This document shows, piece by piece, positions 1 to 64,000 of a stretch of DNA of 64,000 bases. Origin of the DNA: Leucobacter sp. G161. GTDB lineage: Bacteria > Actinomycetota > Actinomycetes > Actinomycetales > Microbacteriaceae. The DNA lies in NCBI RefSeq assembly GCF_001482305.1, contig NZ_LOHP01000014.1:1-64000 (forward strand), written 5' to 3'. The translations under genes were made by a program, and so were the position numbers. Numbering within the stretch: position 1 is the stretch's first letter; every line of letters begins with the position of its first letter. The notes under the pieces were generated by a model. That model worked only from the letters and a program-made list of their open reading frames with translations. It was not told where the DNA came from and ran no database searches.

Positions 1-3000
1 GACGCCGAGCGCCATCGGGGCCAGCGCAAGGATCGTTGCGAGCGCGGTCATCACGATCGGCCTGAGGCGCTGCAGGGAGCCATGCAGCACGGCATCGCGC
101 AGCGCGTCGCCGCGTTCTCGATACTGGTTCACAAGATCGATGAGCACGATCGCATTGGTCACGACGATGCCCACGAGCATGAGGACGCCAATGAGCGAGG
201 CAACGCCGAGCGGGATCCCCGTCGCGATGAGCAACAGGATCGCGCCGGTCGCCGCGAACGGCACCGAGACCAGCAGCAGCAGCGGCTGCAGCAGGCTCCG
301 GAACGTCGCCACCATGACCACGTACACGATCAGGGTCGCTGCGAGCAGCGCAATGCCGAGCTGCTCGAACGCTTCCTCCTGCTGCGCCATCACACCGCCG
401 ATGCTCGCGGCCGCGCCAGCCGGCAGGTCGACAGCGTCGAGCGCGGCGGTCACCTCGGCGCCCGCAGAGGTGAGGTCATCACCCTTCGGCAGCGCGGAGA
501 CAGTCACCATGCGGACGTTGTTCTCGGTTCGCACAGTCACTGGGCCGTCAGCAACCTCGACGGTGGCGAGCTCATCGAGTCGCTGCTCTCCCGTCGCGGT
601 CTGCAGTGTGAGCGCTTTAACACCCTCGATATCCTCAGGGGCTGTGCCGAGATCCATGTAGACGTTCACGGTCGAATCCTCGATCGTGATCCGCCCGATC
701 TGACTGGGCTGCATACTCTTCGCGGCCATGCCACCGACTGCTGATTCGGTCAGGCCAGCCTCGGCCGCCTTAGCGCGGTCCACGGTGACCCGAAGATACG
801 GTCGCGACATCGCGAGGTCGCTCTCGATCTGTTCGAGCCCGGGCTGCTGTTTCAGCGCGGCCACGATGCTGTCACTCGACGCAGCAAGGGTCTCCTGGTC
901 GGGGGCGGTCACGTTGACCTGGATTGCGCTCGACATCGACATGCCGCCGCCGGCCTGGCCGATCGAGAATTCGCCACCATCACTGATCTCAGCAACCGCA
1001 GAGCGAATCTCGTCCTTCGCCTTCGCCTGGTCGGCGTCGGGATCGAGGGTGAGCGAGTAGCTAATTGCGCCGTCGCTGCCGCCGCCGAACATCGCCGCCA
1101 TGCCGTCACCACCGGAGCCGATGGTCACCTGCACGGTTTCGACGACGTCGAGCCCGGAGAGCGCGGTCTCGACCGCTTCGGCGTGTGTGAGCTGGGCGTC
1201 GAGGCTGATGCCAGGCTGCAGCGTCTGGGTGAGGCCAACGGAATTCTGTTCGTCCTCACTCATGAAGGTCGTTTTCATGAGCGGCGAGGCGAGCACGGTG
1301 CCGCCGAGCACGAGCACCGAGAGCAGCAGGGTGATGCCGGGCTTGCCGAGCGTCCACTCAATGATCGGACGGTAGCCGCGCGCCAGCCAGTTCGTGCGCT
1401 GCGTGGCGTCGACCTCGGCGCCCTCGACCGCCTGTGGCTTCGCGTCTGGCTTGAGGAACCAGTACGCGAGCACGGGAACGATCGTCAACGAGACGAGCAG
1501 CGAGGCGGCGAGCGCGATGGTGACGGTGAACGCGAACGGGCGGAAGAGTTCGCCGACCATGCCGCTGACGAACGCCATCGGGAGGAACACGGCGACCGTG
1601 GTAATGGTTGCCGCGGTAATGGCGCCTGCGACCTCGCGGACGGCGCGGAGGATCGCGGTCGCGCGGTCTTCTCCCTCAACCAGGTGCCGCTTAATGTTCT
1701 CGATCACCACGATCGAGTCGTCTACGACGCGGCCGATGGAGATGGTGAGCGCACCGAGGGTGAGCATGTTCAGCGTGTAGTCGGCGAAGTTCAGGCCGAC
1801 GAACGCGAGCAGAATCGAGGTCGGGATCGAGATCGCCGTGACGAGCGTCGCCCGGACGGACATTAGGAAGACGAGGATCACGAGCACCGCGAAGAGCAGA
1901 CCGAGCAGCCCCTCCGTGGTGAGTGACTCGATGGACTGTTCGACGTAGGGTGCCTGGTCGAAGATGACGGTCAGGCTGACGCCGCCGAGCTGCTTGGTGA
2001 GCTCGTCGATCTTGTCCTGGACGAGGTGCGACACCTCGACGGTGTTCGCCTGCGACATCTTGGTCACGGCGATGGTGAGCGCCGGCTCGCCGTTGATCCG
2101 CGAGATGCTGGTGACCGGGTTCGATTCGAGGGAGACGTCTGCGACGTCGCCGATCGTGACGACCGCGGGGAGCTTCGGCGCCTCGGTCGGCTGGGTCTCT
2201 GGCAGCCCGGGCGGCAGCTGTGTACCCCCCGGGATGTCGGGCAGCTGTTCGGCCGCCTGCTGCTGGGCCTGCACCGCCTGTTGGTAGGCCATGAATTCGT
2301 CAGCGCTCAACGGAATCGGGAGCGCGGCGATGTCCTCGGCAGAGTGCATCTCCGAGCCGAGCTGCACGGCGAGCGTGTTCTCCGCGTCGTCGACGGTGCC
2401 GCCTGCGATGAGCACGCCGCTCTGCTGGAGGGCGTCGGTAATCCGCTGCTGGCTCACCCCGGCGTCGCTGATCTTGGCGTCGTCGGGCACGATGGTGACG
2501 CGATCGCCCCTCGCGCCGGTGAGCTGCGCCTCGCGCACGCCGTCGAGGTCGCCGATCTCGGGCACTGCGACGCGCTCGATGAGCCTTGCGGTTTCCTCGG
2601 GATCCTCACCGCTGGGCGGGGTGACCGCGATCTGGATCACCGGGAGGTCGTCGACGCTGCCAGCGACGACCTGACTGTCAACGCTCTCGGGGAGCATCTT
2701 CGAGATTCGGCTGACCGCGCGTTCGACCTTCTGCTCGGTCGCCGCAATGTCGACGCCGTAGGTGAACTGCGCAAGCACGACGGACATGCCGGTGCTCGAC
2801 GTCGCCGTGGTGCTCTCAAGGCTCGGCACTCCGCGGAGCGCCGTCTCAATCGGGTCCGACACGTCATTGTTCACGACGTCGGGAGATGCGCCGGGGTAGC
2901 TCGTGATGACGGCGATCGCCGGGAACTCAACCGATGGCATGAGTTCCTGCTTCAGGGAGGACATCCCGAGGAACCCAAATACGGCGGCCACGATCGTGAC

Positions 3001-3051
3001 GAGCGCAATGAGTGCACGGTTTTTCAGGCTCAGCACCGTAAGAAACTGCAT
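1..3051 (-). CDS. RND-family multidrug efflux transporter, C-terminus cut by window edge
   Basis: Inner-membrane proton-driven exporter of the AcrB-like (HAE1) RND type. The ATG at 3051 opens a frame that runs without a stop to base 1, giving 1017 residues; only the last few dozen residues should be missing. Visible hallmarks are an N-terminal transmembrane helix after MQFLTVLSLKNR, the large first periplasmic loop with porter-domain text (PGASPDVVNNDVSDPIE), the RND transmembrane motif GRVVDDSIVVIENIKRH with its paired aspartates, and a second half repeating the same helix-loop-helix plan. No membrane-fusion partner is seen nearby, as is common in actinobacteria. It is transcribed away from the DUF445 gene. 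The substrate cannot be read from the sequence. Confidence 0.93.
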   Translation of the reverse strand, partial: MQFLTVLSLKNRALIALVTIVAAVFGFLGMSSLKQELMPSVEFPAIAVITSYPGASPDVVNNDVSDPIETALRGVPSLESTTATSSTGMSVVLAQFTYGVDIAATEQKVERAVSRISKMLPESVDSQVVAGSVDDLPVIQIAVTPPSGEDPEETARLIERVAVPEIGDLDGVREAQLTGARGDRVTIVPDDAKISDAGVSQQRITDALQQSGVLIAGGTVDDAENTLAVQLGSEMHSAEDIAALPIPLSADEFMAYQQAVQAQQQAAEQLPDIPGGTQLPPGLPETQPTEAPKLPAVVTIGDVADVSLESNPVTSISRINGEPALTIAVTKMSQANTVEVSHLVQDKIDELTKQLGGVSLTVIFDQAPYVEQSIESLTTEGLLGLLFAVLVILVFLMSVRATLVTAISIPTSILLAFVGLNFADYTLNMLTLGALTISIGRVVDDSIVVIENIKRHLVEGEDRATAILRAVREVAGAITAATITTVAVFLPMAFVSGMVGELFRPFAFTVTIALAASLLVSLTIVPVLAYWFLKPDAKPQAVEGAEVDATQRTNWLARGYRPIIEWTLGKPGITLLLSVLVLGGTVLASPLMKTTFMSEDEQNSVGLTQTLQPGISLDAQLTHAEAVETALSGLDVVETVQVTIGSGGDGMAAMFGGGSDGAISYSLTLDPDADQAKAKDEIRSAVAEISDGGEFSIGQAGGGMSMSSAIQVNVTAPDQETLAASSDSIVAALKQQPGLEQIESDLAMSRPYLRVTVDRAKAAEAGLTESAVGGMAAKSMQPSQIGRITIEDSTVNVYMDLGTAPEDIEGVKALTLQTATGEQRLDELATVEVADGPVTVRTENNVRMVTVSALPKGDDLTSAGAEVTAALDAVDLPAGAAASIGGVMAQQEEAFEQLGIALLAATLIVYVVMVATFRSLLQPLLLLVSVPFAATGAILLLIATGIPLGVASLIGVLMLVGIVVTNAIVLIDLVNQYRERGDALRDAVLHGSLQRLRPIVMTALATILALAPMALGV

Positions 3052-3121
3052 GACGTGAAGTATCCCATGGCTCACTGATAGCGACTCGCGGTCGGTGAGG
3101 TCGCATAATGGTGGTGTGCCC

Positions 3122-4414
3122 ATGTTTACCCGACGTACGCTCGGAGCCGTCACCCCCGCCGATTTCGACCGCCTGCACGCGCTGCGCCGCATGCAGGGCA
3201 TCGCAGTCGGGCTCCTCATCTTCATGGCGGTGCTGTTCGTCGTCGCGTTCATTCTGCAGGAACGCATTCCGTGGTTCGGCTACGTTCGCGCAGCCGCCGA
3301 GGGCGGCATGGTTGGCGCGCTGGCCGACTGGTTCGCCGTCACCGCGCTGTTCCGCCACCCGCTCGGCATCCCCATCCCGCACACGAACCTCATCGCGAAC
3401 AAGAAGGACGAAATCGGGGAGGGCCTCGGCTCGTTCATCGAAGAGAACTTCCTGTCCGACGAGGTCGTCCACGACAAGCTGTCGCAGATCAGCGGCGCTC
3501 GGATGGCCGGCTCGTGGCTGCGTGAACCCGGCAATGCGCAGCGGGTGAGCGACATGGCCGCTGGCATCGGTCTCGGCGCGCTGACCGTGCTTGACGATCG
3601 CGACGTGCAGGATCTCATCGAATCGCTCGTGCGGCGGCACGTCATCGACCCAGAGTGGGGGCCGTTGCTCGGACGCGCAACCGAGTCGTTCGTCACCGGG
3701 GGCCATCACGAGTCGCTCGTCGACCTCGCTGCTGACCGGCTCGAGCTCTGGCTCGTGCAACACCCACAGGCCTTCGACAAGGTCATCTCGTCTCGGCTCC
3801 CCCAGTGGATGCCGAGCATCGTCGAGAAGTTCGTCGACCAACGACTGCACACGGAGGCCGTGAAGTTCCTGCAGAACGTGTCAGCTGACCAGGACCACCC
3901 CGCGCGCATCGCGATCACGAAGTTTCTCCACGACCTCTCGCAGGATCTGCAGGAGCAGGAAGCGCTGCAGGCCCAGCTCGAGTCGTTCAAGCGCGAGGTC
4001 TTCGACAGCCCGCGGATCCGTTCACTTGCCGCGAGCACCTGGCAGACGGCACGCGCAGCGATCGTCGAGATGCTCGAGGACCCGGAGAGCGAACTTCGCG
4101 GGCGCCTCACCGCTGCAGTCTCTGACTTCGGTCGGAAGCTTGAGAGCGACGCGACGCTGCAGTACAAGATTGACGTGTGGGTGATGAAGATCGTTGAGTA
4201 TCTCGTCCACACGTACCGGCACGACCTCGCGCAGGTGGTGTCGGACACGGTGCAGCGCTGGGATGCCAAGGACGCGGCCGAGAAGATTGAGCTCCAGGTC
4301 GGTAAGGATCTTCAGTTCATTCGCATCAATGGAACGGTCATCGGCTCCCTCGCGGGCCTCACGATCTTCACGATCGCCGAGCTCATCATCGCCCCGCTCG
4401 CTTTCGCAGGCTGA
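3122..4414 (+). CDS. DUF445 family membrane protein
   Basis: Protein of about 430 residues matching the DUF445 pattern: an N-terminal transmembrane helix (MQGIAVGLLIFMAVLFVVAF), then FGYVRAAAEGGMVGALADWF, RHPLGIPIPHT and the NKKDEIGEGLGSFIEENFL segment, a long helical middle, and a C-terminal transmembrane helix. The function of the family is unknown. The start is uncertain. ATG 3122 is chosen, but a CATAAT -10-like box at 3104-3109 would put transcription start near the in-frame GTG at 3116, suggesting a leaderless message. Confidence 0.85.
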   Translation: MFTRRTLGAVTPADFDRLHALRRMQGIAVGLLIFMAVLFVVAFILQERIPWFGYVRAAAEGGMVGALADWFAVTALFRHPLGIPIPHTNLIANKKDEIGEGLGSFIEENFLSDEVVHDKLSQISGARMAGSWLREPGNAQRVSDMAAGIGLGALTVLDDRDVQDLIESLVRRHVIDPEWGPLLGRATESFVTGGHHESLVDLAADRLELWLVQHPQAFDKVISSRLPQWMPSIVEKFVDQRLHTEAVKFLQNVSADQDHPARIAITKFLHDLSQDLQEQEALQAQLESFKREVFDSPRIRSLAASTWQTARAAIVEMLEDPESELRGRLTAAVSDFGRKLESDATLQYKIDVWVMKIVEYLVHTYRHDLAQVVSDTVQRWDAKDAAEKIELQVGKDLQFIRINGTVIGSLAGLTIFTIAELIIAPLAFAG

Positions 4415-4472
4415 GCACCACACCCCAACCGGTGACTCCCCGGCGCGTGCGTCGCGGCCGAGATGAAGGTTT

Positions 4473-4500
4473 CCTCATCTTTGCCTCATCTACGCTTCAC
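4473..4500 (+). promoter_or_regulatory. Direct repeats, probable OmpR-family operator of the downstream two-component operon
   Basis: CCTCATC occurs at 4473-4479 and again at 4484-4490, exactly 11 bp apart, followed by a weaker GCTTCAC at 4494-4500. Repeats spaced 11 bp on one DNA face are typical of OmpR/PhoB-type regulators. The site lies just upstream of the small-protein, kinase and regulator operon, which suggests autoregulation (inference). Confidence 0.55.
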
Positions 4501-4522
4501 ATTGGTCGGCCACGATAGTTCT

Positions 4523-4828
4523 ATGACCTTCGCACGACGCTTCCTCCTTCCGGGAGCCCTCATCGCCATTCCGGCGGCGATCGCAGTCGGCAGCCTGGCG
4601 CTCATCCAAGCTCCGGGGGCACCCGAGCTCCCGAACGCGCCCATCGTGGCGCCGGAGCCCGTTGTTGCGCCGCCGGCGCCGAAGCCTGAGCCTGCGCCAC
4701 AGCCGGTCCCGAAGCCTGCACCCGCGCCCGCGCCAGCACCCGCTCCGGCCCCCGCACCGGCACCCGCGCCCGCCCCTGTTGACGACGATTGGGATGACGA
4801 CGCCGACGACTGGGGCGATGATGACTAA
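4523..4828 (+). CDS. Small exported Pro/Ala-rich protein with acidic tail
   Basis: Encodes 101 residues: a basic start (MTFARRFLLP), a hydrophobic export helix (roughly residues 8-30), a long PAP-repeat linker, and a very acidic tail (DDDWDDDADDWGDDD). The linker would span the cell wall, and the Asp-rich end could bind divalent cations (inference). I do not recognise a family. ATG 4523 is preferred over the upstream in-frame start because it places the hydrophobic segment at the N-terminus. The gene overlaps the start of the histidine-kinase gene, so the two are translationally coupled, making an accessory sensing role plausible. Confidence 0.6.
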   Translation: MTFARRFLLPGALIAIPAAIAVGSLALIQAPGAPELPNAPIVAPEPVVAPPAPKPEPAPQPVPKPAPAPAPAPAPAPAPAPAPAPVDDDWDDDADDWGDDD

Positions 4829-6446
4829 CCCGCCAACACAGGCGCTGCCAACGGCAGCGCTCCCGACGCTCGTCCTCGACCCCGTTGAGCCCCAGCACGC
4901 TGCCGGTGCCCGCCCCGAGGCTCCTGCTGCTGCAGGGCGGCCCGGCACGCGACCGTCGCCGCTACGCCCGCTCCGCCGCCGCACGCTCCCAGCGCGCTGG
5001 CGCATCACCGTGTGGATCGTGCTCAGCACCCTGTTCACGCTCTGCGCGATCGGTCTCATCGGCCGCAGTCTCTCGCTCGCCACCGTCGAGGTTGAGGCGA
5101 ACGCGCAGATCACCCAGGAGGGTGAGGAGTTCGTGCGCTTCGTCACTGAGGGCGTTGACCCGGAGACGACGAAGCCGTTCGCGACCCCGGAACGTCTGCT
5201 CGAGGTGTACCTTGCCCGGCAGTCAGTCGACAAGGGAGAGCTCCTCATCGGGCTCGCAGGCGGCGCACCCGTTGGTTCGCTCTCTGGTGTCACCGGACAC
5301 GATCCGGGGGCGGCCCCCGACGCGTCGATCCTCAAGACGATGACCGACCCGCGTCAACGCTCGGGCGTCGTCACGCTCGCCGACGGCGAGCCGGTGCGCT
5401 GGGGCCGCGTCGACTTCGTCGTCGGCGAAGAGACCGGCTCCCTGCTCGTCGCGCAGTTCACGGCGGCGGATCGCGCCGCGGTCGATCGCGCGGTCGGCAC
5501 GCTCGCCTGGGTCGCGCTCGCGGGCCTGCTGCTCTGTTCGGGCGTCGCCTGGCTCGTCGCTGGCCAGATCCTCGCCCCCGTGCGCGAGGTGTACCGGGTC
5601 GCGCGCGGCATCACCGAGCACGACCTCACCGAGCGCGTCCCAGTCGAGGGCAGCGACGACATCGCGCAGGTCGCCGAGACGTTCAACGAGATGCTCGACC
5701 GACTCGAAGACGCGCACCGCACCCAGCAGCAATTCGTCGACGACGCCGGCCATGAGCTGCGCACCCCGATCACGGTCGTGCGTGGCCACCTCGAGCTCCT
5801 CAGCGAGGATCCCGAGGAGCGGCAGGCCACGATCCGCCTCGTCACCGACGAGCTCGCGAGAATGAGCCGGATCGTCTCCGACCTGCTCGTGCTCGCGCGC
5901 GCCCAGCAGCACGACTTCGTGCGGCTCGCCGACCACGACGTCGCGGCCCTCACACTCGACATCGAGGCGAAGGCGCAGGCGCTCGGCGACCGCCGCTGGC
6001 AGCTCATGGAGGTCGCAGAGGGTGAGGCTGCGATCGACGCGCAGCGGGTCACGCAGGCCGTGCTGCAGCTCGCCGCGAACGCGGTGCAGGTGACCGACGC
6101 GGGCGACCGGATCCGCATCGGCTCGCGCTTCGACGGCGCGGGCGCGGATCGCCGCCTGAGCGTGTGGGTCGCCGACGAGGGCCCCGGGGTCTCCGAAGAA
6201 GCCGCGAAGCGCATCTTCGACCGCTTTGTGCACGGCGGCCACGTCACCGCGCGCAGCGACACCGCCGGATCCTCGCCCCGGCACGGCTCAGGCCTCGGCC
6301 TCGCGATCGTGCGCGCCATCACCGATGGGCACGGCGGCTCCGCCTGGGTGGAGAGCACCCTCGGCGAGGGCGCCACCTTCGGCATCGACCTTCCCGCTCC
6401 CGCGGCGGCCCCAGAACTCGCAGTACTCGAACTTGAGGAGCGCTAA
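4818..6446 (+). CDS. Two-component sensor histidine kinase
   Basis: Membrane sensor kinase of 542 residues. Order: Pro-rich cytoplasmic N-terminus (1-60), transmembrane helix 1 (about 63-85), extracytoplasmic sensor domain (about 90-225), transmembrane helix 2 (about 228-250), HAMP (about 250-303), phosphoacceptor box DDAGHELRTPITVVRGH with His312, and an HATPase domain with N421, DEGPG (453-457) and GSGLGLAIV (490-498). ATG 4818 is chosen because it begins just before the stop of the preceding small gene (11 bp overlap); longer starts run through that gene in another frame. Its cognate regulator starts at the base after its stop. The neighbours suggest it senses an organic acid or a cell-envelope signal. 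Confidence 0.92.
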   Translation: MMTNPPTQALPTAALPTLVLDPVEPQHAAGARPEAPAAAGRPGTRPSPLRPLRRRTLPARWRITVWIVLSTLFTLCAIGLIGRSLSLATVEVEANAQITQEGEEFVRFVTEGVDPETTKPFATPERLLEVYLARQSVDKGELLIGLAGGAPVGSLSGVTGHDPGAAPDASILKTMTDPRQRSGVVTLADGEPVRWGRVDFVVGEETGSLLVAQFTAADRAAVDRAVGTLAWVALAGLLLCSGVAWLVAGQILAPVREVYRVARGITEHDLTERVPVEGSDDIAQVAETFNEMLDRLEDAHRTQQQFVDDAGHELRTPITVVRGHLELLSEDPEERQATIRLVTDELARMSRIVSDLLVLARAQQHDFVRLADHDVAALTLDIEAKAQALGDRRWQLMEVAEGEAAIDAQRVTQAVLQLAANAVQVTDAGDRIRIGSRFDGAGADRRLSVWVADEGPGVSEEAAKRIFDRFVHGGHVTARSDTAGSSPRHGSGLGLAIVRAITDGHGGSAWVESTLGEGATFGIDLPAPAAAPELAVLELEER

Positions 6447-7106
6447 ATGCGGCACATCCTGATCGCGGAAGACGATCCGCACATCACCTCGTTTGTTACG
6501 CGCGGCCTCCGCGCCGCCGGATACGACACGACCGCCGCACCCGACGGCGAGACCGCGCTCATCCTCGCGCGCTCCGGCTCCTTCGATCTCGTGCTGCTCG
6601 ACATCGGGTTGCCAGGGATCGACGGTTTCACCGTGCTCAGTCAGCTCCGCGGCGAGGGCGTCACTGTCCCCGTGATCGTGCTCACCGCACGCGACTCCGT
6701 CATCGACACGGTGCGCGGCCTTGAGGGCGGCGCGAACGACTACGTGACGAAGCCGTTCCAGTTCGCGGAGCTGCTCGCTCGGGTGCGGATCCGCATCGGC
6801 GACGGCGAGCAGCGCCAGGTCGGCCCGGTGCTCAGCCACGAGGATCTCACGCTCGACGTGCGCGCCCGCCGCGTCACGGTCGGCGACGAGGCCGCCGACC
6901 TCACCGCCCGCGAGTTCGATCTGCTCGAAGTGCTGTTGCAGCACCCGGGCCAGGTACTCACCCGCGACCAGCTCATCGGGCACGTCTGGGGCATGGATTT
7001 CGACCCGGCGTCGAACGTCGTCGACGTCTACGTGCGGGCGCTGCGTTCGAAGATCGGGGCCGATCGCATCGAGACCGTGCGCGGGGCGGGATACCGACTC
7101 CGATGA
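6447..7106 (+). CDS. OmpR/PhoB-family response regulator
   Basis: DNA-binding regulator of 219 residues. The receiver domain has acidic pair D9/D10, phosphoacceptor D52 (LVLLDIGLPG), the conserved T80, and K102 (YVTKPFQF). The C-terminal winged helix contains LTAREFDLLEVLLQHPGQV and ends VRGAGYRLR. ATG 6447 directly abuts the kinase stop, so the pair is co-translated, and the gene overlaps the following permease by ATGA. Likely targets are the 11-bp repeats at 4473-4500 (inference). Confidence 0.95.
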   Translation: MRHILIAEDDPHITSFVTRGLRAAGYDTTAAPDGETALILARSGSFDLVLLDIGLPGIDGFTVLSQLRGEGVTVPVIVLTARDSVIDTVRGLEGGANDYVTKPFQFAELLARVRIRIGDGEQRQVGPVLSHEDLTLDVRARRVTVGDEAADLTAREFDLLEVLLQHPGQVLTRDQLIGHVWGMDFDPASNVVDVYVRALRSKIGADRIETVRGAGYRLR

Positions 7107-8683
7107 GTACCGTCCGTTATGCCACCGTGCCACCGCCCGGGCGTGCGACGCTGCCTCGCGAGGCGGGAGCGTCGCCCCAGCCGCCACGCCGCGGCGACGA
7201 TGACCCCTCGCCGCGGCGCGCTCCGCGGCGAGTCACGAAGCGGTGGATCGCCGCTGCGGTCGTGCTGCTGCTCGCAGCCTGGCTCATCGTGCCTGCCGCG
7301 ATCCGCACCGCTGGGGGCGCGATCGATCCTGCCGCGCTGAGTCTGCCTGCGGCGACCACCCTCGCCGTGTTTCTCGCCGCCGTCTGGGGGTGGGTGTTCA
7401 CCACGCTCGACGACACGCTCGTTGCTCTGCTCGCAGCTGCCGGGCTCATCATCCTCGGCGCGCTGCCGGCCGACACGTTCTTCGCCAGTCTCGGCGACGA
7501 CACCATATGGCTGCTCATTTGCGCCTGCATCATCGCTGCCGGAGTCGCAGCGTCAGGCCTCGCGCTGCGCGGTGCTGCTCAGCTCGTCACCCGTGCCCGC
7601 AGGCCACGCACGCTCGCCCATGCGAGCACCGCTGCCCTCATCGTGTCGGCGTTTGCGATCCCGGCCACGAGTGGACGTGCCGCCCTCGCGCTGCCCGTGT
7701 ACCGAGCCCTCGCGACGGCGCTGCCGGGCAGACCCGCACTGCTGCGAGCCCTCGGGCTCATCTTCCCGACAGTCATTCTGCTCTCCGCGGTCGGCTCACT
7801 GCTCGGCGCTGGGGCGCACCTCATCACCAGTCAGATTCTCACCGAGGCGACGGGCGAGGGCATCGGGTTCCTCCGCTGGCTCGTCCTCGGGCTGCCGCTC
7901 GCGGTCGTTTCGTCACACCTCGCCTGCGAACTCGTGCTGCTGCGCTTCACGAGCCGGGCAGAGCGGCGCACCCGTGTGAGCGTCGCCCTCACGGACCTCG
8001 CCGAGCAGGCTTCCACGCCGGTGTCCGGCCCGCTCACACGCGTCGAGCGCCGCGCCCTGCTGCTGCTCGCCGCGGTCATCGCGCTCTGGTGCACGGAGCC
8101 GCTGCACGGTCTCTCCCCCGCCATCGTCGCCTTGCTTGGCGCGATCGCGATGACGCTGCCGAAGCTTGGGTGCATTGGGCTCGGGCCGGCAGTGAAGCGG
8201 GTGCCCTGGAACCTGTTGCTCTTCCTCGCGGCGACGCTCGCGCTTGGCTCCGCCCTCACCCGCACCGGCGCGGCCGCCTGGCTCGGCGAGTCGATGCTCG
8301 GACCGGTGCGGGGCCTCGGGCAGGGCGCTGGACTCGGTTTCCTGCTCCTCGTTGTTGCGCTGTCGCTCGCCGCGCATCTCGTGATCCAGTCGCGGTCTGC
8401 CCGCTCAGCCGCGCTCATCCCGATCATCGTTGCTATTGCCCCCGGCATCGGCGTCGACCCCGCAGCCGCAGCGTTCGCATCAACCGCGGCAGCCGGCTTC
8501 TGCCACACCCTGCCGAGCTCCGCGAAACCGGTGGCCATGTTCACCGAGGCTGACGCTGGGGCGGGCATCGATCCAGCTGATCTGCGCACGCTCTCCGCCT
8601 GGCTCGCCCCGCTGCTGTTCACACTCATCATTGCCTGTTCGCTGTGGCTCTGGCCCATCCTCGGCCTCCCACTCTTCATCTAG
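7103..8683 (+). CDS. SLC13/DASS-like anion permease
   Basis: Integral membrane protein of 526 residues with a Pro/Arg-rich cytoplasmic start and about a dozen hydrophobic segments. Features of the divalent-anion:sodium symporter superfamily are the repeated plan of two halves, GDDTIWLLICACIIAAGV in the first half, and the second-half text SRSARSAALIPIIVAIAP followed by FCHTLPSSAKPVAMF. Members move dicarboxylates, sulfate or related anions. It overlaps the response regulator by 4 bp and precedes glycerate kinase by 67 bp, so uptake of glycerate or a related hydroxy acid is the best guess. Substrate assignment is inference. Confidence 0.8.
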   Translation: MSTVRYATVPPPGRATLPREAGASPQPPRRGDDDPSPRRAPRRVTKRWIAAAVVLLLAAWLIVPAAIRTAGGAIDPAALSLPAATTLAVFLAAVWGWVFTTLDDTLVALLAAAGLIILGALPADTFFASLGDDTIWLLICACIIAAGVAASGLALRGAAQLVTRARRPRTLAHASTAALIVSAFAIPATSGRAALALPVYRALATALPGRPALLRALGLIFPTVILLSAVGSLLGAGAHLITSQILTEATGEGIGFLRWLVLGLPLAVVSSHLACELVLLRFTSRAERRTRVSVALTDLAEQASTPVSGPLTRVERRALLLLAAVIALWCTEPLHGLSPAIVALLGAIAMTLPKLGCIGLGPAVKRVPWNLLLFLAATLALGSALTRTGAAAWLGESMLGPVRGLGQGAGLGFLLLVVALSLAAHLVIQSRSARSAALIPIIVAIAPGIGVDPAAAAFASTAAAGFCHTLPSSAKPVAMFTEADAGAGIDPADLRTLSAWLAPLLFTLIIACSLWLWPILGLPLFI

Positions 8684-8750
8684 CTCTTTCTTCTCGCTCA
8701 CTCCCGGGATCCTCCCGGTGCGTTGTCGACCCCACACACGGAGGTTCATC

Positions 8751-9968
8751 ATGTCCATGCAGATTCCCCAGCGCATCCTCGTCGCCCCCTCAGGGTTCAA
8801 GGAGAGTCTCGGCGCTGACACCGTGGCCGCCGCAATTGCGGCCGGCATACGCCGCGTGATTCCCGGGGTGCAGGTCGACGAGTACCCGGTGCCCGACGGC
8901 GGCGAGGGCACCGCAGAGGTGCTTGCGGAGACTACGGGTGGCGAACTCGTCGCGGCGCAGGTCACCGGGCCCGTCGGCCTGCCCGTCCTCGCGCACTGGG
9001 CCAGGCTCGGCGGGAATTCCCGCGGCACCGCCGTCGTCGAAATGGCGTCAGCGGCGGGGCTGCGACTCGTGCCACGCGACCGTCGCGACCCCGGGGCAAC
9101 GACGACACACGGCGTCGGCGAACTCATCGCCGCTGCCCTTGACGACGGCGCCACGCGCATCATCGTCGGCTGCGGCGACTCAGGCACGAGCGACGGCGGG
9201 GCCGGTGCGCTGCGCGGCCTCGGCGCGCGCATCCTCGATGCGGCCGGCCACGAGATCCCGGACGGTGGAACCGCGCTGAGCATGGCGGCGAGCATCGACC
9301 TACGCGGGCTGCACCCGCGTGCGCAGGAGGTCGAGATCGTGCTCGCCTGTAACGTGCACAATGTGCTCTGCGGGCCCCGCGGTGTCGCCCGTGTTTTCGG
9401 CCCGCAGAAGGGCGCAAGCCCGGAACAGGTCGAAGAGCTCTCGGCTGGCCTCGAACACTGGGCGGAGCTGCTTCGTCGCACCGCGCCATACGGGCAGCAG
9501 CTCGACCTGCGCACGGGTGCGGGCACCGGTGCGTCCGGTGGCCTCGGCGCGGGCCTCGCTGCCGTGCTCGGCGCCAGGCTCGCACCGCGGTTCGAGGTGC
9601 TCCTCGCGCCGAGTGTCGCCCCGGTCAACCTCGACGGCCTCATCGCGGCCGCGGATCTTGTCATTACTGCGGAGGGCGCGATTGACTTTCAGACGCCACG
9701 CGGCAAGGTGCCTGCCGAAATCGCGCTCCGTGCGCGTGCGAGCGGGGTACCAGTGCTCGGAATCGCCGGTTCCCTCGGCTCCGGCGCGCCCGACGTGCAC
9801 GATATCGGGATTGATGCGATCGCCTCGATCCTCACCGTGCCGATGGAGCTGGCTCAGGCTGTCGAACAGGGCGAGGCGCTGCTGCGTGACGCAGCCGAGC
9901 GCTGCATGCGCATGATCTTGCTCGGGTCTGCGCTTTCAGCGCGGAGCGCGCTGCCGCTCGCAGCGTAG
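8751..9968 (+). CDS. Glycerate kinase (GlxK/GarK type)
   Basis: Phosphorylates D-glycerate with ATP to a phosphoglycerate. The 405-residue product has family text RILVAPSGFKESLGA at the N-terminus, PDGGEGTAE near residue 45, GCGDSGTSDGGAGALRGLG in the middle, GVARVFGPQKGAS, and ITAEGAIDFQTPRGK near the C-terminus. ATG 8751 follows a good ribosome site (GGAGG about 7 nt upstream); longer in-frame starts lie inside the permease gene. Its place at the end of the kinase-regulator-permease cassette suggests that transport and phosphorylation of glycerate are controlled together. Confidence 0.92.
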   Translation: MSMQIPQRILVAPSGFKESLGADTVAAAIAAGIRRVIPGVQVDEYPVPDGGEGTAEVLAETTGGELVAAQVTGPVGLPVLAHWARLGGNSRGTAVVEMASAAGLRLVPRDRRDPGATTTHGVGELIAAALDDGATRIIVGCGDSGTSDGGAGALRGLGARILDAAGHEIPDGGTALSMAASIDLRGLHPRAQEVEIVLACNVHNVLCGPRGVARVFGPQKGASPEQVEELSAGLEHWAELLRRTAPYGQQLDLRTGAGTGASGGLGAGLAAVLGARLAPRFEVLLAPSVAPVNLDGLIAAADLVITAEGAIDFQTPRGKVPAEIALRARASGVPVLGIAGSLGSGAPDVHDIGIDAIASILTVPMELAQAVEQGEALLRDAAERCMRMILLGSALSARSALPLAA

Positions 9969-10018
9969 GGTGACGGACGCGGCTCTCGGCGCCGGCTCCC
10001 GCCCCAGGGAGGGGGGGG

Positions 10019-10666
10019 TTACTGCGTGCGGTACGCGATCGGCAGCAGCATGTCTTGCACGCGCTCGCGCATCGCAGTGTGATCGGTGCGCGACGCGATC
10101 GCGCACTCTGAGACGGTGCAGTCAAGCCCCTCAATGGTGGGCTCCGGAACTGTCAACCGGACCGAGAAACTCCCGAGATCCCGATCGTCGTATCCCTGAG
10201 TGGCAAATGATTTCCATGCCCAATCATTCGTGATCCACGCACTGGAGAGCGCTTCGAGAGCGGCTGCTTCTCCCTGCTCTGCCCCCTCGGGAATGCCGCC
10301 CAGGCAGGGGCTCGGCTTCACTTCGGGCGACTCGGGAATCGCACAGAACCCAACGTATATGCCGAGACCGGCATCGTAGCCCTCGCCGCTCACGATGACC
10401 TCATCTCCCGGCGTGAGCGCGCTGAGATCTGCGGGTGCGCCACTCGTCGTGGTGACCCGCATCGTGCGAGTGCGGCCGTCGGCGCCCGCGGCGCTCGACT
10501 CTGCTGCGAAGTCGGTGGGGATCTCTTGCCCCGAGCTGCCCGTATTCGAGTGCGTCAGGATCGGGACAACAATCGCAGCGACTACGCCAACAATCGCGAG
10601 CGAAAGCACGAGCACACTGATGAGAACGATGCGCTTTACCGAACGGCGGGGTGCTGGCGGAGTCAT
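10019..10666 (-). CDS. Membrane-anchored exported protein, unrecognised
   Basis: Encodes 215 residues: basic N-terminus, one transmembrane helix (about residues 11-34), then an extracytoplasmic domain. The segment LTPGDEVIVSGEGYDAGLGI followed by YVGFCAIPES resembles the beta-sandwich (neocarzinostatin/IPT-like) modules of the HtaA-associated surface proteins farther on, for example TVTGTGF in the gene at 51975. Four cysteines in the outer part (in FCAIP, PSPCLGG, GLDCTV and SECAIA) could form two disulfides. It is convergent with glycerate kinase across 50 bp. TAACAT at 10673-10678 just before the ATG may be a -10 box of a leaderless message. Function unknown. Confidence 0.7.
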   Translation of the reverse strand: MTPPAPRRSVKRIVLISVLVLSLAIVGVVAAIVVPILTHSNTGSSGQEIPTDFAAESSAAGADGRTRTMRVTTTSGAPADLSALTPGDEVIVSGEGYDAGLGIYVGFCAIPESPEVKPSPCLGGIPEGAEQGEAAALEALSSAWITNDWAWKSFATQGYDDRDLGSFSVRLTVPEPTIEGLDCTVSECAIASRTDHTAMRERVQDMLLPIAYRTQ

Positions 10667-10794
10667 GACCTCATGTTAGCGCCGCGAAGCTCGCTTCCCA
10701 ACGTGCTAAGATCATGCCCATACGTCCATGTTGATTGAGTACTGCCTCGTGGGAGAACATCCTACGGGGCCCGAAATGTGTAAGGGGGTCACGC

Positions 10795-10986
10795 ATGGGG
10801 CGCGGCCGTCAGAAGGCAAAACACACTAAAGTCGCTCGGGAGCTGAAGTATTTCAGCCCAGCCACCAACTACTCGGAGCTTGAGCGAGAGCTCGCTTCGG
10901 GGCACGTCTCCGACGAGGAACGTTGGGCGGATCTTGCCGACAAGTACAACGTCGAAGACGAGGAAGATGAGGACGACGACAAATAG
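10795..10986 (+). CDS. DUF3073 family small protein
   Basis: Short (63-residue) actinobacterial protein: basic N-terminus MGRGRQKAKHTKVARELKYF, then a segment with SDEERWADLADKY, and a highly acidic tail (EDEEDEDDDK). ATG 10795 is chosen over the longer frame because the family begins MGRGRQKAK and an AAGGGGG ribosome site lies about 7 nt upstream. The family has no established function. Confidence 0.85.
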   Translation: MGRGRQKAKHTKVARELKYFSPATNYSELERELASGHVSDEERWADLADKYNVEDEEDEDDDK

Positions 10987-11011
10987 TCGTTCCGCTTACT
11001 TGCAGCTTCAC

Positions 11012-11048
11012 GGTTCCGGCCGCCTCACTGAGTGAGGCGGCCGGAACC
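11012..11048. terminator. Bidirectional hairpin terminator
   Basis: Perfect 18-bp inverted repeat (arms 11012-11029 and 11031-11048, GGTTCCGGCCGCCTCACT and its complement) between the convergent DUF3073 and phosphoglycerate mutase genes. It can serve both strands; the plus side is followed by a short T-containing run (TTTCG). Confidence 0.8.
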
Positions 11049-11061
11049 TTTCGCTGAGGGG

Positions 11062-11802
11062 CTACTTCCCCTGAGCGGCGACTGCGGCAGCGCCAGCTGC
11101 GGCTGCTTCGGGATCAAGGTATCGGCCGGCGCCGGTCGGCGTGCCGTCCTCGTTGATCTCGTACACGAGCGGCATGCCAGTCGGAATGTTCAACGCGGCG
11201 ATATCTGCGTCGGAGATCCCTTCGAGATGCTTCACGAGCGCGCGCAGCGAGTTGCCGTGCGCGGTGACGAGTACGGTCTTGCCCGAGTTCAGCTCGGGGA
11301 GGATGCTGCCCTCCCAGTAGGGCACGAGGCGCTCGACGACGTCGCTCAGGCACTCAGTGCGGGGCGCCGCGCCGTCGATGTTCGCGTAGCGCTCATCGTT
11401 CGCCTGCGACCACTCGCTCGAATCGTCGAGCGCGGGCGGCGGGGTATCGTACGAACGACGCCACTCCATGAACTGCTCCTCGCCGTACTGCTGCAGCGTC
11501 TCGGCCTTGTCGAGGCCCTGGAGCGCCCCGTAGTGGCGCTCATTGAGGCGCCACGAGCGCTCGACCGGGATCCACATCCGGTCGGCGCTCTCAAGCGCGA
11601 GGTTCGAGGTCTGGATCGCGCGGCTGAGCAGCGAGGTGAAGAGCACGTCGGGGAGCATCCCCGACTCGGCGAGGAGTGTGCCAGCGGCAGCAGCCTCACC
11701 CCGCCCGCGCTCAGTGAGTCGAACATCGACCCATCCGGTGAACAGATTCTTTTCGTTCCACTCGCTCTGGCCGTGACGGAGCAGGATCAACGTGTTGGTC
11801 AT
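11062..11802 (-). CDS. gpmA: 2,3-bisphosphoglycerate-dependent phosphoglycerate mutase
   Basis: Interconverts 3- and 2-phosphoglycerate in glycolysis. The 246-residue protein has the phosphohistidine motif [18 protein letters not shown] (His at about residue 10), RRSYDTPPP, the second catalytic region [17 protein letters not shown], and the family-typical [10 protein letters not shown] near the end. Length matches the dPGM family. It is a single gene flanked by a strong terminator. Confidence 0.97.
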
Positions 11803-11842
11803 AGTTCCAGCTTAGCGAGGTTCCGCAGTCAAGCGCGCAGTA

Positions 11843-12955
11843 CTACAGCCGCTTGAGTTTCGGGATCTTACGTGTCGCTCCAGCGTCGGTCGGCACGATC
11901 ATCTCCTGTGCCGCCGCGATCACGCCGGTGACGGGCGCCTGCGGATTCGCCGCATCAGCGCCGCCGCGCACCGCAAGAGTGAGATCTGCAGGCACCGAGC
12001 GCTTGAGCAGCGCGAGCGCGATCCCGCCCCACTCGTGGTGAAGTGCGGCACGGGTGATCCTGCCGACGGGCCGCGCTTCCGCGTCGCGCGCCTCGCCCTC
12101 CTTGAAGACGAGGGCGCCCGCTACGGGGAGCTCGCCTTCGGACCCATCGAGGTGGAGCAGCACAAGGCGCCGCGGTGGGTGCCCGAGGTTATGGACCTTT
12201 GCGACGGTCTCCTGCCCCCGGTAACACCCCTTCGTCAGGTGTACCGCGCTGCGCAGCCAATCGAACTCGTGCGGGATCGCCCGCTCGTCGACGTCGCCGA
12301 CGCGGGACGGTCGCCACGCCCGGATCTCGAGCGCGTCGAGCGACATGAGACCGGCCGGGGTTGCGGCGCGAGACGCCCGGCGAAGCTCGGTCCGCGGGAA
12401 CACAAACTGCACGGCGTTCCAGTCGGCGCCCGCGTGCTCCCCGTGCGCATACTGCGTGCCGCCGCGCGTGACCTCGGCCCAGGGGTCAGCCCACTCGATG
12501 ACAGGCTCGAGCCCCCGGAGCGCTGCGGTCGCGGTGCCACCCTCGAAGGCGAGCACAGCCGCGTGCGTGTCCGAGATATCGGCGACCTCGACGCGGAGCG
12601 CGAACCGCATCCGATTGAGGAAGGTAGTGAGGGGCTCAGCGGATCCCTCGTCCACGAGAAGCCAGGTCGTGTCGCCATCGTCGACGACCCGCATCGCGTG
12701 CTGAATACGACCGTTCGGATCGAGCAGCAGCGATTCCGTGGAAACACCAGGCGGGAGCCCCAGCAGGTCTTGACTCGTCATCGAGTTCAACCAGCTCAGG
12801 CGGTCGGCGCCGCTCACCGTGACAATGCCGCGGTGCGACAGGTCGACCGCTGCGTTGCCAGCGTCGAGCGCGCGCTGTTCAGCGACGGGCGAGCCGTAGT
12901 GGAGCGCGACGGGTTCTCCGACCGCCCCCGGAAGTGTGAGGAACGGGCTCGACAT
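11843..12955 (-). CDS. ygfZ: YgfZ/GcvT-domain folate-binding protein (Fe-S cluster maintenance)
   Basis: Encodes 370 residues. The diagnostic YgfZ signature KGCYRGQETVAKVHNLGHPP is present, along with the early DLSHRGIVTVSGADRLSWLN segment shared with aminomethyltransferases. YgfZ-type proteins bind tetrahydrofolate and support iron-sulfur enzymes; they are not glycine-cleavage enzymes. Start at ATG 12955. It lies 40 bp upstream of gpmA on the same strand and may be cotranscribed with it. Confidence 0.92.
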   Translation of the reverse strand: MSSPFLTLPGAVGEPVALHYGSPVAEQRALDAGNAAVDLSHRGIVTVSGADRLSWLNSMTSQDLLGLPPGVSTESLLLDPNGRIQHAMRVVDDGDTTWLLVDEGSAEPLTTFLNRMRFALRVEVADISDTHAAVLAFEGGTATAALRGLEPVIEWADPWAEVTRGGTQYAHGEHAGADWNAVQFVFPRTELRRASRAATPAGLMSLDALEIRAWRPSRVGDVDERAIPHEFDWLRSAVHLTKGCYRGQETVAKVHNLGHPPRRLVLLHLDGSEGELPVAGALVFKEGEARDAEARPVGRITRAALHHEWGGIALALLKRSVPADLTLAVRGGADAANPQAPVTGVIAAAQEMIVPTDAGATRKIPKLKRL

Positions 12956-12969
12956 CAGGGGACTCGCGA

Positions 12970-13080
12970 CTAGCGCTGGCCCTTGAAGAGGTTGTAGATA
13001 ACGGTGCCAGACACCCAGGCGATCGCGACACCCGCGAGACCAAGGAGTCCGAGGAAGAAGAGTTCAAGAGCCATAAGCAT
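12970..13080 (-). CDS. 36-residue single-pass membrane protein
   Basis: Read directly from the minus strand: ATG 13080 to TAG 12970-12972 encodes MLMALELFFLGLLGLAGVAI then AWVSGTVIYNLFKGQR. A second in-frame ATG lies at 13074. The product is one hydrophobic helix with a basic end (FKGQR), a common layout for small membrane proteins. It lies 14 bp upstream of ygfZ on the same strand, so it is probably in the same transcript. I do not recognise a named family. Confidence 0.6.
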   Translation of the reverse strand: MLMALELFFLGLLGLAGVAIAWVSGTVIYNLFKGQR

Positions 13081-13110
13081 GCCCCCAGTCTAGCAAGGTT
13101 GGAGCACCGA

Positions 13111-13398
13111 CTAGCGGATGAGCATCCCGAACACGTCAATCACGGCGATCACGACGACCGAACCAGCGATACTAAACGACAGTCGGCTGATGAATCCCTC
13201 GCGTTGCGCGGTGCCGAGCTGCAGCGCAAACGTCACCAGCGTCGAGACGCCGACGGCGAGCGCAAGCCACTGAAACCTGGCTTCCTCGACGAAGATGCTG
13301 ACGAGCACGCCGAACACAGCGGCGACGCCCCACGCGATGATGAGCCGCGGCAGGTGCCAAGACACCCGTGCGGCTTCCCCCGTTTCGCTTGCACTCAT
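13111..13398 (-). CDS. Small integral membrane protein
   Basis: Encodes 95 residues starting MSASETGEAARVSWHLP, with about three hydrophobic segments (LIIAWGVAAVFGVLVSIF; WLALAVGVSTLVTFALQL; FSIAGSVVVIAVIDVFGML). ATG 13398 is preferred to the earlier in-frame codon because it gives a normal soluble N-terminus. It leads a minus-strand run with the 36-residue protein and ygfZ, and diverges from the glnR-like gene. Function unknown. Confidence 0.7.
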   Translation of the reverse strand: MSASETGEAARVSWHLPRLIIAWGVAAVFGVLVSIFVEEARFQWLALAVGVSTLVTFALQLGTAQREGFISRLSFSIAGSVVVIAVIDVFGMLIR

Positions 13399-13472
13399 TC
13401 CCTCATCTTCCCACACTGCCGCCGCGGCTGTCCGAGTAAGATAATTCCCTATCGAGGTTGGGGAGGTCAGTC

Positions 13473-14195
13473 ATGGAGCTGCTCCTCCTTACCGCGGTCG
13501 ATTTCTCGCGTGTCACGCAGCGCGGCCCCGGTGACGCAGACGCACCGACGCCCCTGCCCTCGCTCGATGTGCTCCCACACGCGGTCTCGGTGGCGGACAT
13601 CAGCGCGCCGCTGCAGGCGGCCCTCGCCTACGAGAAGACGCCACACAGGGTCGGAGCGATTCTGCTCGACGGGTCACGCGATCCGCGGGCTGCGCGTGCG
13701 GCAGCGCTCGCCCTCTCGGGGCGCACCGCACTCCCACGGGTGGCGATCCTCAGCGACGCCGCGCTCGCCGCGCTCACACCGGAGTGGGACGTCGCTGATT
13801 TCCTCACGCCCGACGCCAGTCCCGCGGAGATTGACACCCGGCTCAGGCTGCTCGTTGCGGCGAGCGCCGAGCCGAGCGACACCATCGCGACAAGCGCCGT
13901 CGAGGTATCGGGTGTCGAGATCGATGAGTCAAACTTTGTCGCAACCGTGCACGGACGCACCCTCGACCTCACCTATAAAGAGTTCGAACTCCTACACTTC
14001 CTTGCTCTTCACCCCGCGAGGGTGTTCACTCGGGAACAGTTGCTCTCGGAGGTGTGGGGCACTGATTATTTCGGCGGCGCGCGCACCGTGGACGTGCATG
14101 TTCGCCGATTGCGCGCGAAGCTCGGAGAGCACGAGTGGCTCATCAGCACGGTGCGCGGGGTCGGATACGGTTTCGCGCGGGGCCGCCAGGGATAG
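13473..14195 (+). CDS. glnR: GlnR-like OmpR-type orphan regulator
   Basis: Atypical regulator of 240 residues. The N-terminal receiver-like half lacks the usual acidic pocket, but D66 sits in GAILLDGSRD, matching the VDGRRD position of actinobacterial GlnR. The C-terminal winged helix is normal (LTYKEFELLHFLALHPARVF ... TVRGVGYGF). ATG 13473 has a GGGAGG site just upstream. The gene precedes mshD, the same order as Rv0818 (GlnR)-Rv0819 (MshD) in mycobacteria, which supports the name. GlnR controls nitrogen assimilation genes. Confidence 0.75.
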   Translation: MELLLLTAVDFSRVTQRGPGDADAPTPLPSLDVLPHAVSVADISAPLQAALAYEKTPHRVGAILLDGSRDPRAARAAALALSGRTALPRVAILSDAALAALTPEWDVADFLTPDASPAEIDTRLRLLVAASAEPSDTIATSAVEVSGVEIDESNFVATVHGRTLDLTYKEFELLHFLALHPARVFTREQLLSEVWGTDYFGGARTVDVHVRRLRAKLGEHEWLISTVRGVGYGFARGRQG

Positions 14196-14203
14196 GAGCA
14201 GGG

Positions 14204-15124
14204 ATGCAGGCAAGCAATATTGTCGCGGTCGAAGGGACAGTGGAGCTCGCGCAGCCGATCATTGATCGTGCGGCGCGGACCGACGGCTCCTCCCCCGTCT
14301 CCGATCAGGCACTGCTCGCTGCGGCCCAGGGCCAGCGGCGGCTGCTGTTGTTCACGGAGGGCGACGACACGACCGTTGCGGTCGGCGTGCTCGGACAGGG
14401 AGAACTCGATCTCGTCGTGGATCCGGCGGCACGCGGCCGCGGCATCGGCACGACCGCGCTCCACGAGCTCCTCACACGTTCCGGGCCGGATGCGGATCTG
14501 CTCGCCTGGGCCCACGGCGACAACCCCGCTGCGACGGCGCTGCTCAGCGGTGCGGAGTTTCGGCCAGTGCGCTCGCTGTTCCGGATGGCACTGGATCCTG
14601 CGCTGCTCCCTGCGGGGGCGACTGCCCCGAGCGTGATCCCGCTCCCGAGCGGCTTCGAGTTGCGCACGTTCGACGAGGATCGGCCCGGCGACGCGAGCGC
14701 CTGGGTCGCTGTCAATACACGCGCCTTCGCGAGCCATCCCGAACAGGGCAGGGTGACCCTGGCTGACTTTGCGCTGATGCGCGCAGAGGGCTGGTTCGAC
14801 CCCGCCGACCTCTTCCTGCTCAGCGCTCCGGACGGCGCCGCTCTCGCGGGCTTCACCTGGGTGAAAACCCTCCGCGACGGCGCCGTCACCGAGACGGAGC
14901 TGTATGCGATTGGGGTTGACCCGGACCACTCCGGGCACGGGCTCGGGCGGGCACTCCTCGACGTCACACTCGCACGCATGGCGCAGCACGCTCCGTCGCG
15001 GGTGACGCTGTACGTCGACGGCGAGAACGAGCGGGCCGTGCGCATGTACGAGGCCGCCGGGTTCACGATCGACACACGCAGCACACAATGGCGCGGCCCA
15101 GTTCGCCCCCAGGTGTCAGAATAG
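14204..15124 (+). CDS. mshD: Mycothiol synthase
   Basis: Acetylates the cysteinyl intermediate (desacetylmycothiol) with acetyl-CoA in the last step of mycothiol synthesis. The 306-residue protein has two GNAT domains: the first with LDLVVDPAARGRGIGTTALHE, the second with the acetyl-CoA loop VDPDHSGHGLGRALLD and the terminal YVDGENERAVRMYEAAGF. ATG 14204 follows GGAGCAGGG, 8 bp after the glnR stop. Frame and length suit the MshD family. Confidence 0.9.
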   Translation: MQASNIVAVEGTVELAQPIIDRAARTDGSSPVSDQALLAAAQGQRRLLLFTEGDDTTVAVGVLGQGELDLVVDPAARGRGIGTTALHELLTRSGPDADLLAWAHGDNPAATALLSGAEFRPVRSLFRMALDPALLPAGATAPSVIPLPSGFELRTFDEDRPGDASAWVAVNTRAFASHPEQGRVTLADFALMRAEGWFDPADLFLLSAPDGAALAGFTWVKTLRDGAVTETELYAIGVDPDHSGHGLGRALLDVTLARMAQHAPSRVTLYVDGENERAVRMYEAAGFTIDTRSTQWRGPVRPQVSE

Positions 15125-15128
15125 AGCT

Positions 15129-17252
15129 ATGAGCGAAGAGACCCGCGAGATCGCCCTCGTCGACGACGGGGCCCTCCCCGCCGATCGGTACATCGATCGT
15201 GAGCTCAGTTGGCTCGCATTCAACCAGCGCGTGCTCGAGCTCGCGGAGGACGCGACCGTTCCGCTGCTTGAGCGGGCGAACTTCCTCGCGATCTTCGCGA
15301 CGAACCTTGACGAGTTCTTCATGGTGCGCGTCGCGGGGCTGAAACGACGCATTCTCACCGGGCTCGCGGTTCCGACGAACGTCGGTCGCGCCCCCACCGA
15401 GGTGCTCGCGGAGATCAACCGCACTGCCTCCGAGCTGCAACTCAGGCATGCGCGCTGCTTCGCGGAGCAGGTGAAGCCGCAGCTCGCCGAGGCCGGCGTG
15501 CACATTGTTGAGTGGGAGGCCCTCGACGACGCCGATCGCGAGATCCTCACCGACTACTACGAGCAGCGCATCTACCCGGTGCTCATGCCACTCGCGGTGG
15601 ATCCGGCGCACCCGTTCCCCTACATCTCGGGGCGCGCGCTCAACCTGTCGATCCGGGTGCACAACCCGAACACCGACAAGGTCGAGTTCGCGCGGTTGAA
15701 GGTGCCGCAGATGATCCCGCGCTACGTGCGCGTTGACCGCCGCGAATCCGATGACAACGTGCGCTTCATCGCGCTCGAGGAGCTCATCGCGAACCAGCTC
15801 GACGGGCTCTTCCCCGGCATGAAGGTGATCGACGACCACGTGTTCCGCGTCACCCGCAACGAGGATGTCGAGATCGAGGAGGACGAGACCGAGAACCTCA
15901 TCCAGGCCCTCGAGAAGGAGCTGTTGCGGCGGCGCTTCGGCCCGCCGATCCGACTGGAGATCTCCGACGACCTCGATGAGGCGACGCTCGATCTCCTCGT
16001 CCGCGAGTTCGACATCGACGAGGAGCAGGTCTACACGCTCCCCGCTCCGCTCGACCTCTCCGGGCTGTTCGCGCTCGGAAGTCTTCGTAGGCCGGATCTC
16101 AAGTTCCAGCCGCACATCCCGGTCACGCACCCGTCCTTCCGCACAAGCTCACCGAGCGACAAGCCCGACATGTTCGCGGCGATCGCCCGCCGCGAGGTGC
16201 TCGTGCACCATCCGTACGAGTCGTTCGCGACGAGCGTGCAGGCGTTCATCGAGCAGGCCGCAACCGACCCCGACGTCCTCGCGATCAAGCAGACGCTGTA
16301 CCGCACCTCCGGCGACAGCCCCATCGTTGCGTCGCTGATCAAGGCCGCTGAGGCTGGCAAGCAGGTGCTCGCGCTCGTCGAGGTGAAGGCGCGTTTCGAT
16401 GAAGAGGCGAATATCACTTGGGCGCGCAAGCTCGAACAGGCTGGCGTGCACGTCGTGTACGGCATCGTCGGCCTGAAGACGCACTGCAAGCTTGTGCAGG
16501 TGATCCGCGAAGAGGGCGGCAAGCTCGTCCACTACTGCCACATTGGCACCGGCAACTACAATCCGAAGACGAGCCGCATCTACGAAGACTTCGGGCTCTT
16601 CACGACGTCGCCGGCGATCGGCCGCGACGCGACCAAGCTCTTCAATGTGCTCTCGGGCTACGCGATCGAGACCGATTACGATCGGCTACTCGTCGCCCCG
16701 CTCCAGCTGCGCACCGGGCTCCTCGAACGCATCGAACGCGAGGCCGAGAACGCCCGCGCCGGGCTCCCGAGCGGCATCCGACTCAAGGCAAACTCGATGG
16801 TCGACGAGGCCATTATCGACGCGCTGTACCGTGCGAGCCAGGCCGGCGTTCCCGTCGATGTCTGGGTGCGCGGCATCTGCTCGATCCGTGCCGGCGTTCC
16901 TGGACTGTCCGAGAACATCCGCGTGCGGTCGGTGCTCGGCCGCTACCTCGAGCACTCCCGCATCTACTGGTTCGAGAACGGCGGCGAGCGAGATGTGTTT
17001 ATCGGCAGCGCCGACCTCATGCACCGCAATCTCGACCGCCGCATCGAGGTGCTCGTGAGTCTCGTCGAGCGCGACCACCTCGCACGCGTGGATCGGTTCT
17101 TCGGCTTCGCGTTCAGCGACGATGTGTCGTCGTGGCGGATGCTCCCGGACGGCTCGTGGCAGCGTCGCGTCGTGAGCGAGGAGGGCGAGCCCCTCCCCGA
17201 CCTCCAAGACCTCGTCATGATCGACCGAACCCAGGCACGGAGAGCGCGGTAA
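15129..17252 (+). CDS. ppk1: Polyphosphate kinase 1
   Basis: Reversibly transfers the ATP gamma-phosphate to polyphosphate. The 707-residue product has the PPK1 order: N-domain (DRELSWLAFNQRVLELAED, NLDEFFMVRV), head domain, and two phospholipase-D-like catalytic domains. The autophosphorylated histidine lies in VGLKTHCKLVQV near residue 452, followed by HYCHIGTGNYNPKTSRIYED. It starts 4 bp after mshD and is followed 4 bp later by the Nudix/phosphatase gene, forming a tight operon. Confidence 0.97.
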   Translation: MSEETREIALVDDGALPADRYIDRELSWLAFNQRVLELAEDATVPLLERANFLAIFATNLDEFFMVRVAGLKRRILTGLAVPTNVGRAPTEVLAEINRTASELQLRHARCFAEQVKPQLAEAGVHIVEWEALDDADREILTDYYEQRIYPVLMPLAVDPAHPFPYISGRALNLSIRVHNPNTDKVEFARLKVPQMIPRYVRVDRRESDDNVRFIALEELIANQLDGLFPGMKVIDDHVFRVTRNEDVEIEEDETENLIQALEKELLRRRFGPPIRLEISDDLDEATLDLLVREFDIDEEQVYTLPAPLDLSGLFALGSLRRPDLKFQPHIPVTHPSFRTSSPSDKPDMFAAIARREVLVHHPYESFATSVQAFIEQAATDPDVLAIKQTLYRTSGDSPIVASLIKAAEAGKQVLALVEVKARFDEEANITWARKLEQAGVHVVYGIVGLKTHCKLVQVIREEGGKLVHYCHIGTGNYNPKTSRIYEDFGLFTTSPAIGRDATKLFNVLSGYAIETDYDRLLVAPLQLRTGLLERIEREAENARAGLPSGIRLKANSMVDEAIIDALYRASQAGVPVDVWVRGICSIRAGVPGLSENIRVRSVLGRYLEHSRIYWFENGGERDVFIGSADLMHRNLDRRIEVLVSLVERDHLARVDRFFGFAFSDDVSSWRMLPDGSWQRRVVSEEGEPLPDLQDLVMIDRTQARRAR

Positions 17253-17256
17253 CGAC

Positions 17257-18210
17257 GTGGCGAAACAGGTGTACGCGGCCGGCACGATCCCGTGGCGGCG
17301 GGTGCGAACCGCTTCCGGCCGTGACGAGCTCATGGTCCTGCTGATTCACCGCCGCAAGCAGCGCGACGTGTCCTTCCCCAAGGGGAAGCTCGACCCCGGC
17401 GAGAGTATGCCGCAGGCGGCGGTGCGGGAGACCCGCGAGGAAACCGGACTGCGCATTGCACTTGGCGCGAGCCTCGGCACCATTCATTACGAGATGCCCG
17501 GCGGCAACGCAAAGATCGTCCAGTACTGGGCCGCCGAGGTCACCGCGAAGGCCGCGCTCGCTTCAACGTTCAAACCGAATTCCGAGGTGCAGGCGCTCGA
17601 GTGGGTCGCTGCGGCTGCCGCCCGTGACCTGCTGAGCTACGAGGCGGACCGCGAGCTGTTCGACGTGTTCATGCGTCTCGCGGAGCCCGGCCTCCTCGAC
17701 ACGTTTTCGATCACACTGCTGCGGCACGCGAAGGCTGCACCGCGCGGCGAGGCCGTACCCGAGGATCACCTGCGGCCGCTCACCGAGAGCGGCGAGCGGC
17801 AGGCGCACACCCTCGCCCCGATCCTGCGTTCGTTCGGGCCGCGGCGGATCTTCTCCTCAACTGCCGTTCGTTGCCGCTCCACGGTGGCGCCACTCGCCGA
17901 GCTCATCGGCAAGGATGTGCGCGAGCACGAATGCCTGAGCCAGGACTTCTGGGACGAGGGAGACCTCACCGCGACCCGCAGGCTCATCGGCAAGGTCATT
18001 AAGCGCGGGCGCTCAGCGGTGATCTGCAGCCATCTCCCAGTCCTCCCCGATCTCGCACGCGAACTCATGCTCGCGAGTGGGAGCCTCCCGGGAGAGTACA
18101 TTGAAGACGCGGCCAGACTTCCGCCCGCAGGATTCTCGGTCTTCCACTTTTCCCGGTCACGGCCGGGCGCGGGAATACTCGGAGTAGAAACGTATCCGTT
18201 GAAACACTAG
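17257..18210 (+). CDS. Nudix hydrolase fused to histidine phosphatase (MutT1-like)
   Basis: A 317-residue two-domain enzyme. The N-terminal Nudix domain has the box GKLDPGESMPQAAVRETREE followed by TG (residues about 44-65). The C-terminal histidine-phosphatase domain begins at LLRHAKA (near residue 155) and has SSTAVRCRST. The same fusion occurs in mycobacterial MutT1, which hydrolyses oxidised nucleotides and diadenosine polyphosphates. Start is GTG 17257, 4 bp after ppk1, so a role in nucleotide or polyphosphate balance fits. Confidence 0.85.
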   Translation: MAKQVYAAGTIPWRRVRTASGRDELMVLLIHRRKQRDVSFPKGKLDPGESMPQAAVRETREETGLRIALGASLGTIHYEMPGGNAKIVQYWAAEVTAKAALASTFKPNSEVQALEWVAAAAARDLLSYEADRELFDVFMRLAEPGLLDTFSITLLRHAKAAPRGEAVPEDHLRPLTESGERQAHTLAPILRSFGPRRIFSSTAVRCRSTVAPLAELIGKDVREHECLSQDFWDEGDLTATRRLIGKVIKRGRSAVICSHLPVLPDLARELMLASGSLPGEYIEDAARLPPAGFSVFHFSRSRPGAGILGVETYPLKH

Positions 18211-18237
18211 TTCGATCATCTTGGTGAGGGGTCTTCC

Positions 18238-19134
18238 ATGCGCGATGATGCGCCGTTTGGTGTCGTGGTCAACCCGAGCTCGGCGCTCGGCCGCGGAGCT
18301 CGTGTCGCCACACTTGTCCTCGCAGAGTTCGAGCGTGCCGGCTTGCACGCGATCGAGATCACCGGTGAAGACGCCGCTGACTGCCAGTCGCGTGTCCGTG
18401 CGGCCGCACAGCGTGGACTCCGGGGGCTCGTGCTCGTCGGCGGCGACGGTCTCATCGGCCTCATCCTCCAGCTTCCCGAGGCTCGCGCACTGCCGATCGG
18501 CGTGGTGCCCGCGGGGAGCGGCAACGACTTCGCGCGCCAGTTCGATCTGCCGCACTCACCGGCGGCGGCCGTCGCGCGGGTGCTTGATGCTGAGGATGCC
18601 CCGCTCTCAGTGGACCTCGGTGTTGTCTCCCGCCCCGGTGCCACCGAGCACTGGTTCGCGGGCGGGCTGTCGATCGGGCTCGATGCTGCGGTGAATCGCC
18701 GCGCGAACGCGATCCGTCTCCCGCTCGGCCCCTTCCGGTACCACCTCGCACTCGTCGTCGAGATCCTCATCCTCCGCGCCCGCCGGTTCACGGTGCGCAT
18801 CCGGGGCACCGAGCACTCAACAATGGGCATTCTCTCGACAGTCATGAACACACGTGCGATCGGCGGCGGCATCCGGCTCGCCCCTCGCGCCTCGGTGCAC
18901 GACGGCATGCTCGACCTCGTCGAGGTCTCCAACGGGTCGAAGCTGCGATTGCTCAGCGTGCTCGGCCTCCTTGCGCGGGCCAAACACGAGCACCTCCCGG
19001 AGGTGACAATCACGCGCGCCGAGCATATCCGCATCGACGCCGGTGATGAGATCGCGTACTCCGACGGCGAGCGCGTCGGCACTGGACCGTTCGAGGTGCG
19101 GGTCGCCCCTGGCGCGCTCACGCTGCTGGCATAG
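18238..19134 (+). CDS. Diacylglycerol/lipid kinase family protein
   Basis: A 298-residue DAGK-catalytic-domain protein: NPSSALGRGARVA at the start, nucleotide-binding LVLVGGDGLIGLILQ, PAGSGNDFARQFDLP, and the C-terminal beta-sandwich ending DEIAYSDGERVG. Such enzymes phosphorylate diacylglycerol or related lipids. It is last in the ppk1 operon. The GGDG and GSGNDF motifs are intact, so activity is expected; the lipid substrate is not evident. Confidence 0.88.
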   Translation: MRDDAPFGVVVNPSSALGRGARVATLVLAEFERAGLHAIEITGEDAADCQSRVRAAAQRGLRGLVLVGGDGLIGLILQLPEARALPIGVVPAGSGNDFARQFDLPHSPAAAVARVLDAEDAPLSVDLGVVSRPGATEHWFAGGLSIGLDAAVNRRANAIRLPLGPFRYHLALVVEILILRARRFTVRIRGTEHSTMGILSTVMNTRAIGGGIRLAPRASVHDGMLDLVEVSNGSKLRLLSVLGLLARAKHEHLPEVTITRAEHIRIDAGDEIAYSDGERVGTGPFEVRVAPGALTLLA

Positions 19135-19139
19135 CTGAC

Positions 19140-19168
19140 GGGTGCTGCCCCACCCGGTAGCGGCACCC
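19140..19168 (+). terminator. Hairpin after the ppk1 operon
   Basis: GGGTGC at 19140-19145 pairs with GCACCC at 19163-19168, with additional imperfect inner pairs. It follows the lipid-kinase stop by a few bases and has no T-run, so termination strength is uncertain. Confidence 0.4.
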
Positions 19169-19322
19169 GACGGTGGTGCGCCGCGAGCCGTCTTTGTCAT
19201 ATTCAACAAAGCTCGCCACATCTCTCGTTGATCCCCACCAGCACACCGCGGGAGCTAGCGCATAGTCTCGAGGGAACCGCACCGTATCGGCGGCGACGCT
19301 TTTCTCGACGAGGAGGAACCCA

Positions 19323-20714
19323 ATGACGGATTCGCTGGAGCAGGTTGGCGGCTGGATCGAGGACGTCCTTCCCGGACTCCTCGCACAGCACAGCGTCCCG
19401 GGGGCATCCGTCGCGGTGCTCAGCGGCGACGAGATCTTCTCCGCGTCGAGCGGGGTGCTCAACACGCTGACCGGTGTTGAGGCGACGACCGATTCGGTGT
19501 TCCAAATCGGGTCCATCACGAAGGTCTGGACGACGACGCTCGTCATGCAGCTCGTCGACGAGGGGCTCGTCGAACTCGACGCACCCATTCGACGGTACCT
19601 TCCGGAGTTCACGCTCGCCGATGACGCCGCCGCGGCCGCCATCACCGTCCGCCAACTCCTCAGCCACACTTCGGGGTTCGAGGGCGATGTATTCACGCCC
19701 TCTGGTGAGGGCGAAGACGCGGTCGAGCGCTTCGTCGCTGGCCTGGACAGCGTCCCCCAGCTCTTCAGCCCAGGCGACATGTTCTCGTACAACAACGCAG
19801 CATTCTGCGTGCTTGGTCGCCTCGTCGAGGTGCTTCGTGGCGCCCACTACGAGGCCTGTCTGCGAACACACCTCATTGATCCCCTCCAGCTCACCCGCAC
19901 CGCCGCTGGCGCGGCGGAAGCGATCCGTTTCCGGGCTGCGCTCGGTCATCTCACGAAGGAAGCGGGTGGTGCGCCCGAGCCCTCGGCGCAGTGGGGACTC
20001 ATCCGCGGCCACTCCCCCGCAGGGTCAGTGCTGAACATGAGCGCGGAGGATCTCATGGCCTTCGCCAAGCTCCACCTGAACGGCGGTGTCGGGCCTGACG
20101 GCACGCAGCTCATCAGCTCAGCAAGCGTTGCTGCGATGCAGCAGGAGCAGGTGCAGCTCCCGGTACTCGGTGACGGGCTCGACGGCTGGGGGCTCGGGTG
20201 GCGGCTCTTCGATTGGAACGGTGGGCGCACGATCGGGCACAACGGCGGGACGCTGGGACAGAGCGCGTTCTTCCGCGTGTTCCCCGAGCACAACATCGCC
20301 ATCGCGCTCCTGACGAACGGCGGGCGAACGCAGGAGCTGTATTCGGATCTCGTGCTCCCCGCCGTGGAACGGCTGACCGGGATCACACCCCCTGCAGCAC
20401 CGGTACCTGACCCGGAGGCGCAGCGCTTCGACGCGTCGCGCTACGTCGGGACGTACCGCTCGCAGGCCGCGGACATCCATGTCACCCAGGACGATGACGG
20501 CCGCGTCTGGATCGAGCACGAGCTCCAGGGCATTTTTGCCGAGCTGGGCCCGAAACCAGAACCGGTGGAGCTGGTGCGCTGGCGCGGTGACACGGTGCTC
20601 GCGCTCACGGTCGACCAGGTGACGATGCCCCAGTACGAGTTCGTCGGGGATGACGGACACGGCCGCGCGACGCACCTGCACGGCGGCCGGGCGAGCCGGC
20701 GCGTCACGACGTAA
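19323..20714 (+). CDS. Class C beta-lactamase-like serine hydrolase
   Basis: A 463-residue penicillin-binding-protein-like hydrolase without a signal peptide. Catalytic text: SxxK in QIGSITKVW, YxN as SYNNAAF, and the third box region as GHNGGTLG. A C-terminal small beta domain of about 100 residues follows (YVGTYRSQAADIHV). It is a clear paralogue of the C-terminal half of the next gene: both carry FQIGSITKVW, LLTNGG and the same order of domains. Family members are esterases, D-aminopeptidases or peptidases; the substrate is unknown. The ribosome site GAGGAGG precedes ATG 19323. Confidence 0.85.
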   Translation: MTDSLEQVGGWIEDVLPGLLAQHSVPGASVAVLSGDEIFSASSGVLNTLTGVEATTDSVFQIGSITKVWTTTLVMQLVDEGLVELDAPIRRYLPEFTLADDAAAAAITVRQLLSHTSGFEGDVFTPSGEGEDAVERFVAGLDSVPQLFSPGDMFSYNNAAFCVLGRLVEVLRGAHYEACLRTHLIDPLQLTRTAAGAAEAIRFRAALGHLTKEAGGAPEPSAQWGLIRGHSPAGSVLNMSAEDLMAFAKLHLNGGVGPDGTQLISSASVAAMQQEQVQLPVLGDGLDGWGLGWRLFDWNGGRTIGHNGGTLGQSAFFRVFPEHNIAIALLTNGGRTQELYSDLVLPAVERLTGITPPAAPVPDPEAQRFDASRYVGTYRSQAADIHVTQDDDGRVWIEHELQGIFAELGPKPEPVELVRWRGDTVLALTVDQVTMPQYEFVGDDGHGRATHLHGGRASRRVTT

Positions 20715-20771
20715 CCTGCTCCCTGGCCGCGAGATTCCCGAACGATCACCCGCTGAACAGGAGTTACACCC

Positions 20772-23700
20772 ATGACACGACGGCGCATTCTCACTGATGA
20801 GTTCATCGCGCAGCCCCTCCCTGAGCAGCCGGCGCTGTCGCCGGACGGCTCACAGATCGTCTACGTGCTGCGAACAGTGAATCGCGAGGAGGATCGCGAC
20901 GAACGCTCACTCTGGCTGGTTCCGGCAGCGGGCGGTCGGGCTCGTCGTCTCACGCAGGGCACCGCAGATACCGCACCAGCGTGGAGCCCCGATGGCACGC
21001 GAATCGCGTTTCTGCGTGTACACGAGGGGCACGCGCAGCTGTTCGTCTTGCCGATCGCAGGTGGCGAACCCGAGCAGGTGACCCGGCAGCCGTTGGGGGC
21101 AGGCCCGCCCGTCTGGAGCGCGGACAGCGGGCGGATCGCATTTACCGGTCCAGTTGACCGAGCAGCGCTCCCGGGCGACGGCAGTACCGAGTCGGCGCGC
21201 CGCCGCTTGGGCCCACTTGTCGCCGAGCGCCTAGGCTACAAACTCGATGGCACTGGCCACTTTGGCTCGATGCGCACACACGTGCACGTCGTGGACCTCG
21301 CCGACCAGAGCACTGTTCAGCTCACGCGCGGGGACTGGTTCGCTGGCACCCCCGTGTGGTCCCCCGAGGGCCAACGCATCGCGTTTGCCGCGGGCATGCA
21401 GGACGACCGTGACCTCACGCTCGCAAGCGCCGTCTACCTGATCCCGGCAGGAGATCCACGGGCGGTCCCGCAACTCCTCAGCACGCTCGACGGGCAGCTC
21501 TCTGCGGTGGCGTGGACACCAGACGGATCAAGCGTCATCGCGGTTGGTCGGACCGACACCGAGATCGGCAACGCGGGCGTGATCATGCTGCCCCTCGACG
21601 GCTCCGCCGCACGACACCTCACCGAATCGCTCGACCGCAACGTCATGCCTGGCGGCCCGGGGTACCCCGGCGCGCTCCCCCAGTTCGCAGATGGTGGCGC
21701 TGAGATCGTGTTCTGCGCGCGCGATAACGGCTATACCCACCTCTATGCGGCGGATCCTGCCGGTGCGCGGCTGCGGCCGCTCATCACTGGGGCGTCGAAT
21801 GTTTCAGGCCTCTCGGTCTCCGGTTCACGCGCCGCAGCAATCGTCGCGACGTCAACGAGCTACAGTGAGGTCGCGCTGGTCGAGCTCGACTCGGGAACGC
21901 TCACCGTGCTCACCGAGTACACTCCGACAGACTCCGGCGTGATCGCAGCCGAGCAGCGCAGCTTCACTATTTCCGACGGCACAGTGGTGCACGGCTGGTT
22001 GCGGCGAAACCCCGCGCACGCCGGCCCGCTGCCGCTGCTGCTTGACGTGCACGGCGGCCCACACAACGCCTGGAACGGCGCGGCAGAGCCGTTCCACGCC
22101 TACCACCACGAACTCGTTGATCGCGGCTGGGCCGTGCTCATTCTCAATCCCCGTGGCAGCGACGGCTACGGAGAGGAGTTCATGCGTGCCGTGCTGGGCG
22201 TGTGGGGCACGAGCGACGCGGATGATTTCCTCGAACCGCTCGACGCACTCGTCGCGGAGGGGATCGCGGATCCGGACCGACTCGCCATCGCCGGCTACAG
22301 CTACGGCGGATACACGACGTGCTACCTCACCGCGCGCGACCAGCGCTTCGCTGCGGCCGTCACCGGCGGCGTCGTCGCGGATCTCGCGAGTCTCACGGGC
22401 ACCTCGGACGTCGGCAACTTCCTGTCCAGACGGGAGCTCGAAGCCAATCCTTGGGAGGATCCCGAGGCCATCCTGCGTCAGTCACCGCTCACCCGCGTCA
22501 CCGACGTGCGTACCCCGACGCTCATCGTGCACGGCGGCGACGACCACCGCTGCCCCGTCGGCCAGGCCGAGCAGTGGTTCACGGCGCTGCGCGAGCAGCA
22601 CGTGCCGGCCGAGCTCGTGATCTACCCGGGCGCCGCACACGGCTTCCCGCGCAGCGGGAAGCCGTCGCACCGGGCCGACTGGAACCGGCGCATCGTGGAT
22701 TGGGTCGTCCGCTACGCGCCACCAACCGGCACACCGGTGCGGCGCACAGCCCTAGATGCTGCCCACTGGCAACAGCGGCTCAGTGAGTTGGCACCGTTGC
22801 ATCAGGTTCCCGGGGCGACCCTCGGCATTCTGCGCCTCGGCGACGACGCTGCGATCGCGAGCCACGGTGTACTGAACGTCGAGACCGGCGTTGAGACCAC
22901 GGGCGACTCCGTCTTCCAGATCGGGTCGATCACCAAGGTGTGGACGGCGACAGTCGCGATGCAGCTCATCGAGGAGGGCAAGCTGACGCTCGACACGCGA
23001 GTCGTCGACGTATTGCCCAGCCTCCGCCTCGCTGACGCGGAGGCCACGCAGGCGGTCACCATCCGCCACCTCCTCACCCACACGAGCGGCATCGACGGCG
23101 ACGTCTTTACCGACACCGGCCGCGGTGACGATTGCCTCGAGAAATACGTCGCAACGCTTGCCGACGTGCCACAGAATCATCCGGTCGGAGCGACGTTCTC
23201 CTATTCCAACGCGGGGTACGCGCTGCTCGGGCGAGTCATCGAACAGCTCACGGGGCTGAGTTGGGACGAGGCCATGCGGCAGCGGCTCTTCGGGCCGTTG
23301 GGGCTGCAGCACACCGGCACACTGCCCGAGGAGGCGCTCCGATTTCGCGCCGCGTTCGGGCATCTGGGACGCGACGAGCACGGCCCCAAGCTCGCGCCGG
23401 CGTGGTCGCCGCCGCGGTCGCTTGGCCCCTCCGGCATCATCAATTCCTCGGCGCACGATGTCCTCGAGTTCGCGCGCATGCACCTGCTCGGGGGCGTGAC
23501 ACAGGATGGCTCACGCGTGCTCTCTGAGCGGAGCGCCACCCTCATGACCGAATTCCAGGTCGAGCTTCCAGACACGACCGTGCTCGGAGACTCCTGGGGG
23601 CTCGGGTGGATTCGTTTCGACTGGGGCGGGACCAGGCTCTACGGCCACGACGGGGCGACGATCGGTCAGGCTGCCATGCTCCGGGTGCTGCCGGAGGCAG

Positions 23701-24119
23701 GGCTCGCCGTCGTACTCCTCACGAACGGGGGCAACGCGAAGGATCTGTACCAACAGCTCTTCGGCGAGATTTTCGCTGCACTCGGCGATGTTGCGCTGCC
23801 GACGGACTTCGGCCCGCCGGCAGCACCGTTCGAGACCGACGTGACACCGTATCTCGGTCGCTACGAGCGAGCAAACGTGGAGCTGGAGGTCTTCGAGACG
23901 GGCGACGCGCTGCGGGCCCGGTCGACCGTGAGCGGCGACGCGGCGAGCTTCGTCTCTCAAGCGGTCACCGAGTGTGATCTGGTGCCGGTACGTGAGGGGC
24001 TGTTCGCTCTGCGCCCCGAGGGCAGCCATTCCTGGGCGTCAGTGAAGTTCTACACGCTCCCAACCGGGGAACGGTACGTCACGTTCGGGGCCCGCGCGAT
24101 GCGCAAGGTGAGCGGTTAG
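20772..24119 (+). CDS. Fusion: S9 prolyl oligopeptidase-type peptidase + class C beta-lactamase-like hydrolase
   Basis: An 1115-residue protein of two enzymes. Residues about 1-640: WD40-like TolB propeller repeats (AWSPDGTRIAF, VWSADSGRIAF) and an alpha/beta hydrolase with GYSYGGY (Ser510), the Asp in GGDDHRC (about 590) and His623 (AAHGFP). Residues about 655-1115: serine hydrolase with SITK (Ser719, Lys722), YSN (Tyr811) and HDGATIG, then a small beta domain. The join is short and in frame, with no stop or ribosome site. No signal peptide is seen, so both activities are probably cytoplasmic. It starts 57 bp after its stand-alone paralogue. Peptide hydrolysis by the first half followed by a D-amino acid or amide cleavage by the second is possible (inference). 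Confidence 0.85.
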   Translation: MTRRRILTDEFIAQPLPEQPALSPDGSQIVYVLRTVNREEDRDERSLWLVPAAGGRARRLTQGTADTAPAWSPDGTRIAFLRVHEGHAQLFVLPIAGGEPEQVTRQPLGAGPPVWSADSGRIAFTGPVDRAALPGDGSTESARRRLGPLVAERLGYKLDGTGHFGSMRTHVHVVDLADQSTVQLTRGDWFAGTPVWSPEGQRIAFAAGMQDDRDLTLASAVYLIPAGDPRAVPQLLSTLDGQLSAVAWTPDGSSVIAVGRTDTEIGNAGVIMLPLDGSAARHLTESLDRNVMPGGPGYPGALPQFADGGAEIVFCARDNGYTHLYAADPAGARLRPLITGASNVSGLSVSGSRAAAIVATSTSYSEVALVELDSGTLTVLTEYTPTDSGVIAAEQRSFTISDGTVVHGWLRRNPAHAGPLPLLLDVHGGPHNAWNGAAEPFHAYHHELVDRGWAVLILNPRGSDGYGEEFMRAVLGVWGTSDADDFLEPLDALVAEGIADPDRLAIAGYSYGGYTTCYLTARDQRFAAAVTGGVVADLASLTGTSDVGNFLSRRELEANPWEDPEAILRQSPLTRVTDVRTPTLIVHGGDDHRCPVGQAEQWFTALREQHVPAELVIYPGAAHGFPRSGKPSHRADWNRRIVDWVVRYAPPTGTPVRRTALDAAHWQQRLSELAPLHQVPGATLGILRLGDDAAIASHGVLNVETGVETTGDSVFQIGSITKVWTATVAMQLIEEGKLTLDTRVVDVLPSLRLADAEATQAVTIRHLLTHTSGIDGDVFTDTGRGDDCLEKYVATLADVPQNHPVGATFSYSNAGYALLGRVIEQLTGLSWDEAMRQRLFGPLGLQHTGTLPEEALRFRAAFGHLGRDEHGPKLAPAWSPPRSLGPSGIINSSAHDVLEFARMHLLGGVTQDGSRVLSERSATLMTEFQVELPDTTVLGDSWGLGWIRFDWGGTRLYGHDGATIGQAAMLRVLPEAGLAVVLLTNGGNAKDLYQQLFGEIFAALGDVALPTDFGPPAAPFETDVTPYLGRYERANVELEVFETGDALRARSTVSGDAASFVSQAVTECDLVPVREGLFALRPEGSHSWASVKFYTLPTGERYVTFGARAMRKVSG

Positions 24120-24144
24120 GGAAGTTCCGCTCGACGGCTCTACA

Positions 24145-24186
24145 GGGGTGTTGGACGCGTGGCGCATGCCACCTGTCCAACACCCC
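24145..24186 (+). terminator. Long hairpin after the peptidase fusion gene
   Basis: GGGGTGTTGGAC (24145-24156) pairs perfectly with GTCCAACACCCC (24175-24186), and the interior GTGGC/GCCAC forms a second stem. Only weak T content follows, so it may terminate or protect the transcript end. Confidence 0.55.
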
Positions 24187-24263
24187 TCTGCTGTGTGCGT
24201 GCCGATGCTGAATCTGCCATGGGCAGACTGCCGCCCAGGGCAGACGCCCGAGCATTACCGCGA

Positions 24264-24281
24264 GTTCACCTCATGTTTACC
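24264..24281 (+). promoter_or_regulatory. PHO box upstream of pstS
   Basis: GTTCACC-TCAT-GTTTACC: two 7-bp direct repeats with a 4-bp spacer, matching the Streptomyces PhoP direct-repeat unit (GTTCACC) in sequence and 11-bp period. It indicates phosphate-starvation control of the pst operon. Confidence 0.75.
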
Positions 24282-24322
24282 CTCCGGTCGGATCCCAGTC
24301 ACACCCGATCCTTAGCGTGGAT

Positions 24323-24344
24323 ATCGCCAGGTAATCGCCAGGCA
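24323..24344 (+). repeat. 11-bp tandem repeat in pstS leader
   Basis: ATCGCCAGGTA (24323-24333) is followed immediately by ATCGCCAGGCA (24334-24344), 10 of 11 bases the same, and then ATCAGG. It lies between the PHO box and pstS. It could be a second operator or a leader-RNA element; function unknown. Confidence 0.5.
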
Positions 24345-24366
24345 ATCAGGATCACACCACATCAGA

Positions 24367-25482
24367 ATGGACACGACACTCGTGAAGTTCTCATCCACGA
24401 TGAAGGCAGCCGCTGTAGGCGGCGCCGCCCTGCTTATCCTCACCGGTTGCGCCGCTAACGAAGCCGCACCCGAAACCGGCGACGAGACCGCTTCGTCGCT
24501 GACCGGTACCCTCTCGGGCGCTGGTGCTTCGTCGCAGGACGCAGCCCAGCAGCAGGGGTGGATCGCCGGCTTCCAGACTGCGAACGCTGACGTCACCATC
24601 AACTACGATCCCTCGGGCTCGGGTGCCGGCCGCGAGTCGTTCCAGAAGGGCGCAGTCGCGTTCGCTGGCTCGGACCGCGCGTTCAAGGCAGAAGAGATCA
24701 CCGCAGGCCCGTTTGACGCCTGCACGACGAGCGACATCGTCGAGATCCCCGCATACATCTCCCCGATCGCCCTCGTGTTCAACGTCGACGGCGTCGACAA
24801 CCTGAACCTCGACGCGGCAACGATCGCGAAGATCTTCACCGGCGAGATCAGCAAGTGGAACGACGCAGCGATCGCTGCAGCGAACCCAGACGCAACGCTC
24901 CCGGACCAGGCGATCGTTCCCGTGCACCGCTCGGACAAGTCGGGCACCACCGGCAACTTCACCGAGTACCTCGCAGCCGCAGCCCCTGAGGCGTGGACCG
25001 CGGGCTCGGTCGAGGAGTGGCCGACCGACATCACCGGCGGCGAGGCAGCCCAGGGCACCTCGGGCCTCGTCGAGGCAGTGAAGGGCGGCGTCGGCACCAT
25101 CGGCTACGCCGACGCTTCGAAGGCCGACGACCTCGGCACCGTCTCGGTGAAGGTCGGCGACAAGTACGTTCCGTTTACCCCCGAGGCAGCTGCGGCAATC
25201 GTTGACGCATCGCCACTCGAAGAGGGTCGCGGCGCGAACGACCTCGCGATCGAGCTCGACCGCACCAGCACCGCAGACGGCGTCTACCCGCTCGTGCTCG
25301 TGAGCTACCTCGTCGGTTGCGAGTCCTACGCTGACCCGGCAAACGCCGAGCTCGTGAAGAGCTACTTCGAGTACATCGTGAGCCCCGAGGGCCAGGACGT
25401 GGCTGCGAAGGCTGCCGGCTCCGCCCCGATCTCGGACTCGCTCCGCGAGAAGGCTTCCGCCGCAGTCGCAGCGATCAGCTAA
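24367..25482 (+). CDS. pstS: Phosphate ABC transporter substrate-binding lipoprotein
   Basis: High-affinity phosphate receptor anchored outside the membrane. It has a lipoprotein signal with lipobox LTGC, then phosphate-binding text GSGAGRESFQKG, FAGSDRAF, HRSDKSGTTGNFTEYL, and the C-terminal EYIVSPEGQDVAAKAAGSAP. The full product is 371 residues from ATG 24367. An in-frame GTG at 24382 would give a more typical basic signal start (MKFSSTMKAAAVGG) and cannot be excluded. It is first in pstSCAB under the PHO box. Confidence 0.95.
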   Translation: MDTTLVKFSSTMKAAAVGGAALLILTGCAANEAAPETGDETASSLTGTLSGAGASSQDAAQQQGWIAGFQTANADVTINYDPSGSGAGRESFQKGAVAFAGSDRAFKAEEITAGPFDACTTSDIVEIPAYISPIALVFNVDGVDNLNLDAATIAKIFTGEISKWNDAAIAAANPDATLPDQAIVPVHRSDKSGTTGNFTEYLAAAAPEAWTAGSVEEWPTDITGGEAAQGTSGLVEAVKGGVGTIGYADASKADDLGTVSVKVGDKYVPFTPEAAAAIVDASPLEEGRGANDLAIELDRTSTADGVYPLVLVSYLVGCESYADPANAELVKSYFEYIVSPEGQDVAAKAAGSAPISDSLREKASAAVAAIS

Positions 25483-25578
25483 CCCGCTCCCGGGTGGAGC
25501 GGCCGCTCAGTGGCCGTTCCACCCGGGCAGTACCCCGCTTGTTCTGCTTCACCTCCCCCATCGGAAGGCACTCCCGAA

Positions 25579-26514
25579 GTGACTGCTCCCACGACCGCGC
25601 CGCGTCAGGTTCTTAGCCGCGGCGACCGAGTGTTCTCGCGCACGGCCATCGCCTCAGGCAGCATGATCCTGGTCATCCTCGCCGCCGTCGCGGTCTTCCT
25701 CATCGTGCAGAGCATCCCCGCCTTCGTCGCTACGAGCGACACGGCGTCGGTGCTCACCACCAACTTCTGGGGCTACGTCGGCCCCCTCGTGTTCGGCACC
25801 GTCTGGGCGGCGGTGCTCGCACTCATCATCGCGCTCCCGCTCTCGATCGGGATCGCGCTGTTCATCTCGCACTACGCCCCCCGCAAGCTCTCGCAGCTGC
25901 TCGGCTACCTCATCGACCTGCTGTCTGCCGTACCGAGCGTCGTTTACGGCCTGTGGGGCATCATGGTGCTCGCCCCCGCGGTGCGCCCGCTGTATGTCTG
26001 GCTCAATGAGCACATGGGGTGGATCCCACTGTTCGGTGGCACCCCGAGTGGCACCGGCCGCACGATCCTCACCGCGGCCATCGTGCTCGCCGTGATGATC
26101 CTCCCCGTCATGACCGCGATCTCTCGCGAGGTCTTCCTCCAGGCTCCCAAGCTCAACGAGGAAGCCGCGCTCGCGCTGGGTGCGACCCGCTGGGAAATGA
26201 TCCGCCTCTCGGTGCTCCCGTTCGCGAAGCCGGGCATCATCTCCGGCGCGATGCTCGGCCTCGGCCGCGCGCTCGGCGAGACCATGGCCGTCGCGATGGT
26301 GCTCTCCGCGAGCGGCATCGTCTCGTTCAAGTTGCTCACTGCCGATAACCCCTCGACGATCGCCGCGAATATCGCCCTCACCTTCCCTGAGGCCTACGGC
26401 GAGAACGTCAACGTGCTCATCGCAACCGGCCTCATCCTCTTCATCGTCACCTTCCTCGTGAACGCGCTCGCGCGGTGGATTGTGAGCCGTCAGAACGCCC
26501 GGATCGGAGCCTAA
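25579..26514 (+). CDS. pstC: Phosphate ABC transporter permease PstC
   Basis: Membrane permease of 311 residues with six transmembrane segments and the permease EAA-type loop NEEAALALGATRWEMIRLSV followed by LPFAKPGI. GTG 25579 is chosen over longer in-frame starts because GGAAGG lies 10 nt upstream and the protein then begins VTAPTTAPRQ, a usual PstC N-terminus. Stop is 2 bp before pstA. Confidence 0.94.
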   Translation: MTAPTTAPRQVLSRGDRVFSRTAIASGSMILVILAAVAVFLIVQSIPAFVATSDTASVLTTNFWGYVGPLVFGTVWAAVLALIIALPLSIGIALFISHYAPRKLSQLLGYLIDLLSAVPSVVYGLWGIMVLAPAVRPLYVWLNEHMGWIPLFGGTPSGTGRTILTAAIVLAVMILPVMTAISREVFLQAPKLNEEAALALGATRWEMIRLSVLPFAKPGIISGAMLGLGRALGETMAVAMVLSASGIVSFKLLTADNPSTIAANIALTFPEAYGENVNVLIATGLILFIVTFLVNALARWIVSRQNARIGA

Positions 26515-26516
26515 CC

Positions 26517-27401
26517 ATGTCGCTCACCGCAGCCGCAAACGGCGCCACCGCGCGCCGCAAGATCACCGACCGGCTCGTCACCGTGCTCGTCACGGCGGCC
26601 TTCCTTGTCGCGCTCATCCCCCTCGTCTCGCTCGCGATCACGGTCGTCTCGAACGGTATCGCCCGCTTCGACCTCGAGTTCTTCACCTCGTCGATGCGCA
26701 ACGTCACCGGCGAGGGCGGCGGAGCACTGCACGCGATGATCGGCACGCTGCTCATCACGCTCGCGGCGACAGTCATCGCGGTGCCGCTCGGCCTCATGAC
26801 TTCCATCTACCTCGTCGAGTACGGTCGCGGCCGGCTTGCCAAGATCATCACCTTCCTTGTCGACGTCATGACCGGTATACCTTCGATCGTCGCGGGTCTG
26901 TTCGCCTACGCCGCATTCGCGCTCGTCCTCGGGCCCGGTGCGCGGATGGGTGTCATCGGTGCGGTGGCGCTGGCGGTCCTCATGATCCCGGTCGTCGTGC
27001 GCTCGAGCGAAGAAATGCTCCGCCTCGTGCCCGGCGAACTCCGTGAAGCGTCCTACGCGCTCGGCGTGCCGAAGTGGCGCACGATCCTCAAGGTGGTGCT
27101 CCCCACCTCGATGGCCGGCATCATGACCGGAGTCATGCTCGCGATCTCCCGCGTCATCGGCGAAACCGCGCCGCTCCTCATCACGGCCGGCTTCACCGCG
27201 AGCATGAACTACAGCCTGTTCAGCGACCGCATGCAGTCGCTCCCCGTGTACGTGTACACGCAGTTCGCCAACCAGGGCAACCCCGCCTCAGCGTTCATTG
27301 AGCGCGCGTGGGCGGCAGCACTCCTCCTCATTCTCATCGTGATGGCACTCAACCTGTTTGCCCGTTTCATCGCCCGCCGGTTCTCCGCCGTCGCACGCTG
27401 A
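26517..27401 (+). CDS. pstA: Phosphate ABC transporter permease PstA
   Basis: Second permease (294 residues) with six predicted helices, the PstA-typical [20 protein letters not shown] segment followed by [11 protein letters not shown], and coupling loop [23 protein letters not shown] 26517 lies 2 bp after the pstC stop, and its ribosome site GGAG is inside the end of pstC, so translation is coupled. Confidence 0.95.
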
Positions 27402-27429
27402 CACGCACCACACCCACAGAAAGCAGCAC

Positions 27430-28208
27430 ATGTCGAAGCGCATCGAAGTTGAAGACCTCAACGTCTACTACTCGAAGTTTCTCGCGGTCGAGGATGTCTC
27501 GCTCGCCATCGAGCCCCGCTCGGTCACCGCGTTCATCGGCCCCTCGGGCTGCGGCAAGTCGACCTTCCTCCGCACGCTGAACCGCATGACGAAACCATCC
27601 CCGGCGCACGAGTCGAGGGCCAGGTGCTGCTCAACGGCGAAGACCTCTACGCGCCGGGCATCGATCCCGTGCTCGTGCGCCGCCAGGTCGGCATGGTCTT
27701 CCAGCGGCCGAACCCGTTCCCGACGATGTCTATCCGCGACAACGTGCTCGCGGGCGTGAAGCTGAACAACAAGCGCATTTCGAAGGGCGACGCAGATGCC
27801 CTCGTCGAGAAGTCGCTGCGCGGCGCAAACCTCTGGAACGAGGTCAAGGACCGCCTCGAGAAGCCGGGTGCCGGCCTCTCCGGCGGACAGCAGCAACGCC
27901 TGTGCATCGCGCGGGCGATCGCGGTCTCCCCTGAGGTCCTGCTGATGGATGAGCCGTGCTCGGCGCTCGACCCGATCTCGACGCTCGCGATCGAGGATCT
28001 CATCGCGGAGCTCAAGCAGGAGTACACGATCGTCATCGTGACCCACAACATGCAGCAGGCATCGCGGGTCTCGGACCGCACCGCGTTCTTCAACATCGCA
28101 GGGACCGGCAAGCCCGGCAAGCTCATCGAGTACAACGACACTGCGACCATCTTTGGCTCCCCCGCTGTGCAGGCGACCGAGGACTACGTCTCGGGCCGCT
28201 TCGGCTAG
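27430..28208 (+). pseudogene. pstB: Phosphate ABC transporter ATPase PstB, frameshifted
   Basis: Couples ATP hydrolysis to phosphate uptake. The frame from ATG 27430 contains Walker A (GPSGCGKST) and LRTLNRM up to base 27588, then loses homology. From base 27589 onward the conserved protein continues in the +1-shifted frame: [36 protein letters not shown], signature LSGGQQQRL, and Walker [13 protein letters not shown], ending at 28208. Restoring one C between 27588 and 27589 (ATG CAC GAA) rebuilds the expected RMHETIPG. So a single base is missing: either a sequencing/assembly error or a true inactivating mutation. Everything else in the gene is intact. Confidence 0.85.
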
Positions 28209-28227
28209 ACCTCGTTACCCCGGGATC

Positions 28228-28255
28228 GCGCCCGTCCGCTGCTGCGGGCGGGCGC
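28228..28255 (+). terminator. Terminator after pstB
   Basis: GCGCCCGTCCGC (28228-28239), loop TGCT, then GCGGGCGGGCGC (28244-28255) with one G-T wobble, followed by TTTCG. Confidence 0.7.
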
Positions 28256-28347
28256 TTTCGCGTTGTTGTCAGGTTTGAGTCGCACACAGCATCCCTACCT
28301 CGGCAAGGCTGCAGCCCACCCCGGCGAGGCCGCAGCCTACCCCGCCC

Positions 28348-28422
28348 AAGATCTGCAATCTACGATCCGTATGCCACTTCCCGCCATTTTCGGCATAGGA
28401 ACGGAAGATCCAAGACCTTCGG
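28348..28422. repeat. 75-bp direct repeat, copy 1
   Basis: Begins AAGATCTGCAATCTACGATC and ends CAAGACCTTCGG. It differs from the second copy (28542-28616) at three positions by my reading. Contains the internal phrase CATTTTCGGCATAGGAACGG. Confidence 0.8.
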
Positions 28423-28507
28423 TGCATGCCCGTCAGCCGAAGTGCACCCGGGGCTCCTGCGCAGCTTGCATCTCAGCCCCAAGGCAAGGCTGCGAAGCAG
28501 CTGCGGC

Positions 28508-28540
28508 AGCCCCAAGCCCCAAGCCCCAAGCCCCAAGCCC
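28508..28540. repeat. CCCCAAG heptamer tandem repeat
   Basis: Four to five uninterrupted copies of a 7-bp unit (CCCCAAG) directly before the second 75-bp repeat. A 7-bp period is prone to slippage and strain-to-strain length change. Confidence 0.8.
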
Positions 28541-28541
28541 G

Positions 28542-28616
28542 AAGATCTGCAATCTACGATCCATATGCCAATTCCTGCCATTTTCGGCATAGGAACGGAA
28601 GATCCAAGACCTTCGG
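28542..28616. repeat. 75-bp direct repeat, copy 2
   Basis: Second copy of the unit at 28348-28422, preceded by the CCCCAAG run. Same orientation; start points 194 bp apart. Confidence 0.8.
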
Positions 28617-28851
28617 CACAGGCCCCAAGGCCTCCGGCGCTAGCCGGCGCTTCTGAACGGCACACACCGCCACCCCACGGCCCTGGTGCAGAGTTAAGTC
28701 GCAGCAGCGAAGACACGCCAGCACACAAACTTAAGACCGAGCCGCAGAACGCCTCTCGGCGGAAGGCCGCTCGAAGCGGCAATTTTTGGAGCCCGGGGAA
28801 CTGCGGCCCGGCACCCCTAAGTGTACTCGGAGTTGCTGAACTCGCTGTGCG

Positions 28852-29481
28852 TTAGCCGAGGGTGCCGTCGCGCCAGCGGCGTGCGGCGCCGTCGAGTTCG
28901 CGTGCGATTGTGGCGTAACGCAGCGCTCGTGTGGTGAGCGCGCTGCCGTGCGCTTCGTCGTGCGGGTCACGGTCGTCGGCGAGTTCAGCGGAGCCAGCGG
29001 CCATAACGCGTGAGTAGGCTGCTGCCCGGTCCAGGGTTGCTCCGAGATCACCGACGAACGCGCCGCGGAGGATCCTGTCGCACAGCTCCGCGATGGAGTC
29101 GGGCGTGGCGGGTTCGACTGCGCCGACAACGATCGGGTCGATCGTGCCGATTCGCTGCGAACCGCGCGCGAAGAGATCGGCTGTGCCGACAGGGTCGGCG
29201 ACCGTGATACGGCGGAGCAGGTACAGCCGCCAGAGCACGCCTGCGAGGGAGTTCGGGCTCTCCCGTGCCCACAGCTCGGCGATGTCGTTGATCCCGTCGC
29301 CCGAAGCAACTTCGACGACTCGCTGCACGATTGCCGGGTCAGCGACCTCTCGGACGCGGTGCAGGAGGGCCCAGGACGTCTCTTGGGCGAGCCTGTGGGC
29401 TGCTTCGGGGTCGTCGGATCCGATGATCCCGTCGAACGCGGCGGACGGTTGCAGAATGGGGCGCTGGTGTTCTCGTGTCAT
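28852..29481 (-). CDS. Conserved hypothetical protein
   Basis: Encodes 209 residues starting MTREHQRPILQPSAAFDGII, soluble, mostly helical, with no export signal. Text such as WALLHRVREVADPAIVQRVV and GVLWRLYLLRRI resembles a protein conserved in Microbacteriaceae, as far as I can recall; no catalytic motif is visible. It lies 13 bp downstream of the HdeD-like gene on the same strand, so the two may be cotranscribed. Function unknown. Confidence 0.7.
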   Translation of the reverse strand: MTREHQRPILQPSAAFDGIIGSDDPEAAHRLAQETSWALLHRVREVADPAIVQRVVEVASGDGINDIAELWARESPNSLAGVLWRLYLLRRITVADPVGTADLFARGSQRIGTIDPIVVGAVEPATPDSIAELCDRILRGAFVGDLGATLDRAAAYSRVMAAGSAELADDRDPHDEAHGSALTTRALRYATIARELDGAARRWRDGTLG

Positions 29482-29494
29482 ACGGTGAGCCAGG

Positions 29495-30046
29495 CTACGC
29501 GTTTCCGCGGCGCAGCGCGAGTGCGGCCCAGACGAGCGAGCCGCCGATGAGCGTGGTGACCAATCCGGCGACGAACGCCGCGACGATCAAAGCGAGCGAT
29601 GGCCAGATGAGGGCGACGACGCCGAGGGCGATAATCGCTGCCGGGATCGCGATGAAGATCCAGTGGATCGCTTGCCGCATGCGGATCGCGATCGCCAGCC
29701 ACACCGTTCCGATGAACAGCATGGTTGCTGCGACGAAGCCAACCAGTAGGCTCACCGTCAGTTCGGGGGCGGCAATTGCAATGACTCCGAGGACGATAAA
29801 CAGTACCGCTGCTGGCATGCCGAAACCGCGAGCACGCGAGCCCACCAGTGTCGCGAGACCGTTGCCGATGAGGGCTGCGCCGATGAGTAGCGCGAGGATC
29901 CGGCTCGCCGCGAAAAATGGCCACACCAGCAGGCTGAGGCCGATGAGCACCGTCACGATTCCGAGGACGAGCGGCACTCCCCAGGGGAAGCGGCGAGGGA
30001 CACGGCCACCCGGCTGCGAGCCCTCGGGAATCAGTTCCCAGCTCAT
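29495..30046 (-). CDS. HdeD/DUF308-like membrane protein
   Basis: Encodes 183 residues with about six hydrophobic helices in three similar pairs (for example VPLVLGIVTVLIGLSLLVWP; PAAVLFIVLGVIAIAAPELT; AIPAAIIALGVVALIWPSLA). This tandem GxxxxxxGxxxLxxP pattern is that of the HdeD/DUF308 family, linked in enterobacteria to acid resistance. Here only membrane location and family are supported. Confidence 0.78.
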   Translation of the reverse strand: MSWELIPEGSQPGGRVPRRFPWGVPLVLGIVTVLIGLSLLVWPFFAASRILALLIGAALIGNGLATLVGSRARGFGMPAAVLFIVLGVIAIAAPELTVSLLVGFVAATMLFIGTVWLAIAIRMRQAIHWIFIAIPAAIIALGVVALIWPSLALIVAAFVAGLVTTLIGGSLVWAALALRRGNA

Positions 30047-30189
30047 GGCGCTCCTTCCCCGGCACGCAGCGAGTTCTGTGTCCGTGCGGTTGCACCACCC
30101 ACTTTAGGCGTTGGCGGCTGTGTAGCGGCGGAGGTGCGCTGTCGGCTGAATCCCGGAATAGGCCAAAACTGTGAGAACCGGAAAAGCCC

Positions 30190-30219
30190 TTGACTCTCAT
30201 GGTGAACGGAGAATAATTG
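30190..30219 (+). promoter_or_regulatory. Promoter of the GlsB/YeaQ-like gene
   Basis: TTGACT (30190-30195), an 18-bp spacer, and TAATTG (30214-30219), followed by a GAAAGGGGAA ribosome site before ATG 30245. Confidence 0.5.
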
Positions 30220-30244
30220 GGGATCCAAGCGAAAGGGGAAACTC

Positions 30245-30508
30245 ATGGGATTCTTAGCTTTCATACTGCTCGGGCTCATTGCAGGGGCAATCGCGAAAGC
30301 GATCATGCCGGGCAAAAACGGAGGCGGCTGGTTCGCGACACTCATTCTCGGCGTCGTCGGCGCCGTTGTCGGCGGCTGGCTCGGGTCACTCCTATTCAAC
30401 GCTCCGCTCGAAGAGTTCTGGTCGCTTCAGACCTGGGCACTCGCGATAGGTGGCGCACTGGTCGTCTTGCTCATTTGGGGAGCTGTCACGGGGCGCCGCA
30501 AGGACTAA
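30245..30508 (+). CDS. GlsB/YeaQ/YmgE family stress-response membrane protein
   Basis: An 87-residue protein with three hydrophobic helices and the family hallmarks LGLIAGAIAKAIMPGK, GGGWFATLILGVVGAVVGGW and terminal ALVVLLIWGAVTGRR. It is a transglycosylase-associated (Tag) family member and often stress induced. A strong ribosome site and terminator show it is a single-gene transcript. Confidence 0.9.
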   Translation: MGFLAFILLGLIAGAIAKAIMPGKNGGGWFATLILGVVGAVVGGWLGSLLFNAPLEEFWSLQTWALAIGGALVVLLIWGAVTGRRKD

Positions 30509-30525
30509 CCGCGCACCCATGACGC

Positions 30526-30569
30526 AAAAGACCCGGTCAGAACTTCCGTTCTGACCGGGTCTTTTTTTG
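30526..30569 (+). terminator. Rho-independent terminator
   Basis: AAAAGACCCGGTCAGAAC (30526-30543), loop TTCC, and its exact complement (30548-30565), continuing into a T-run. The A-rich left arm would also let it act on the minus strand after the tRNA-Lys gene. Confidence 0.92.
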
Positions 30570-30577
30570 TGTTTGCG

Positions 30578-30652
30578 TGGTGCCCCCAGCAGGGATCGAA
30601 CCTGCGACCTGCGGATTAAAAGTCCGTAGCTCTACCGCTGAGCTATAGGGGC
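30578..30652 (-). tRNA. tRNA-Lys (UUU)
   Basis: On the minus strand: acceptor GCCCCTA pairs with TGGGGGC, D arm GCTC...GAGC, anticodon loop CTTTTAA (anticodon TTT), T arm GCAGGTTCGATCCCTGC, discriminator A and encoded CCA. All arms fold normally. Confidence 0.95.
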
Positions 30653-30697
30653 CAACCCCAGTAGCCTACCGGATTCGAGGCCCCCACTTCACCTTCG

Positions 30698-32575
30698 TCA
30701 CCCGAGCGTCACGAACCTGGCAAGCGCGTCGAACAACACGGCGGCAAGGCCGTCATGCTCACCCATCTCGCCACGCAGCTGCGCGACCTCGTCTGGCTGG
30801 TCGGTGATGATGCCATCGGTGCCGCGGCGCAGGTGGTCTCGCATGGACGCAGTATCGTTCACCGTCCATGCAAAGAACGCGAGGCCCGCGCGTTGCGCCG
30901 AACGCTGGACTGCCTCGCTCGCCGTCCACTGCTCGACGACGATCATGTCAGCGACCGTGTCAGGCGCTTCGACCGCGGCAAACGCCATCGTGTATCCGAC
31001 CATGAGATCGGGCCGCATCTGCTTGAGGCGTTCGATGCTCGGGACGTCAAGCGAGTGATACATATGGTCATCGAGTACCCCCAGCTCCTCCAGCTCGGCG
31101 ACGAGGCGCTCGACGTGATCTGGGCTGTCGTTGCCGCCGAGTTTGATTTCGATAAGCAACGGCATCTCCAGCGCTTTCGCGCGCAGCAGGTAGTCCGCAA
31201 AGGACGGAATCAGGTCTCTGTGCCCGTCGAGATCCTCGACGGTGATCGCGGTGAGTTCGGCAAGGGTGAGGTCGGCAACCTTCGCGGTGATCCCGGCGAG
31301 CCGCGTGAGGTCTGCGTCGTGCATCGCGACGAACTGGTGGTCCGCGGTCTCCATGACGTCCATCTCAACGAGGTCTGCACCCGCGGCGGCGGCGGCTTCG
31401 AGCCCGCCGAGTGTGTTCTCGACGCCGCCATCGGAGAATCCGCGGTGGGCGATCACGAGCGTCTCGGGGGCGGCGTGCAATCGGTGCATCGTGTTCCACC
31501 CCGTTCCGGTGAAGACTGCAGCGCTGAGCACTGCGATCACGACGAGCACCGCGGGAAGCGCGCGGGGCCGCGCCATGGGAGCTCCCGCGTCGGCTCCCGC
31601 CACGGCACCCACTTTCGGCTTGGCCGCGTCAGTCCCCGGGCGCAGCTGCTCAATGTCCGCAGGCAAGCGCTGCCGCCGCAGAGCGAGGCCCTGCGTGAGC
31701 ACTGCGGCGATTGCCGCCGTCGCACCACCGGTGAGTACGAGGGCGAGTACTTGCGCGACGCCGAACGATACTGCGGCTACTCCTGGCGCGGCGTCCGGCG
31801 CGATCGCGTCAGCGAGCAGCGTCGGCAGGAGCGACACCACAAACAGCGCGATCGTGGCGAAAGCAGCCAGTACGAGCACGGTGAATCCCGCGCACACGAT
31901 CCCCCACTCGGCCACGGCACCGCGCGTGAGCCGAATGCTCAAGCGCGAGGAGCGCCCGCCCGTCGCCGTCGTGAGTGTGAAGATCGGCACGGTGAGTGCG
32001 AGCCGCACGTTTACGGAGCCGAGGATAAAGAGAAACAGGGCGAGCGCAAGCCAGCTGACGACACCCTTCTCAAGCTCACCGGAGATGAACGGCGGGATCG
32101 CAATGCCCTTCGCGAGCAGCGAGGTGAAGCCGAAGCCGGTGAGTGGCAACAGGAAAAACAGGTACCCGAGAAGCGGGATCGAACTCGGGCGCAGCATCTT
32201 GCGCAGCACGGCGCCGAGGTGCCGCAACTGCTCGCTGGGCGCCGCGCGGAGGTGCGAGCCGTTGAGCATGATCGTGAAGAGGGCGAATTGCACTGCCATC
32301 GCCCAGAAGGCGATCAGGATGATGACGGCGATGAGGGCGAGCGTGAACGGCACTCCCTCGGGACGCATCGGGGCCGCAAGGTCGAGTCCGGTGTGCCCGA
32401 CCGAGCGGAGCGCTTCCCGGAACAGCCACTGGTTCACGGGCAGCACGATCGCGAGAATCACAAGTTGTGAGATGAGGATCGCGGCGAGTAGCGGCAATCC
32501 CGCGATTTTCAGGCGGTGAGCTGCCCCGCGCAGCAGCAGGCAGGTACTCCGCCGGATCTGACGAAGCGTGGTCAA
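30698..32575 (-). CDS. Membrane-bound glycerophosphodiester phosphodiesterase
   Basis: Splits glycerophosphodiesters into an alcohol and glycerol-3-phosphate. The 625-residue protein has a membrane domain (about residues 15-365, several long helices) and a C-terminal GDPD TIM-barrel: LVIAHRGFSDGGVENTLGGL, GADLVEMDVMETAD, FVAMHDADL, and LIEIKLGG. These give the catalytic His pair and acidic metal ligands. This two-part layout is known for membrane GDPDs. It overlaps the end of the preceding MpaB-like gene by ATGA, so the two are translationally coupled. Confidence 0.9.
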   Translation of the reverse strand: MTTLRQIRRSTCLLLRGAAHRLKIAGLPLLAAILISQLVILAIVLPVNQWLFREALRSVGHTGLDLAAPMRPEGVPFTLALIAVIILIAFWAMAVQFALFTIMLNGSHLRAAPSEQLRHLGAVLRKMLRPSSIPLLGYLFFLLPLTGFGFTSLLAKGIAIPPFISGELEKGVVSWLALALFLFILGSVNVRLALTVPIFTLTTATGGRSSRLSIRLTRGAVAEWGIVCAGFTVLVLAAFATIALFVVSLLPTLLADAIAPDAAPGVAAVSFGVAQVLALVLTGGATAAIAAVLTQGLALRRQRLPADIEQLRPGTDAAKPKVGAVAGADAGAPMARPRALPAVLVVIAVLSAAVFTGTGWNTMHRLHAAPETLVIAHRGFSDGGVENTLGGLEAAAAAGADLVEMDVMETADHQFVAMHDADLTRLAGITAKVADLTLAELTAITVEDLDGHRDLIPSFADYLLRAKALEMPLLIEIKLGGNDSPDHVERLVAELEELGVLDDHMYHSLDVPSIERLKQMRPDLMVGYTMAFAAVEAPDTVADMIVVEQWTASEAVQRSAQRAGLAFFAWTVNDTASMRDHLRRGTDGIITDQPDEVAQLRGEMGEHDGLAAVLFDALARFVTLG

Positions 32576-33498
32576 GCCTGCCGCACTCTCCGATACGGGT
32601 GGGTCTCCACTCGCGTGGTCACCTCGGAGATCATGTCTGCGGTCGAGACGTTCTTGCGCGCCGTTCCAATGATCCGCTGGGTTGCCTTAGCTGCGGCGTT
32701 GAGGTTCATGGGGCGGCCTTCGATGCCGAAGAGCAGCAGCGCCCAATCGGGCAGGAGCGAGAGAATCCCGTCCTGCACATTCACGCTGATCCAGGTTGCT
32801 ACGGGGTTGCCCGAGAGCGATGGGCTCCTGAGCGAACGTGAAATCTCTGCGGCGGGAAGCGTCAACGCCATCCACGACTTATTGTCCTCGATGTACGCGT
32901 CGAGCTCCGCGCGAGTGCTGGGCAGGAAGGCTTCGTCCTCAATCTCGACCAGGCACGCCGCGACGTGCTGTTCCACGATGAAGCGATCCTGCTCTTCGGC
33001 ACTGAGCTCGGGGCCAAATGCCTCGGCCGCGCGCAGCAGGCCGTAGACGAGGGTGTTGTGGGTCCACGCGAGCCACTCCTCGTTGTCGGCACGCAGCTCC
33101 TCGCCGGTGCGCGGGTCCGTCCAGACGCTCGCGGCGTGCAGCCGGTTCACCGCTTCGGCAGCGGCCTCGGCGTGCGCGCGATCGCCGTAGACGATCGTGT
33201 CGAGGTATCGGCCGGTGCGCTCGCCGCGCCCTTCGACGTCGGCGGTGTAGTCGCTCGTCGCGGCAAACAGTCGCATCATCATCGGGTTGAGCGATTGCAG
33301 CAGAATCGCGGCAACCCCGCCCAGCTTCGCGGAGGGATCAGCGAACACTCGCCAGCTCACGCTGTCGGGCCCGAAGTACCCCGTGTCTGCGTGTTCGGCG
33401 GTCTGCGGGGCACGGCCGATGCCGTGGGCTACCGGGCAGCTTCCCGCGGCAGTGACTCCAGTCGCCTGCGTTGGCGGGAGCGTGGTCGATGTGGGCAC
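32572..33498 (-). CDS. MpaB-family (DUF2236) oxygenase-like protein
   Basis: Encodes 308 residues matching the DUF2236/MpaB plan: GYFGPDSVSWRVFADPSAKL, ILLQSLNPMMMRLFAATSD, DTIVYGDRAHAEAA, and the conserved EEWLAWTHNTLVYGLLRAAE helix. The fungal namesake MpaB and latex-clearing protein are heme-dependent oxygenases, but the role of actinobacterial members is not set. Upstream of and overlapping the GDPD gene. Confidence 0.82.
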   Translation of the reverse strand: MPTSTTLPPTQATGVTAAGSCPVAHGIGRAPQTAEHADTGYFGPDSVSWRVFADPSAKLGGVAAILLQSLNPMMMRLFAATSDYTADVEGRGERTGRYLDTIVYGDRAHAEAAAEAVNRLHAASVWTDPRTGEELRADNEEWLAWTHNTLVYGLLRAAEAFGPELSAEEQDRFIVEQHVAACLVEIEDEAFLPSTRAELDAYIEDNKSWMALTLPAAEISRSLRSPSLSGNPVATWISVNVQDGILSLLPDWALLLFGIEGRPMNLNAAAKATQRIIGTARKNVSTADMISEVTTRVETHPYRRVRQA

Positions 33499-33600
33499 GG
33501 CGGCAATCCTTCGGGGTCAGTCCGCGGGCTGCTGCCGCGGGCACCCCCTACTCTCCACTGCTCGGACGTCCGACACACCAGACTGCGTAGGGGTGCGACG

Positions 33601-35763
33601 CTATTCAGGTAGCCCCGTGTCAGTCGGGAGCGGAAGCAGCTGGTGCCGGTCGCTCACCCCGAGTTTCGCGTAGGCGCGTTGGAGATGCCCCTCAACGGTT
33701 CGGTGCGACAGGAACAGCTCGTCGGCGATCTCGGTGTTCGTGAGCCCCGCAGCCGCCCGAATCGACACCTCGATCTCGCGGGCGGTGAGGAGGTTCGGGT
33801 CGACACGCACGCGCCCCAGTCGCGGGGTGTTCACACCGGGCAGCTGGTCTGCCAGTTCGGCGGACTGGGCAAACAGTGCCTGCGCTCGCACTCGGTTCTC
33901 TGCGTCTCGTGCAGCCCTGGCAGCGTCCGCAAGGAATTCCGCGGCAAACAGTGTGCGTCCGTGCGCGAGCAGTTCGCTGGCGAGTTCCTCAACGGAGTCG
34001 GTCTGAGCCAGCAGTTGCAACGAGGCAGCGAACTGGCCCGTCACTCCCGCTGCCGCTGCGGCGAGCGCATCGGGTGAATCTGACAGACCCAAGCGCCAGG
34101 CCTCGTGTTCGAGGCGCATGACGAGGAATGCGTGACCTTCGTGACGGGCGCGGGCGACGAGCAGGTCGAACTCGGCGTGGGCCGCGTCTTCGCCTTCGAC
34201 GGCGAGGATCGCGGCGAGTGCGATCCGCTCGGATTCGGGGTGCAGCAGTTGCCCGCTGTGGACGGAGCTGGACCGGTAGACGTCGAGGAGCTCGCTGGCG
34301 CGTTCGAGGTCGTCGAGCATTGCCGCGGCGGCGGCACCGGCGGCGGCCACGAAGCCGGCGATGCCGAATGGGTCGCCCTGCTCGGTGAGCGCGAGCACCT
34401 GCTCGGTGAGGTCGAGAGTTTCTGCGGCCATCCCGTATTCTGCGCAGACGTATGCCCGAGAGGTAATGAAGAGGCCGTGGTCGAGCGCGAGCCTGCCCCA
34501 GTCGATGCCCTCGAACCGAGCCGCGTGCCCGAGCTCGTGTGATCCCTCGCACAGCACCGCAAGATGCAGCGAATAGAGCAGTGCTCCTGCGTCGTAGCCG
34601 GTCGCTGATTCCCAGAGCTCGCTCCCGAGGGCGGCGAAGGCCCGCTCGAGGCCTGCTGCGGGGTCGCCCGCATAGCAGTCGTGCACGATCACCGCCGCGG
34701 TGAGGCCGAGCCGGAGCTCGGCTGGGAATGTTGTCTCCGCGGCCCACGCTTCGAACTGACCAGCGTCAAAGGGTTCTCCCCCGTGGGCACGCCACAGCGA
34801 GCTCTGGGCGTGGAACCGTTCGGAGTCCCCCAGCTGCCTGGTGAGCAGTTCGATGCCGTGCCCGACGTCGCCCGTGAGCACCTCGATCCGGCCTGCGAGG
34901 AGCCGCGCCTCGGCGTCGCCGTCAGCAATGAGCGGCGCGAGCAGCGAGAGCGCTCTCGCGTGGTCACCGGTTTGGTACTCGGCTGCGGCCTGGGTGAGCC
35001 GCTGCTCCGGCGTGAGCTGCGCGTCCGAGGTGTCTCCCGGTGTGCGTTTGCGTGCGAGGACGAGGTATCCGCGAGCACTCACGAACCTGCCGTCGCGCAT
35101 CGCAGCGTCGGCAGCACGGGCGAGCTGCGCGAGGTCACCCTGCACCTCTTCGTAGAGCTTCGTGACGGAGCTCGCGTTCACCGGCTGAGCAAGCTGGGCC
35201 TCAAGCATCGTCTTCGCGTCGGTGATGTCGATCGCTCCGAGTGTCACCTGTGCAGTGTCTGCGTGGGTGAGAAACCGTTGAAACTCTGTGGGCAGGTCCC
35301 GCGGTTCGCGTACGGCGACCACGAGCTGCAGCGTACCAACGCTGGCGAGCTGGGTGAGTATGGCGGCGCTCTCCGCGTCGACATACTCTGCGTCATCGAC
35401 AAGTACGCTCAGCGGGGTGATCGCGACCCGTTGCCCGAGTGTGTGCAGGGCCCCGAGTGGGTCAGTGGTGTACGCGGACAGTTCTGGCAACCGCGTCGTG
35501 AGCGTTGCGAGGTGCCCGAACGGGACGTTCGTAAGCGCGGCGCTGCCGAGCAGGGTGAGGCGCTCGCGCCCATCACTGGCGGGGGCTGCGCTGAGCCGCC
35601 AGAGCGCGGTTGTTCGGCCTCCGCCAGACTCGCCATGCACCGCGATCGACGCACCGGAACGGAACGCGTGCATCGCGATCCGTTCTGCTTCGCGCCGCGA
35701 GGGGAGAGAGGGCAGCCCGAACCGAGTCGAGCCGACACTTCCCTGTGAATCTGCTAGGTGCAT
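33601..35763 (-). CDS. LuxR-family regulator with N-terminal ATPase domain
   Basis: About 720 residues. P-loop near the N-terminus (HGESGGGRTTALWR), a possible Walker B (SVLVDDAEYVD), a long helical TPR-like middle, and a C-terminal LuxR HTH (LTAREIEVSIRAAAGLTNTE ... LFLSHRTVEGHLQRAYAKLG). The P-loop is GESGGGRTT, with Arg in place of the catalytic-type Lys, so ATP binding may be weak. It is shorter than typical LAL regulators (about 900). ATG 35763 is chosen: TATCCT lies right before it, suggesting a leaderless start; a TTG at 35778 is the alternative. Confidence 0.8.
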   Translation of the reverse strand: MHLADSQGSVGSTRFGLPSLPSRREAERIAMHAFRSGASIAVHGESGGGRTTALWRLSAAPASDGRERLTLLGSAALTNVPFGHLATLTTRLPELSAYTTDPLGALHTLGQRVAITPLSVLVDDAEYVDAESAAILTQLASVGTLQLVVAVREPRDLPTEFQRFLTHADTAQVTLGAIDITDAKTMLEAQLAQPVNASSVTKLYEEVQGDLAQLARAADAAMRDGRFVSARGYLVLARKRTPGDTSDAQLTPEQRLTQAAAEYQTGDHARALSLLAPLIADGDAEARLLAGRIEVLTGDVGHGIELLTRQLGDSERFHAQSSLWRAHGGEPFDAGQFEAWAAETTFPAELRLGLTAAVIVHDCYAGDPAAGLERAFAALGSELWESATGYDAGALLYSLHLAVLCEGSHELGHAARFEGIDWGRLALDHGLFITSRAYVCAEYGMAAETLDLTEQVLALTEQGDPFGIAGFVAAAGAAAAAMLDDLERASELLDVYRSSSVHSGQLLHPESERIALAAILAVEGEDAAHAEFDLLVARARHEGHAFLVMRLEHEAWRLGLSDSPDALAAAAAGVTGQFAASLQLLAQTDSVEELASELLAHGRTLFAAEFLADAARAARDAENRVRAQALFAQSAELADQLPGVNTPRLGRVRVDPNLLTAREIEVSIRAAAGLTNTEIADELFLSHRTVEGHLQRAYAKLGVSDRHQLLPLPTDTGLPE

Positions 35764-35839
35764 AAGCTCAGGATACAAGCAGCAGCCGAGCTTCGGGCAC
35801 GGCGCAAATGTCCTCGAAGAAAAAGTTTGGGGCGGCTGC

Positions 35840-36469
35840 TCAGTGCATGAACAGCAGGAGCGCCGCGACCGCCACGAAGAGTGCTCCGAATACCCCGTTG
35901 AGCACGCGTTGGCCGCGCGCTGTCGCGGCGAACCGGCCGAACGGCTTAGCCGCGGCCGCGAAGAAGAACCACATGACGAGAACGTCGACTGCTAGCGTCG
36001 TCGCGGTAAGGACAAGGTACTGGGGCAGTTGTGGCCCGTCGGGTCGGATGAACTGCGGAATGAATGCCAGGAAGAACACGATCGCCTTCGGGTTGAGCAG
36101 GTTCACCCAGAGCCCCCGCAGCAGCATCGCGCGGTTCGTGACCCGCGGCACGACCGTCGCTGAGGCGGCAGGATCCGCGACCCGCGGCCGAGCGAACGCC
36201 ATCCGCACGCCGAGATAGACCAGGTAGGCGGCGCCGAGATAGCGGATCGCCGTAAACACCACCGGTGAGCGCGCGACGAGCACCCCAATGCCCGCCGCCA
36301 CAATCACGATGTGGATGAGGAGCGCGATCTGCTGCCCCACCACGCCCCACAGTGATCGCCGCCATCCGCTGGCGAGCGCGTTCGACATGGTGTTGATCGC
36401 GCCGGCTCCGGGCGTGAAGCTAATGACCAGGCAGGCTGTCAACAGGGACAACCACAGCGAAAACGACAC
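35840..36469 (-). CDS. LysE-family amino-acid/metabolite exporter
   Basis: A 209-residue exporter with six hydrophobic helices and the LysE/RhtB signature SFTPGAGAINTMSNALASG near the N-terminus, plus AAYLVYLGVRMA and LLNPKAIVFFLAFIPQFI. The GTG start at 36469 is inside the hairpin following pdxS; a TACACT -10-like box (36476-36481) in the loop would place transcription start at the GTG. Substrate unknown. Confidence 0.9.
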   Translation of the reverse strand: MSFSLWLSLLTACLVISFTPGAGAINTMSNALASGWRRSLWGVVGQQIALLIHIVIVAAGIGVLVARSPVVFTAIRYLGAAYLVYLGVRMAFARPRVADPAASATVVPRVTNRAMLLRGLWVNLLNPKAIVFFLAFIPQFIRPDGPQLPQYLVLTATTLAVDVLVMWFFFAAAAKPFGRFAATARGQRVLNGVFGALFVAVAALLLFMH

Positions 36470-36497
36470 CCGGCAAGTGTATTCTGCCGGGTGTCGT
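36463..36497 (-). terminator. pdxS terminator overlapping the LysE start
   Basis: 13-bp inverted repeat, arms ACGACACCCGGCA and TGCCGGGTGTCGT around a 9-base loop, followed on the minus strand by TTTT. It lies 8 bp beyond the pdxS stop. The loop and right arm also contain the LysE -10-like box and start codon. Confidence 0.75.
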
Positions 36498-36505
36498 CCG
36501 GCGAC

Positions 36506-37396
<891 letters not shown>

Positions 37397-37539
37397 GTGC
37401 ACCACCATTTCGCGCATTTTGGTTTGCCACAAGACCCACTTTCTGCGCGTCTCAATGAACCACTTTTCACGAGTCGGGAGGCACGCGGCTTCCTCCCCGA
37501 CGAATAGGTCGCCGCCTGAGCGGGGCCTAGAATCTGGGT

Positions 37540-38730
37540 ATGCTCCCCCGTTCGCGCCGGGCCTTCCCCCGGCTGACCGCGCTCTTCGGCGTCGCTCTGC
37601 TTGCGCTGACCGGCGTCGCGGGCTGTGCTGCGGAACCCCCGCCGCCCACGCTCACTGCCGAGCTGCCCCCTCCGCCCAGCGCTGAAGAGCTGCGCGAACA
37701 GGCCGCAGCCAGCTGGGTTGCGCAGGCGTCGACCCGCGAGCTGGTCGGCAGCGTCATCATGGCGACGGCCCCGACGACCGATGCGGCAGAGCTGCGCACG
37801 CTCATGGAAGACACTGGCCTCGGCGGGTTCATCGTCATGGGTGCGAACGTGCCTGGCTCCCCCGACGAGCTCCGCGCGATCACGACGCAGCTCACGATCG
37901 ACCCCGCTCTCCCACCGCTGGTCGGTATTGATGAAGAGGGCGGCCTCGTCACCAGGCTGCCGTGGGATACCCTCCCGGGCGCCGACACACTCCGCGAACA
38001 GCCCGCGGAACGTGCCAAGACCGCGTTCGCTGAACGTGCGGTGCTCCTCGCCGACGCCGGCGTCAACGTGAACTTCGGCGTTGTCGCCGACGTCACCGCA
38101 GACACCTGGAGCTTCATCTACCCACGAACCCTGGGCGACACCGGCGCGCAGGCGAGCCCCCGCGTTGCGGCGGCCGTCGCCGGCGAGCGGGGAACCGTCG
38201 CCTCCACGCTGAAACATTTTCCGGGCCACGGCGCGACGGCGGACGACTCGCACACGGGGATCCCCCGCACGACGACAACGCTGGACGAGTGGCGTACGAA
38301 CACGGCACTCCCGTTCGAGGCCGGGATCGACGCCGGCGCTGAACTGCTGATGTTCGGGCACCTCGCGTACACGGAGGTCTCGCCGTCCCCGGCGTCGCTC
38401 GCGCCCGAGTGGTACGCGATCGCACGAGACGAACTTGGATTCGCAGGTGTCACCGTGACCGATGACCTCGGCATGCTCCGAGCGAGCGGCATCGCCGAGT
38501 ACCAGGATCCAGCCGCCACCACCGTTGCTGCAATCACTGCCGGCGCGGATCTCGCGCTCACGGTGATCGGCATGGACGCCGCTGGGGTGCGCGGGCTCGT
38601 CGATGGCGTGACGGCCGCCGTCGACAACGGGACCCTCTCAGAAAGCCGCCTGAGGGAGGCCGCCACGCGCGTCACCGCGCTCAGGCTCGAGCTTTCGGAG
38701 GACACGCTCGACGATGCCAGCGGAGGCTAA
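37540..38730 (+). CDS. Glycoside hydrolase family 3 lipoprotein (NagZ-like)
   Basis: Surface lipoprotein of 396 residues (lipobox VAGC near residue 28) with a GH3 N-terminal TIM-barrel. Family text includes [46 protein letters not shown] (with the catalytic-loop Asp-His pair of NagZ), and [10 protein letters not shown] with the nucleophile Asp. It probably removes beta-N-acetylglucosamine from peptidoglycan. The lipid anchor places it outside the membrane, unlike cytoplasmic Gram-negative NagZ. Confidence 0.9.
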
Positions 38731-38761
38731 ACATAGCCTGCCTATCAGATAGAGAACACTG

Positions 38762-38834
38762 TGGATCCTGGGAGAATCGAACTCCCGACATCCTGCTTGC
38801 AAAGCAGGCACTCTACCAACTGAGTTAAGGACCC
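38762..38834 (-). tRNA. tRNA-Ala (UGC)
   Basis: Minus strand: acceptor GGGTCCT with AGGATCC, D arm ACTC...GAGT, anticodon stem CCTGC/GCAGG with loop TTTGCAA (anticodon TGC), and a T arm. CCA is not encoded, so it is added after transcription. Confidence 0.94.
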
Positions 38835-38920
38835 GTGCGGGCTTTTACCCCCGTACAGCGAATTACTGTATCACGCCCAGGCCGCGCATGAGAAATCCGC
38901 CAGCACGTGTGTTGCGGAGA

Positions 38921-39736
38921 CTAGTCGCGCTTCGGGAGCACGATGCGCTTGCCGGTGACCGGATGATGGATCACTTCGACCGGCGTGCGGTACACGTCCG
39001 TGAGCACATCGGCGTCGAGCACAGTCTCAGGGTCGCCATTTGCGACGATCTTGCCCTGCCGAAGCAGCGCGATCCTGTCGGAGTAGGCTCCGGCAAGATT
39101 CAGATCGTGGAGCACCACGAGCACAGCGTCGCCTGCCGCGGCGCGCTCGCGCGCAAGCCGCAGCACTCCCTCCTGGTGCGCGAGGTCAAGTGCCGCGGTT
39201 GGCTCGTCGAGCATGAGCATTCCGGTGCGACCTGCGATAACGCGGGCGAACGCGGTACGTGCCCGCTCACCGCCCGACAGCGACGGCACACGGCGGTTGC
39301 CGAGGTGCGAGATATCGGTCGCCTCGATCGCGTCCGAGATCGCCGAATTGTCGTCGTTCTCGAACGTGGTGCGCCGCCACGGCGCACGCCCCATCTCCAC
39401 CACCTGATGCACGGTGAAGGGGAACATGAGCTGGTTCTCCTGGAGCAGCACCGACCGCCGCCGCGAGAGATCAATGAGCGACCAGTCCGAAAGCGGCTTG
39501 CCGCCGAATTCGACATGCCCCGCGTCAGGGAGCACGTCTCCCGAGAGCAGGCTCAGCAGCGTCGATTTTCCGGCGCCGTTCGGGCCGAGCAGCGAAAACA
39601 CCTCGCCTGCGCGCAGTTCGATGGAGACATCGTCAAGCAGCTTCTTGCGGCCACGCTCCACCATGACCGATTCAGCCGAGCAGACGACCGTTCCAGCGGG
39701 CGCGGTGGTGGGAAGCCCCACGTGTCGAGCGTTCAT
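38921..39736 (-). CDS. hmuV: Heme ABC transporter ATP-binding protein
   Basis: A 271-residue ATPase for heme import: Walker A LLGPNGAGKSTLLSLLSGD, signature LSGGERARTAFARV, Walker B MLMLDEPTAALDLAHQ, and the switch His in VLVVLHDLNLAG. The ATG at 39736 overlaps the permease stop (TAATG), so both are translated together. The final VIHHPVTGKRIVLPKRD is usual for HmuV. With hmuU and hmuT it completes the importer. Confidence 0.93.
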   Translation of the reverse strand: MNARHVGLPTTAPAGTVVCSAESVMVERGRKKLLDDVSIELRAGEVFSLLGPNGAGKSTLLSLLSGDVLPDAGHVEFGGKPLSDWSLIDLSRRRSVLLQENQLMFPFTVHQVVEMGRAPWRRTTFENDDNSAISDAIEATDISHLGNRRVPSLSGGERARTAFARVIAGRTGMLMLDEPTAALDLAHQEGVLRLARERAAAGDAVLVVLHDLNLAGAYSDRIALLRQGKIVANGDPETVLDADVLTDVYRTPVEVIHHPVTGKRIVLPKRD

Positions 39737-40803
39737 TATCCCCACCCTCCCGAGCGCTTGCGTGTCCGTCGGAGCAGCCAGAAGAAGAACGGCCCACCGA
39801 CGAGCGAAGTGAGGATGCCAATGGGCAGCTCGGCCATCGGCACGATGGTTCGGGCCGCAAGGTCTGCCAGGGTGAGCAACAGCGCGCCCGCGAGCGCCGA
39901 AGCGGTCACCAGCGGGAGATGCGCCGGACCGAGCACCATACGCATGAGGTGCGGGATCACCAAGCCAACAAACGAGATGATTCCCGCGAACGCGACTGCC
40001 GCGCCCACGAGGAGCGACACGACGAGGATCATACCGATGCGGAGCAGCTCGACGTTCACCCCGAGGTGACGCGCGTTGCGCTCGCCGAGCGCCAGCAGGT
40101 CGAGCTTGCGCGACGTGAGGTAGGCCGCAATCAGACCCACCGCGATGATCGGCGTCACGATCATCACTTGCGTCCAGCTCATCCCTTTCAAACTGCCAAG
40201 TTGCCAGAACACGATCGCCTCGCGCGACTGCGAATCACCGACGAACGTCAGCGCGGCAATCGCTGCGCCCGCGATGGCGTTCACGGCGATACCGGTGAGC
40301 ACGAGGGTGACGACTTCGGTGCGGCCCTCTGCGCGGCTCATTGAGTAGACGATGAGCGTGGCGATGAGGCCGGTGATGAAGGCGAGGACCGCCGTGGTCC
40401 ACTGCCCGAACACCGTGAGGCCGAAGACGATCGAGATGCCGGCGCCGACAGCGGCTCCCGAGGAGATACCGATAACACCGGGCTCAGCAAGCGGGTTCCC
40501 GAAGATCGCCTGCATGATGAGGCCCGACACCGAAAGCCCGATGCCGATGAGCACGGACATCGCGACGCGGGGGAAGCGGATCGCCCAGAGCGCGTCGTCC
40601 CCGGCAGGAATGCTCGGTAGCGGCAACCAGTCGATACCGACGCGGTGCAGGATCGAACCCAGCACCTCCTGCGGCGGGATCGCGAGCTGGCCGGTTCCGG
40701 CAGACACGAGAACGCTAATGAAGAGCAGCACTCCGAGCACTGCGAACAACAGGGGTGCGCGACTTCCTCGCCGTGACAGCGAGATCTGGCCGGTGCTTTT
40801 CAT
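39736..40803 (-). CDS. hmuU: Heme ABC transporter permease (FecCD family)
   Basis: A 355-residue permease with about nine or ten helices. FecCD motifs: FPRVAMSVLIGIGLSVSGLI followed by MQAIFGNPLAEPGVIGISSG, LTLAFVGD-like TFVGDSQSREAIVFWQLGSL, and GLVIPHLMRMVLGPAHLPLV. It is divergent from hmuT across a promoter with an iron-box-like sequence. Heme, rather than siderophore, is inferred from the hta genes nearby. Confidence 0.92.
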   Translation of the reverse strand: MKSTGQISLSRRGSRAPLLFAVLGVLLFISVLVSAGTGQLAIPPQEVLGSILHRVGIDWLPLPSIPAGDDALWAIRFPRVAMSVLIGIGLSVSGLIMQAIFGNPLAEPGVIGISSGAAVGAGISIVFGLTVFGQWTTAVLAFITGLIATLIVYSMSRAEGRTEVVTLVLTGIAVNAIAGAAIAALTFVGDSQSREAIVFWQLGSLKGMSWTQVMIVTPIIAVGLIAAYLTSRKLDLLALGERNARHLGVNVELLRIGMILVVSLLVGAAVAFAGIISFVGLVIPHLMRMVLGPAHLPLVTASALAGALLLTLADLAARTIVPMAELPIGILTSLVGGPFFFWLLRRTRKRSGGWG

Positions 40804-40895
40804 GCTCGCGCGAGACTCTTTCTAGGAGATCCGGGCGCCCGTTCGCGCCGTGTGCGTGTGAGAAATCTGAAAACTCACACTTCATCATATCTTTG

Positions 40896-40914
40896 TAAGG
40901 TTAAGCTTGCTGAG
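40896..40914 (+). promoter_or_regulatory. DtxR/IdeR-like iron box between hmuU and hmuT
   Basis: TAAGGTTAAGCTTGCTGAG matches 14 of 19 positions of the DtxR/IdeR consensus TWAGGTTAGSCTWACCTWA by my alignment. It overlaps another inverted repeat (TAAGCT-N5-AGCTTA). It lies in the 138-bp divergent region and could repress both hmuT and hmuUV when iron is sufficient. Confidence 0.6.
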
Positions 40915-40941
40915 CTTACTTCCTTAACTTGAGAGGGATCG

Positions 40942-42063
40942 ATGAACAACACGCGTAAGTCTCGCATCCGTGCCGTGGTCGCCCTTGCTCTCGGCCTCTC
41001 CATCGCTCTCACCGGCTGCCAGACCGGTGGCCCCGCGAAATCTGGGGAGGGCAGCGAAGCCGTTGATCTCCCACCGCTCACGTCACTGACGCCGCTCGAA
41101 GATCCCCGAGCCTACGAAGGCCCCTCCACAGCGGTGGTTGGACCTCCCAGCATCGAGCCGCTCGCAGAGCGTCCGGAAGCGAAGCTTCCCGTCACGGTCC
41201 AGTCGCAGGACCGGACCGGCGAGATCCCCGTCGAGGTCACTGATACTTCACGCATTCTCGCGATCTCCCTCACGGGCACGCTGAGCGACATCGTCTATAA
41301 CCTCGGCCTCGGCGACCAGCTCATCGGCCGCGATGCGACGACCTCGTTCCCAGGCTCTGAGGAGCTTCCGCTCGTTGTCACTGGCGGCCACGACATCGAA
41401 GCTGAGTCCATCCTCGGCCTCGAGCCGAGCGTGATTTTCACGGACCTCAGCGTTGGCGGCATCGACTTTGTGAACATGATGCGCAACGCAGGCGTGCCAG
41501 TCATCGTCGTCAACCGCTCGGTCAACCTCGAGTCAAGCTCCGAGGCCACTCGACAGGTCGCCGCCGGTCTTGGCGTTGCTGACGCCGCGGAGGAACTCAA
41601 CGCCAACGTCGCCAAGGCCGTGGCAGCGAAGGAGACTGAGGTCGCCGAGCTCATCCCCGCCGATGCAACGAAGCTCCCCCGCGTCGTCTTCCTGTACGTA
41701 CGTGGCGGAGCCGGCGTCTACTACCTCTTCGGCGAGGGAAGCGGAATCGACGAGCTCCTGGCATCCGTCGGCGTCGTCGACGTTGCAGACGAGGTCGGCT
41801 GGAAGGGCGAACGCCCGATGACCGACGAGGCTCTCGTCAGCATGGATCCCGACATTATTATCGTGATGTCCAAGGGACTCACAAGCACCGATGGCATTGA
41901 CGGGCTTATCGAGGCCCAGCCGAGCATCGCGCTGACCACCGCGGGCAAGAACCGCCGCATCATCGACATCGATGACTCGCTCCTGTTCGCCAGCGCTGGG
42001 CGCACGCCTGATGTCATCGATGCACTCGCACGTGCGATCTACGCTCCAGACTCGTTGCAATAA
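40942..42063 (+). CDS. hmuT: Heme-binding lipoprotein of ABC importer
   Basis: A 373-residue lipoprotein (lipobox LTGC near residue 27) of the type III periplasmic-binding fold. Text: RILAISLTGTLSDIVYNLGL, IGRDATTSFPGSEELPLV, and the C-terminal FASAGRTPDVIDALARAIY. A spacer of about 70 residues follows the lipid anchor before the binding fold, as in cell-wall spanning HmuT proteins. ATG 40942 follows GAGAGGGA. It delivers heme to HmuUV. Confidence 0.93.
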   Translation: MNNTRKSRIRAVVALALGLSIALTGCQTGGPAKSGEGSEAVDLPPLTSLTPLEDPRAYEGPSTAVVGPPSIEPLAERPEAKLPVTVQSQDRTGEIPVEVTDTSRILAISLTGTLSDIVYNLGLGDQLIGRDATTSFPGSEELPLVVTGGHDIEAESILGLEPSVIFTDLSVGGIDFVNMMRNAGVPVIVVNRSVNLESSSEATRQVAAGLGVADAAEELNANVAKAVAAKETEVAELIPADATKLPRVVFLYVRGGAGVYYLFGEGSGIDELLASVGVVDVADEVGWKGERPMTDEALVSMDPDIIIVMSKGLTSTDGIDGLIEAQPSIALTTAGKNRRIIDIDDSLLFASAGRTPDVIDALARAIYAPDSLQ

Positions 42064-42233
42064 GCGGGACACCGCGCACAACTCCCGCCGACCGCACCCG
42101 CACATAGCGGACGCGTGTATGCTGCTCCAAGTCCTTTCAGGATCAGCCGCGGACCGCCGCGCTACTCTTGATCGGAGAATATCCCGGGCGCTAGCGTGGC
42201 CCCGGCGCGAAAAGAAAATCTGGGAGACATCGG

Positions 42234-42833
42234 GTGACTAAGGAACACGAAGCTGCGCACGGCGCTCGCTCGCGCGGCTCAGTTTCCTCCGAGTACCCGG
42301 CAGACCGCTTCGACAGCGTCCAGAGCACCTCGCGTGTCGGCGCGCACCGCGTAACCGCACAGCCACGGGTCACCTGGCATTTTGTGCTCGGTGGGCTCAT
42401 CGGGGCCGCGATCCTCACGACCATTGGCATCGTCGGCGTGACCATCGCTGGTTCAGCGGGAACGCTTCCCATCCAGTCCCCGGGGAGCTCAGCCCCCGGC
42501 GCCCCGAAGGTGCAGCCTGCGATTAATGCTGAGGCCACGGTCGCGGTGCTGGACGGCACGTCCACGGAGGGCACCCTCGCACAGGCCGTCGCCACCACCG
42601 TCACCGCAGAAAAGTGGGGCACCATCATTCTTGCGGTGCCCGCCGCGACCGCAGATGTTGAGATTTCCGCGGTCTTCTATTCGGAACCAGAGAACAACGC
42701 CGCGGCACTCGGACTCGCGGAAAAACTCGGTGGAGTCTCGACGTATCTCAACACGGATTACGCAGAGAACAACGCCGATTTGGTTATCCTCCTCGGCTCA
42801 GATTACGCCGGCCCGGGGAAACCCGGGAACTAG
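42234..42833 (+). CDS. LytR_C-domain membrane protein
   Basis: A 199-residue protein with a cytoplasmic N-terminus, one transmembrane helix (VLGGLIGAAILTTIGIVGVT), and a C-terminal LytR_C fold: VAVLDGTSTEGTLAQAVATT, VFYSEPENNAAALGLAEKLG, NADLVILLGSDYA. Start is GTG 42234. This domain is found at the end of LytR-CpsA-Psr wall-assembly enzymes; here it stands alone. It precedes groEL by 160 bp. Confidence 0.82.
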   Translation: MTKEHEAAHGARSRGSVSSEYPADRFDSVQSTSRVGAHRVTAQPRVTWHFVLGGLIGAAILTTIGIVGVTIAGSAGTLPIQSPGSSAPGAPKVQPAINAEATVAVLDGTSTEGTLAQAVATTVTAEKWGTIILAVPAATADVEISAVFYSEPENNAAALGLAEKLGGVSTYLNTDYAENNADLVILLGSDYAGPGKPGN

Positions 42834-42868
42834 TTAATATTCGCGTTCGCTGCGGGCGAGCGATCCTT

Positions 42869-42895
42869 CTTGCACTCTCAGGGACAGAGTGCCAA
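42869..42895 (+). promoter_or_regulatory. CIRCE operator 1 (HrcA site)
   Basis: CTTGCACTC-N9-GAGTGCCAA, near match to the CIRCE consensus TTAGCACTC-N9-GAGTGCTAA (differences in both outer arms). Confidence 0.8.
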
Positions 42896-42903
42896 AATTG
42901 GAG

Positions 42904-42930
42904 TTAGCAGTCGGATCGACTGAGTGCTAA
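42904..42930 (+). promoter_or_regulatory. CIRCE operator 2 (HrcA site)
   Basis: TTAGCAGTC-N9-GAGTGCTAA; the right arm is perfect CIRCE and the left has one change. It lies 8 bp after the first operator and 63 bp before groEL, indicating HrcA heat-shock repression. Confidence 0.9.
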
Positions 42931-44613
<1,683 letters not shown>

Positions 44614-44625
44614 GTCCAGCTCGCT

Positions 44626-45498
44626 TCACATAGCTGTAGATTCAGCAGACTGGGTCGCACCTTCGGGTGCGGCCCAGTTTTTTTGTCTGCGCCCACCGAT
44701 GAGGAGCCCGACTGTGAGGCCCGTGACGAAGATCGCGACACCGGCAACGGTGATGGGCGCCCACGGCACCGCCGGGGCTGCCGGCGCGGCCCCAGGCTGG
44801 ACTGGCGCCCCCGGCGCGATTTCGGCAGCGGGTGGGGCCACGGCGGCGACGGCCGCGCAGTCACCCAGCTGCAGGTCGAGCGTGATCGGGTCGAGCTCGA
44901 CTCCGGCCTCATAGAATCCCGCGAAGGCGACAACACCAGAGTTCGTGAGCTCGGTCGGGAGGTCAGTTAGCGTCAAGCTTCCGTCAGCCGGGGCGAGGGA
45001 TTCCGCCACTGTCACATCCCCCACCCACTCTTGGTCCTCATCGACGGCGACCTCACCGTCCATGTCGGTGCTCCGCGAGTCGAGCAGCAGCGCCGCCTTA
45101 CCGTCGCCTTCGAACTCGATCGTTGGGTTTGCGAGGGTCAAATCAAGAATTCCGTCGTGTCCCGTGAAGTGCACTGTGCCAGGGAACGAAACCGTCCCGG
45201 TGCCGCTCGCGGGGTCGATGCTGCCCGTCGCGCCGCTCCAGGTGAAGTTGGGCGATTCGTAGGTGAGGCCGTCGCTCGTCTCCCACGAGCCGTTGGCGAT
45301 GGAGCCGCTGATGTAGGAGCGGAAGCTTGCTTTGATGCCCCACTGCATGGTGCCTCCGGTGACCTCACACGCACTTCCCGCTGTCTGTGTGGCGAGCGGC
45401 TCGGCCGCCGCTCCGGCGGCGGTACTGGCGAGCATGGTAGCGGCGATGGCCGCAGTTATCAGGCCGCCGCCGAGGCGGCGCAGCGTACGACGATTCAC
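44626..45498 (-). CDS. Single HtaA-domain membrane-anchored heme-binding protein (operon B, third gene)
   Basis: A 290-residue surface protein: signal peptide (MNRRTLRRLGGGLITAAIAA...), one HtaA (CR) domain at about residues 48-215, an Ala/Pro linker, a C-terminal transmembrane helix and a short basic tail (GGRRQK). HtaA domains of Corynebacterium bind heme through conserved Tyr and His residues; here the corresponding positions are filled: Tyr in SFRSYISGSI, His in HFTGHDGILDL, Tyr in FAGFYEAGVELDP. GTG 45498 follows GAGGAG. The closest relative in the window is the gene at 51062. It lies 80 bp after the three-domain protein with no clear promoter. Confidence 0.88.
   Translation of the reverse strand: MNRRTLRRLGGGLITAAIAATMLASTAAGAAAEPLATQTAGSACEVTGGTMQWGIKASFRSYISGSIANGSWETSDGLTYESPNFTWSGATGSIDPASGTGTVSFPGTVHFTGHDGILDLTLANPTIEFEGDGKAALLLDSRSTDMDGEVAVDEDQEWVGDVTVAESLAPADGSLTLTDLPTELTNSGVVAFAGFYEAGVELDPITLDLQLGDCAAVAAVAPPAAEIAPGAPVQPGAAPAAPAVPWAPITVAGVAIFVTGLTVGLLIGGRRQKNWAAPEGATQSAESTAM
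44649..44685 (+). terminator. groEL terminator, inside the convergent hta gene
   Basis: ACTGGGTCGCACC (44649-44661), tetraloop TTCG, GGTGCGGCCCAGT (44666-44678), then seven T. It ends groEL transcription but lies within the last codons of the minus-strand hta gene (44626-45498). Confidence 0.92.
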
Positions 45499-45578
45499 GA
45501 ACGATTCTCCTCAAGATTACTTAGCCCGCAACGTGCCAAGCGGTTGACCGGTGCAGCCGTGCGACCCACCGGTGGTGG

Positions 45579-48557
45579 TTACATGCGTTGCCGAATTGCG
45601 AGGGCCGACGTGCTCCCCGCGATGAGTGTCATTCCGCCAGCCATCACCCACCATTCCCACAGCGCCATCCCGCCCCCGAAGCCTGCGGCTTGAAGCCCGG
45701 CAGCAGCAGTGGCTGCGGCGAGCGCTTCCTCAGCGGACAGCGCGGCTTTCGAAGCAGCAGCGGATTCCTCCGCCGACAGCACCTTGATCTGAGCACCAAC
45801 GTTTGTACTGCCCTGCATGGTGAGCGTGTACGGTCCGGGGGTAATGTCGGCAGGCAACCGGCCGGCCCAGGTCACTCCTCCGGAGGAATCGGCTTGGACG
45901 GTGTCATCGAGCACATTCGGTCCGGGGTAGAGCACGACGAGGACGCCCTCGTCCTCGGGCTCAAAGCCAGCTGCGCGGACCTCGATACGCCCTCCGGGAA
46001 CGATCTTCTCCGGGTCGGTCAGCACTTCAAGCCCGTCCGTCGCAGGTGGAGCGTCCGCAGCGGTGTACTTCGACTCCGTCTTCCCCTCGCCCTGCGTCGT
46101 GGAACTGTAGGTCACCCTGCTCGAGGAACCGACCGTGAACGTGAGTGGTTCGAAATCAATGCCCTGATTCGCTGAGATCCCGACCAGGCTCCCCTGCACC
46201 GGAACATTGCTCCACGTCACCTCGCCGCCTGATCCCACGCTCTTGGTAGCGGCCCCCAGGTTCAACGGAACGGTGCTCGGCCCGTACGATCCGGAGTATC
46301 CGGTTGTCAGCGTGGCAGACGTCGCGCTGGTCACCGTAATCGTCGGATTGTTCACCTGGAACATCGTGATCCCGTAACCCTTAAACGCGACGGTGCCGGA
46401 ATAGCGGACGGTTCCCGTCTGGGAGGCCTCGTTCCACGTCGAACCGCTCTGCGGGAAAAGATATCCGGCGCCGACCCCCGTTGTCGAGATGCTCCCTCCG
46501 GCGCAGTGTCCACCTGGAGTCGGGCAGGCAGCGGTGTTTGATTTCGCCGTCGTGTACCCGGCGAAGTAGTTCGAGACGCTCCACCGCAGCGACCCCGCTC
46601 CAGCCCCGCCGCCCGCGGGCGACCGGCCGGCTCCGCCCCCGCCGGTTTGTTTCCTCGCCTTGTCAATCCGCAGCATCACCGAGTTCGAGTTCGCGTGATA
46701 GTAGCGATCGCCGTCTTGCGGTTGAAAGAGCGCTTGCGCCGAATAGACGCCTTCCGGCAGCTTCGTTGTCTCGAGCACGGCGGCTCCGCCGCTCACGCGA
46801 ACGGGGCTCCCGAGCGATGTGTTTCCGTAGCTGAACGCTACCGTGCCCGCGATGGCGGGCGACACCTTCGCCGTAAACGTCACCCTGTCGCCAACGTTGG
46901 CGCTGGTGGGCGACGCGGCGAGCGTCACCGAGGTCGCCTGCTTATCGGCGACGGTAAAGGCGCCTGGGAGGGTGATGTTGAGCGGGTCGAGCTCGGTTCC
47001 CGTCTCATAAAAGCCGCCGAAGGCTTCTGCGCCCTGCTTCGTGAGTCGGGCGCCGACGTTCTTCCACGACAACGTCGTATTGGCGCTGTTGACCTCGGGT
47101 ATGCCGAGGGAGAGTTCCGCGAGCGGGGCATTGACAAACGAGAACTTCGCGCCCACCGAGTTCATGTCGACGAACTCGTAGCCCTCGACGTCGGTGTACA
47201 GCGTGCCGCTCGTTGGTGAGGTAATCACCACCCGCGGATTCGTGAACTGCAGGTCGAGCGCGTAGACCGACCGCCCGTTCACCACCATCGGGTGGGATTG
47301 GAAGTGCACCCCGTTGCCCGCGCCGAATGCGATCTCGGCGCTCGTCCCATTGGACGCCGCTGTGCCGGAGCCCCCACTCCACTGGTAGGTGCCCTGATCC
47401 TTCGCCTGCTTGGTGCTCCCGAGGAGCGCTGTCCTGCCGCCGAAGGCAGGGGCGTTGTAGATGTAGTTACGGAACGAGGCTTTGACGCCCCAGTCGAGGG
47501 TGGCGCCCTTCACGTCGATGACGGTGTTCCCGCGCTCCGACACGCGGACCTGGATCGCGGCTGCGCTCGAAGCGACGAACGCTTCGGCGTCCGTTGGCGT
47601 GAACTGTGCCGAGATGGAGTGTGTGCCGAGCGGCAGCTCCGCCGTTCGGAGCGTGGCGGCGCCGCCTGCAAGCGGCACTGGCGCGCCGAGCGAGACGTCG
47701 CCGGTAAAGAACTGCACCGAGCCCTCGGCGGTTGCGGGGGTGACGGAGACGTTGAACATCGCTTCGTCGCCCAGGAGAAGAGCGGTCGTGCTCGAAGCGT
47801 CGAATGCAGTGGTGGTGGCGACCAGGCTGGGCCCCTCCCCGCCTGGATCACCCTCCAGTCCGGCCGTGGGGAGGGAGAAGGTCACCGGATCGAACTGCTC
47901 GCCTGCCTGATAGAAGCCGGCAAAGTTCTCCGCCCCCTCCTCCGTCAGCACGGCCGCCGCGTTGGCCCAGGTGCGCACGTCACCCTCGACCGTCGGTTCG
48001 GGCAGCGTGAGTTCTGCGAGCAGCGCGTCTTGATTCGCATACGGCTCGCCAACGGTCGTTGTATCGACGTACGCGCGCCCCTCGACATCGACACGCAGTT
48101 CAGCCGTCGTTGCCGATGTCACGACCACCCTCGGATTGGTGAGGGCGATGTCAAGAATGTAGGGGTCTTCCTCGGCGGCCCCGCTTTTGTGCCCGAGGAA
48201 GTGCACACCGTTCCCGACGCCGAACGAAACATCGGCGGCGGAACCATCGAGTGCCGCGGAGCCCTGGCCTTCGCTCCACTGGTATTCCCCGGTGGTGTTC
48301 CCCAGCAGTTCGATAGTCCCCTTCGGGATCGGGCCGACAATGTATTTCCTGAAGGACTCTTTCACCCCCCAGTCAAGGGTCGCGCCCGACACGGCGCCGG
48401 TGGTCTCGTCAGGCGCGGCGGCAGCGATCGCTGGCGCGAAGAGCGCGGTCCCCGCCGCGAGGAACGCGACGAGTGCTCCCCCCACCGCCCGACCGAATAG
48501 GCCGAGCGGTGTTCTGTGCTGACGGCGGAGTTCGTTCTGCACTGGGGAAACACTCAT
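45579..48557 (-). CDS. Three-HtaA-domain surface heme-binding protein (operon B, second gene)
   Basis: A 992-residue exported protein. Order: signal peptide (about 1-48), HtaA-1 (about 55-232), Ig-like domain (about 245-345), HtaA-2 (about 350-540), Ig-like domain (about 550-640), Gly-rich linker, HtaA-3 (about 665-810), a beta domain (about 840-935) with LVVLYPGPNVLDD, Ala-rich stretch, and a terminal transmembrane helix. HtaA-1 and -2 have the Tyr/His/Tyr set (FRKYIVG, FLGHKSG, FAGFYQAGE; FRNYIYN, FQSHPMV, FGGFYETGT). HtaA-3 has Tyr in place of the His (FKGYGITM) and lacks the last Tyr, so it may not bind heme. Starts 14 bp after the preceding gene; same operon. Confidence 0.9.
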   Translation of the reverse strand: MSVSPVQNELRRQHRTPLGLFGRAVGGALVAFLAAGTALFAPAIAAAAPDETTGAVSGATLDWGVKESFRKYIVGPIPKGTIELLGNTTGEYQWSEGQGSAALDGSAADVSFGVGNGVHFLGHKSGAAEEDPYILDIALTNPRVVVTSATTAELRVDVEGRAYVDTTTVGEPYANQDALLAELTLPEPTVEGDVRTWANAAAVLTEEGAENFAGFYQAGEQFDPVTFSLPTAGLEGDPGGEGPSLVATTTAFDASSTTALLLGDEAMFNVSVTPATAEGSVQFFTGDVSLGAPVPLAGGAATLRTAELPLGTHSISAQFTPTDAEAFVASSAAAIQVRVSERGNTVIDVKGATLDWGVKASFRNYIYNAPAFGGRTALLGSTKQAKDQGTYQWSGGSGTAASNGTSAEIAFGAGNGVHFQSHPMVVNGRSVYALDLQFTNPRVVITSPTSGTLYTDVEGYEFVDMNSVGAKFSFVNAPLAELSLGIPEVNSANTTLSWKNVGARLTKQGAEAFGGFYETGTELDPLNITLPGAFTVADKQATSVTLAASPTSANVGDRVTFTAKVSPAIAGTVAFSYGNTSLGSPVRVSGGAAVLETTKLPEGVYSAQALFQPQDGDRYYHANSNSVMLRIDKARKQTGGGGAGRSPAGGGAGAGSLRWSVSNYFAGYTTAKSNTAACPTPGGHCAGGSISTTGVGAGYLFPQSGSTWNEASQTGTVRYSGTVAFKGYGITMFQVNNPTITVTSATSATLTTGYSGSYGPSTVPLNLGAATKSVGSGGEVTWSNVPVQGSLVGISANQGIDFEPLTFTVGSSSRVTYSSTTQGEGKTESKYTAADAPPATDGLEVLTDPEKIVPGGRIEVRAAGFEPEDEGVLVVLYPGPNVLDDTVQADSSGGVTWAGRLPADITPGPYTLTMQGSTNVGAQIKVLSAEESAAASKAALSAEEALAAATAAAGLQAAGFGGGMALWEWWVMAGGMTLIAGSTSALAIRQRM

Positions 48558-48571
48558 CGCGTTGATCTCTC

Positions 48572-50803
48572 CTATCGGATGATGCCGTTGACACCCGAGC
48601 GGGCGGCAAGGCTGCGGCGGGCGGCGAGCAGGGCTCCACCGAGCAGGAGCAGCAGCCCGGCCCCAACGGCGAGGCTCACTGCGGGCCCGTCGGATCCGCC
48701 CTTGGCGAGCGGATCGTTCGAACCCTTGTTGTCCTCAGGGGTCTGCTTGTCGCCGCCACCGGGGTTCTCACCGTCACTACCCGGGCCGCCACCACCGGGG
48801 CCATCGCCGCCGGGCTCGGTGACGGTAGCCTTCTCAACGACAAACGCATCAGCGAAGGTGAAGACTCTGTCGGTGCTGGTGTTCGTGACGGTGATGCTGT
48901 GCGCACCGAGCGCGAAGTCTGCCGGAACCGTCCAGCTCGCGTTCACGAACCCTGATTCGTCGGCCGTGTAGCGATCGGGCAGCGTCGCAGTCTCTGACTG
49001 GATCGCAATCTCGAACTCATCGCCAGCCGCGAACGCGCCAATCCTCAGCTCAAGCTCGTCTCCTGGGTTCACGGTAACCGTTCCCGCAGGCTTTCCGTTG
49101 ATCTGCACCACTGGGAACGCGGCAACCGTCACTGAAACCGCGGCCGACTCAGACTGTGCGTGAACATCCGTGTTCGCGGGGACAAACTCGGCAACGACCT
49201 CGTTCGCGCCGACGCCGAGATCGGTCGTTGTCAGCGATGCTGCGCCGTCCGCCACGGTAACGGGATCGGCAAGTCTCTCGCCGTTGCTGGTGAACCGCAC
49301 TGTGCCCGCCACATCGGCGGTCACTGCTGCAGCGAGCTCAACTTCGTCGCCGGCAAACACCGACGATTCGGAGGCGTCCAGCGTGACGGATGTGGCCTGG
49401 GCCGGCGCGAACTCGATCGGCGTGAATGTCTCGAACGGTGCGTAGGTGGCTCCGCCACCGGGGTACGTGTAGACACCATAGTGCCCGTTCTCGAGCGCCA
49501 ACGCGCTGTCCTTTGTCAGCGTCAGGGTGGTCTCAAACGTTCCGTCGGCGTTCAGCTCGATGCCACCGGGCACCGAGGAGATGAGCGCGAGCTCGGGTGC
49601 CTGCACTGCCCAGCGGGTATCGAAGCCTTTGCGGGCCGCAGAGGTGATGCCCTGTGACGGCTGCCACTGCTCAGCGAACGATCCGAAGACGACGTATGCA
49701 CCGGTGAAGCGGCCGGCGAGCGGCGCGTACCGGCCGTCGGTGTCGGGAGACTTCGGCAGGAAGCCGGTGCCGGTAACGGTGACTTCTTCGCCAGCGGGGT
49801 CAATGCCTGACAGCTTGTCGACCATGACAGTGGGGGTGTTCCTCGGTGTGACGGTCACTTCGAAAACATCCGAGACTGACCCGAGGAATGCGGAGCCGCT
49901 TTCCGGCGCAAACTCAGCGGTCAGGCTGTTCGACCCAACTTCAAGCGCTGAAGTCTGCAGGGTCGCGGTGCCCGCGTCGACAGCGACCGGCTCGCCCAGG
50001 GTGGAGTCGCCGTTCGTGAACTGCACCGTTCCCGGTGCCTCTGGCGCAACCGTCGCCGTCAGGGTGAGGATGTCCCCCTGGGTGACGGTGTCCGCTGATG
50101 CGACGAGCGTGGTCTGCGTCGCCACAGCCACGGGTTGCGTCGCGATCGGCAGGGAGAAGCTCACAGGGTCGAGCAGTTCACCGGGCTCGTAGAACCCTGC
50201 GAAGTTTTCCGCGCCTTCCTTTGTGAGAACGGCCTTTGCGTCGCTCCAGGTGCGCACGTCACCGTCTATCGTCGGTTCGGGGAGTGTCAGTTCGGCGAGC
50301 GAGGCGTTCTCGTTCGAATACCAGTCGCCGACGGTGGTCGTGTTGACAAACTCGCGGCCTTCGACGTCTGCGCGGAGCTCACCGGTCGTTGGCGAGGTCA
50401 CCACTATTCTCGGGTTCGTGAACGCCACGTCGAGGATGTAGGGGGCGTCGTCGGCAGCGCCGCTCTTGTGCCCGCGGAAGTGGACGCCGTTTCCGACCCC
50501 GAATGAGACATCAGCACTCGAACCGTCGAGCGCTGCAGTGCCCTGGCCGCCACTCCACTGATACGTACCAGTGGTGTTTCCGAGCAGTTCGATCGATCCC
50601 TTCGGGATCGGCCCTACAACATACCTCCGGAATGACTCTTTCACACCCCAGTCAAGCGTCGCGCCAGCGACAATGGCGTCGTCCATCACCGCAGATTCTG
50701 CGGATGCGATGGTCGGGGCGAGTGTCAGGCTGCTGGCCGCGAGCAGCGTTGTTGTAAGTGCGCCAAGTAACGCACCGCGCTTTCTGCGCTCAGTGATTCC
50801 CAT
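48572..50803 (-). CDS. HtaA-domain surface protein with Ig-like domains (operon B, first gene)
   Basis: A 743-residue exported protein. Order: signal peptide (about 1-35), HtaA domain (about 45-222) closely similar to HtaA-1 of the next gene, Ig-like repeat (about 230-320), a beta-sandwich with TVTGTGFLPKS and GAYVVFGSFAEQW (about 325-460), another Ig-like repeat (about 465-555), a further beta region, a Gly/Pro-rich linker, and a C-terminal anchor: LAKGG, hydrophobic helix, basic RRSLAARS. The helix and basic tail look like a sortase signal, but LAKGG is not a standard LPxTG/LAxTG. HtaA Tyr/His/Tyr are present (FRRYVVG, FRGHKSG, FAGFYEPGE). AAGGAG precedes ATG 50803. Confidence 0.9.
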   Translation of the reverse strand: MGITERRKRGALLGALTTTLLAASSLTLAPTIASAESAVMDDAIVAGATLDWGVKESFRRYVVGPIPKGSIELLGNTTGTYQWSGGQGTAALDGSSADVSFGVGNGVHFRGHKSGAADDAPYILDVAFTNPRIVVTSPTTGELRADVEGREFVNTTTVGDWYSNENASLAELTLPEPTIDGDVRTWSDAKAVLTKEGAENFAGFYEPGELLDPVSFSLPIATQPVAVATQTTLVASADTVTQGDILTLTATVAPEAPGTVQFTNGDSTLGEPVAVDAGTATLQTSALEVGSNSLTAEFAPESGSAFLGSVSDVFEVTVTPRNTPTVMVDKLSGIDPAGEEVTVTGTGFLPKSPDTDGRYAPLAGRFTGAYVVFGSFAEQWQPSQGITSAARKGFDTRWAVQAPELALISSVPGGIELNADGTFETTLTLTKDSALALENGHYGVYTYPGGGATYAPFETFTPIEFAPAQATSVTLDASESSVFAGDEVELAAAVTADVAGTVRFTSNGERLADPVTVADGAASLTTTDLGVGANEVVAEFVPANTDVHAQSESAAVSVTVAAFPVVQINGKPAGTVTVNPGDELELRIGAFAAGDEFEIAIQSETATLPDRYTADESGFVNASWTVPADFALGAHSITVTNTSTDRVFTFADAFVVEKATVTEPGGDGPGGGGPGSDGENPGGGDKQTPEDNKGSNDPLAKGGSDGPAVSLAVGAGLLLLLGGALLAARRSLAARSGVNGIIR

Positions 50804-50864
50804 GCGTACGTGCTCCTTGTCGAGTACAGAGATGTGAGAGCACCGAGACGCGCCCTCATCGGAT

Positions 50865-50883
50865 CAAGGTAAGGCAACCCTTA
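50865..50883 (-). promoter_or_regulatory. DtxR/IdeR iron box upstream of hta operon B
   Basis: On the minus strand TAAGGGTTGCCTTACCTTG, 16 of 19 positions matching TWAGGTTAGSCTWACCTWA. Located 62 bp upstream of the first gene of operon B. Confidence 0.75.
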
Positions 50884-50901
50884 ACTGGACCCCACGTATC
50901 A

Positions 50902-50929
50902 GTTTGACCACAATCGTCAGATGATGCAA
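50902..50929 (-). promoter_or_regulatory. Shared upstream element, operon B copy
   Basis: ATCGTCAGATGATGCAA (50913-50929, plus-strand reading) matches 15 of 17 bases of the element at 56078-56094. Adjacent GTTTGACCA (50902) and GTCAGATGA (50916) form a weak direct repeat with 14-bp spacing, as in the other promoter. Candidate activator or regulator site. Confidence 0.5.
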
Positions 50930-51007
50930 CCCCCGCTGTTAATTTTTGGAGCATCTCTTGCCGCCCGCCCGTCCCTGCGGGTGCTCGTTCCGGCGCAGCA
51001 CACACAA

Positions 51008-51039
51008 AACCGGCCGGGTGGTAAGCCACCCGGCCGGTT
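51008..51039 (-). terminator. Terminator of hta operon A
   Basis: Perfect 14-bp stem AACCGGCCGGGTGG / CCACCCGGCCGGTT with loop TAAG (51022-51025); on the minus strand it continues into GTTTTGTGTG. It lies 22 bp past the stop of the one-domain hta gene and separates operons A and B. Confidence 0.88.
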
Positions 51040-51061
51040 CAAGCATTCCTATCGCGGAGCG

Positions 51062-51949
51062 TTACTCAGGCGTTCCTTGTCCCTCGTCATCAGCCCCGCC
51101 CTCATCGCCGTTCGGCTTCTTACCGCGCCCGGCGAGCAGCATTCCACCCGTGACGCCGATGGCTATGAGTGCGACTCCACCGATCACGATCGGCAGCCAC
51201 GGAATCTCTGGCCCCGCGGCTTCCGGAACTGGTGCTGGTTCCGGGGCGGGGGTGACTTCGGGAGCGGGATCGGGAGCATCGGTTGCCGGCCCAGAGGCCC
51301 CGAGCTGGCAGCCCGACACCGCAATCGTCACAGCCAGCGGATCAAGGTTGCTACCTGCGACGTAGTCGCCATAGTCACCATTGAGCGCTTTGGCCCCTTC
51401 AGCGGTGAGCAGCACGGGCGCATTCTCGACTGCGAAGCCATCGCCCGTGGTTGCCCCAGCGAGGTCGACCTTGCCCATCGGAATACGCTCGAACGAGAGT
51501 TCACCGCCCTCGACGTCGGTCGAGGCCACTCCAACGACCAGCTGAGCTGACTGCGGGCCGGTGAAGACTACCTCTGGGTTCTGCAGATCGAGCTTCATGA
51601 GCCCGCCGTGCCCGGTGAAGTGCACGTCTCCGGTGAAGGTGACTGAGCCGGATTCGAGATCCGCACCGAATTCGCCTGTGCCATTCTTCCAACTGAAAGC
51701 GGGCGTCTCGTAGCTCGCACCATTTTCCATCGTCCACTCGCCGTTCGCGATGCTTCCGCTGATGTAGTTACGGAACCGCTCGAGCACGCCCCAGCGGAGC
51801 TCAGCTGAGGTAACCGTGCACACTGCGGCGTCACCGTCTGCGGCCTCGGTCGAGGCGGCCGAGGGGCTGGCGGGCCCAAATAGCAGGCCTGCCGCCAGCC
51901 CTGCGGCAACGGCCGCCGTCGCTCCTCGGCGCACGATCCTTCGATTCAC
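51062..51949 (-). CDS. Single HtaA-domain membrane-anchored heme-binding protein (operon A, second gene)
   Basis: A 295-residue surface protein: signal peptide, one HtaA domain (about residues 48-215), Pro/Ala-rich linker, C-terminal transmembrane helix (IPWLPIVIGGVALIAIGVTG) and a charged cytoplasmic tail. Heme-ligand positions are present: Tyr in RFRNYISGSI, His in FTGHGGLMKL, Tyr in GDYGDYVAGS. GTG 51949 is chosen: AAGGAG lies about 9 nt upstream, and the signal peptide then starts VNRRIVRR. It begins 25 bp after the large four-repeat gene and is its operon partner. Very similar in plan to the gene at 44626. Confidence 0.88.
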   Translation of the reverse strand: MNRRIVRRGATAAVAAGLAAGLLFGPASPSAASTEAADGDAAVCTVTSAELRWGVLERFRNYISGSIANGEWTMENGASYETPAFSWKNGTGEFGADLESGSVTFTGDVHFTGHGGLMKLDLQNPEVVFTGPQSAQLVVGVASTDVEGGELSFERIPMGKVDLAGATTGDGFAVENAPVLLTAEGAKALNGDYGDYVAGSNLDPLAVTIAVSGCQLGASGPATDAPDPAPEVTPAPEPAPVPEAAGPEIPWLPIVIGGVALIAIGVTGGMLLAGRGKKPNGDEGGADDEGQGTPE

Positions 51950-51974
51950 AAACGTCTCCTTGTCGCGCATTCGG

Positions 51975-54900
51975 CTAGCGGGTACTGCTGGTATCGACCG
52001 TAGCATTTGCCGAGTTCCTGCGTTGGTTCACAACCAGGGCTCCCATAGCACCCGCAAGGGCGATCAGCGCGCCTGCGCCGACCCACCACATCCAGACGGG
52101 ACCACTCGTCGGATCCGCGATCGCTGCCGCCGCCTGCTGCGGTTGTGCGCTCGCTTCAACAGTGCCCTGTTCGATGACTGGCTTGGCCTTCTTCTTGGTC
52201 TTCTCGACCACCTTGATGACCGCTCCAGCATCCGTACTGCCCTGCAGTGTGATGGTGTGCTCGCCCGGCTCGAGATCCTCAGGAAGTGTGCCGATCCAGC
52301 GCACCTCACCGAAGGAGTTCGCGCCCGCCTTGTCGTCGAGGACGATCGGATCGGAGTAGAGCACCACGAGGATGTCCCGCTCGTCAACCTCAAAGCCGGG
52401 CGCAGCGAACTCGATCTCGCCGCCGGGAACCAGCTCGTCCGCGGGAGTGATCACCCGGATACCGGTCGTGGCCGGCGGGGTTGCTGCCGCCACTCGAGCG
52501 GCCTTCTGCTCGGTCTGCGTGGTCGACCCGAACTGCGCGCTACTCGGAGCGCCCACCGTGAAACTCAGCGGGTCCACGGCGAACGATCCACCGCCCGAGG
52601 CGCCGCCGCCAGTATTGCCGCCGCCGCTGATGGAACCGTTCACCGGCACACCGCTCCAGGTCACTTCACCGCCGGCGCCGACCGTCTTTGAGGCCGCTCC
52701 AAGGTTCAGGCCGAAGCTGCGGCCTCCCGCGCTGATCGTGCCGCTGGTGGGACCCGTGATGGTGATCACGGGGTTCGCGAAGGTCTCGGTCAGCAGACCC
52801 TTGTGGCCGGTGAAGGTGACCACGCCAGAGAACTGCACGCTACCGGTCTGCGCCTTGGCGTTCCACGATCCGCCGTCAGCCTGCGGGAACATGTACGCTC
52901 CCCCGCTGCTGCCAACGCCGCTCGTCGAGATCGCGCCCTTCGCGATGCGCCCGGTCACGTAGCCCTTGAACCCAGAGGAAATGCCCCACGAGAGCGAACC
53001 AGCCTGCTGCGAGCTCGAGGTGCCAACCGGCTTCGGCTGCGGCTTCGGCTTGGGCTTCACAACCGGCTTGGTCGGCGGCACGGGAGTGGTGGTACCACCG
53101 TCCTTGCCTGCTCCCACCGTGAAGCTGACATCGTCGAACCTCTCGCCTGCCGGGTAGTTCTGGAACGCAAGCACTGACTCCGCCCGGAGCTTCGCGGTCG
53201 CCTTCTTCCAGGTCACCTCGCCGTTCTTCCCGGTGGTCTTCGTCGCCTTCGACAGGTCGATGTCGACGAGCGGCTGTACCTTGCCGTTGACCTTTGCAGT
53301 CATCACTGCACTCTTGGGACCGGTGATCTTGATCTTCGGGTCAAGGATCGACAGTTGAAGCGCTCCCTCGTGTGCTTCGAAGCTCACCCCGCCGCCATAC
53401 GGCACTGTGCCAGCCTGGCTCTCCGGGTTCCAGTCTCCGCCCTTGATCTGTGGGAAGACGAAGGTGTTGCCCGACCGCGATGCGGCGCCCAGCACCTGCA
53501 CCTTGCCACCGGCAATGTTCTCGATGTAGTTCACGAACCGACCGAAAATGCCCCACTGCAGGTCGCCATCACCTGGCGTGACAACGACGCCACCAAACAC
53601 GGCGTCCCACTGTGCCGATGTCACGGCGAGGTCGGCCTGGCCGAGGTAACGCGAGTCGTTCAGCAGCCCGTGAGCGAGCCACGAGACCGCCACATATTCC
53701 TTGGAACGGTCAAGCTTCGCCGCGGGGACTTTGAGCTCCCGGGTCACTTTCCCGTCTTTGATAAACATCTTGTACGCGAAGTCCTCTGCGGCACCCGCAT
53801 CGGCGCTCGAGCTGTACTCCTTCACGCGGTCCTTCTCGATGATACCGACGTAGACGCCCTGATCATCTTTGCCAGTGTCGGGAACGTCCGCTGCAGCACG
53901 CAGCACGATGTTCTCGATCGTCGCGGAGACACGCAGTCCCTCAGCAGACGCGTCGGTTACCGACGCAGTCACCTTCGGTAGCTGACCGAAGACGGCGTCC
54001 CACTGCGCAGGTGTCACCGCCAGGTTGGCCTGGCCGAGGTAACGGGAGTCAATCATCATGCCGTGAGCGAGCCACGAAACAGCGACGTACTCCTTGGTGC
54101 GGTCCAACTTTTCCGCGGGAACGCTGATGTCGCGCGTCACCTTTCCGTCCTTGATGAACATCTTGTAGGCGAAGTCTTGCGCTGCACCCGCTGCTGCGTC
54201 CGTCGCGTACTCGTTGACGCGATCCTTCTCGATGATTCCGACGTAGACGCCCTGATCATCCTTGCCGGTGTCGGGAACATCGGCCGCCGCACGAAGCACG
54301 ATGTTCTCGATCGTCGCGGAGACACGCAGTCCCTCTGCCGATGCCGCAGTGACTGTCGCTGAAATGCTGGGCTTCGGGCCGAAGACGGCGTCCCACTGCG
54401 CCGGCGTCACCGCGAGGTCAGCCTGACCGAGGTAGCGCGAGTCGTTCAACAGGCCGTGCGCGCGCCATGAGACAGCGACGTACTCCTTCGAACGGTCCAG
54501 CTTGGCTGCGGAAACCTTAATGTCCCGAGTAACCTTGCCGTCCTTGATAAACATCTTGTACGCGAAGTCCTCGGCGGCTCCGGCATCGGCGCTCGAACCA
54601 TACTCCTTCACGCGATCCTTCTCGATGATTCCGACGTACACGCCCTGATCATCCTTGCCAGTGTCGGGAACGTCCGCCGCTGCACGCAGCACGATGTTCT
54701 CGATCGTCGCAGAAACGCGGAGACCCTCAGCAGATGCGTCGGTCACCGACGCCGACACGCGAGCCTGCGATGCACCGAACACTGCGTCCCACTGTGCCGG
54801 AGTCACCGCGAGGTCAGCCTGCCCGAGGAAGCGATCATCGTCGAGGAAGCCATGTGCACGCCACATGACAGCCACGTACTCAGTGCCGCGCTGAAGGTCA

Positions 54901-55955
54901 GCGGCAGGAATCTCAATCGTGCGTGCAACCTTGCCGCCACGGATTGCGGCCGCCGGGATGAAGTCCTCGAAGACACCAGCGGATGCATCGGTCTTGTAGT
55001 TCTCAACGAGCTTCTTGTCGATGATCCCGATGTAGGCTCCGCCGTCCGGCCGTCCGCTCGGAGTCGCGTCGCCGGCGCGCATGACGATCTCGTCCGCAGC
55101 GACAGCAACTGTCAGCCCTGTCTTCGAAGCTGCCGATACCGAGGCGGAAACCTTCGCCTTCGGGGATTCGGGAGTGGTCGTTGGCTTGTCGACCACTGCG
55201 ACAACTGCCTCCGCGGAAACCGAACCGTTGAATACAGCCGGATCGGCGGGAGCAAAGGAAGCAGTGAAGCTCTGGTTGCCCACCGTGAGTGCCGGAGTGA
55301 CGAGCGATGCGCCGCCAGCGGTGACCACCTGCGGCTCCCCCAGCTGGCTGCCGTTTGCGGCGAAAGTGACCGTTCCGGCGGCGTCCGCGGGCGCGACGCT
55401 CGCATTGAGAGTGACCGTCGCACCGACCTCGACCGACGCCGCGGAAGCGCTCAGAGTGGTGCTCGTGCCCGTCGGCTCGACGACCGGCTGCGCAACGGTA
55501 ATGCGTGAGAACGAATCCATCGTCCGATCTCTGCCCGAGAGCTGGTGGGCAGCAGACGTTGCCACGTGGTAGTTCACCGAGGGATCCAGCGTGTTTGCCG
55601 GAATCTTGACGGTCGTCGTGAAGCTGCCGGATGCCATCGCACGGGCGGGAACGTAAGCCTGGTCCAGCCAGCCCTCGCTCACCAACGGCCCGCCGCCCTG
55701 CCAGACACTCTCGGGCCCGACGAGCACGTACGCACCAAGCGCGGCCCCGTCGCCAACGAATCCGGTTCCCGTGACCGTGAGCACGTTCTCCACCGAGGGG
55801 TCGAGATTCTCGGCAGGGGACACCGTGATCGAGGGGCCATCGGCTGCATGAGCGGCGGGGACAACCAGCAGTCCGCTCAGTGCAACCAGCAGAGACGTGA
55901 TGATGGCCAGCGCCCTGGCGCCAATGGGCCCGGACTTCTTGGCAAGGGTACTCAC
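51975..55955 (-). CDS. Large HtaA surface protein with four tandem unknown domains (operon A, first gene)
   Basis: A 1326-residue exported protein. Order: signal peptide ending PAAHA (residue 37); beta-sandwich with TVTGTGF and GAYVLVG (about 40-165); Ig-like domain (about 170-262); four tandem modules of about 131 residues (about 265-785), each ending QWDAVFG; HtaA-1 (about 795-945); HtaA-2 (about 985-1132); a beta domain with LVVLYSDPIVLDD (about 1150-1250) shared with the gene at 45579; C-terminal transmembrane helix and short tail. HtaA-1 keeps the ligand set (FVNYIEN, FEAHEGA, FQNYPAGE); HtaA-2 has Tyr and His (FKGYVTG, FTGHKGL) but not the last Tyr. GTG 55955 is preferred because GAGGAG lies about 9 nt upstream; a longer frame to 56021 lacks a site. 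Likely the outermost heme or hemoprotein receptor (inference). Confidence 0.9.
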   Translation of the reverse strand: MSTLAKKSGPIGARALAIITSLLVALSGLLVVPAAHAADGPSITVSPAENLDPSVENVLTVTGTGFVGDGAALGAYVLVGPESVWQGGGPLVSEGWLDQAYVPARAMASGSFTTTVKIPANTLDPSVNYHVATSAAHQLSGRDRTMDSFSRITVAQPVVEPTGTSTTLSASAASVEVGATVTLNASVAPADAAGTVTFAANGSQLGEPQVVTAGGASLVTPALTVGNQSFTASFAPADPAVFNGSVSAEAVVAVVDKPTTTPESPKAKVSASVSAASKTGLTVAVAADEIVMRAGDATPSGRPDGGAYIGIIDKKLVENYKTDASAGVFEDFIPAAAIRGGKVARTIEIPAADLQRGTEYVAVMWRAHGFLDDDRFLGQADLAVTPAQWDAVFGASQARVSASVTDASAEGLRVSATIENIVLRAAADVPDTGKDDQGVYVGIIEKDRVKEYGSSADAGAAEDFAYKMFIKDGKVTRDIKVSAAKLDRSKEYVAVSWRAHGLLNDSRYLGQADLAVTPAQWDAVFGPKPSISATVTAASAEGLRVSATIENIVLRAAADVPDTGKDDQGVYVGIIEKDRVNEYATDAAAGAAQDFAYKMFIKDGKVTRDISVPAEKLDRTKEYVAVSWLAHGMMIDSRYLGQANLAVTPAQWDAVFGQLPKVTASVTDASAEGLRVSATIENIVLRAAADVPDTGKDDQGVYVGIIEKDRVKEYSSSADAGAAEDFAYKMFIKDGKVTRELKVPAAKLDRSKEYVAVSWLAHGLLNDSRYLGQADLAVTSAQWDAVFGGVVVTPGDGDLQWGIFGRFVNYIENIAGGKVQVLGAASRSGNTFVFPQIKGGDWNPESQAGTVPYGGGVSFEAHEGALQLSILDPKIKITGPKSAVMTAKVNGKVQPLVDIDLSKATKTTGKNGEVTWKKATAKLRAESVLAFQNYPAGERFDDVSFTVGAGKDGGTTTPVPPTKPVVKPKPKPQPKPVGTSSSQQAGSLSWGISSGFKGYVTGRIAKGAISTSGVGSSGGAYMFPQADGGSWNAKAQTGSVQFSGVVTFTGHKGLLTETFANPVITITGPTSGTISAGGRSFGLNLGAASKTVGAGGEVTWSGVPVNGSISGGGNTGGGASGGGSFAVDPLSFTVGAPSSAQFGSTTQTEQKAARVAAATPPATTGIRVITPADELVPGGEIEFAAPGFEVDERDILVVLYSDPIVLDDKAGANSFGEVRWIGTLPEDLEPGEHTITLQGSTDAGAVIKVVEKTKKKAKPVIEQGTVEASAQPQQAAAAIADPTSGPVWMWWVGAGALIALAGAMGALVVNQRRNSANATVDTSSTR
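53594..55170 (-). repeat. Four tandem 393-396 bp repeats inside the large hta gene
   Basis: Phase marker GGCGTCCC (or TGCGTCCC) recurs at 53601, 53994, 54387 and 54783, a period of 393, 393 and 396 bp. Copies 2-4 (53601-54782) are nearly identical in protein; copy 1 (54783-55170) is diverged, with only the ends (AHGFLDDDRFLGQADLAVTP) conserved. Confidence 0.85.
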
Positions 55956-56028
55956 TACGAGTTTCTCCTCATAAATATTTGTGCCTAATTTGGCGCCTGG
56001 ATGACACAGCTTTGACTTCACATCGGAC

Positions 56029-56047
56029 CGGAGTAAGGCTTACCTCA
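56029..56047 (-). promoter_or_regulatory. Iron-box-like palindrome upstream of hta operon A
   Basis: On the minus strand TGAGGTAAGCCTTACTCCG; 13 of 19 positions match the DtxR/IdeR consensus, with one half nearly perfect (plus strand AAGGCTTACCT). It is 74 bp upstream of GTG 55955. Confidence 0.55.
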
Positions 56048-56066
56048 CTCCATACACAATTCAATA

Positions 56067-56094
56067 GTCTGACGAATATCGTCTGACGATGCAA
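56067..56094 (-). promoter_or_regulatory. Shared upstream element, operon A copy
   Basis: Perfect 9-bp direct repeat GTCTGACGA at 56067-56075 and 56081-56089, start-to-start 14 bp; ATCGTCTGACGATGCAA at 56078-56094 is itself a palindrome (ATCGTC-T-GACGAT) and matches the operon B element. It lies 31 bp upstream of the iron box. Confidence 0.55.
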
Positions 56095-56190
56095 GCCGCA
56101 GGTCTGACCTGTGAGTCAGCTTCGAGGAAATCAGGTCCATTCAGCCCCTTTGCGTATGCTTGGAAGACGCGTTTTTCTACGGAGGTCACC

Positions 56191-56613
56191 ATGTCTGCAA
56201 TCGGCGAAGGCAACTACCCGTTCCAGCTCAGCGAGAGCGAGTGGCGTGAGCGTCTCACCCCTGACGAGTACGCAATCCTGCGGGAAGCAGCGACCGAACG
56301 CGCGGGCACCGGCGAGCTCTTGGGGCAGTGGGGCGACGGGCTCTACTCGTGCCGTGGCTGCGGCGCAGAACTGTTTCAGAGCGGCACCAAGTTCGAGTCG
56401 CACTGCGGCTGGCCCAGCTTTTACGACAGCATCAATCCCGACGCGGTCGAGCTCCTCGAGGACACGACGCTCGGGCAGGTCCGCACAGAGGTGCGTTGCG
56501 CCAACTGCGGGTCGCACCTCGGACACGTGTTCCCCGACGGCTTCGGCACCCCAACCGGGAACCGGTTCTGCATGAACTCGCTCGCACTCGGCTTCGACGG
56601 CCCGGGAGCGTAA
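56191..56613 (+). CDS. msrB: Peptide-methionine (R)-S-oxide reductase
   Basis: Repairs oxidised methionine. The 140-residue enzyme has two zinc CxxC pairs (YSCRGCGAELF, VRCANCGSHLGH), FESHCGWPSFY, and the catalytic cysteine in GNRFCMNSLAL. ATG 56191 has GGAGG 6 nt upstream and begins a usual MsrB N-terminus; the longer frame is intergenic. Convergent with the DMT transporter across only 6 bp. Confidence 0.96.
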   Translation: MSAIGEGNYPFQLSESEWRERLTPDEYAILREAATERAGTGELLGQWGDGLYSCRGCGAELFQSGTKFESHCGWPSFYDSINPDAVELLEDTTLGQVRTEVRCANCGSHLGHVFPDGFGTPTGNRFCMNSLALGFDGPGA

Positions 56614-56619
56614 CGAACG

Positions 56620-57561
56620 CTAGCCGCGCTTCAGCGGCTTGCTCGGGAAGGCTGCAGTCACCACGGCGACGAGGGCGATGGCTGTTCCTGCGACGAGCGC
56701 AGGAGTGAGCCCACCGGCCAGCGGAAAGCCGATCTCAAACGCGACTGCGGCGACGAGCTGGCCAGCAACATTCGACATGCTCAGCAGCAGCACACCCGCG
56801 CGGCGCACGAGCACCGATGCGACCGCGATAAAGATCACCCCGATAACGCCGCCCCCGTAGAGCCAGAACTGCGTCGGCCACCCCGACGGCCAGCCGCTCA
56901 CGAGCACCGAGACAGCGGCAGCAGCGACGAGCAGCACCGCTCCGACAAGGAAGTTCATAAAGGTCGCTGTCACCGCGCTCTCGGCTGCGGCGCGCACCAA
57001 CCCATTGACCATGGACTGCGCTGCCACTCCGACGCCAACGAAGACCGGAACGAGCACGAGCAGCACGAGTCCGCCGTCGAAGCTCGCTGCGACGGTCACG
57101 CCGACGGCGACAATCGCGAGACCCGCCCCGACCAGTCGTGTGGGCGACGCATAGATGCGGCCGCTCGGGCCGAGGCCCAGTCTGTCGAGGATGAGCCCGC
57201 CTGATACCTGCCCGGCAACGATGCCGACCGTGAACAACGCGACGCCGGTGATCGGCGCGATAAGCCCCTGGTTGAGCACAAAGAGCGCTCCCCCTACCCC
57301 GCCGAACATCGCCCAGACGGGGAGCTTGCCGGCGGCAACCTGGGTCCGCATGAGAGCGAGGCCGCGTCGCCCGCGTCTCGAGACCAACAGGGCAAGGCAC
57401 ATGACGATGAGCCCACCGCTGAACGCAATCGCGGCGGCAACGAACCCGTTTCCGATTTCTTTCGAAAGCCCTCCCGTGACGCGGGACTGCAGGGCTACGA
57501 GAACGCCCGCCAGACCAGATCCAACCAGGGCTGCCGCGAGCTGTACTTTGGGGTGCGCCAT
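56620..57561 (-). CDS. DMT-family transporter (YdcZ/DUF606-like, fused halves)
   Basis: A 313-residue membrane protein with about ten helices made of two similar halves, each beginning with a helix followed by a NGFVAAAIAFSGG / SAVTATFMNFLVG motif, characteristic of DUF606 (YdcZ) domains. Start at ATG 57561: TATAGT at 57570-57575 ends 8 bases before it, so the mRNA is likely leaderless. Longer in-frame starts run into the hairpin. Substrate unknown. Confidence 0.82.
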   Translation of the reverse strand: MAHPKVQLAAALVGSGLAGVLVALQSRVTGGLSKEIGNGFVAAAIAFSGGLIVMCLALLVSRRGRRGLALMRTQVAAGKLPVWAMFGGVGGALFVLNQGLIAPITGVALFTVGIVAGQVSGGLILDRLGLGPSGRIYASPTRLVGAGLAIVAVGVTVAASFDGGLVLLVLVPVFVGVGVAAQSMVNGLVRAAAESAVTATFMNFLVGAVLLVAAAAVSVLVSGWPSGWPTQFWLYGGGVIGVIFIAVASVLVRRAGVLLLSMSNVAGQLVAAVAFEIGFPLAGGLTPALVAGTAIALVAVVTAAFPSKPLKRG

Positions 57562-57629
57562 TAGGCCCACTATAGCTGCTGCGCACCGCACCGTCGCGCC
57601 TGGGACCGCACCGTGCGTCCCCGCACACG

Positions 57630-57659
57630 ACGAAGGCCCCGCGTGTGCGGGGCCTTCGT
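57630..57659 (-). terminator. GC-rich hairpin between the DMT gene and tRNA-Thr
   Basis: 13-bp stem ACGAAGGCCCCGC / GCGGGGCCTTCGT with loop GTGT. No T-run on either side. Possibly terminates the tRNA-Thr transcript. Confidence 0.5.
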
Positions 57660-57695
57660 GGGCTTGCGCGGCATCACGCCGCAGCACTCCCAGGA

Positions 57696-57716
57696 GAAGA
57701 ACACAGCGTGTTCTTC
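57696..57716 (-). terminator. Small hairpin just after tRNA-Thr
   Basis: GAAGAACAC-AGC-GTGTTCTTC, perfect 9-bp stem starting 3 bp beyond the tRNA 3' end on the minus strand. It may be a processing or termination signal. Confidence 0.45.
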
Positions 57717-57718
57717 AT

Positions 57719-57794
57719 TGGAGCCCCCTATCGGACTCGAACCGATCACCTGCAGTTTACAAGGCTGCTGCTCTACCAGATGAGCTAAGGAGGC
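57719..57794 (-). tRNA. tRNA-Thr (UGU)
   Basis: Minus strand: acceptor GCCTCCT with AGGGGGC, D arm GCTC...GAGC, anticodon loop CTTGTAA (anticodon TGT), T arm ATCGGTTCGAGTCCGAT, encoded CCA. The base pair next to the anticodon loop is C-A, a small irregularity. Confidence 0.92.
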
Positions 57795-57839
57795 ACTGGG
57801 GCGGCCGAAGCCGCCCCTCCGATCTTAGTCGGATTTTTG

Positions 57840-58793
57840 TTAGTCCGTTGCCGACTCGGCGGCACCGGCCTGTTCAATCTCACCCTTGATCTTCAGCATG
57901 AAGGTCTCGAGCGAGCCATCGCGGGCTTCGTTCCACTGCTGGCCGTTCACGAGCACAAGCGGGGTCGAGACGAGACGCTGCGGGCCGCCCTCGGGCTGGA
58001 GCTCGGTTGCGCTCTGCGGCATCAGCAGACGCTGGCCCTCAGCGAGGCCGGAAATGCCCTCGCTGGCCTTCGTGTAGTTCTCGGTGAAGAACGCACTGAA
58101 GGGGCGATCCTGGATGCAGCTCTTGAGCTCCTTCGTGGGCTCGGCGCCTGCCGCCTCAGCCTGCTTCAGCAGCTCCTTGTCGTCGAGACCAGGGGTACCC
58201 TCGCCGGGCTGTACCTCGGGGCTGAGCAGTGCCTTGTGCAGCTCGAACGCGGCGTCGGGCTGCTGCTCGACGACGCAGCCAAATGCGTTTGCCGCGCGTG
58301 TGGAGTACTTGGTGCCGAGCGATTGACCGTCGAGGAAGTTGATCGGGTAGATCGCGAGGTTCGCGTCACCCGAGCCAACGTAGTTCTCGAGCATGACGCC
58401 GTTCTGCGCCTCGAAGTTGCCACAGGCCGGGCACATGTAGTCGACGTAGACCGCGATGTCGAGCGGGAGCTCGTCGCGGTTCGTCTTCGGCGCCACGCGC
58501 TTCTCAGTCGGGTCAGCGAGCGCCTTCGAAGGAACGACCTTGAGGTCCTTCGTGAAGACCACTGCGCCGGAGTTCATGTTCGCGGGCCCGGGGCCCGCAG
58601 GCTTGAGCGACTGGGTCAGCACGAGGCCGACGATTGCGAGAACCGCTACGACGCCGAGAACGACCCCACCCTGAATGTATAGGCGGCGACGCTTCTCGCG
58701 TTTCTTCTCTGCCTCACGAGCCAGGCGTGCCTGTTCGCGCGCTTGCGCACGGCGCTCGTTCTTCGACAGTCGCGACGTGGTGTCATTCGACAT
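57840..58793 (-). CDS. DsbA-like thioredoxin-fold membrane protein
   Basis: A 317-residue protein: basic cytoplasmic N-terminus with charged coiled segment (NERRAQAREQARLAREAEKK), one transmembrane helix (about residues 38-60), and an extracytoplasmic DsbA/thioredoxin domain with active site VDYMCPACGNFE (CPAC) and a cis-Pro region in VSTPLVLVNG. It likely forms or exchanges disulfides outside the membrane. ATG 58793 has AGGAGG upstream; longer frames pass through that site. It lies 67 bp after secA on the same strand in reverse order (downstream gene is this one? it is transcribed after secA). Confidence 0.88.
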   Translation of the reverse strand: MSNDTTSRLSKNERRAQAREQARLAREAEKKREKRRRLYIQGGVVLGVVAVLAIVGLVLTQSLKPAGPGPANMNSGAVVFTKDLKVVPSKALADPTEKRVAPKTNRDELPLDIAVYVDYMCPACGNFEAQNGVMLENYVGSGDANLAIYPINFLDGQSLGTKYSTRAANAFGCVVEQQPDAAFELHKALLSPEVQPGEGTPGLDDKELLKQAEAAGAEPTKELKSCIQDRPFSAFFTENYTKASEGISGLAEGQRLLMPQSATELQPEGGPQRLVSTPLVLVNGQQWNEARDGSLETFMLKIKGEIEQAGAAESATD

Positions 58794-58860
58794 AGTTAGG
58801 TTTCCTCCTGAGACACACCGGGTTCGGCGAGGGTTTGCTTGCGGCGCTATCGCGCGTCCG

Positions 58861-61617
<2,757 letters not shown>

Positions 61618-61740
61618 GTTGTGTCTCCTGTACGGTAGTGCGCGATGAGCTGCGGAGCAGAGGCATCGTCGTTGCCTAATTGTGACAACTCCTCAGCTTA
61701 GCAACGGCTGTGAGCATTGCGCTGGGAATTCCTTCCTTAA

Positions 61741-61755
61741 TTTGAATGATTCAAA
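61741..61755 (+). promoter_or_regulatory. Fur/CatR-type operator of the fur-katA operon
   Basis: Perfect inverted repeat TTTGAAT-G-ATTCAAA, overlapping the -35 region (TTGAAT, 61742-61747); -10 is TACAAT (61764-61769). The sequence resembles the FurA/CatR boxes of Mycobacterium and Streptomyces, so the encoded regulator probably represses its own operon. Confidence 0.75.
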
Positions 61756-61775
61756 ATAAGGGCTACAATGGAGGC

Positions 61776-62234
61776 ATGCCCACCACTCATCACGCCACAG
61801 AGTCAGCGGCCCGGCTCAACGCCGCCGGCCTGCGCTCCACGGCGCCACGGCGGGCTGTGCTTGATGCCCTCCAGCCGGGCGGGCACCTCGACGCGAGCGA
61901 GCTCTACGAGCGCCTCCGCGGCGAACTTCCCGGCACCTCGCTGCAGGCGGTCTACGGCGTCCTCACTGCCCTGACTGAGGCAAATCTCGTGCGGCGAATC
62001 ACGCCGGCAGGCGGATCCGCGAGGTACGAGGCGCGTGTTGGCGACAATCATCACCATCTGCTGTGCGGCTCCTGCGGCCGCCTCGAGGACGTGCAGTGCA
62101 CGGTCGGCGCAGCCCCGTGCTTAACCCCGTCAGACGATCACGGATTCGAGATCACGGCTGCGGAGATCACGTTCCACGGGCTATGCGCCGACTGTGCGAA
62201 CGCCAAGAAGCACATAGAATTTTCCTCCAAATAA
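61776..62234 (+). CDS. Fur-family peroxide/metal-responsive regulator
   Basis: A 152-residue repressor: N-terminal winged helix (LRSTAPRRAVLDALQPGGHL, SLQAVYGVLTALTEANLVRR), metal-site text GDNHHHLLCGSCGRLEDVQC, and HGLCADC, giving CxxC pairs for structural zinc. ATG 61776 is 7 bases after the -10 box, suggesting leaderless translation. Directly followed by catalase, the FurA/CatR-katA arrangement; peroxide sensing is therefore likely. Confidence 0.9.
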   Translation: MPTTHHATESAARLNAAGLRSTAPRRAVLDALQPGGHLDASELYERLRGELPGTSLQAVYGVLTALTEANLVRRITPAGGSARYEARVGDNHHHLLCGSCGRLEDVQCTVGAAPCLTPSDDHGFEITAAEITFHGLCADCANAKKHIEFSSK

Positions 62235-62267
62235 CTTCCATCCGACTCAACCCCCACGAAATGAGAC

Positions 62268-63731
62268 ATGATGACTGAAAAAAAGATCCTGACGACCCAG
62301 ACTGGCACGCCTGTTCCGAGCGACGAGCACTCGCTCACCGTTGGCCCGGACGGCCCCACGGTTCTCCACGACCGCTACCTCCTCGAGAAGCTTGCGTCGT
62401 TCAACCGTGAGCGCGTTCCCGAGCGCAACCCGCACGCCAAGGGCGGCGGCGCATTCGGCGAGTTCGTCGTCACCGAGGATGTCTCGAAGTACACCCGCGC
62501 CGCTGTCTTCCAGCCGGGCGCGAAGGCCGAGACGCTCATCCGCTTCTCGTCGGTTGCTGGCGAGCAGGGCTCGCCCGACACCTGGCGCGATGTGCGCGGC
62601 TTCTCGCTGCGTTTCTACACCGAAGAGGGCAACCTCGACATCGTCGGCAACAACACCCCGACCTTCTTCATCCGCGACGGCATCAAGTTCCCCGACTTCA
62701 TCCACTCGCAGAAGCGCCTGGGCGCATCTGGTCTGCGTGACGCAGACATGCAGTGGGATTTCTGGACCCTTTCGCCCGAGTCGGCGCACCAGGTGACCTA
62801 CCTCATGGGCGACCGCGGCCTCTCGAAGAGCTGGCGCCACCTCAACGGCTACGGTTCGCACACCTACCAGTGGATCAACGCTGAGGGCGAGCGCTTCTGG
62901 GTGAAGTACCACTTCATCTCGCAGCAGGGCGTCGAGCGCCTCTCACCCGAGGAAGCCGAGCAGCTCGCGGGCAGCGATGCTGACTACTACCGCCGCGATC
63001 TCTTCGAGTCGATCGACAAGGGCGACTTCCCGTCGTGGGACGTGTACGTGCAGATCATGCCGTACGAGGAGGCAAAGACCTACCGCTTCAACCCGTTCGA
63101 CCTCACGAAGACCTGGCCGAAGGCGGACTACCCGCGCATCAAGGTCGGCACCTTCACGCTGAACCGCAACCCGGAGAACTTCTTCGCGCAGATTGAGCAG
63201 GCGGCGTTCTCGCCCGGCAACCAGGTGCCCGGCACCGGCATCTCGCCCGACAAGATGCTCATGGCGCGCGTGTTCTCGTACGCCGACGCACACCGCCACC
63301 GCATTGGTACGAACTTCAACCAGCTGCCGGTCAACCAGCCGCACGCTGGTGAAGTGAACAACTACATGCACGAGGGCAGCATGCGCTACCAGTTCAACGG
63401 ACCGGAGCACCGCACCTACTCGCCGAACTCGTACGGCACCCCCGGCGGCCCCGTCGCAGATCCGCTCGCCGGCGTCGAAGGCAGCTGGGAGTCGGACGGC
63501 GCACTCGTGCGTTCGGCGCACACCCTGCGCGCTGACGACGACGACTTCGGCCAGGCAGGCACCCTCTACCGCGACGTGTTCTCGGCAGAGGAGAAGGCCC
63601 GCTTCCAGGAGGTCCTCGGCGGCCAGGCGAAGTCCATCACGGTCGACCGCATCCGCGAGCAGTTCTTCGGCTACTGGACGAACGTCGACGCAGAGCTCGG
63701 CGCGATCCTGCGCGCGAACTACGCAGCGTAA
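62268..63731 (+). CDS. katA: Monofunctional heme catalase
   Basis: Breaks hydrogen peroxide into water and oxygen. The 487-residue, clade-3-size enzyme has the distal His in [17 protein letters not shown], Asn in [14 protein letters not shown], and the proximal heme ligand Tyr in [19 protein letters not shown] 62268 is 33 bp after the Fur-family gene; an in-frame ATG directly follows. It is cotranscribed with its probable regulator. Its heme need links it to the nearby heme-uptake genes. Confidence 0.96.
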
Positions 63732-63745
63732 CCGTTCACGCGAGT

Positions 63746-63776
63746 AACGGGGCCATCCACACGGGTGGCCCCGTTT
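63746..63776 (+). terminator. Terminator after katA
   Basis: AACGGGGCCATCC pairs, with one bulged base, with GGGTGGCCCCGTT, and TTT follows. Confidence 0.7.
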
Positions 63777-63812
63777 CTGCGTTTCCCCCCACAGATCTGA
63801 AATGATGGGCTC

Positions 63813-64000
63813 GTGCAGACTCCGGATACACCCGATCCGCTCGCGCGCGATTGCGCGCTCATTGTGCTGCCGACGTACAACGAGCGGGAATCACTCGAGT
63901 CGGTCGTCGTCGACGTGCTCAGCTGCGCCCCCGAGGCCGACATCCTCATCATTGACGACGCAAGCCCAGACGGCACGGGCCGCATCGCGGATGCGCTCGC
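63813..64000 (+). CDS. Polyprenol-phosphate mannosyltransferase, N-terminal part
   Basis: Only 62 codons are in the window: MQTPDTPDPLARDCALIVLP then TYNERESLESVVVDVL and ILIIDDASPDGTGRIADAL. TYNE and DDxSPDGT are the nucleotide-sugar motifs of family 2 glycosyltransferases of the dolichol-phosphate mannose synthase (Ppm1) type, which load mannose onto polyprenyl phosphate for cell-envelope glycans. Start is GTG 63813; AATGAT (63801-63806) could be the -10 box of a leaderless message. Confidence 0.8.
   Translation, partial: MQTPDTPDPLARDCALIVLPTYNERESLESVVVDVLSCAPEADILIIDDASPDGTGRIADAL

Follow-up and report, generated by a model that had tools for sequence, protein, structure and literature searches.

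What do four tandem copies of an unfamiliar domain do in a protein that also carries heme-binding domains? The question arises in Leucobacter sp. G161, in a 64,000-nucleotide stretch (positions 1 to 64,000 of contig NZ_LOHP01000014.1; hereafter the window), where the copies precede two HtaA (CR) domains in a single predicted protein. Two answers have to be weighed above all: that the modules bind something in the course of heme uptake, or that they are purely a stalk – a stiff spacer that binds nothing and whose copy number sets the distance of the CR domains from the cell wall. All features described lie on the minus strand, and coordinates are those of the window.

An old array of four modules

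The module-protein gene (51975..55955) encodes 1326 aa from its predicted true start, GTG 55955, which is preceded by a ribosome site, GAGGAG, recognized by eye at 55965-55970; the frame is open from GTG 56021 (1348 aa), from which residues are numbered. Within this frame (51975-56021) four modules of about 128 residues each span aa 290-810: copy 1 (54774..55154, aa 290-416), copy 2 (54378..54761, aa 421-548), copy 3 (53985..54368, aa 552-679) and copy 4 (53592..53975, aa 683-810). Module starts are 131 codons (393 bp) apart, linkers between modules comprise 3-4 residues, and Tandem Repeats Finder reports the array at 53592-54828 (period 393, 3.1 copies, score 1566), far beyond chance. An earlier, sequence-only reading of this DNA, which gave a period of 393-396 bp, is borne out in its four modules, in the motifs that it quoted – GAYIGII (once), GVYVGII (three times), EYVAV and QWDAVFG (four times each) – and in its description of copy 1 as diverged (54-57% identity to the other three).

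The same reading took copies 2-4 to be nearly identical and recently duplicated, and here the data disagree. Pairwise protein identity is 84, 85 and 94%, DNA identity is 80-85%, and synonymous codon differences (40-45 per pair) outnumber those that change an amino acid (8-21). Pairwise dS is 0.87-0.98 (dN/dS 0.04-0.12), values of which only the order of size counts, because the genome is GC-rich, divergence is high, and the method is that of Nei and Gojobori with the Jukes-Cantor correction. Against the corresponding modules of L. komagatae dS is 0.83-1.24; this correspondence is itself uncertain, and a draft assembly of L. komagatae breaks within the array. Since the synonymous distance among copies 2-4 is about that to L. 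komagatae, the duplications are about as old as the species split: recent duplication within the G161 gene is rejected at a dS of about 0.9, and the duplication of copies 2-4 is, judging from substitution patterns, old and under purifying selection. That sequence was retained over such a distance counts against a pure stalk. Near-identical copies do occur in relatives (G015, DNA identity 97-99%; G017, 99-100%; G018; G003), and the copy turnover evident in G015 and G017 is in keeping with a stalk; the divergence that copies of one protein can show, down to about 25% identity, fits a spacer as well as changing specificities.

The protein contains a fifth, diverged copy, which escaped the sequence-only reading; it is of the TVTGTGF...GAYVLVG type (55512..55781, aa 81-170). 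A profile of the four copies alone finds it only at E 0.15 (55518-55661), but a profile iterated through relatives, and not yet including this copy, matches aa 92-169 with an i-Evalue of 1.4e-10 in 1,936 ORFs; later rounds widen the match to aa 81-170, with E-values that are not independent because the profiles already contain the copy. This profile evidence makes the protein's own TVTGTGF module a divergent member of the set. Its dN/dS of 0.18-0.24 points to constraint no stronger than that on the Ig domain.

The protein and its neighbors

An N-terminal signal peptide and a C-terminal membrane anchor (hydrophobic stretch at 52029..52097, aa about 1309-1331, read from the translation) are predicted by eye, and no LPXTG-type motif was seen by eye at the anchor; the protein is probably secreted and membrane-anchored. 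A Big_3_5 bacterial Ig-like domain (55194..55454, aa 190-276; Pfam E 2.6e-11) precedes the four modules. Two HtaA/CR domains follow them: CR1 (53118..53570, aa 818-968; Pfam PF04213) and CR2 (52557..53000, aa 1008-1155), whose C-terminal part is glycine-rich and of which Pfam covers 52725-53000. The match to PF04213 (E 5.6e-45, two stretches) lies above the Pfam cut-off, as expected of an HtaA-type heme-uptake protein. CR1 has a Tyr in its first helix (within helix 279-288 of the predicted model) and a His, in columns that are invariant in 44 aligned CR domains that follow a module; these correspond to the axial Tyr and helper His whose roles in CR domains are described in PMC12494546. The CR1 part of the model also matches HtaA crystal structures (6jsa, E 1.3e-9). 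This surface protein probably picks up heme.

The window holds four other HtaA genes: a single-HtaA gene of 314 aa (51062..52006; ORF and Pfam), a 743-aa gene (48572..50803) that also encodes two Big_3_5 domains and one TVTGTGF...GAYVVFG domain (49397-49831), a 992-aa gene that encodes three HtaA domains and two of the Big_3_5 type (45579..48557), and a single-HtaA gene of 290 aa (44626..45498; Pfam). The genome encodes one heme oxygenase and two proteins with an iron-dependent repressor domain. A Leucobacter strain that requires exogenous heme has been reported (PMC6868719), which would make heme sharing between neighbors a fitting setting; heme auxotrophy as the reason in the present strain is argued against by the presence of HemB, the heme gene searched for. 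A tblastn search with the whole protein gave no match at E 1e-5 among 72,556 plasmid records, and thus no sign of plasmid spread.

Fold of the module

AlphaFold models copy 2 as an Ig-like beta-sandwich with a C-terminal helix (mean pLDDT 96.6), and this model finds weak matches among PDB structures. In a module-module-CR1 model (pTM 0.65) pLDDT is 96 across the module-module joint and 68 in the block that joins module and CR; linker pLDDT and pTM suggest that the modules may form a stiff rod. The confident sandwich, the high-confidence joint and the short linkers are all as a stalk would have them, and adhesin repeat arrays (4mkm, 6xi3) are among the structures that the three-domain model weakly resembles.

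The sequence-only reading did not recognize the domain, and indeed no Pfam or NCBIfam model covers it. The structure prediction and profile search that it called for, the latter run against the PDB, gave the Ig-like model and no significant match to a known domain. A known domain is rejected in that nothing lies above a curated cut-off in the libraries searched; stray, short and unrelated matches were to HROB (E 0.0023), PSI_PsaH (0.0029), DUF397 (0.0091), TrmB (0.014) and one_C_fae (0.021). Among the Pfam families listed for 100 members, scattered weak matches were to TIG in two (best 0.015) and Big_5 in one (0.056). Descent from the CR or the Big_3_5 domain is likewise rejected as far as profiles show (hhalign probability 0.1% each; no PF04213 or Ig-like Pfam match in 10 representatives). 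No account of the module was found among the literature matches listed.

Distribution and association with HtaA

Of 102 module ORFs, 74 contain HtaA themselves and a further 18 lie no more than 1.2 kb from an HtaA ORF, none being farther; the remaining 10 have no HtaA in the fetched stretch, the end of which six of them touch. The figure of 74 is a lower count, as the module+HtaA ORFs of L143, L158, L163 and L166 were left out. These belong to seven of the 96 fetched stretches that have no module ORF in the count, the others being L116 (HtaA only) and L119 and L120 (from outside the family); matched places in G056, G140 and G279 (one each) and G186 (two) were left out of the stretches. In the family sample, 55 of the 59 genomes that have the module also have HtaA, compared with 108 of the 339 module-less genomes (p 8e-20 by Fisher's test, related genomes being taken as independent). 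Conversely, 108 of the 163 HtaA genomes lack the module, which weighs against the explanation favored below. In a phylum sample the module is found in 8 of 396 genomes: five are Microbacteriaceae, and the matches in the other three cover only the first ~80 of 127 positions.

Copy number, which the sequence-only reading proposed to count among strains, is not fixed: it ranges from 1 to 7 per ORF, as befits a spacer of adjustable length. Yet 46 of the 102 ORFs have a single copy (some of them cut short), which would provide little reach. Some module proteins have no HtaA domain, terminate in SLH repeats or an LATTG-type anchor and adjoin HtaA genes, so that carrying CR domains as a stalk is not the module's only role. 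At hta loci, three SLH repeats form the C-terminal end of nine module proteins (L062, L064, L067, L068, L069, L071, L074, L075 and L077; a single L071 repeat served to build the SLH model). Some neighbors were scanned in four relatives, and in two of these (L131, L138) the module gene has a divergently oriented Peripla_BP_2 gene next to it.

An iron box upstream of module genes

A DtxR/IdeR-like iron box, AGGTAAGCCTTACTC, lies at 56031..56045, 76 bp upstream of the predicted start, with two mismatches to the DtxR consensus; a second, also with two mismatches, precedes the 743-aa HtaA gene by 64 bp (50867..50881). The full 19-bp consensus has no match at ≤3 mismatches. Within the stretches searched, two of the window's five HtaA genes have a box at ≤2 mismatches and three have none (the best upstream of the 992-aa gene has 4), a count that goes against the favored explanation. 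Among relatives the box is enriched: of 95 module ORFs that could be tested, 64 have one upstream at ≤2 mismatches vs 4.4% of 2000 control windows, and 42 have one at ≤1 mismatch vs 2.0%, the control windows being drawn from the same stretches, where they may contain true boxes. ORF starts were taken stop-to-stop, and seven of the 102 ORFs, too near an end, were left out. The boxes suggest that a DtxR-type repressor may control these genes.

Co-occurrence with HtaA in ORFs and in genomes, together with iron-box enrichment, gives strong backing to the tie to heme acquisition proposed from the sequence. Because the module, in the relatives covered, is mostly found in or beside iron-boxed heme-uptake genes, it probably helps heme-uptake proteins to catch or reach a heme source.

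Constraint on the module

Against L. komagatae dN/dS is 0.043 for the module, 0.069 for CR1, 0.109 for CR2 and 0.247 for the Ig domain. Against G038 it is 0.064 for copy 1, 0.116 for copy 2 and 0.182 for the Ig domain, and against G018 it is 0.147 for the module, 0.146 for CR2 and 0.184 for the Ig domain. Constraint on the module thus exceeds that on the protein's own Ig domain 5.7-fold in the first comparison, and is similar to that on the CR domains in the two comparisons that allowed both to be measured: each of these counts against a pure stalk. In the other two comparisons, however, the module exceeds the Ig domain by 1.3- to 2.8-fold, so that the large contrast stands in one comparison only, which favors the stalk and weighs against the explanation that we prefer. 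The most conserved residues of the family (G80, L93, Y99, W104 and W128, model numbering) look more like the core of an Ig-like sandwich than like a pocket, which also speaks against a binding role; the near-invariant Tyr may be a 'tyrosine corner'.

On balance, constraint and the existence of module proteins without a heme-binding domain favor a binding role; the reach, avidity and hemoprotein capture suggested earlier remain inferences. The pure stalk is the main rival account, and one that we regard as somewhat less probable than the following.

A working explanation

Our best explanation, to which we give a probability of a little under one half (about 0.47), is that heme uptake of the HtaA (CR) type in Leucobacter and other Microbacteriaceae employs the module as an iron-regulated accessory domain, which forms a stiff rod with a likely binding surface. 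Under iron starvation a DtxR-type repressor would free the gene, and the protein would be secreted and kept at the cell by its C-terminal membrane helix. On the outer, N-terminal side, stiffly joined head-to-tail modules would form a rod, from which a flexible hinge would lead to the CR domains. Most likely the modules would also have a binding partner, be it a hemoprotein, some other carrier of heme or porphyrin, or a surface, and such binding would free heme next to the CR domains, which could hold it through Tyr and His and pass it toward an HmuTUV-type transporter.

A more specific form of this account we hold tentatively, by analogy: that the module is a capture domain not described so far, which in Microbacteriaceae would do what HID does in Shr or NEAT1 in IsdH, with copy number and sequence type tuning avidity and target. 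Equally tentative is the mode of action that it implies, in which the module holds on to a hemoprotein, or to a porphyrin carrier shared by the community, so that CR domains on the same rod can take the heme.

We consider it improbable that the module itself binds heme or porphyrin in a neocarzinostatin-like cleft, as a second kind of hemophore domain. Iron boxes and the association with HtaA would suit such a role, as would frequent aromatic residues and a His in 72 of 100 members; in the other 28 His is absent, and the near-invariant Tyr looks structural. The idea draws chiefly on the TVTGTGF...GAYVVFG domains of these loci, 18 of 22 of which hit the neocarzinostatin family at E≤1, with 1e-7 as the best value, although the window's own such domain has no match to this family, and one match was found in 60 genomes. 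The module profile aligns with these domains at an hhalign E of 2e-4 (probability 46%), but the link depends on 17 TVTGTGF-like rows among 100: without them probability falls to 4%, and with the four copies alone to 0.1%. The kinship earlier suspected, with the TVTGTGF...GAYVVFG modules of neighboring genes, is only suggestive. Directly, the module profile reaches neocarzinostatin structures in the PDB at E 0.57 or worse; PF00960 is matched by none of 10 representatives, nor does it appear among the best 25 of 34 families for 100 members, and neocarzinostatin is absent from the 50 Foldseek matches listed.

Least probable is that the modules attach to cell-wall or S-layer material or to another cell and thereby keep the heme-uptake protein at a surface, with a heme link through partner domains only: Ig-like modules are common in adhesins and nine module proteins carry SLH repeats, but SLH, LATTG or membrane anchors already do that job in these proteins and the module is rarely seen away from HtaA genes.

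Comparison with known systems

The neocarzinostatin family (PF00960), presumably like the module an Ig-like sandwich, resembles the TVTGTGF...GAYVVFG domains, with the module itself below significance. Big_3_5 (PF16640) stalk domains are also small extracellular beta-sandwiches, and one is present in the same protein, but they share no profile similarity with the module, which is 1.3 to 5.7 times more constrained.

Working analogies come from streptococcal and staphylococcal proteins, as described in PMC8977872. Streptococcal Shr has hemoglobin-binding HID beside heme-accepting NEAT domains in one surface protein from an iron-regulated operon, and staphylococcal IsdH/IsdB use separate NEAT domains for hemoprotein capture and heme extraction. 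The likeness would be one of function: neither NEAT nor Shr HID is matched at E≤10 in 10 representatives or among the 50 structure matches listed, the module protein has no NEAT match, and the partner here is CR rather than NEAT.

The HtaA/ChtA hemophores of Corynebacterium share the CR domain. CR proteins are iron-regulated there and have an iron box here, and solved structures of HtaA and ChtA match CR1, which keeps the first-helix Tyr and the loop His. The excerpts of PMC12494546, PMC8977872 and PMC13001254 consulted mention no tandem beta-sandwich modules before CR. According to the first of these, NMR shows no contact with hemoglobin when the CR domains of C. diphtheriae acquire hemin; this conflicts with earlier reports, and the authors allow for other segments of the full-length proteins. 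As portrayed there, the observation weighs against our preferred explanation. The analysis points to a new domain family tied to iron-boxed heme-uptake genes, and this offers, in another bacterial family, a testable candidate for the way in which HtaA systems extract heme from hemoproteins: a conserved module placed before CR.

The module and the protein that carries it

The module protein is encoded on the minus strand by an open reading frame (ORF) at 51975-56021, which gives 1348 residues if counted from the first GTG; because a GAGGAG ribosome site lies at 55965-55970, the GTG at 55955 is taken as the true start, for a predicted protein of 1326 aa. An N-terminal signal peptide is followed by a diverged module (aa 81-170), a Big_3_5 Ig-like domain (aa 190-276), four tandem modules (aa 290-416, 421-548, 552-679 and 683-810), two HtaA/CR domains (CR1, aa 818-968; CR2, aa 1008-1155) and a C-terminal hydrophobic anchor. 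On its domain content the whole protein would be classed as HtaA-type; its gene is one of five consecutive HtaA genes (44626-56021), and this row holds all eight matches to PF04213, the HtaA/CR domain, in the genome. Aligned by eye, CR2 (52557-53000) has a glycine-rich ISGGGNTGGGASGGGS where CR1 has FQNYPAGERFDD; in known CR domains, according to PMC12494546, a tyrosine in the region matching this stretch contacts a heme propionate.

No sequence match to the module passed the cut-off in Pfam, NCBIfam or PDB, and the open-licence literature matches listed contain no account of it; the module is a domain family missing from the libraries consulted. Searched with a profile built on the four copies, 35 of 54 Leucobacter genomes (that of the window counted) and 40 of the 398 genomes of the family sample have the module. 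With a profile of 100 sequences (A2, thinned from 130) the family count is 59 of 398, and eight of 396 genomes match in the phylum sample: five of these are Microbacteriaceae, and three match over the first ~80 of 127 positions. Near-invariant positions are G, L, Y and W, together with the W of the C-terminal QWDAVF segment. In the AlphaFold model (mean pLDDT 96.6, pTM 0.89) the module forms seven strands and ends in a helix; when it was compared with the PDB, a nanobody (7.9e-4) was the one Foldseek match at E≤0.001, and none of the 50 matches listed exceeded a TM-score of 0.54. The LDRxKxYEV segment resembles the tyrosine corner of Ig-like folds, and the best conserved residues may therefore be structural.

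Association with HtaA genes

Ninety-six stretches from relatives – 36 from Leucobacter matches, 57 from family searches and three from outside the family, with five matched places of the 59-genome A2 search left out – contain, together with the window, 235 modules in 102 ORFs (1 to 7 per ORF). HtaA lies in the same ORF in 74 of the 102 (a lower count), and four further such ORFs were screened out of it by a speed filter; 18 have an HtaA ORF within 1.2 kb, and none has one at greater distance. For the other ten, HtaA is absent from the stretch in view: six abut a stretch end, and the rest are L118 (outside the family), L150, and L122 and L128, where the distance to a stretch end is 295 and 549 bases. 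A CR domain follows some module as the next domain in 54 of the 74 combined ORFs; the gap is ≤45 residues in 44 ORFs.

At the level of genomes, Pfam detects HtaA in 55 of the 59 module genomes of the family sample; two of the others (G184, G236) yield HtaA to a local, laxer profile (L110, L111), and in two (G306, G324) the loci are cut by contig ends (L108, L109). HtaA without the module occurs in 108 genomes of the sample. Since HtaA is common without the module, and module genomes nearly all have HtaA, the module appears to serve as an accessory to HtaA systems and not vice versa.

CR domains are missing from some module proteins of hta loci, whose C-termini carry SLH repeats or, in G015, an LATTG-type anchor. 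Secreted one- or two-module proteins with three C-terminal SLH repeats adjoin HtaA ORFs in L062, L064, L067, L068, L069, L071, L074, L075 and L077, which points to S-layer-type anchoring in hta loci; the G015 protein (L050:7815-9803), from a Leucobacter, has three near-identical modules and no HtaA, and an HtaA ORF lies 194 bases away. In G186 module and HtaA matches occur threefold with identical scores (C1:14803, C1:3130922, C2:53370). Either the hta locus is duplicated in this genome or the assembly is at fault.

Iron boxes

At 56031-56045, 76 bp upstream of the predicted module-protein start, is a DtxR/IdeR-like box that differs from AGGTNAGSCTNACCT at two positions. A second, at 50867-50881, is upstream of the HtaA gene for the 743-aa protein; for the three remaining HtaA genes of the window, the stretch searched contains no box at ≤2 mismatches. 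The window holds four matches against 0.56 expected, two of them palindromes inside the coding sequence of the repeat (54415-54429 and 54811-54825), probably a coincidence multiplied by the array. Across relatives, a box at ≤2 mismatches between -300 and +100 of the ORF start was found for 64 of 95 testable module ORFs, compared with 4.4% of control windows; ten boxes among the testable ORFs are perfect. The genome encodes one heme oxygenase and two iron-dependent repressor domain proteins. Ten neighbouring ORFs were scanned over four loci: in L131 and L138 a divergent Peripla_BP_2 gene adjoins the module gene, followed in L131 by an ABC ATPase domain ORF, and L135 and L154 have none among the few neighbours scanned. 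In C. diphtheriae, htaA and hmuTUV stand in a table of DtxR/iron-regulated genes (PMC13001254).

Age and kinship of the copies

The sequence-only reading had described copies 2-4 as nearly identical and recently duplicated. Its period, motifs and four copies are all borne out; at 80-85% DNA identity, dS 0.87-0.98 and dN/dS 0.04-0.12, copies 2-4 are neither nearly identical nor recent. Modules of L. komagatae are at dS 0.83-1.24 from copies 2-4, which therefore split about at the species split: the window's own array is old. DNA identity reaches 97-99% among three copies in G015, 99-100% among four in G017 and 97-98% between two copies in each of G018 and G003, and module copies turn over within the genus Leucobacter. 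The fifth, diverged copy scores only E 0.15 with the four-copy profile alone; a profile iterated through relatives detects it at aa 92-169 (i-Evalue 1.4e-10 in 1,936 ORFs, in a round whose model did not yet include it), and at aa 81-170 in later rounds.

Distant kinship with the TVTGTGF...GAYVVFG modules of neighbouring genes had also been proposed. A2 aligns with 22 such domains (A3, kept from 34 found) over 94 columns (E 2e-4, probability 46%); the probability falls to 32% when three N-terminal copies (window, G003, G019) are removed and to 4% without all 17 TVTGTGF-like rows, and is 0.1% for the four copies alone. Part of the similarity thus arises because A2 includes TVTGTGF-like members: through these bridging members kinship is plausible, but it is not proved. 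Comparison of the module profile with the Ig and CR alignments gave no similarity. The neocarzinostatin family is matched at E≤1 by 18 of the 22 A3 domains (best 1e-7), and not by the window's own TVTGTGF...GAYVVFG domain (49397-49831); neocarzinostatin-like domains were unexpected within heme-uptake loci. In another of the Microbacteriaceae (G112), a 3078-codon ORF (L116:980-10213) combines four HtaA domains with a TVTGTGF-type domain.

Constraint and possible function

If the modules were a mere spacer that binds nothing, they would be expected to drift as the Ig domain does. Relative to L. komagatae, dN/dS is 0.043 for the last module, 0.069 for CR1 and 0.109 for CR2, against 0.247 for the Ig domain and 0.209 for the fifth copy. 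Corresponding values relative to G038 are 0.064 (copy 1), 0.116 (copy 2), 0.182 (Ig) and 0.183 (fifth copy), and relative to G018, whose CR1 is of a different type (26% identity), 0.147 (module), 0.146 (CR2), 0.184 (Ig) and 0.240 (fifth copy); amino acid identity to G018 is 76% for the module, 80% for CR2 and 53% for Ig. Module constraint is more like that of the CR domains than that of the Ig domain, with a large contrast in only one comparison. Such constraint would favour a module with a binding surface, and we place the probability that the modules capture a partner, such as a hemoprotein or other heme or porphyrin carrier, at a little under one half. The spacer, weakened by the CR-like constraint and helped by the large contrast being confined to one comparison, is the less probable of the two and still a real contender; direct binding of porphyrin by the module seems improbable, and binding of a surface slightly more so.

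In a module-module-CR1 model (44-row alignment, pTM 0.65), pLDDT is 96 over the joint between the modules and 68 in the module-CR joint block, which we interpret as a probably stiff rod, hinged ahead of the CR domain. The CR portion of the model matches HtaA/ChtA structures; other matches are weak, to multi-domain Ig-like proteins including complement, transglutaminases and adhesin repeats. For the CR domains of C. diphtheriae, the authors of PMC12494546 observed no contact with hemoglobin, and they leave other segments as candidates. Taken with the iron boxes, the model suggests a capture receptor of Shr- or IsdH-like build: as in Shr and IsdH, capture domains would be joined to heme-binding domains in the module protein.
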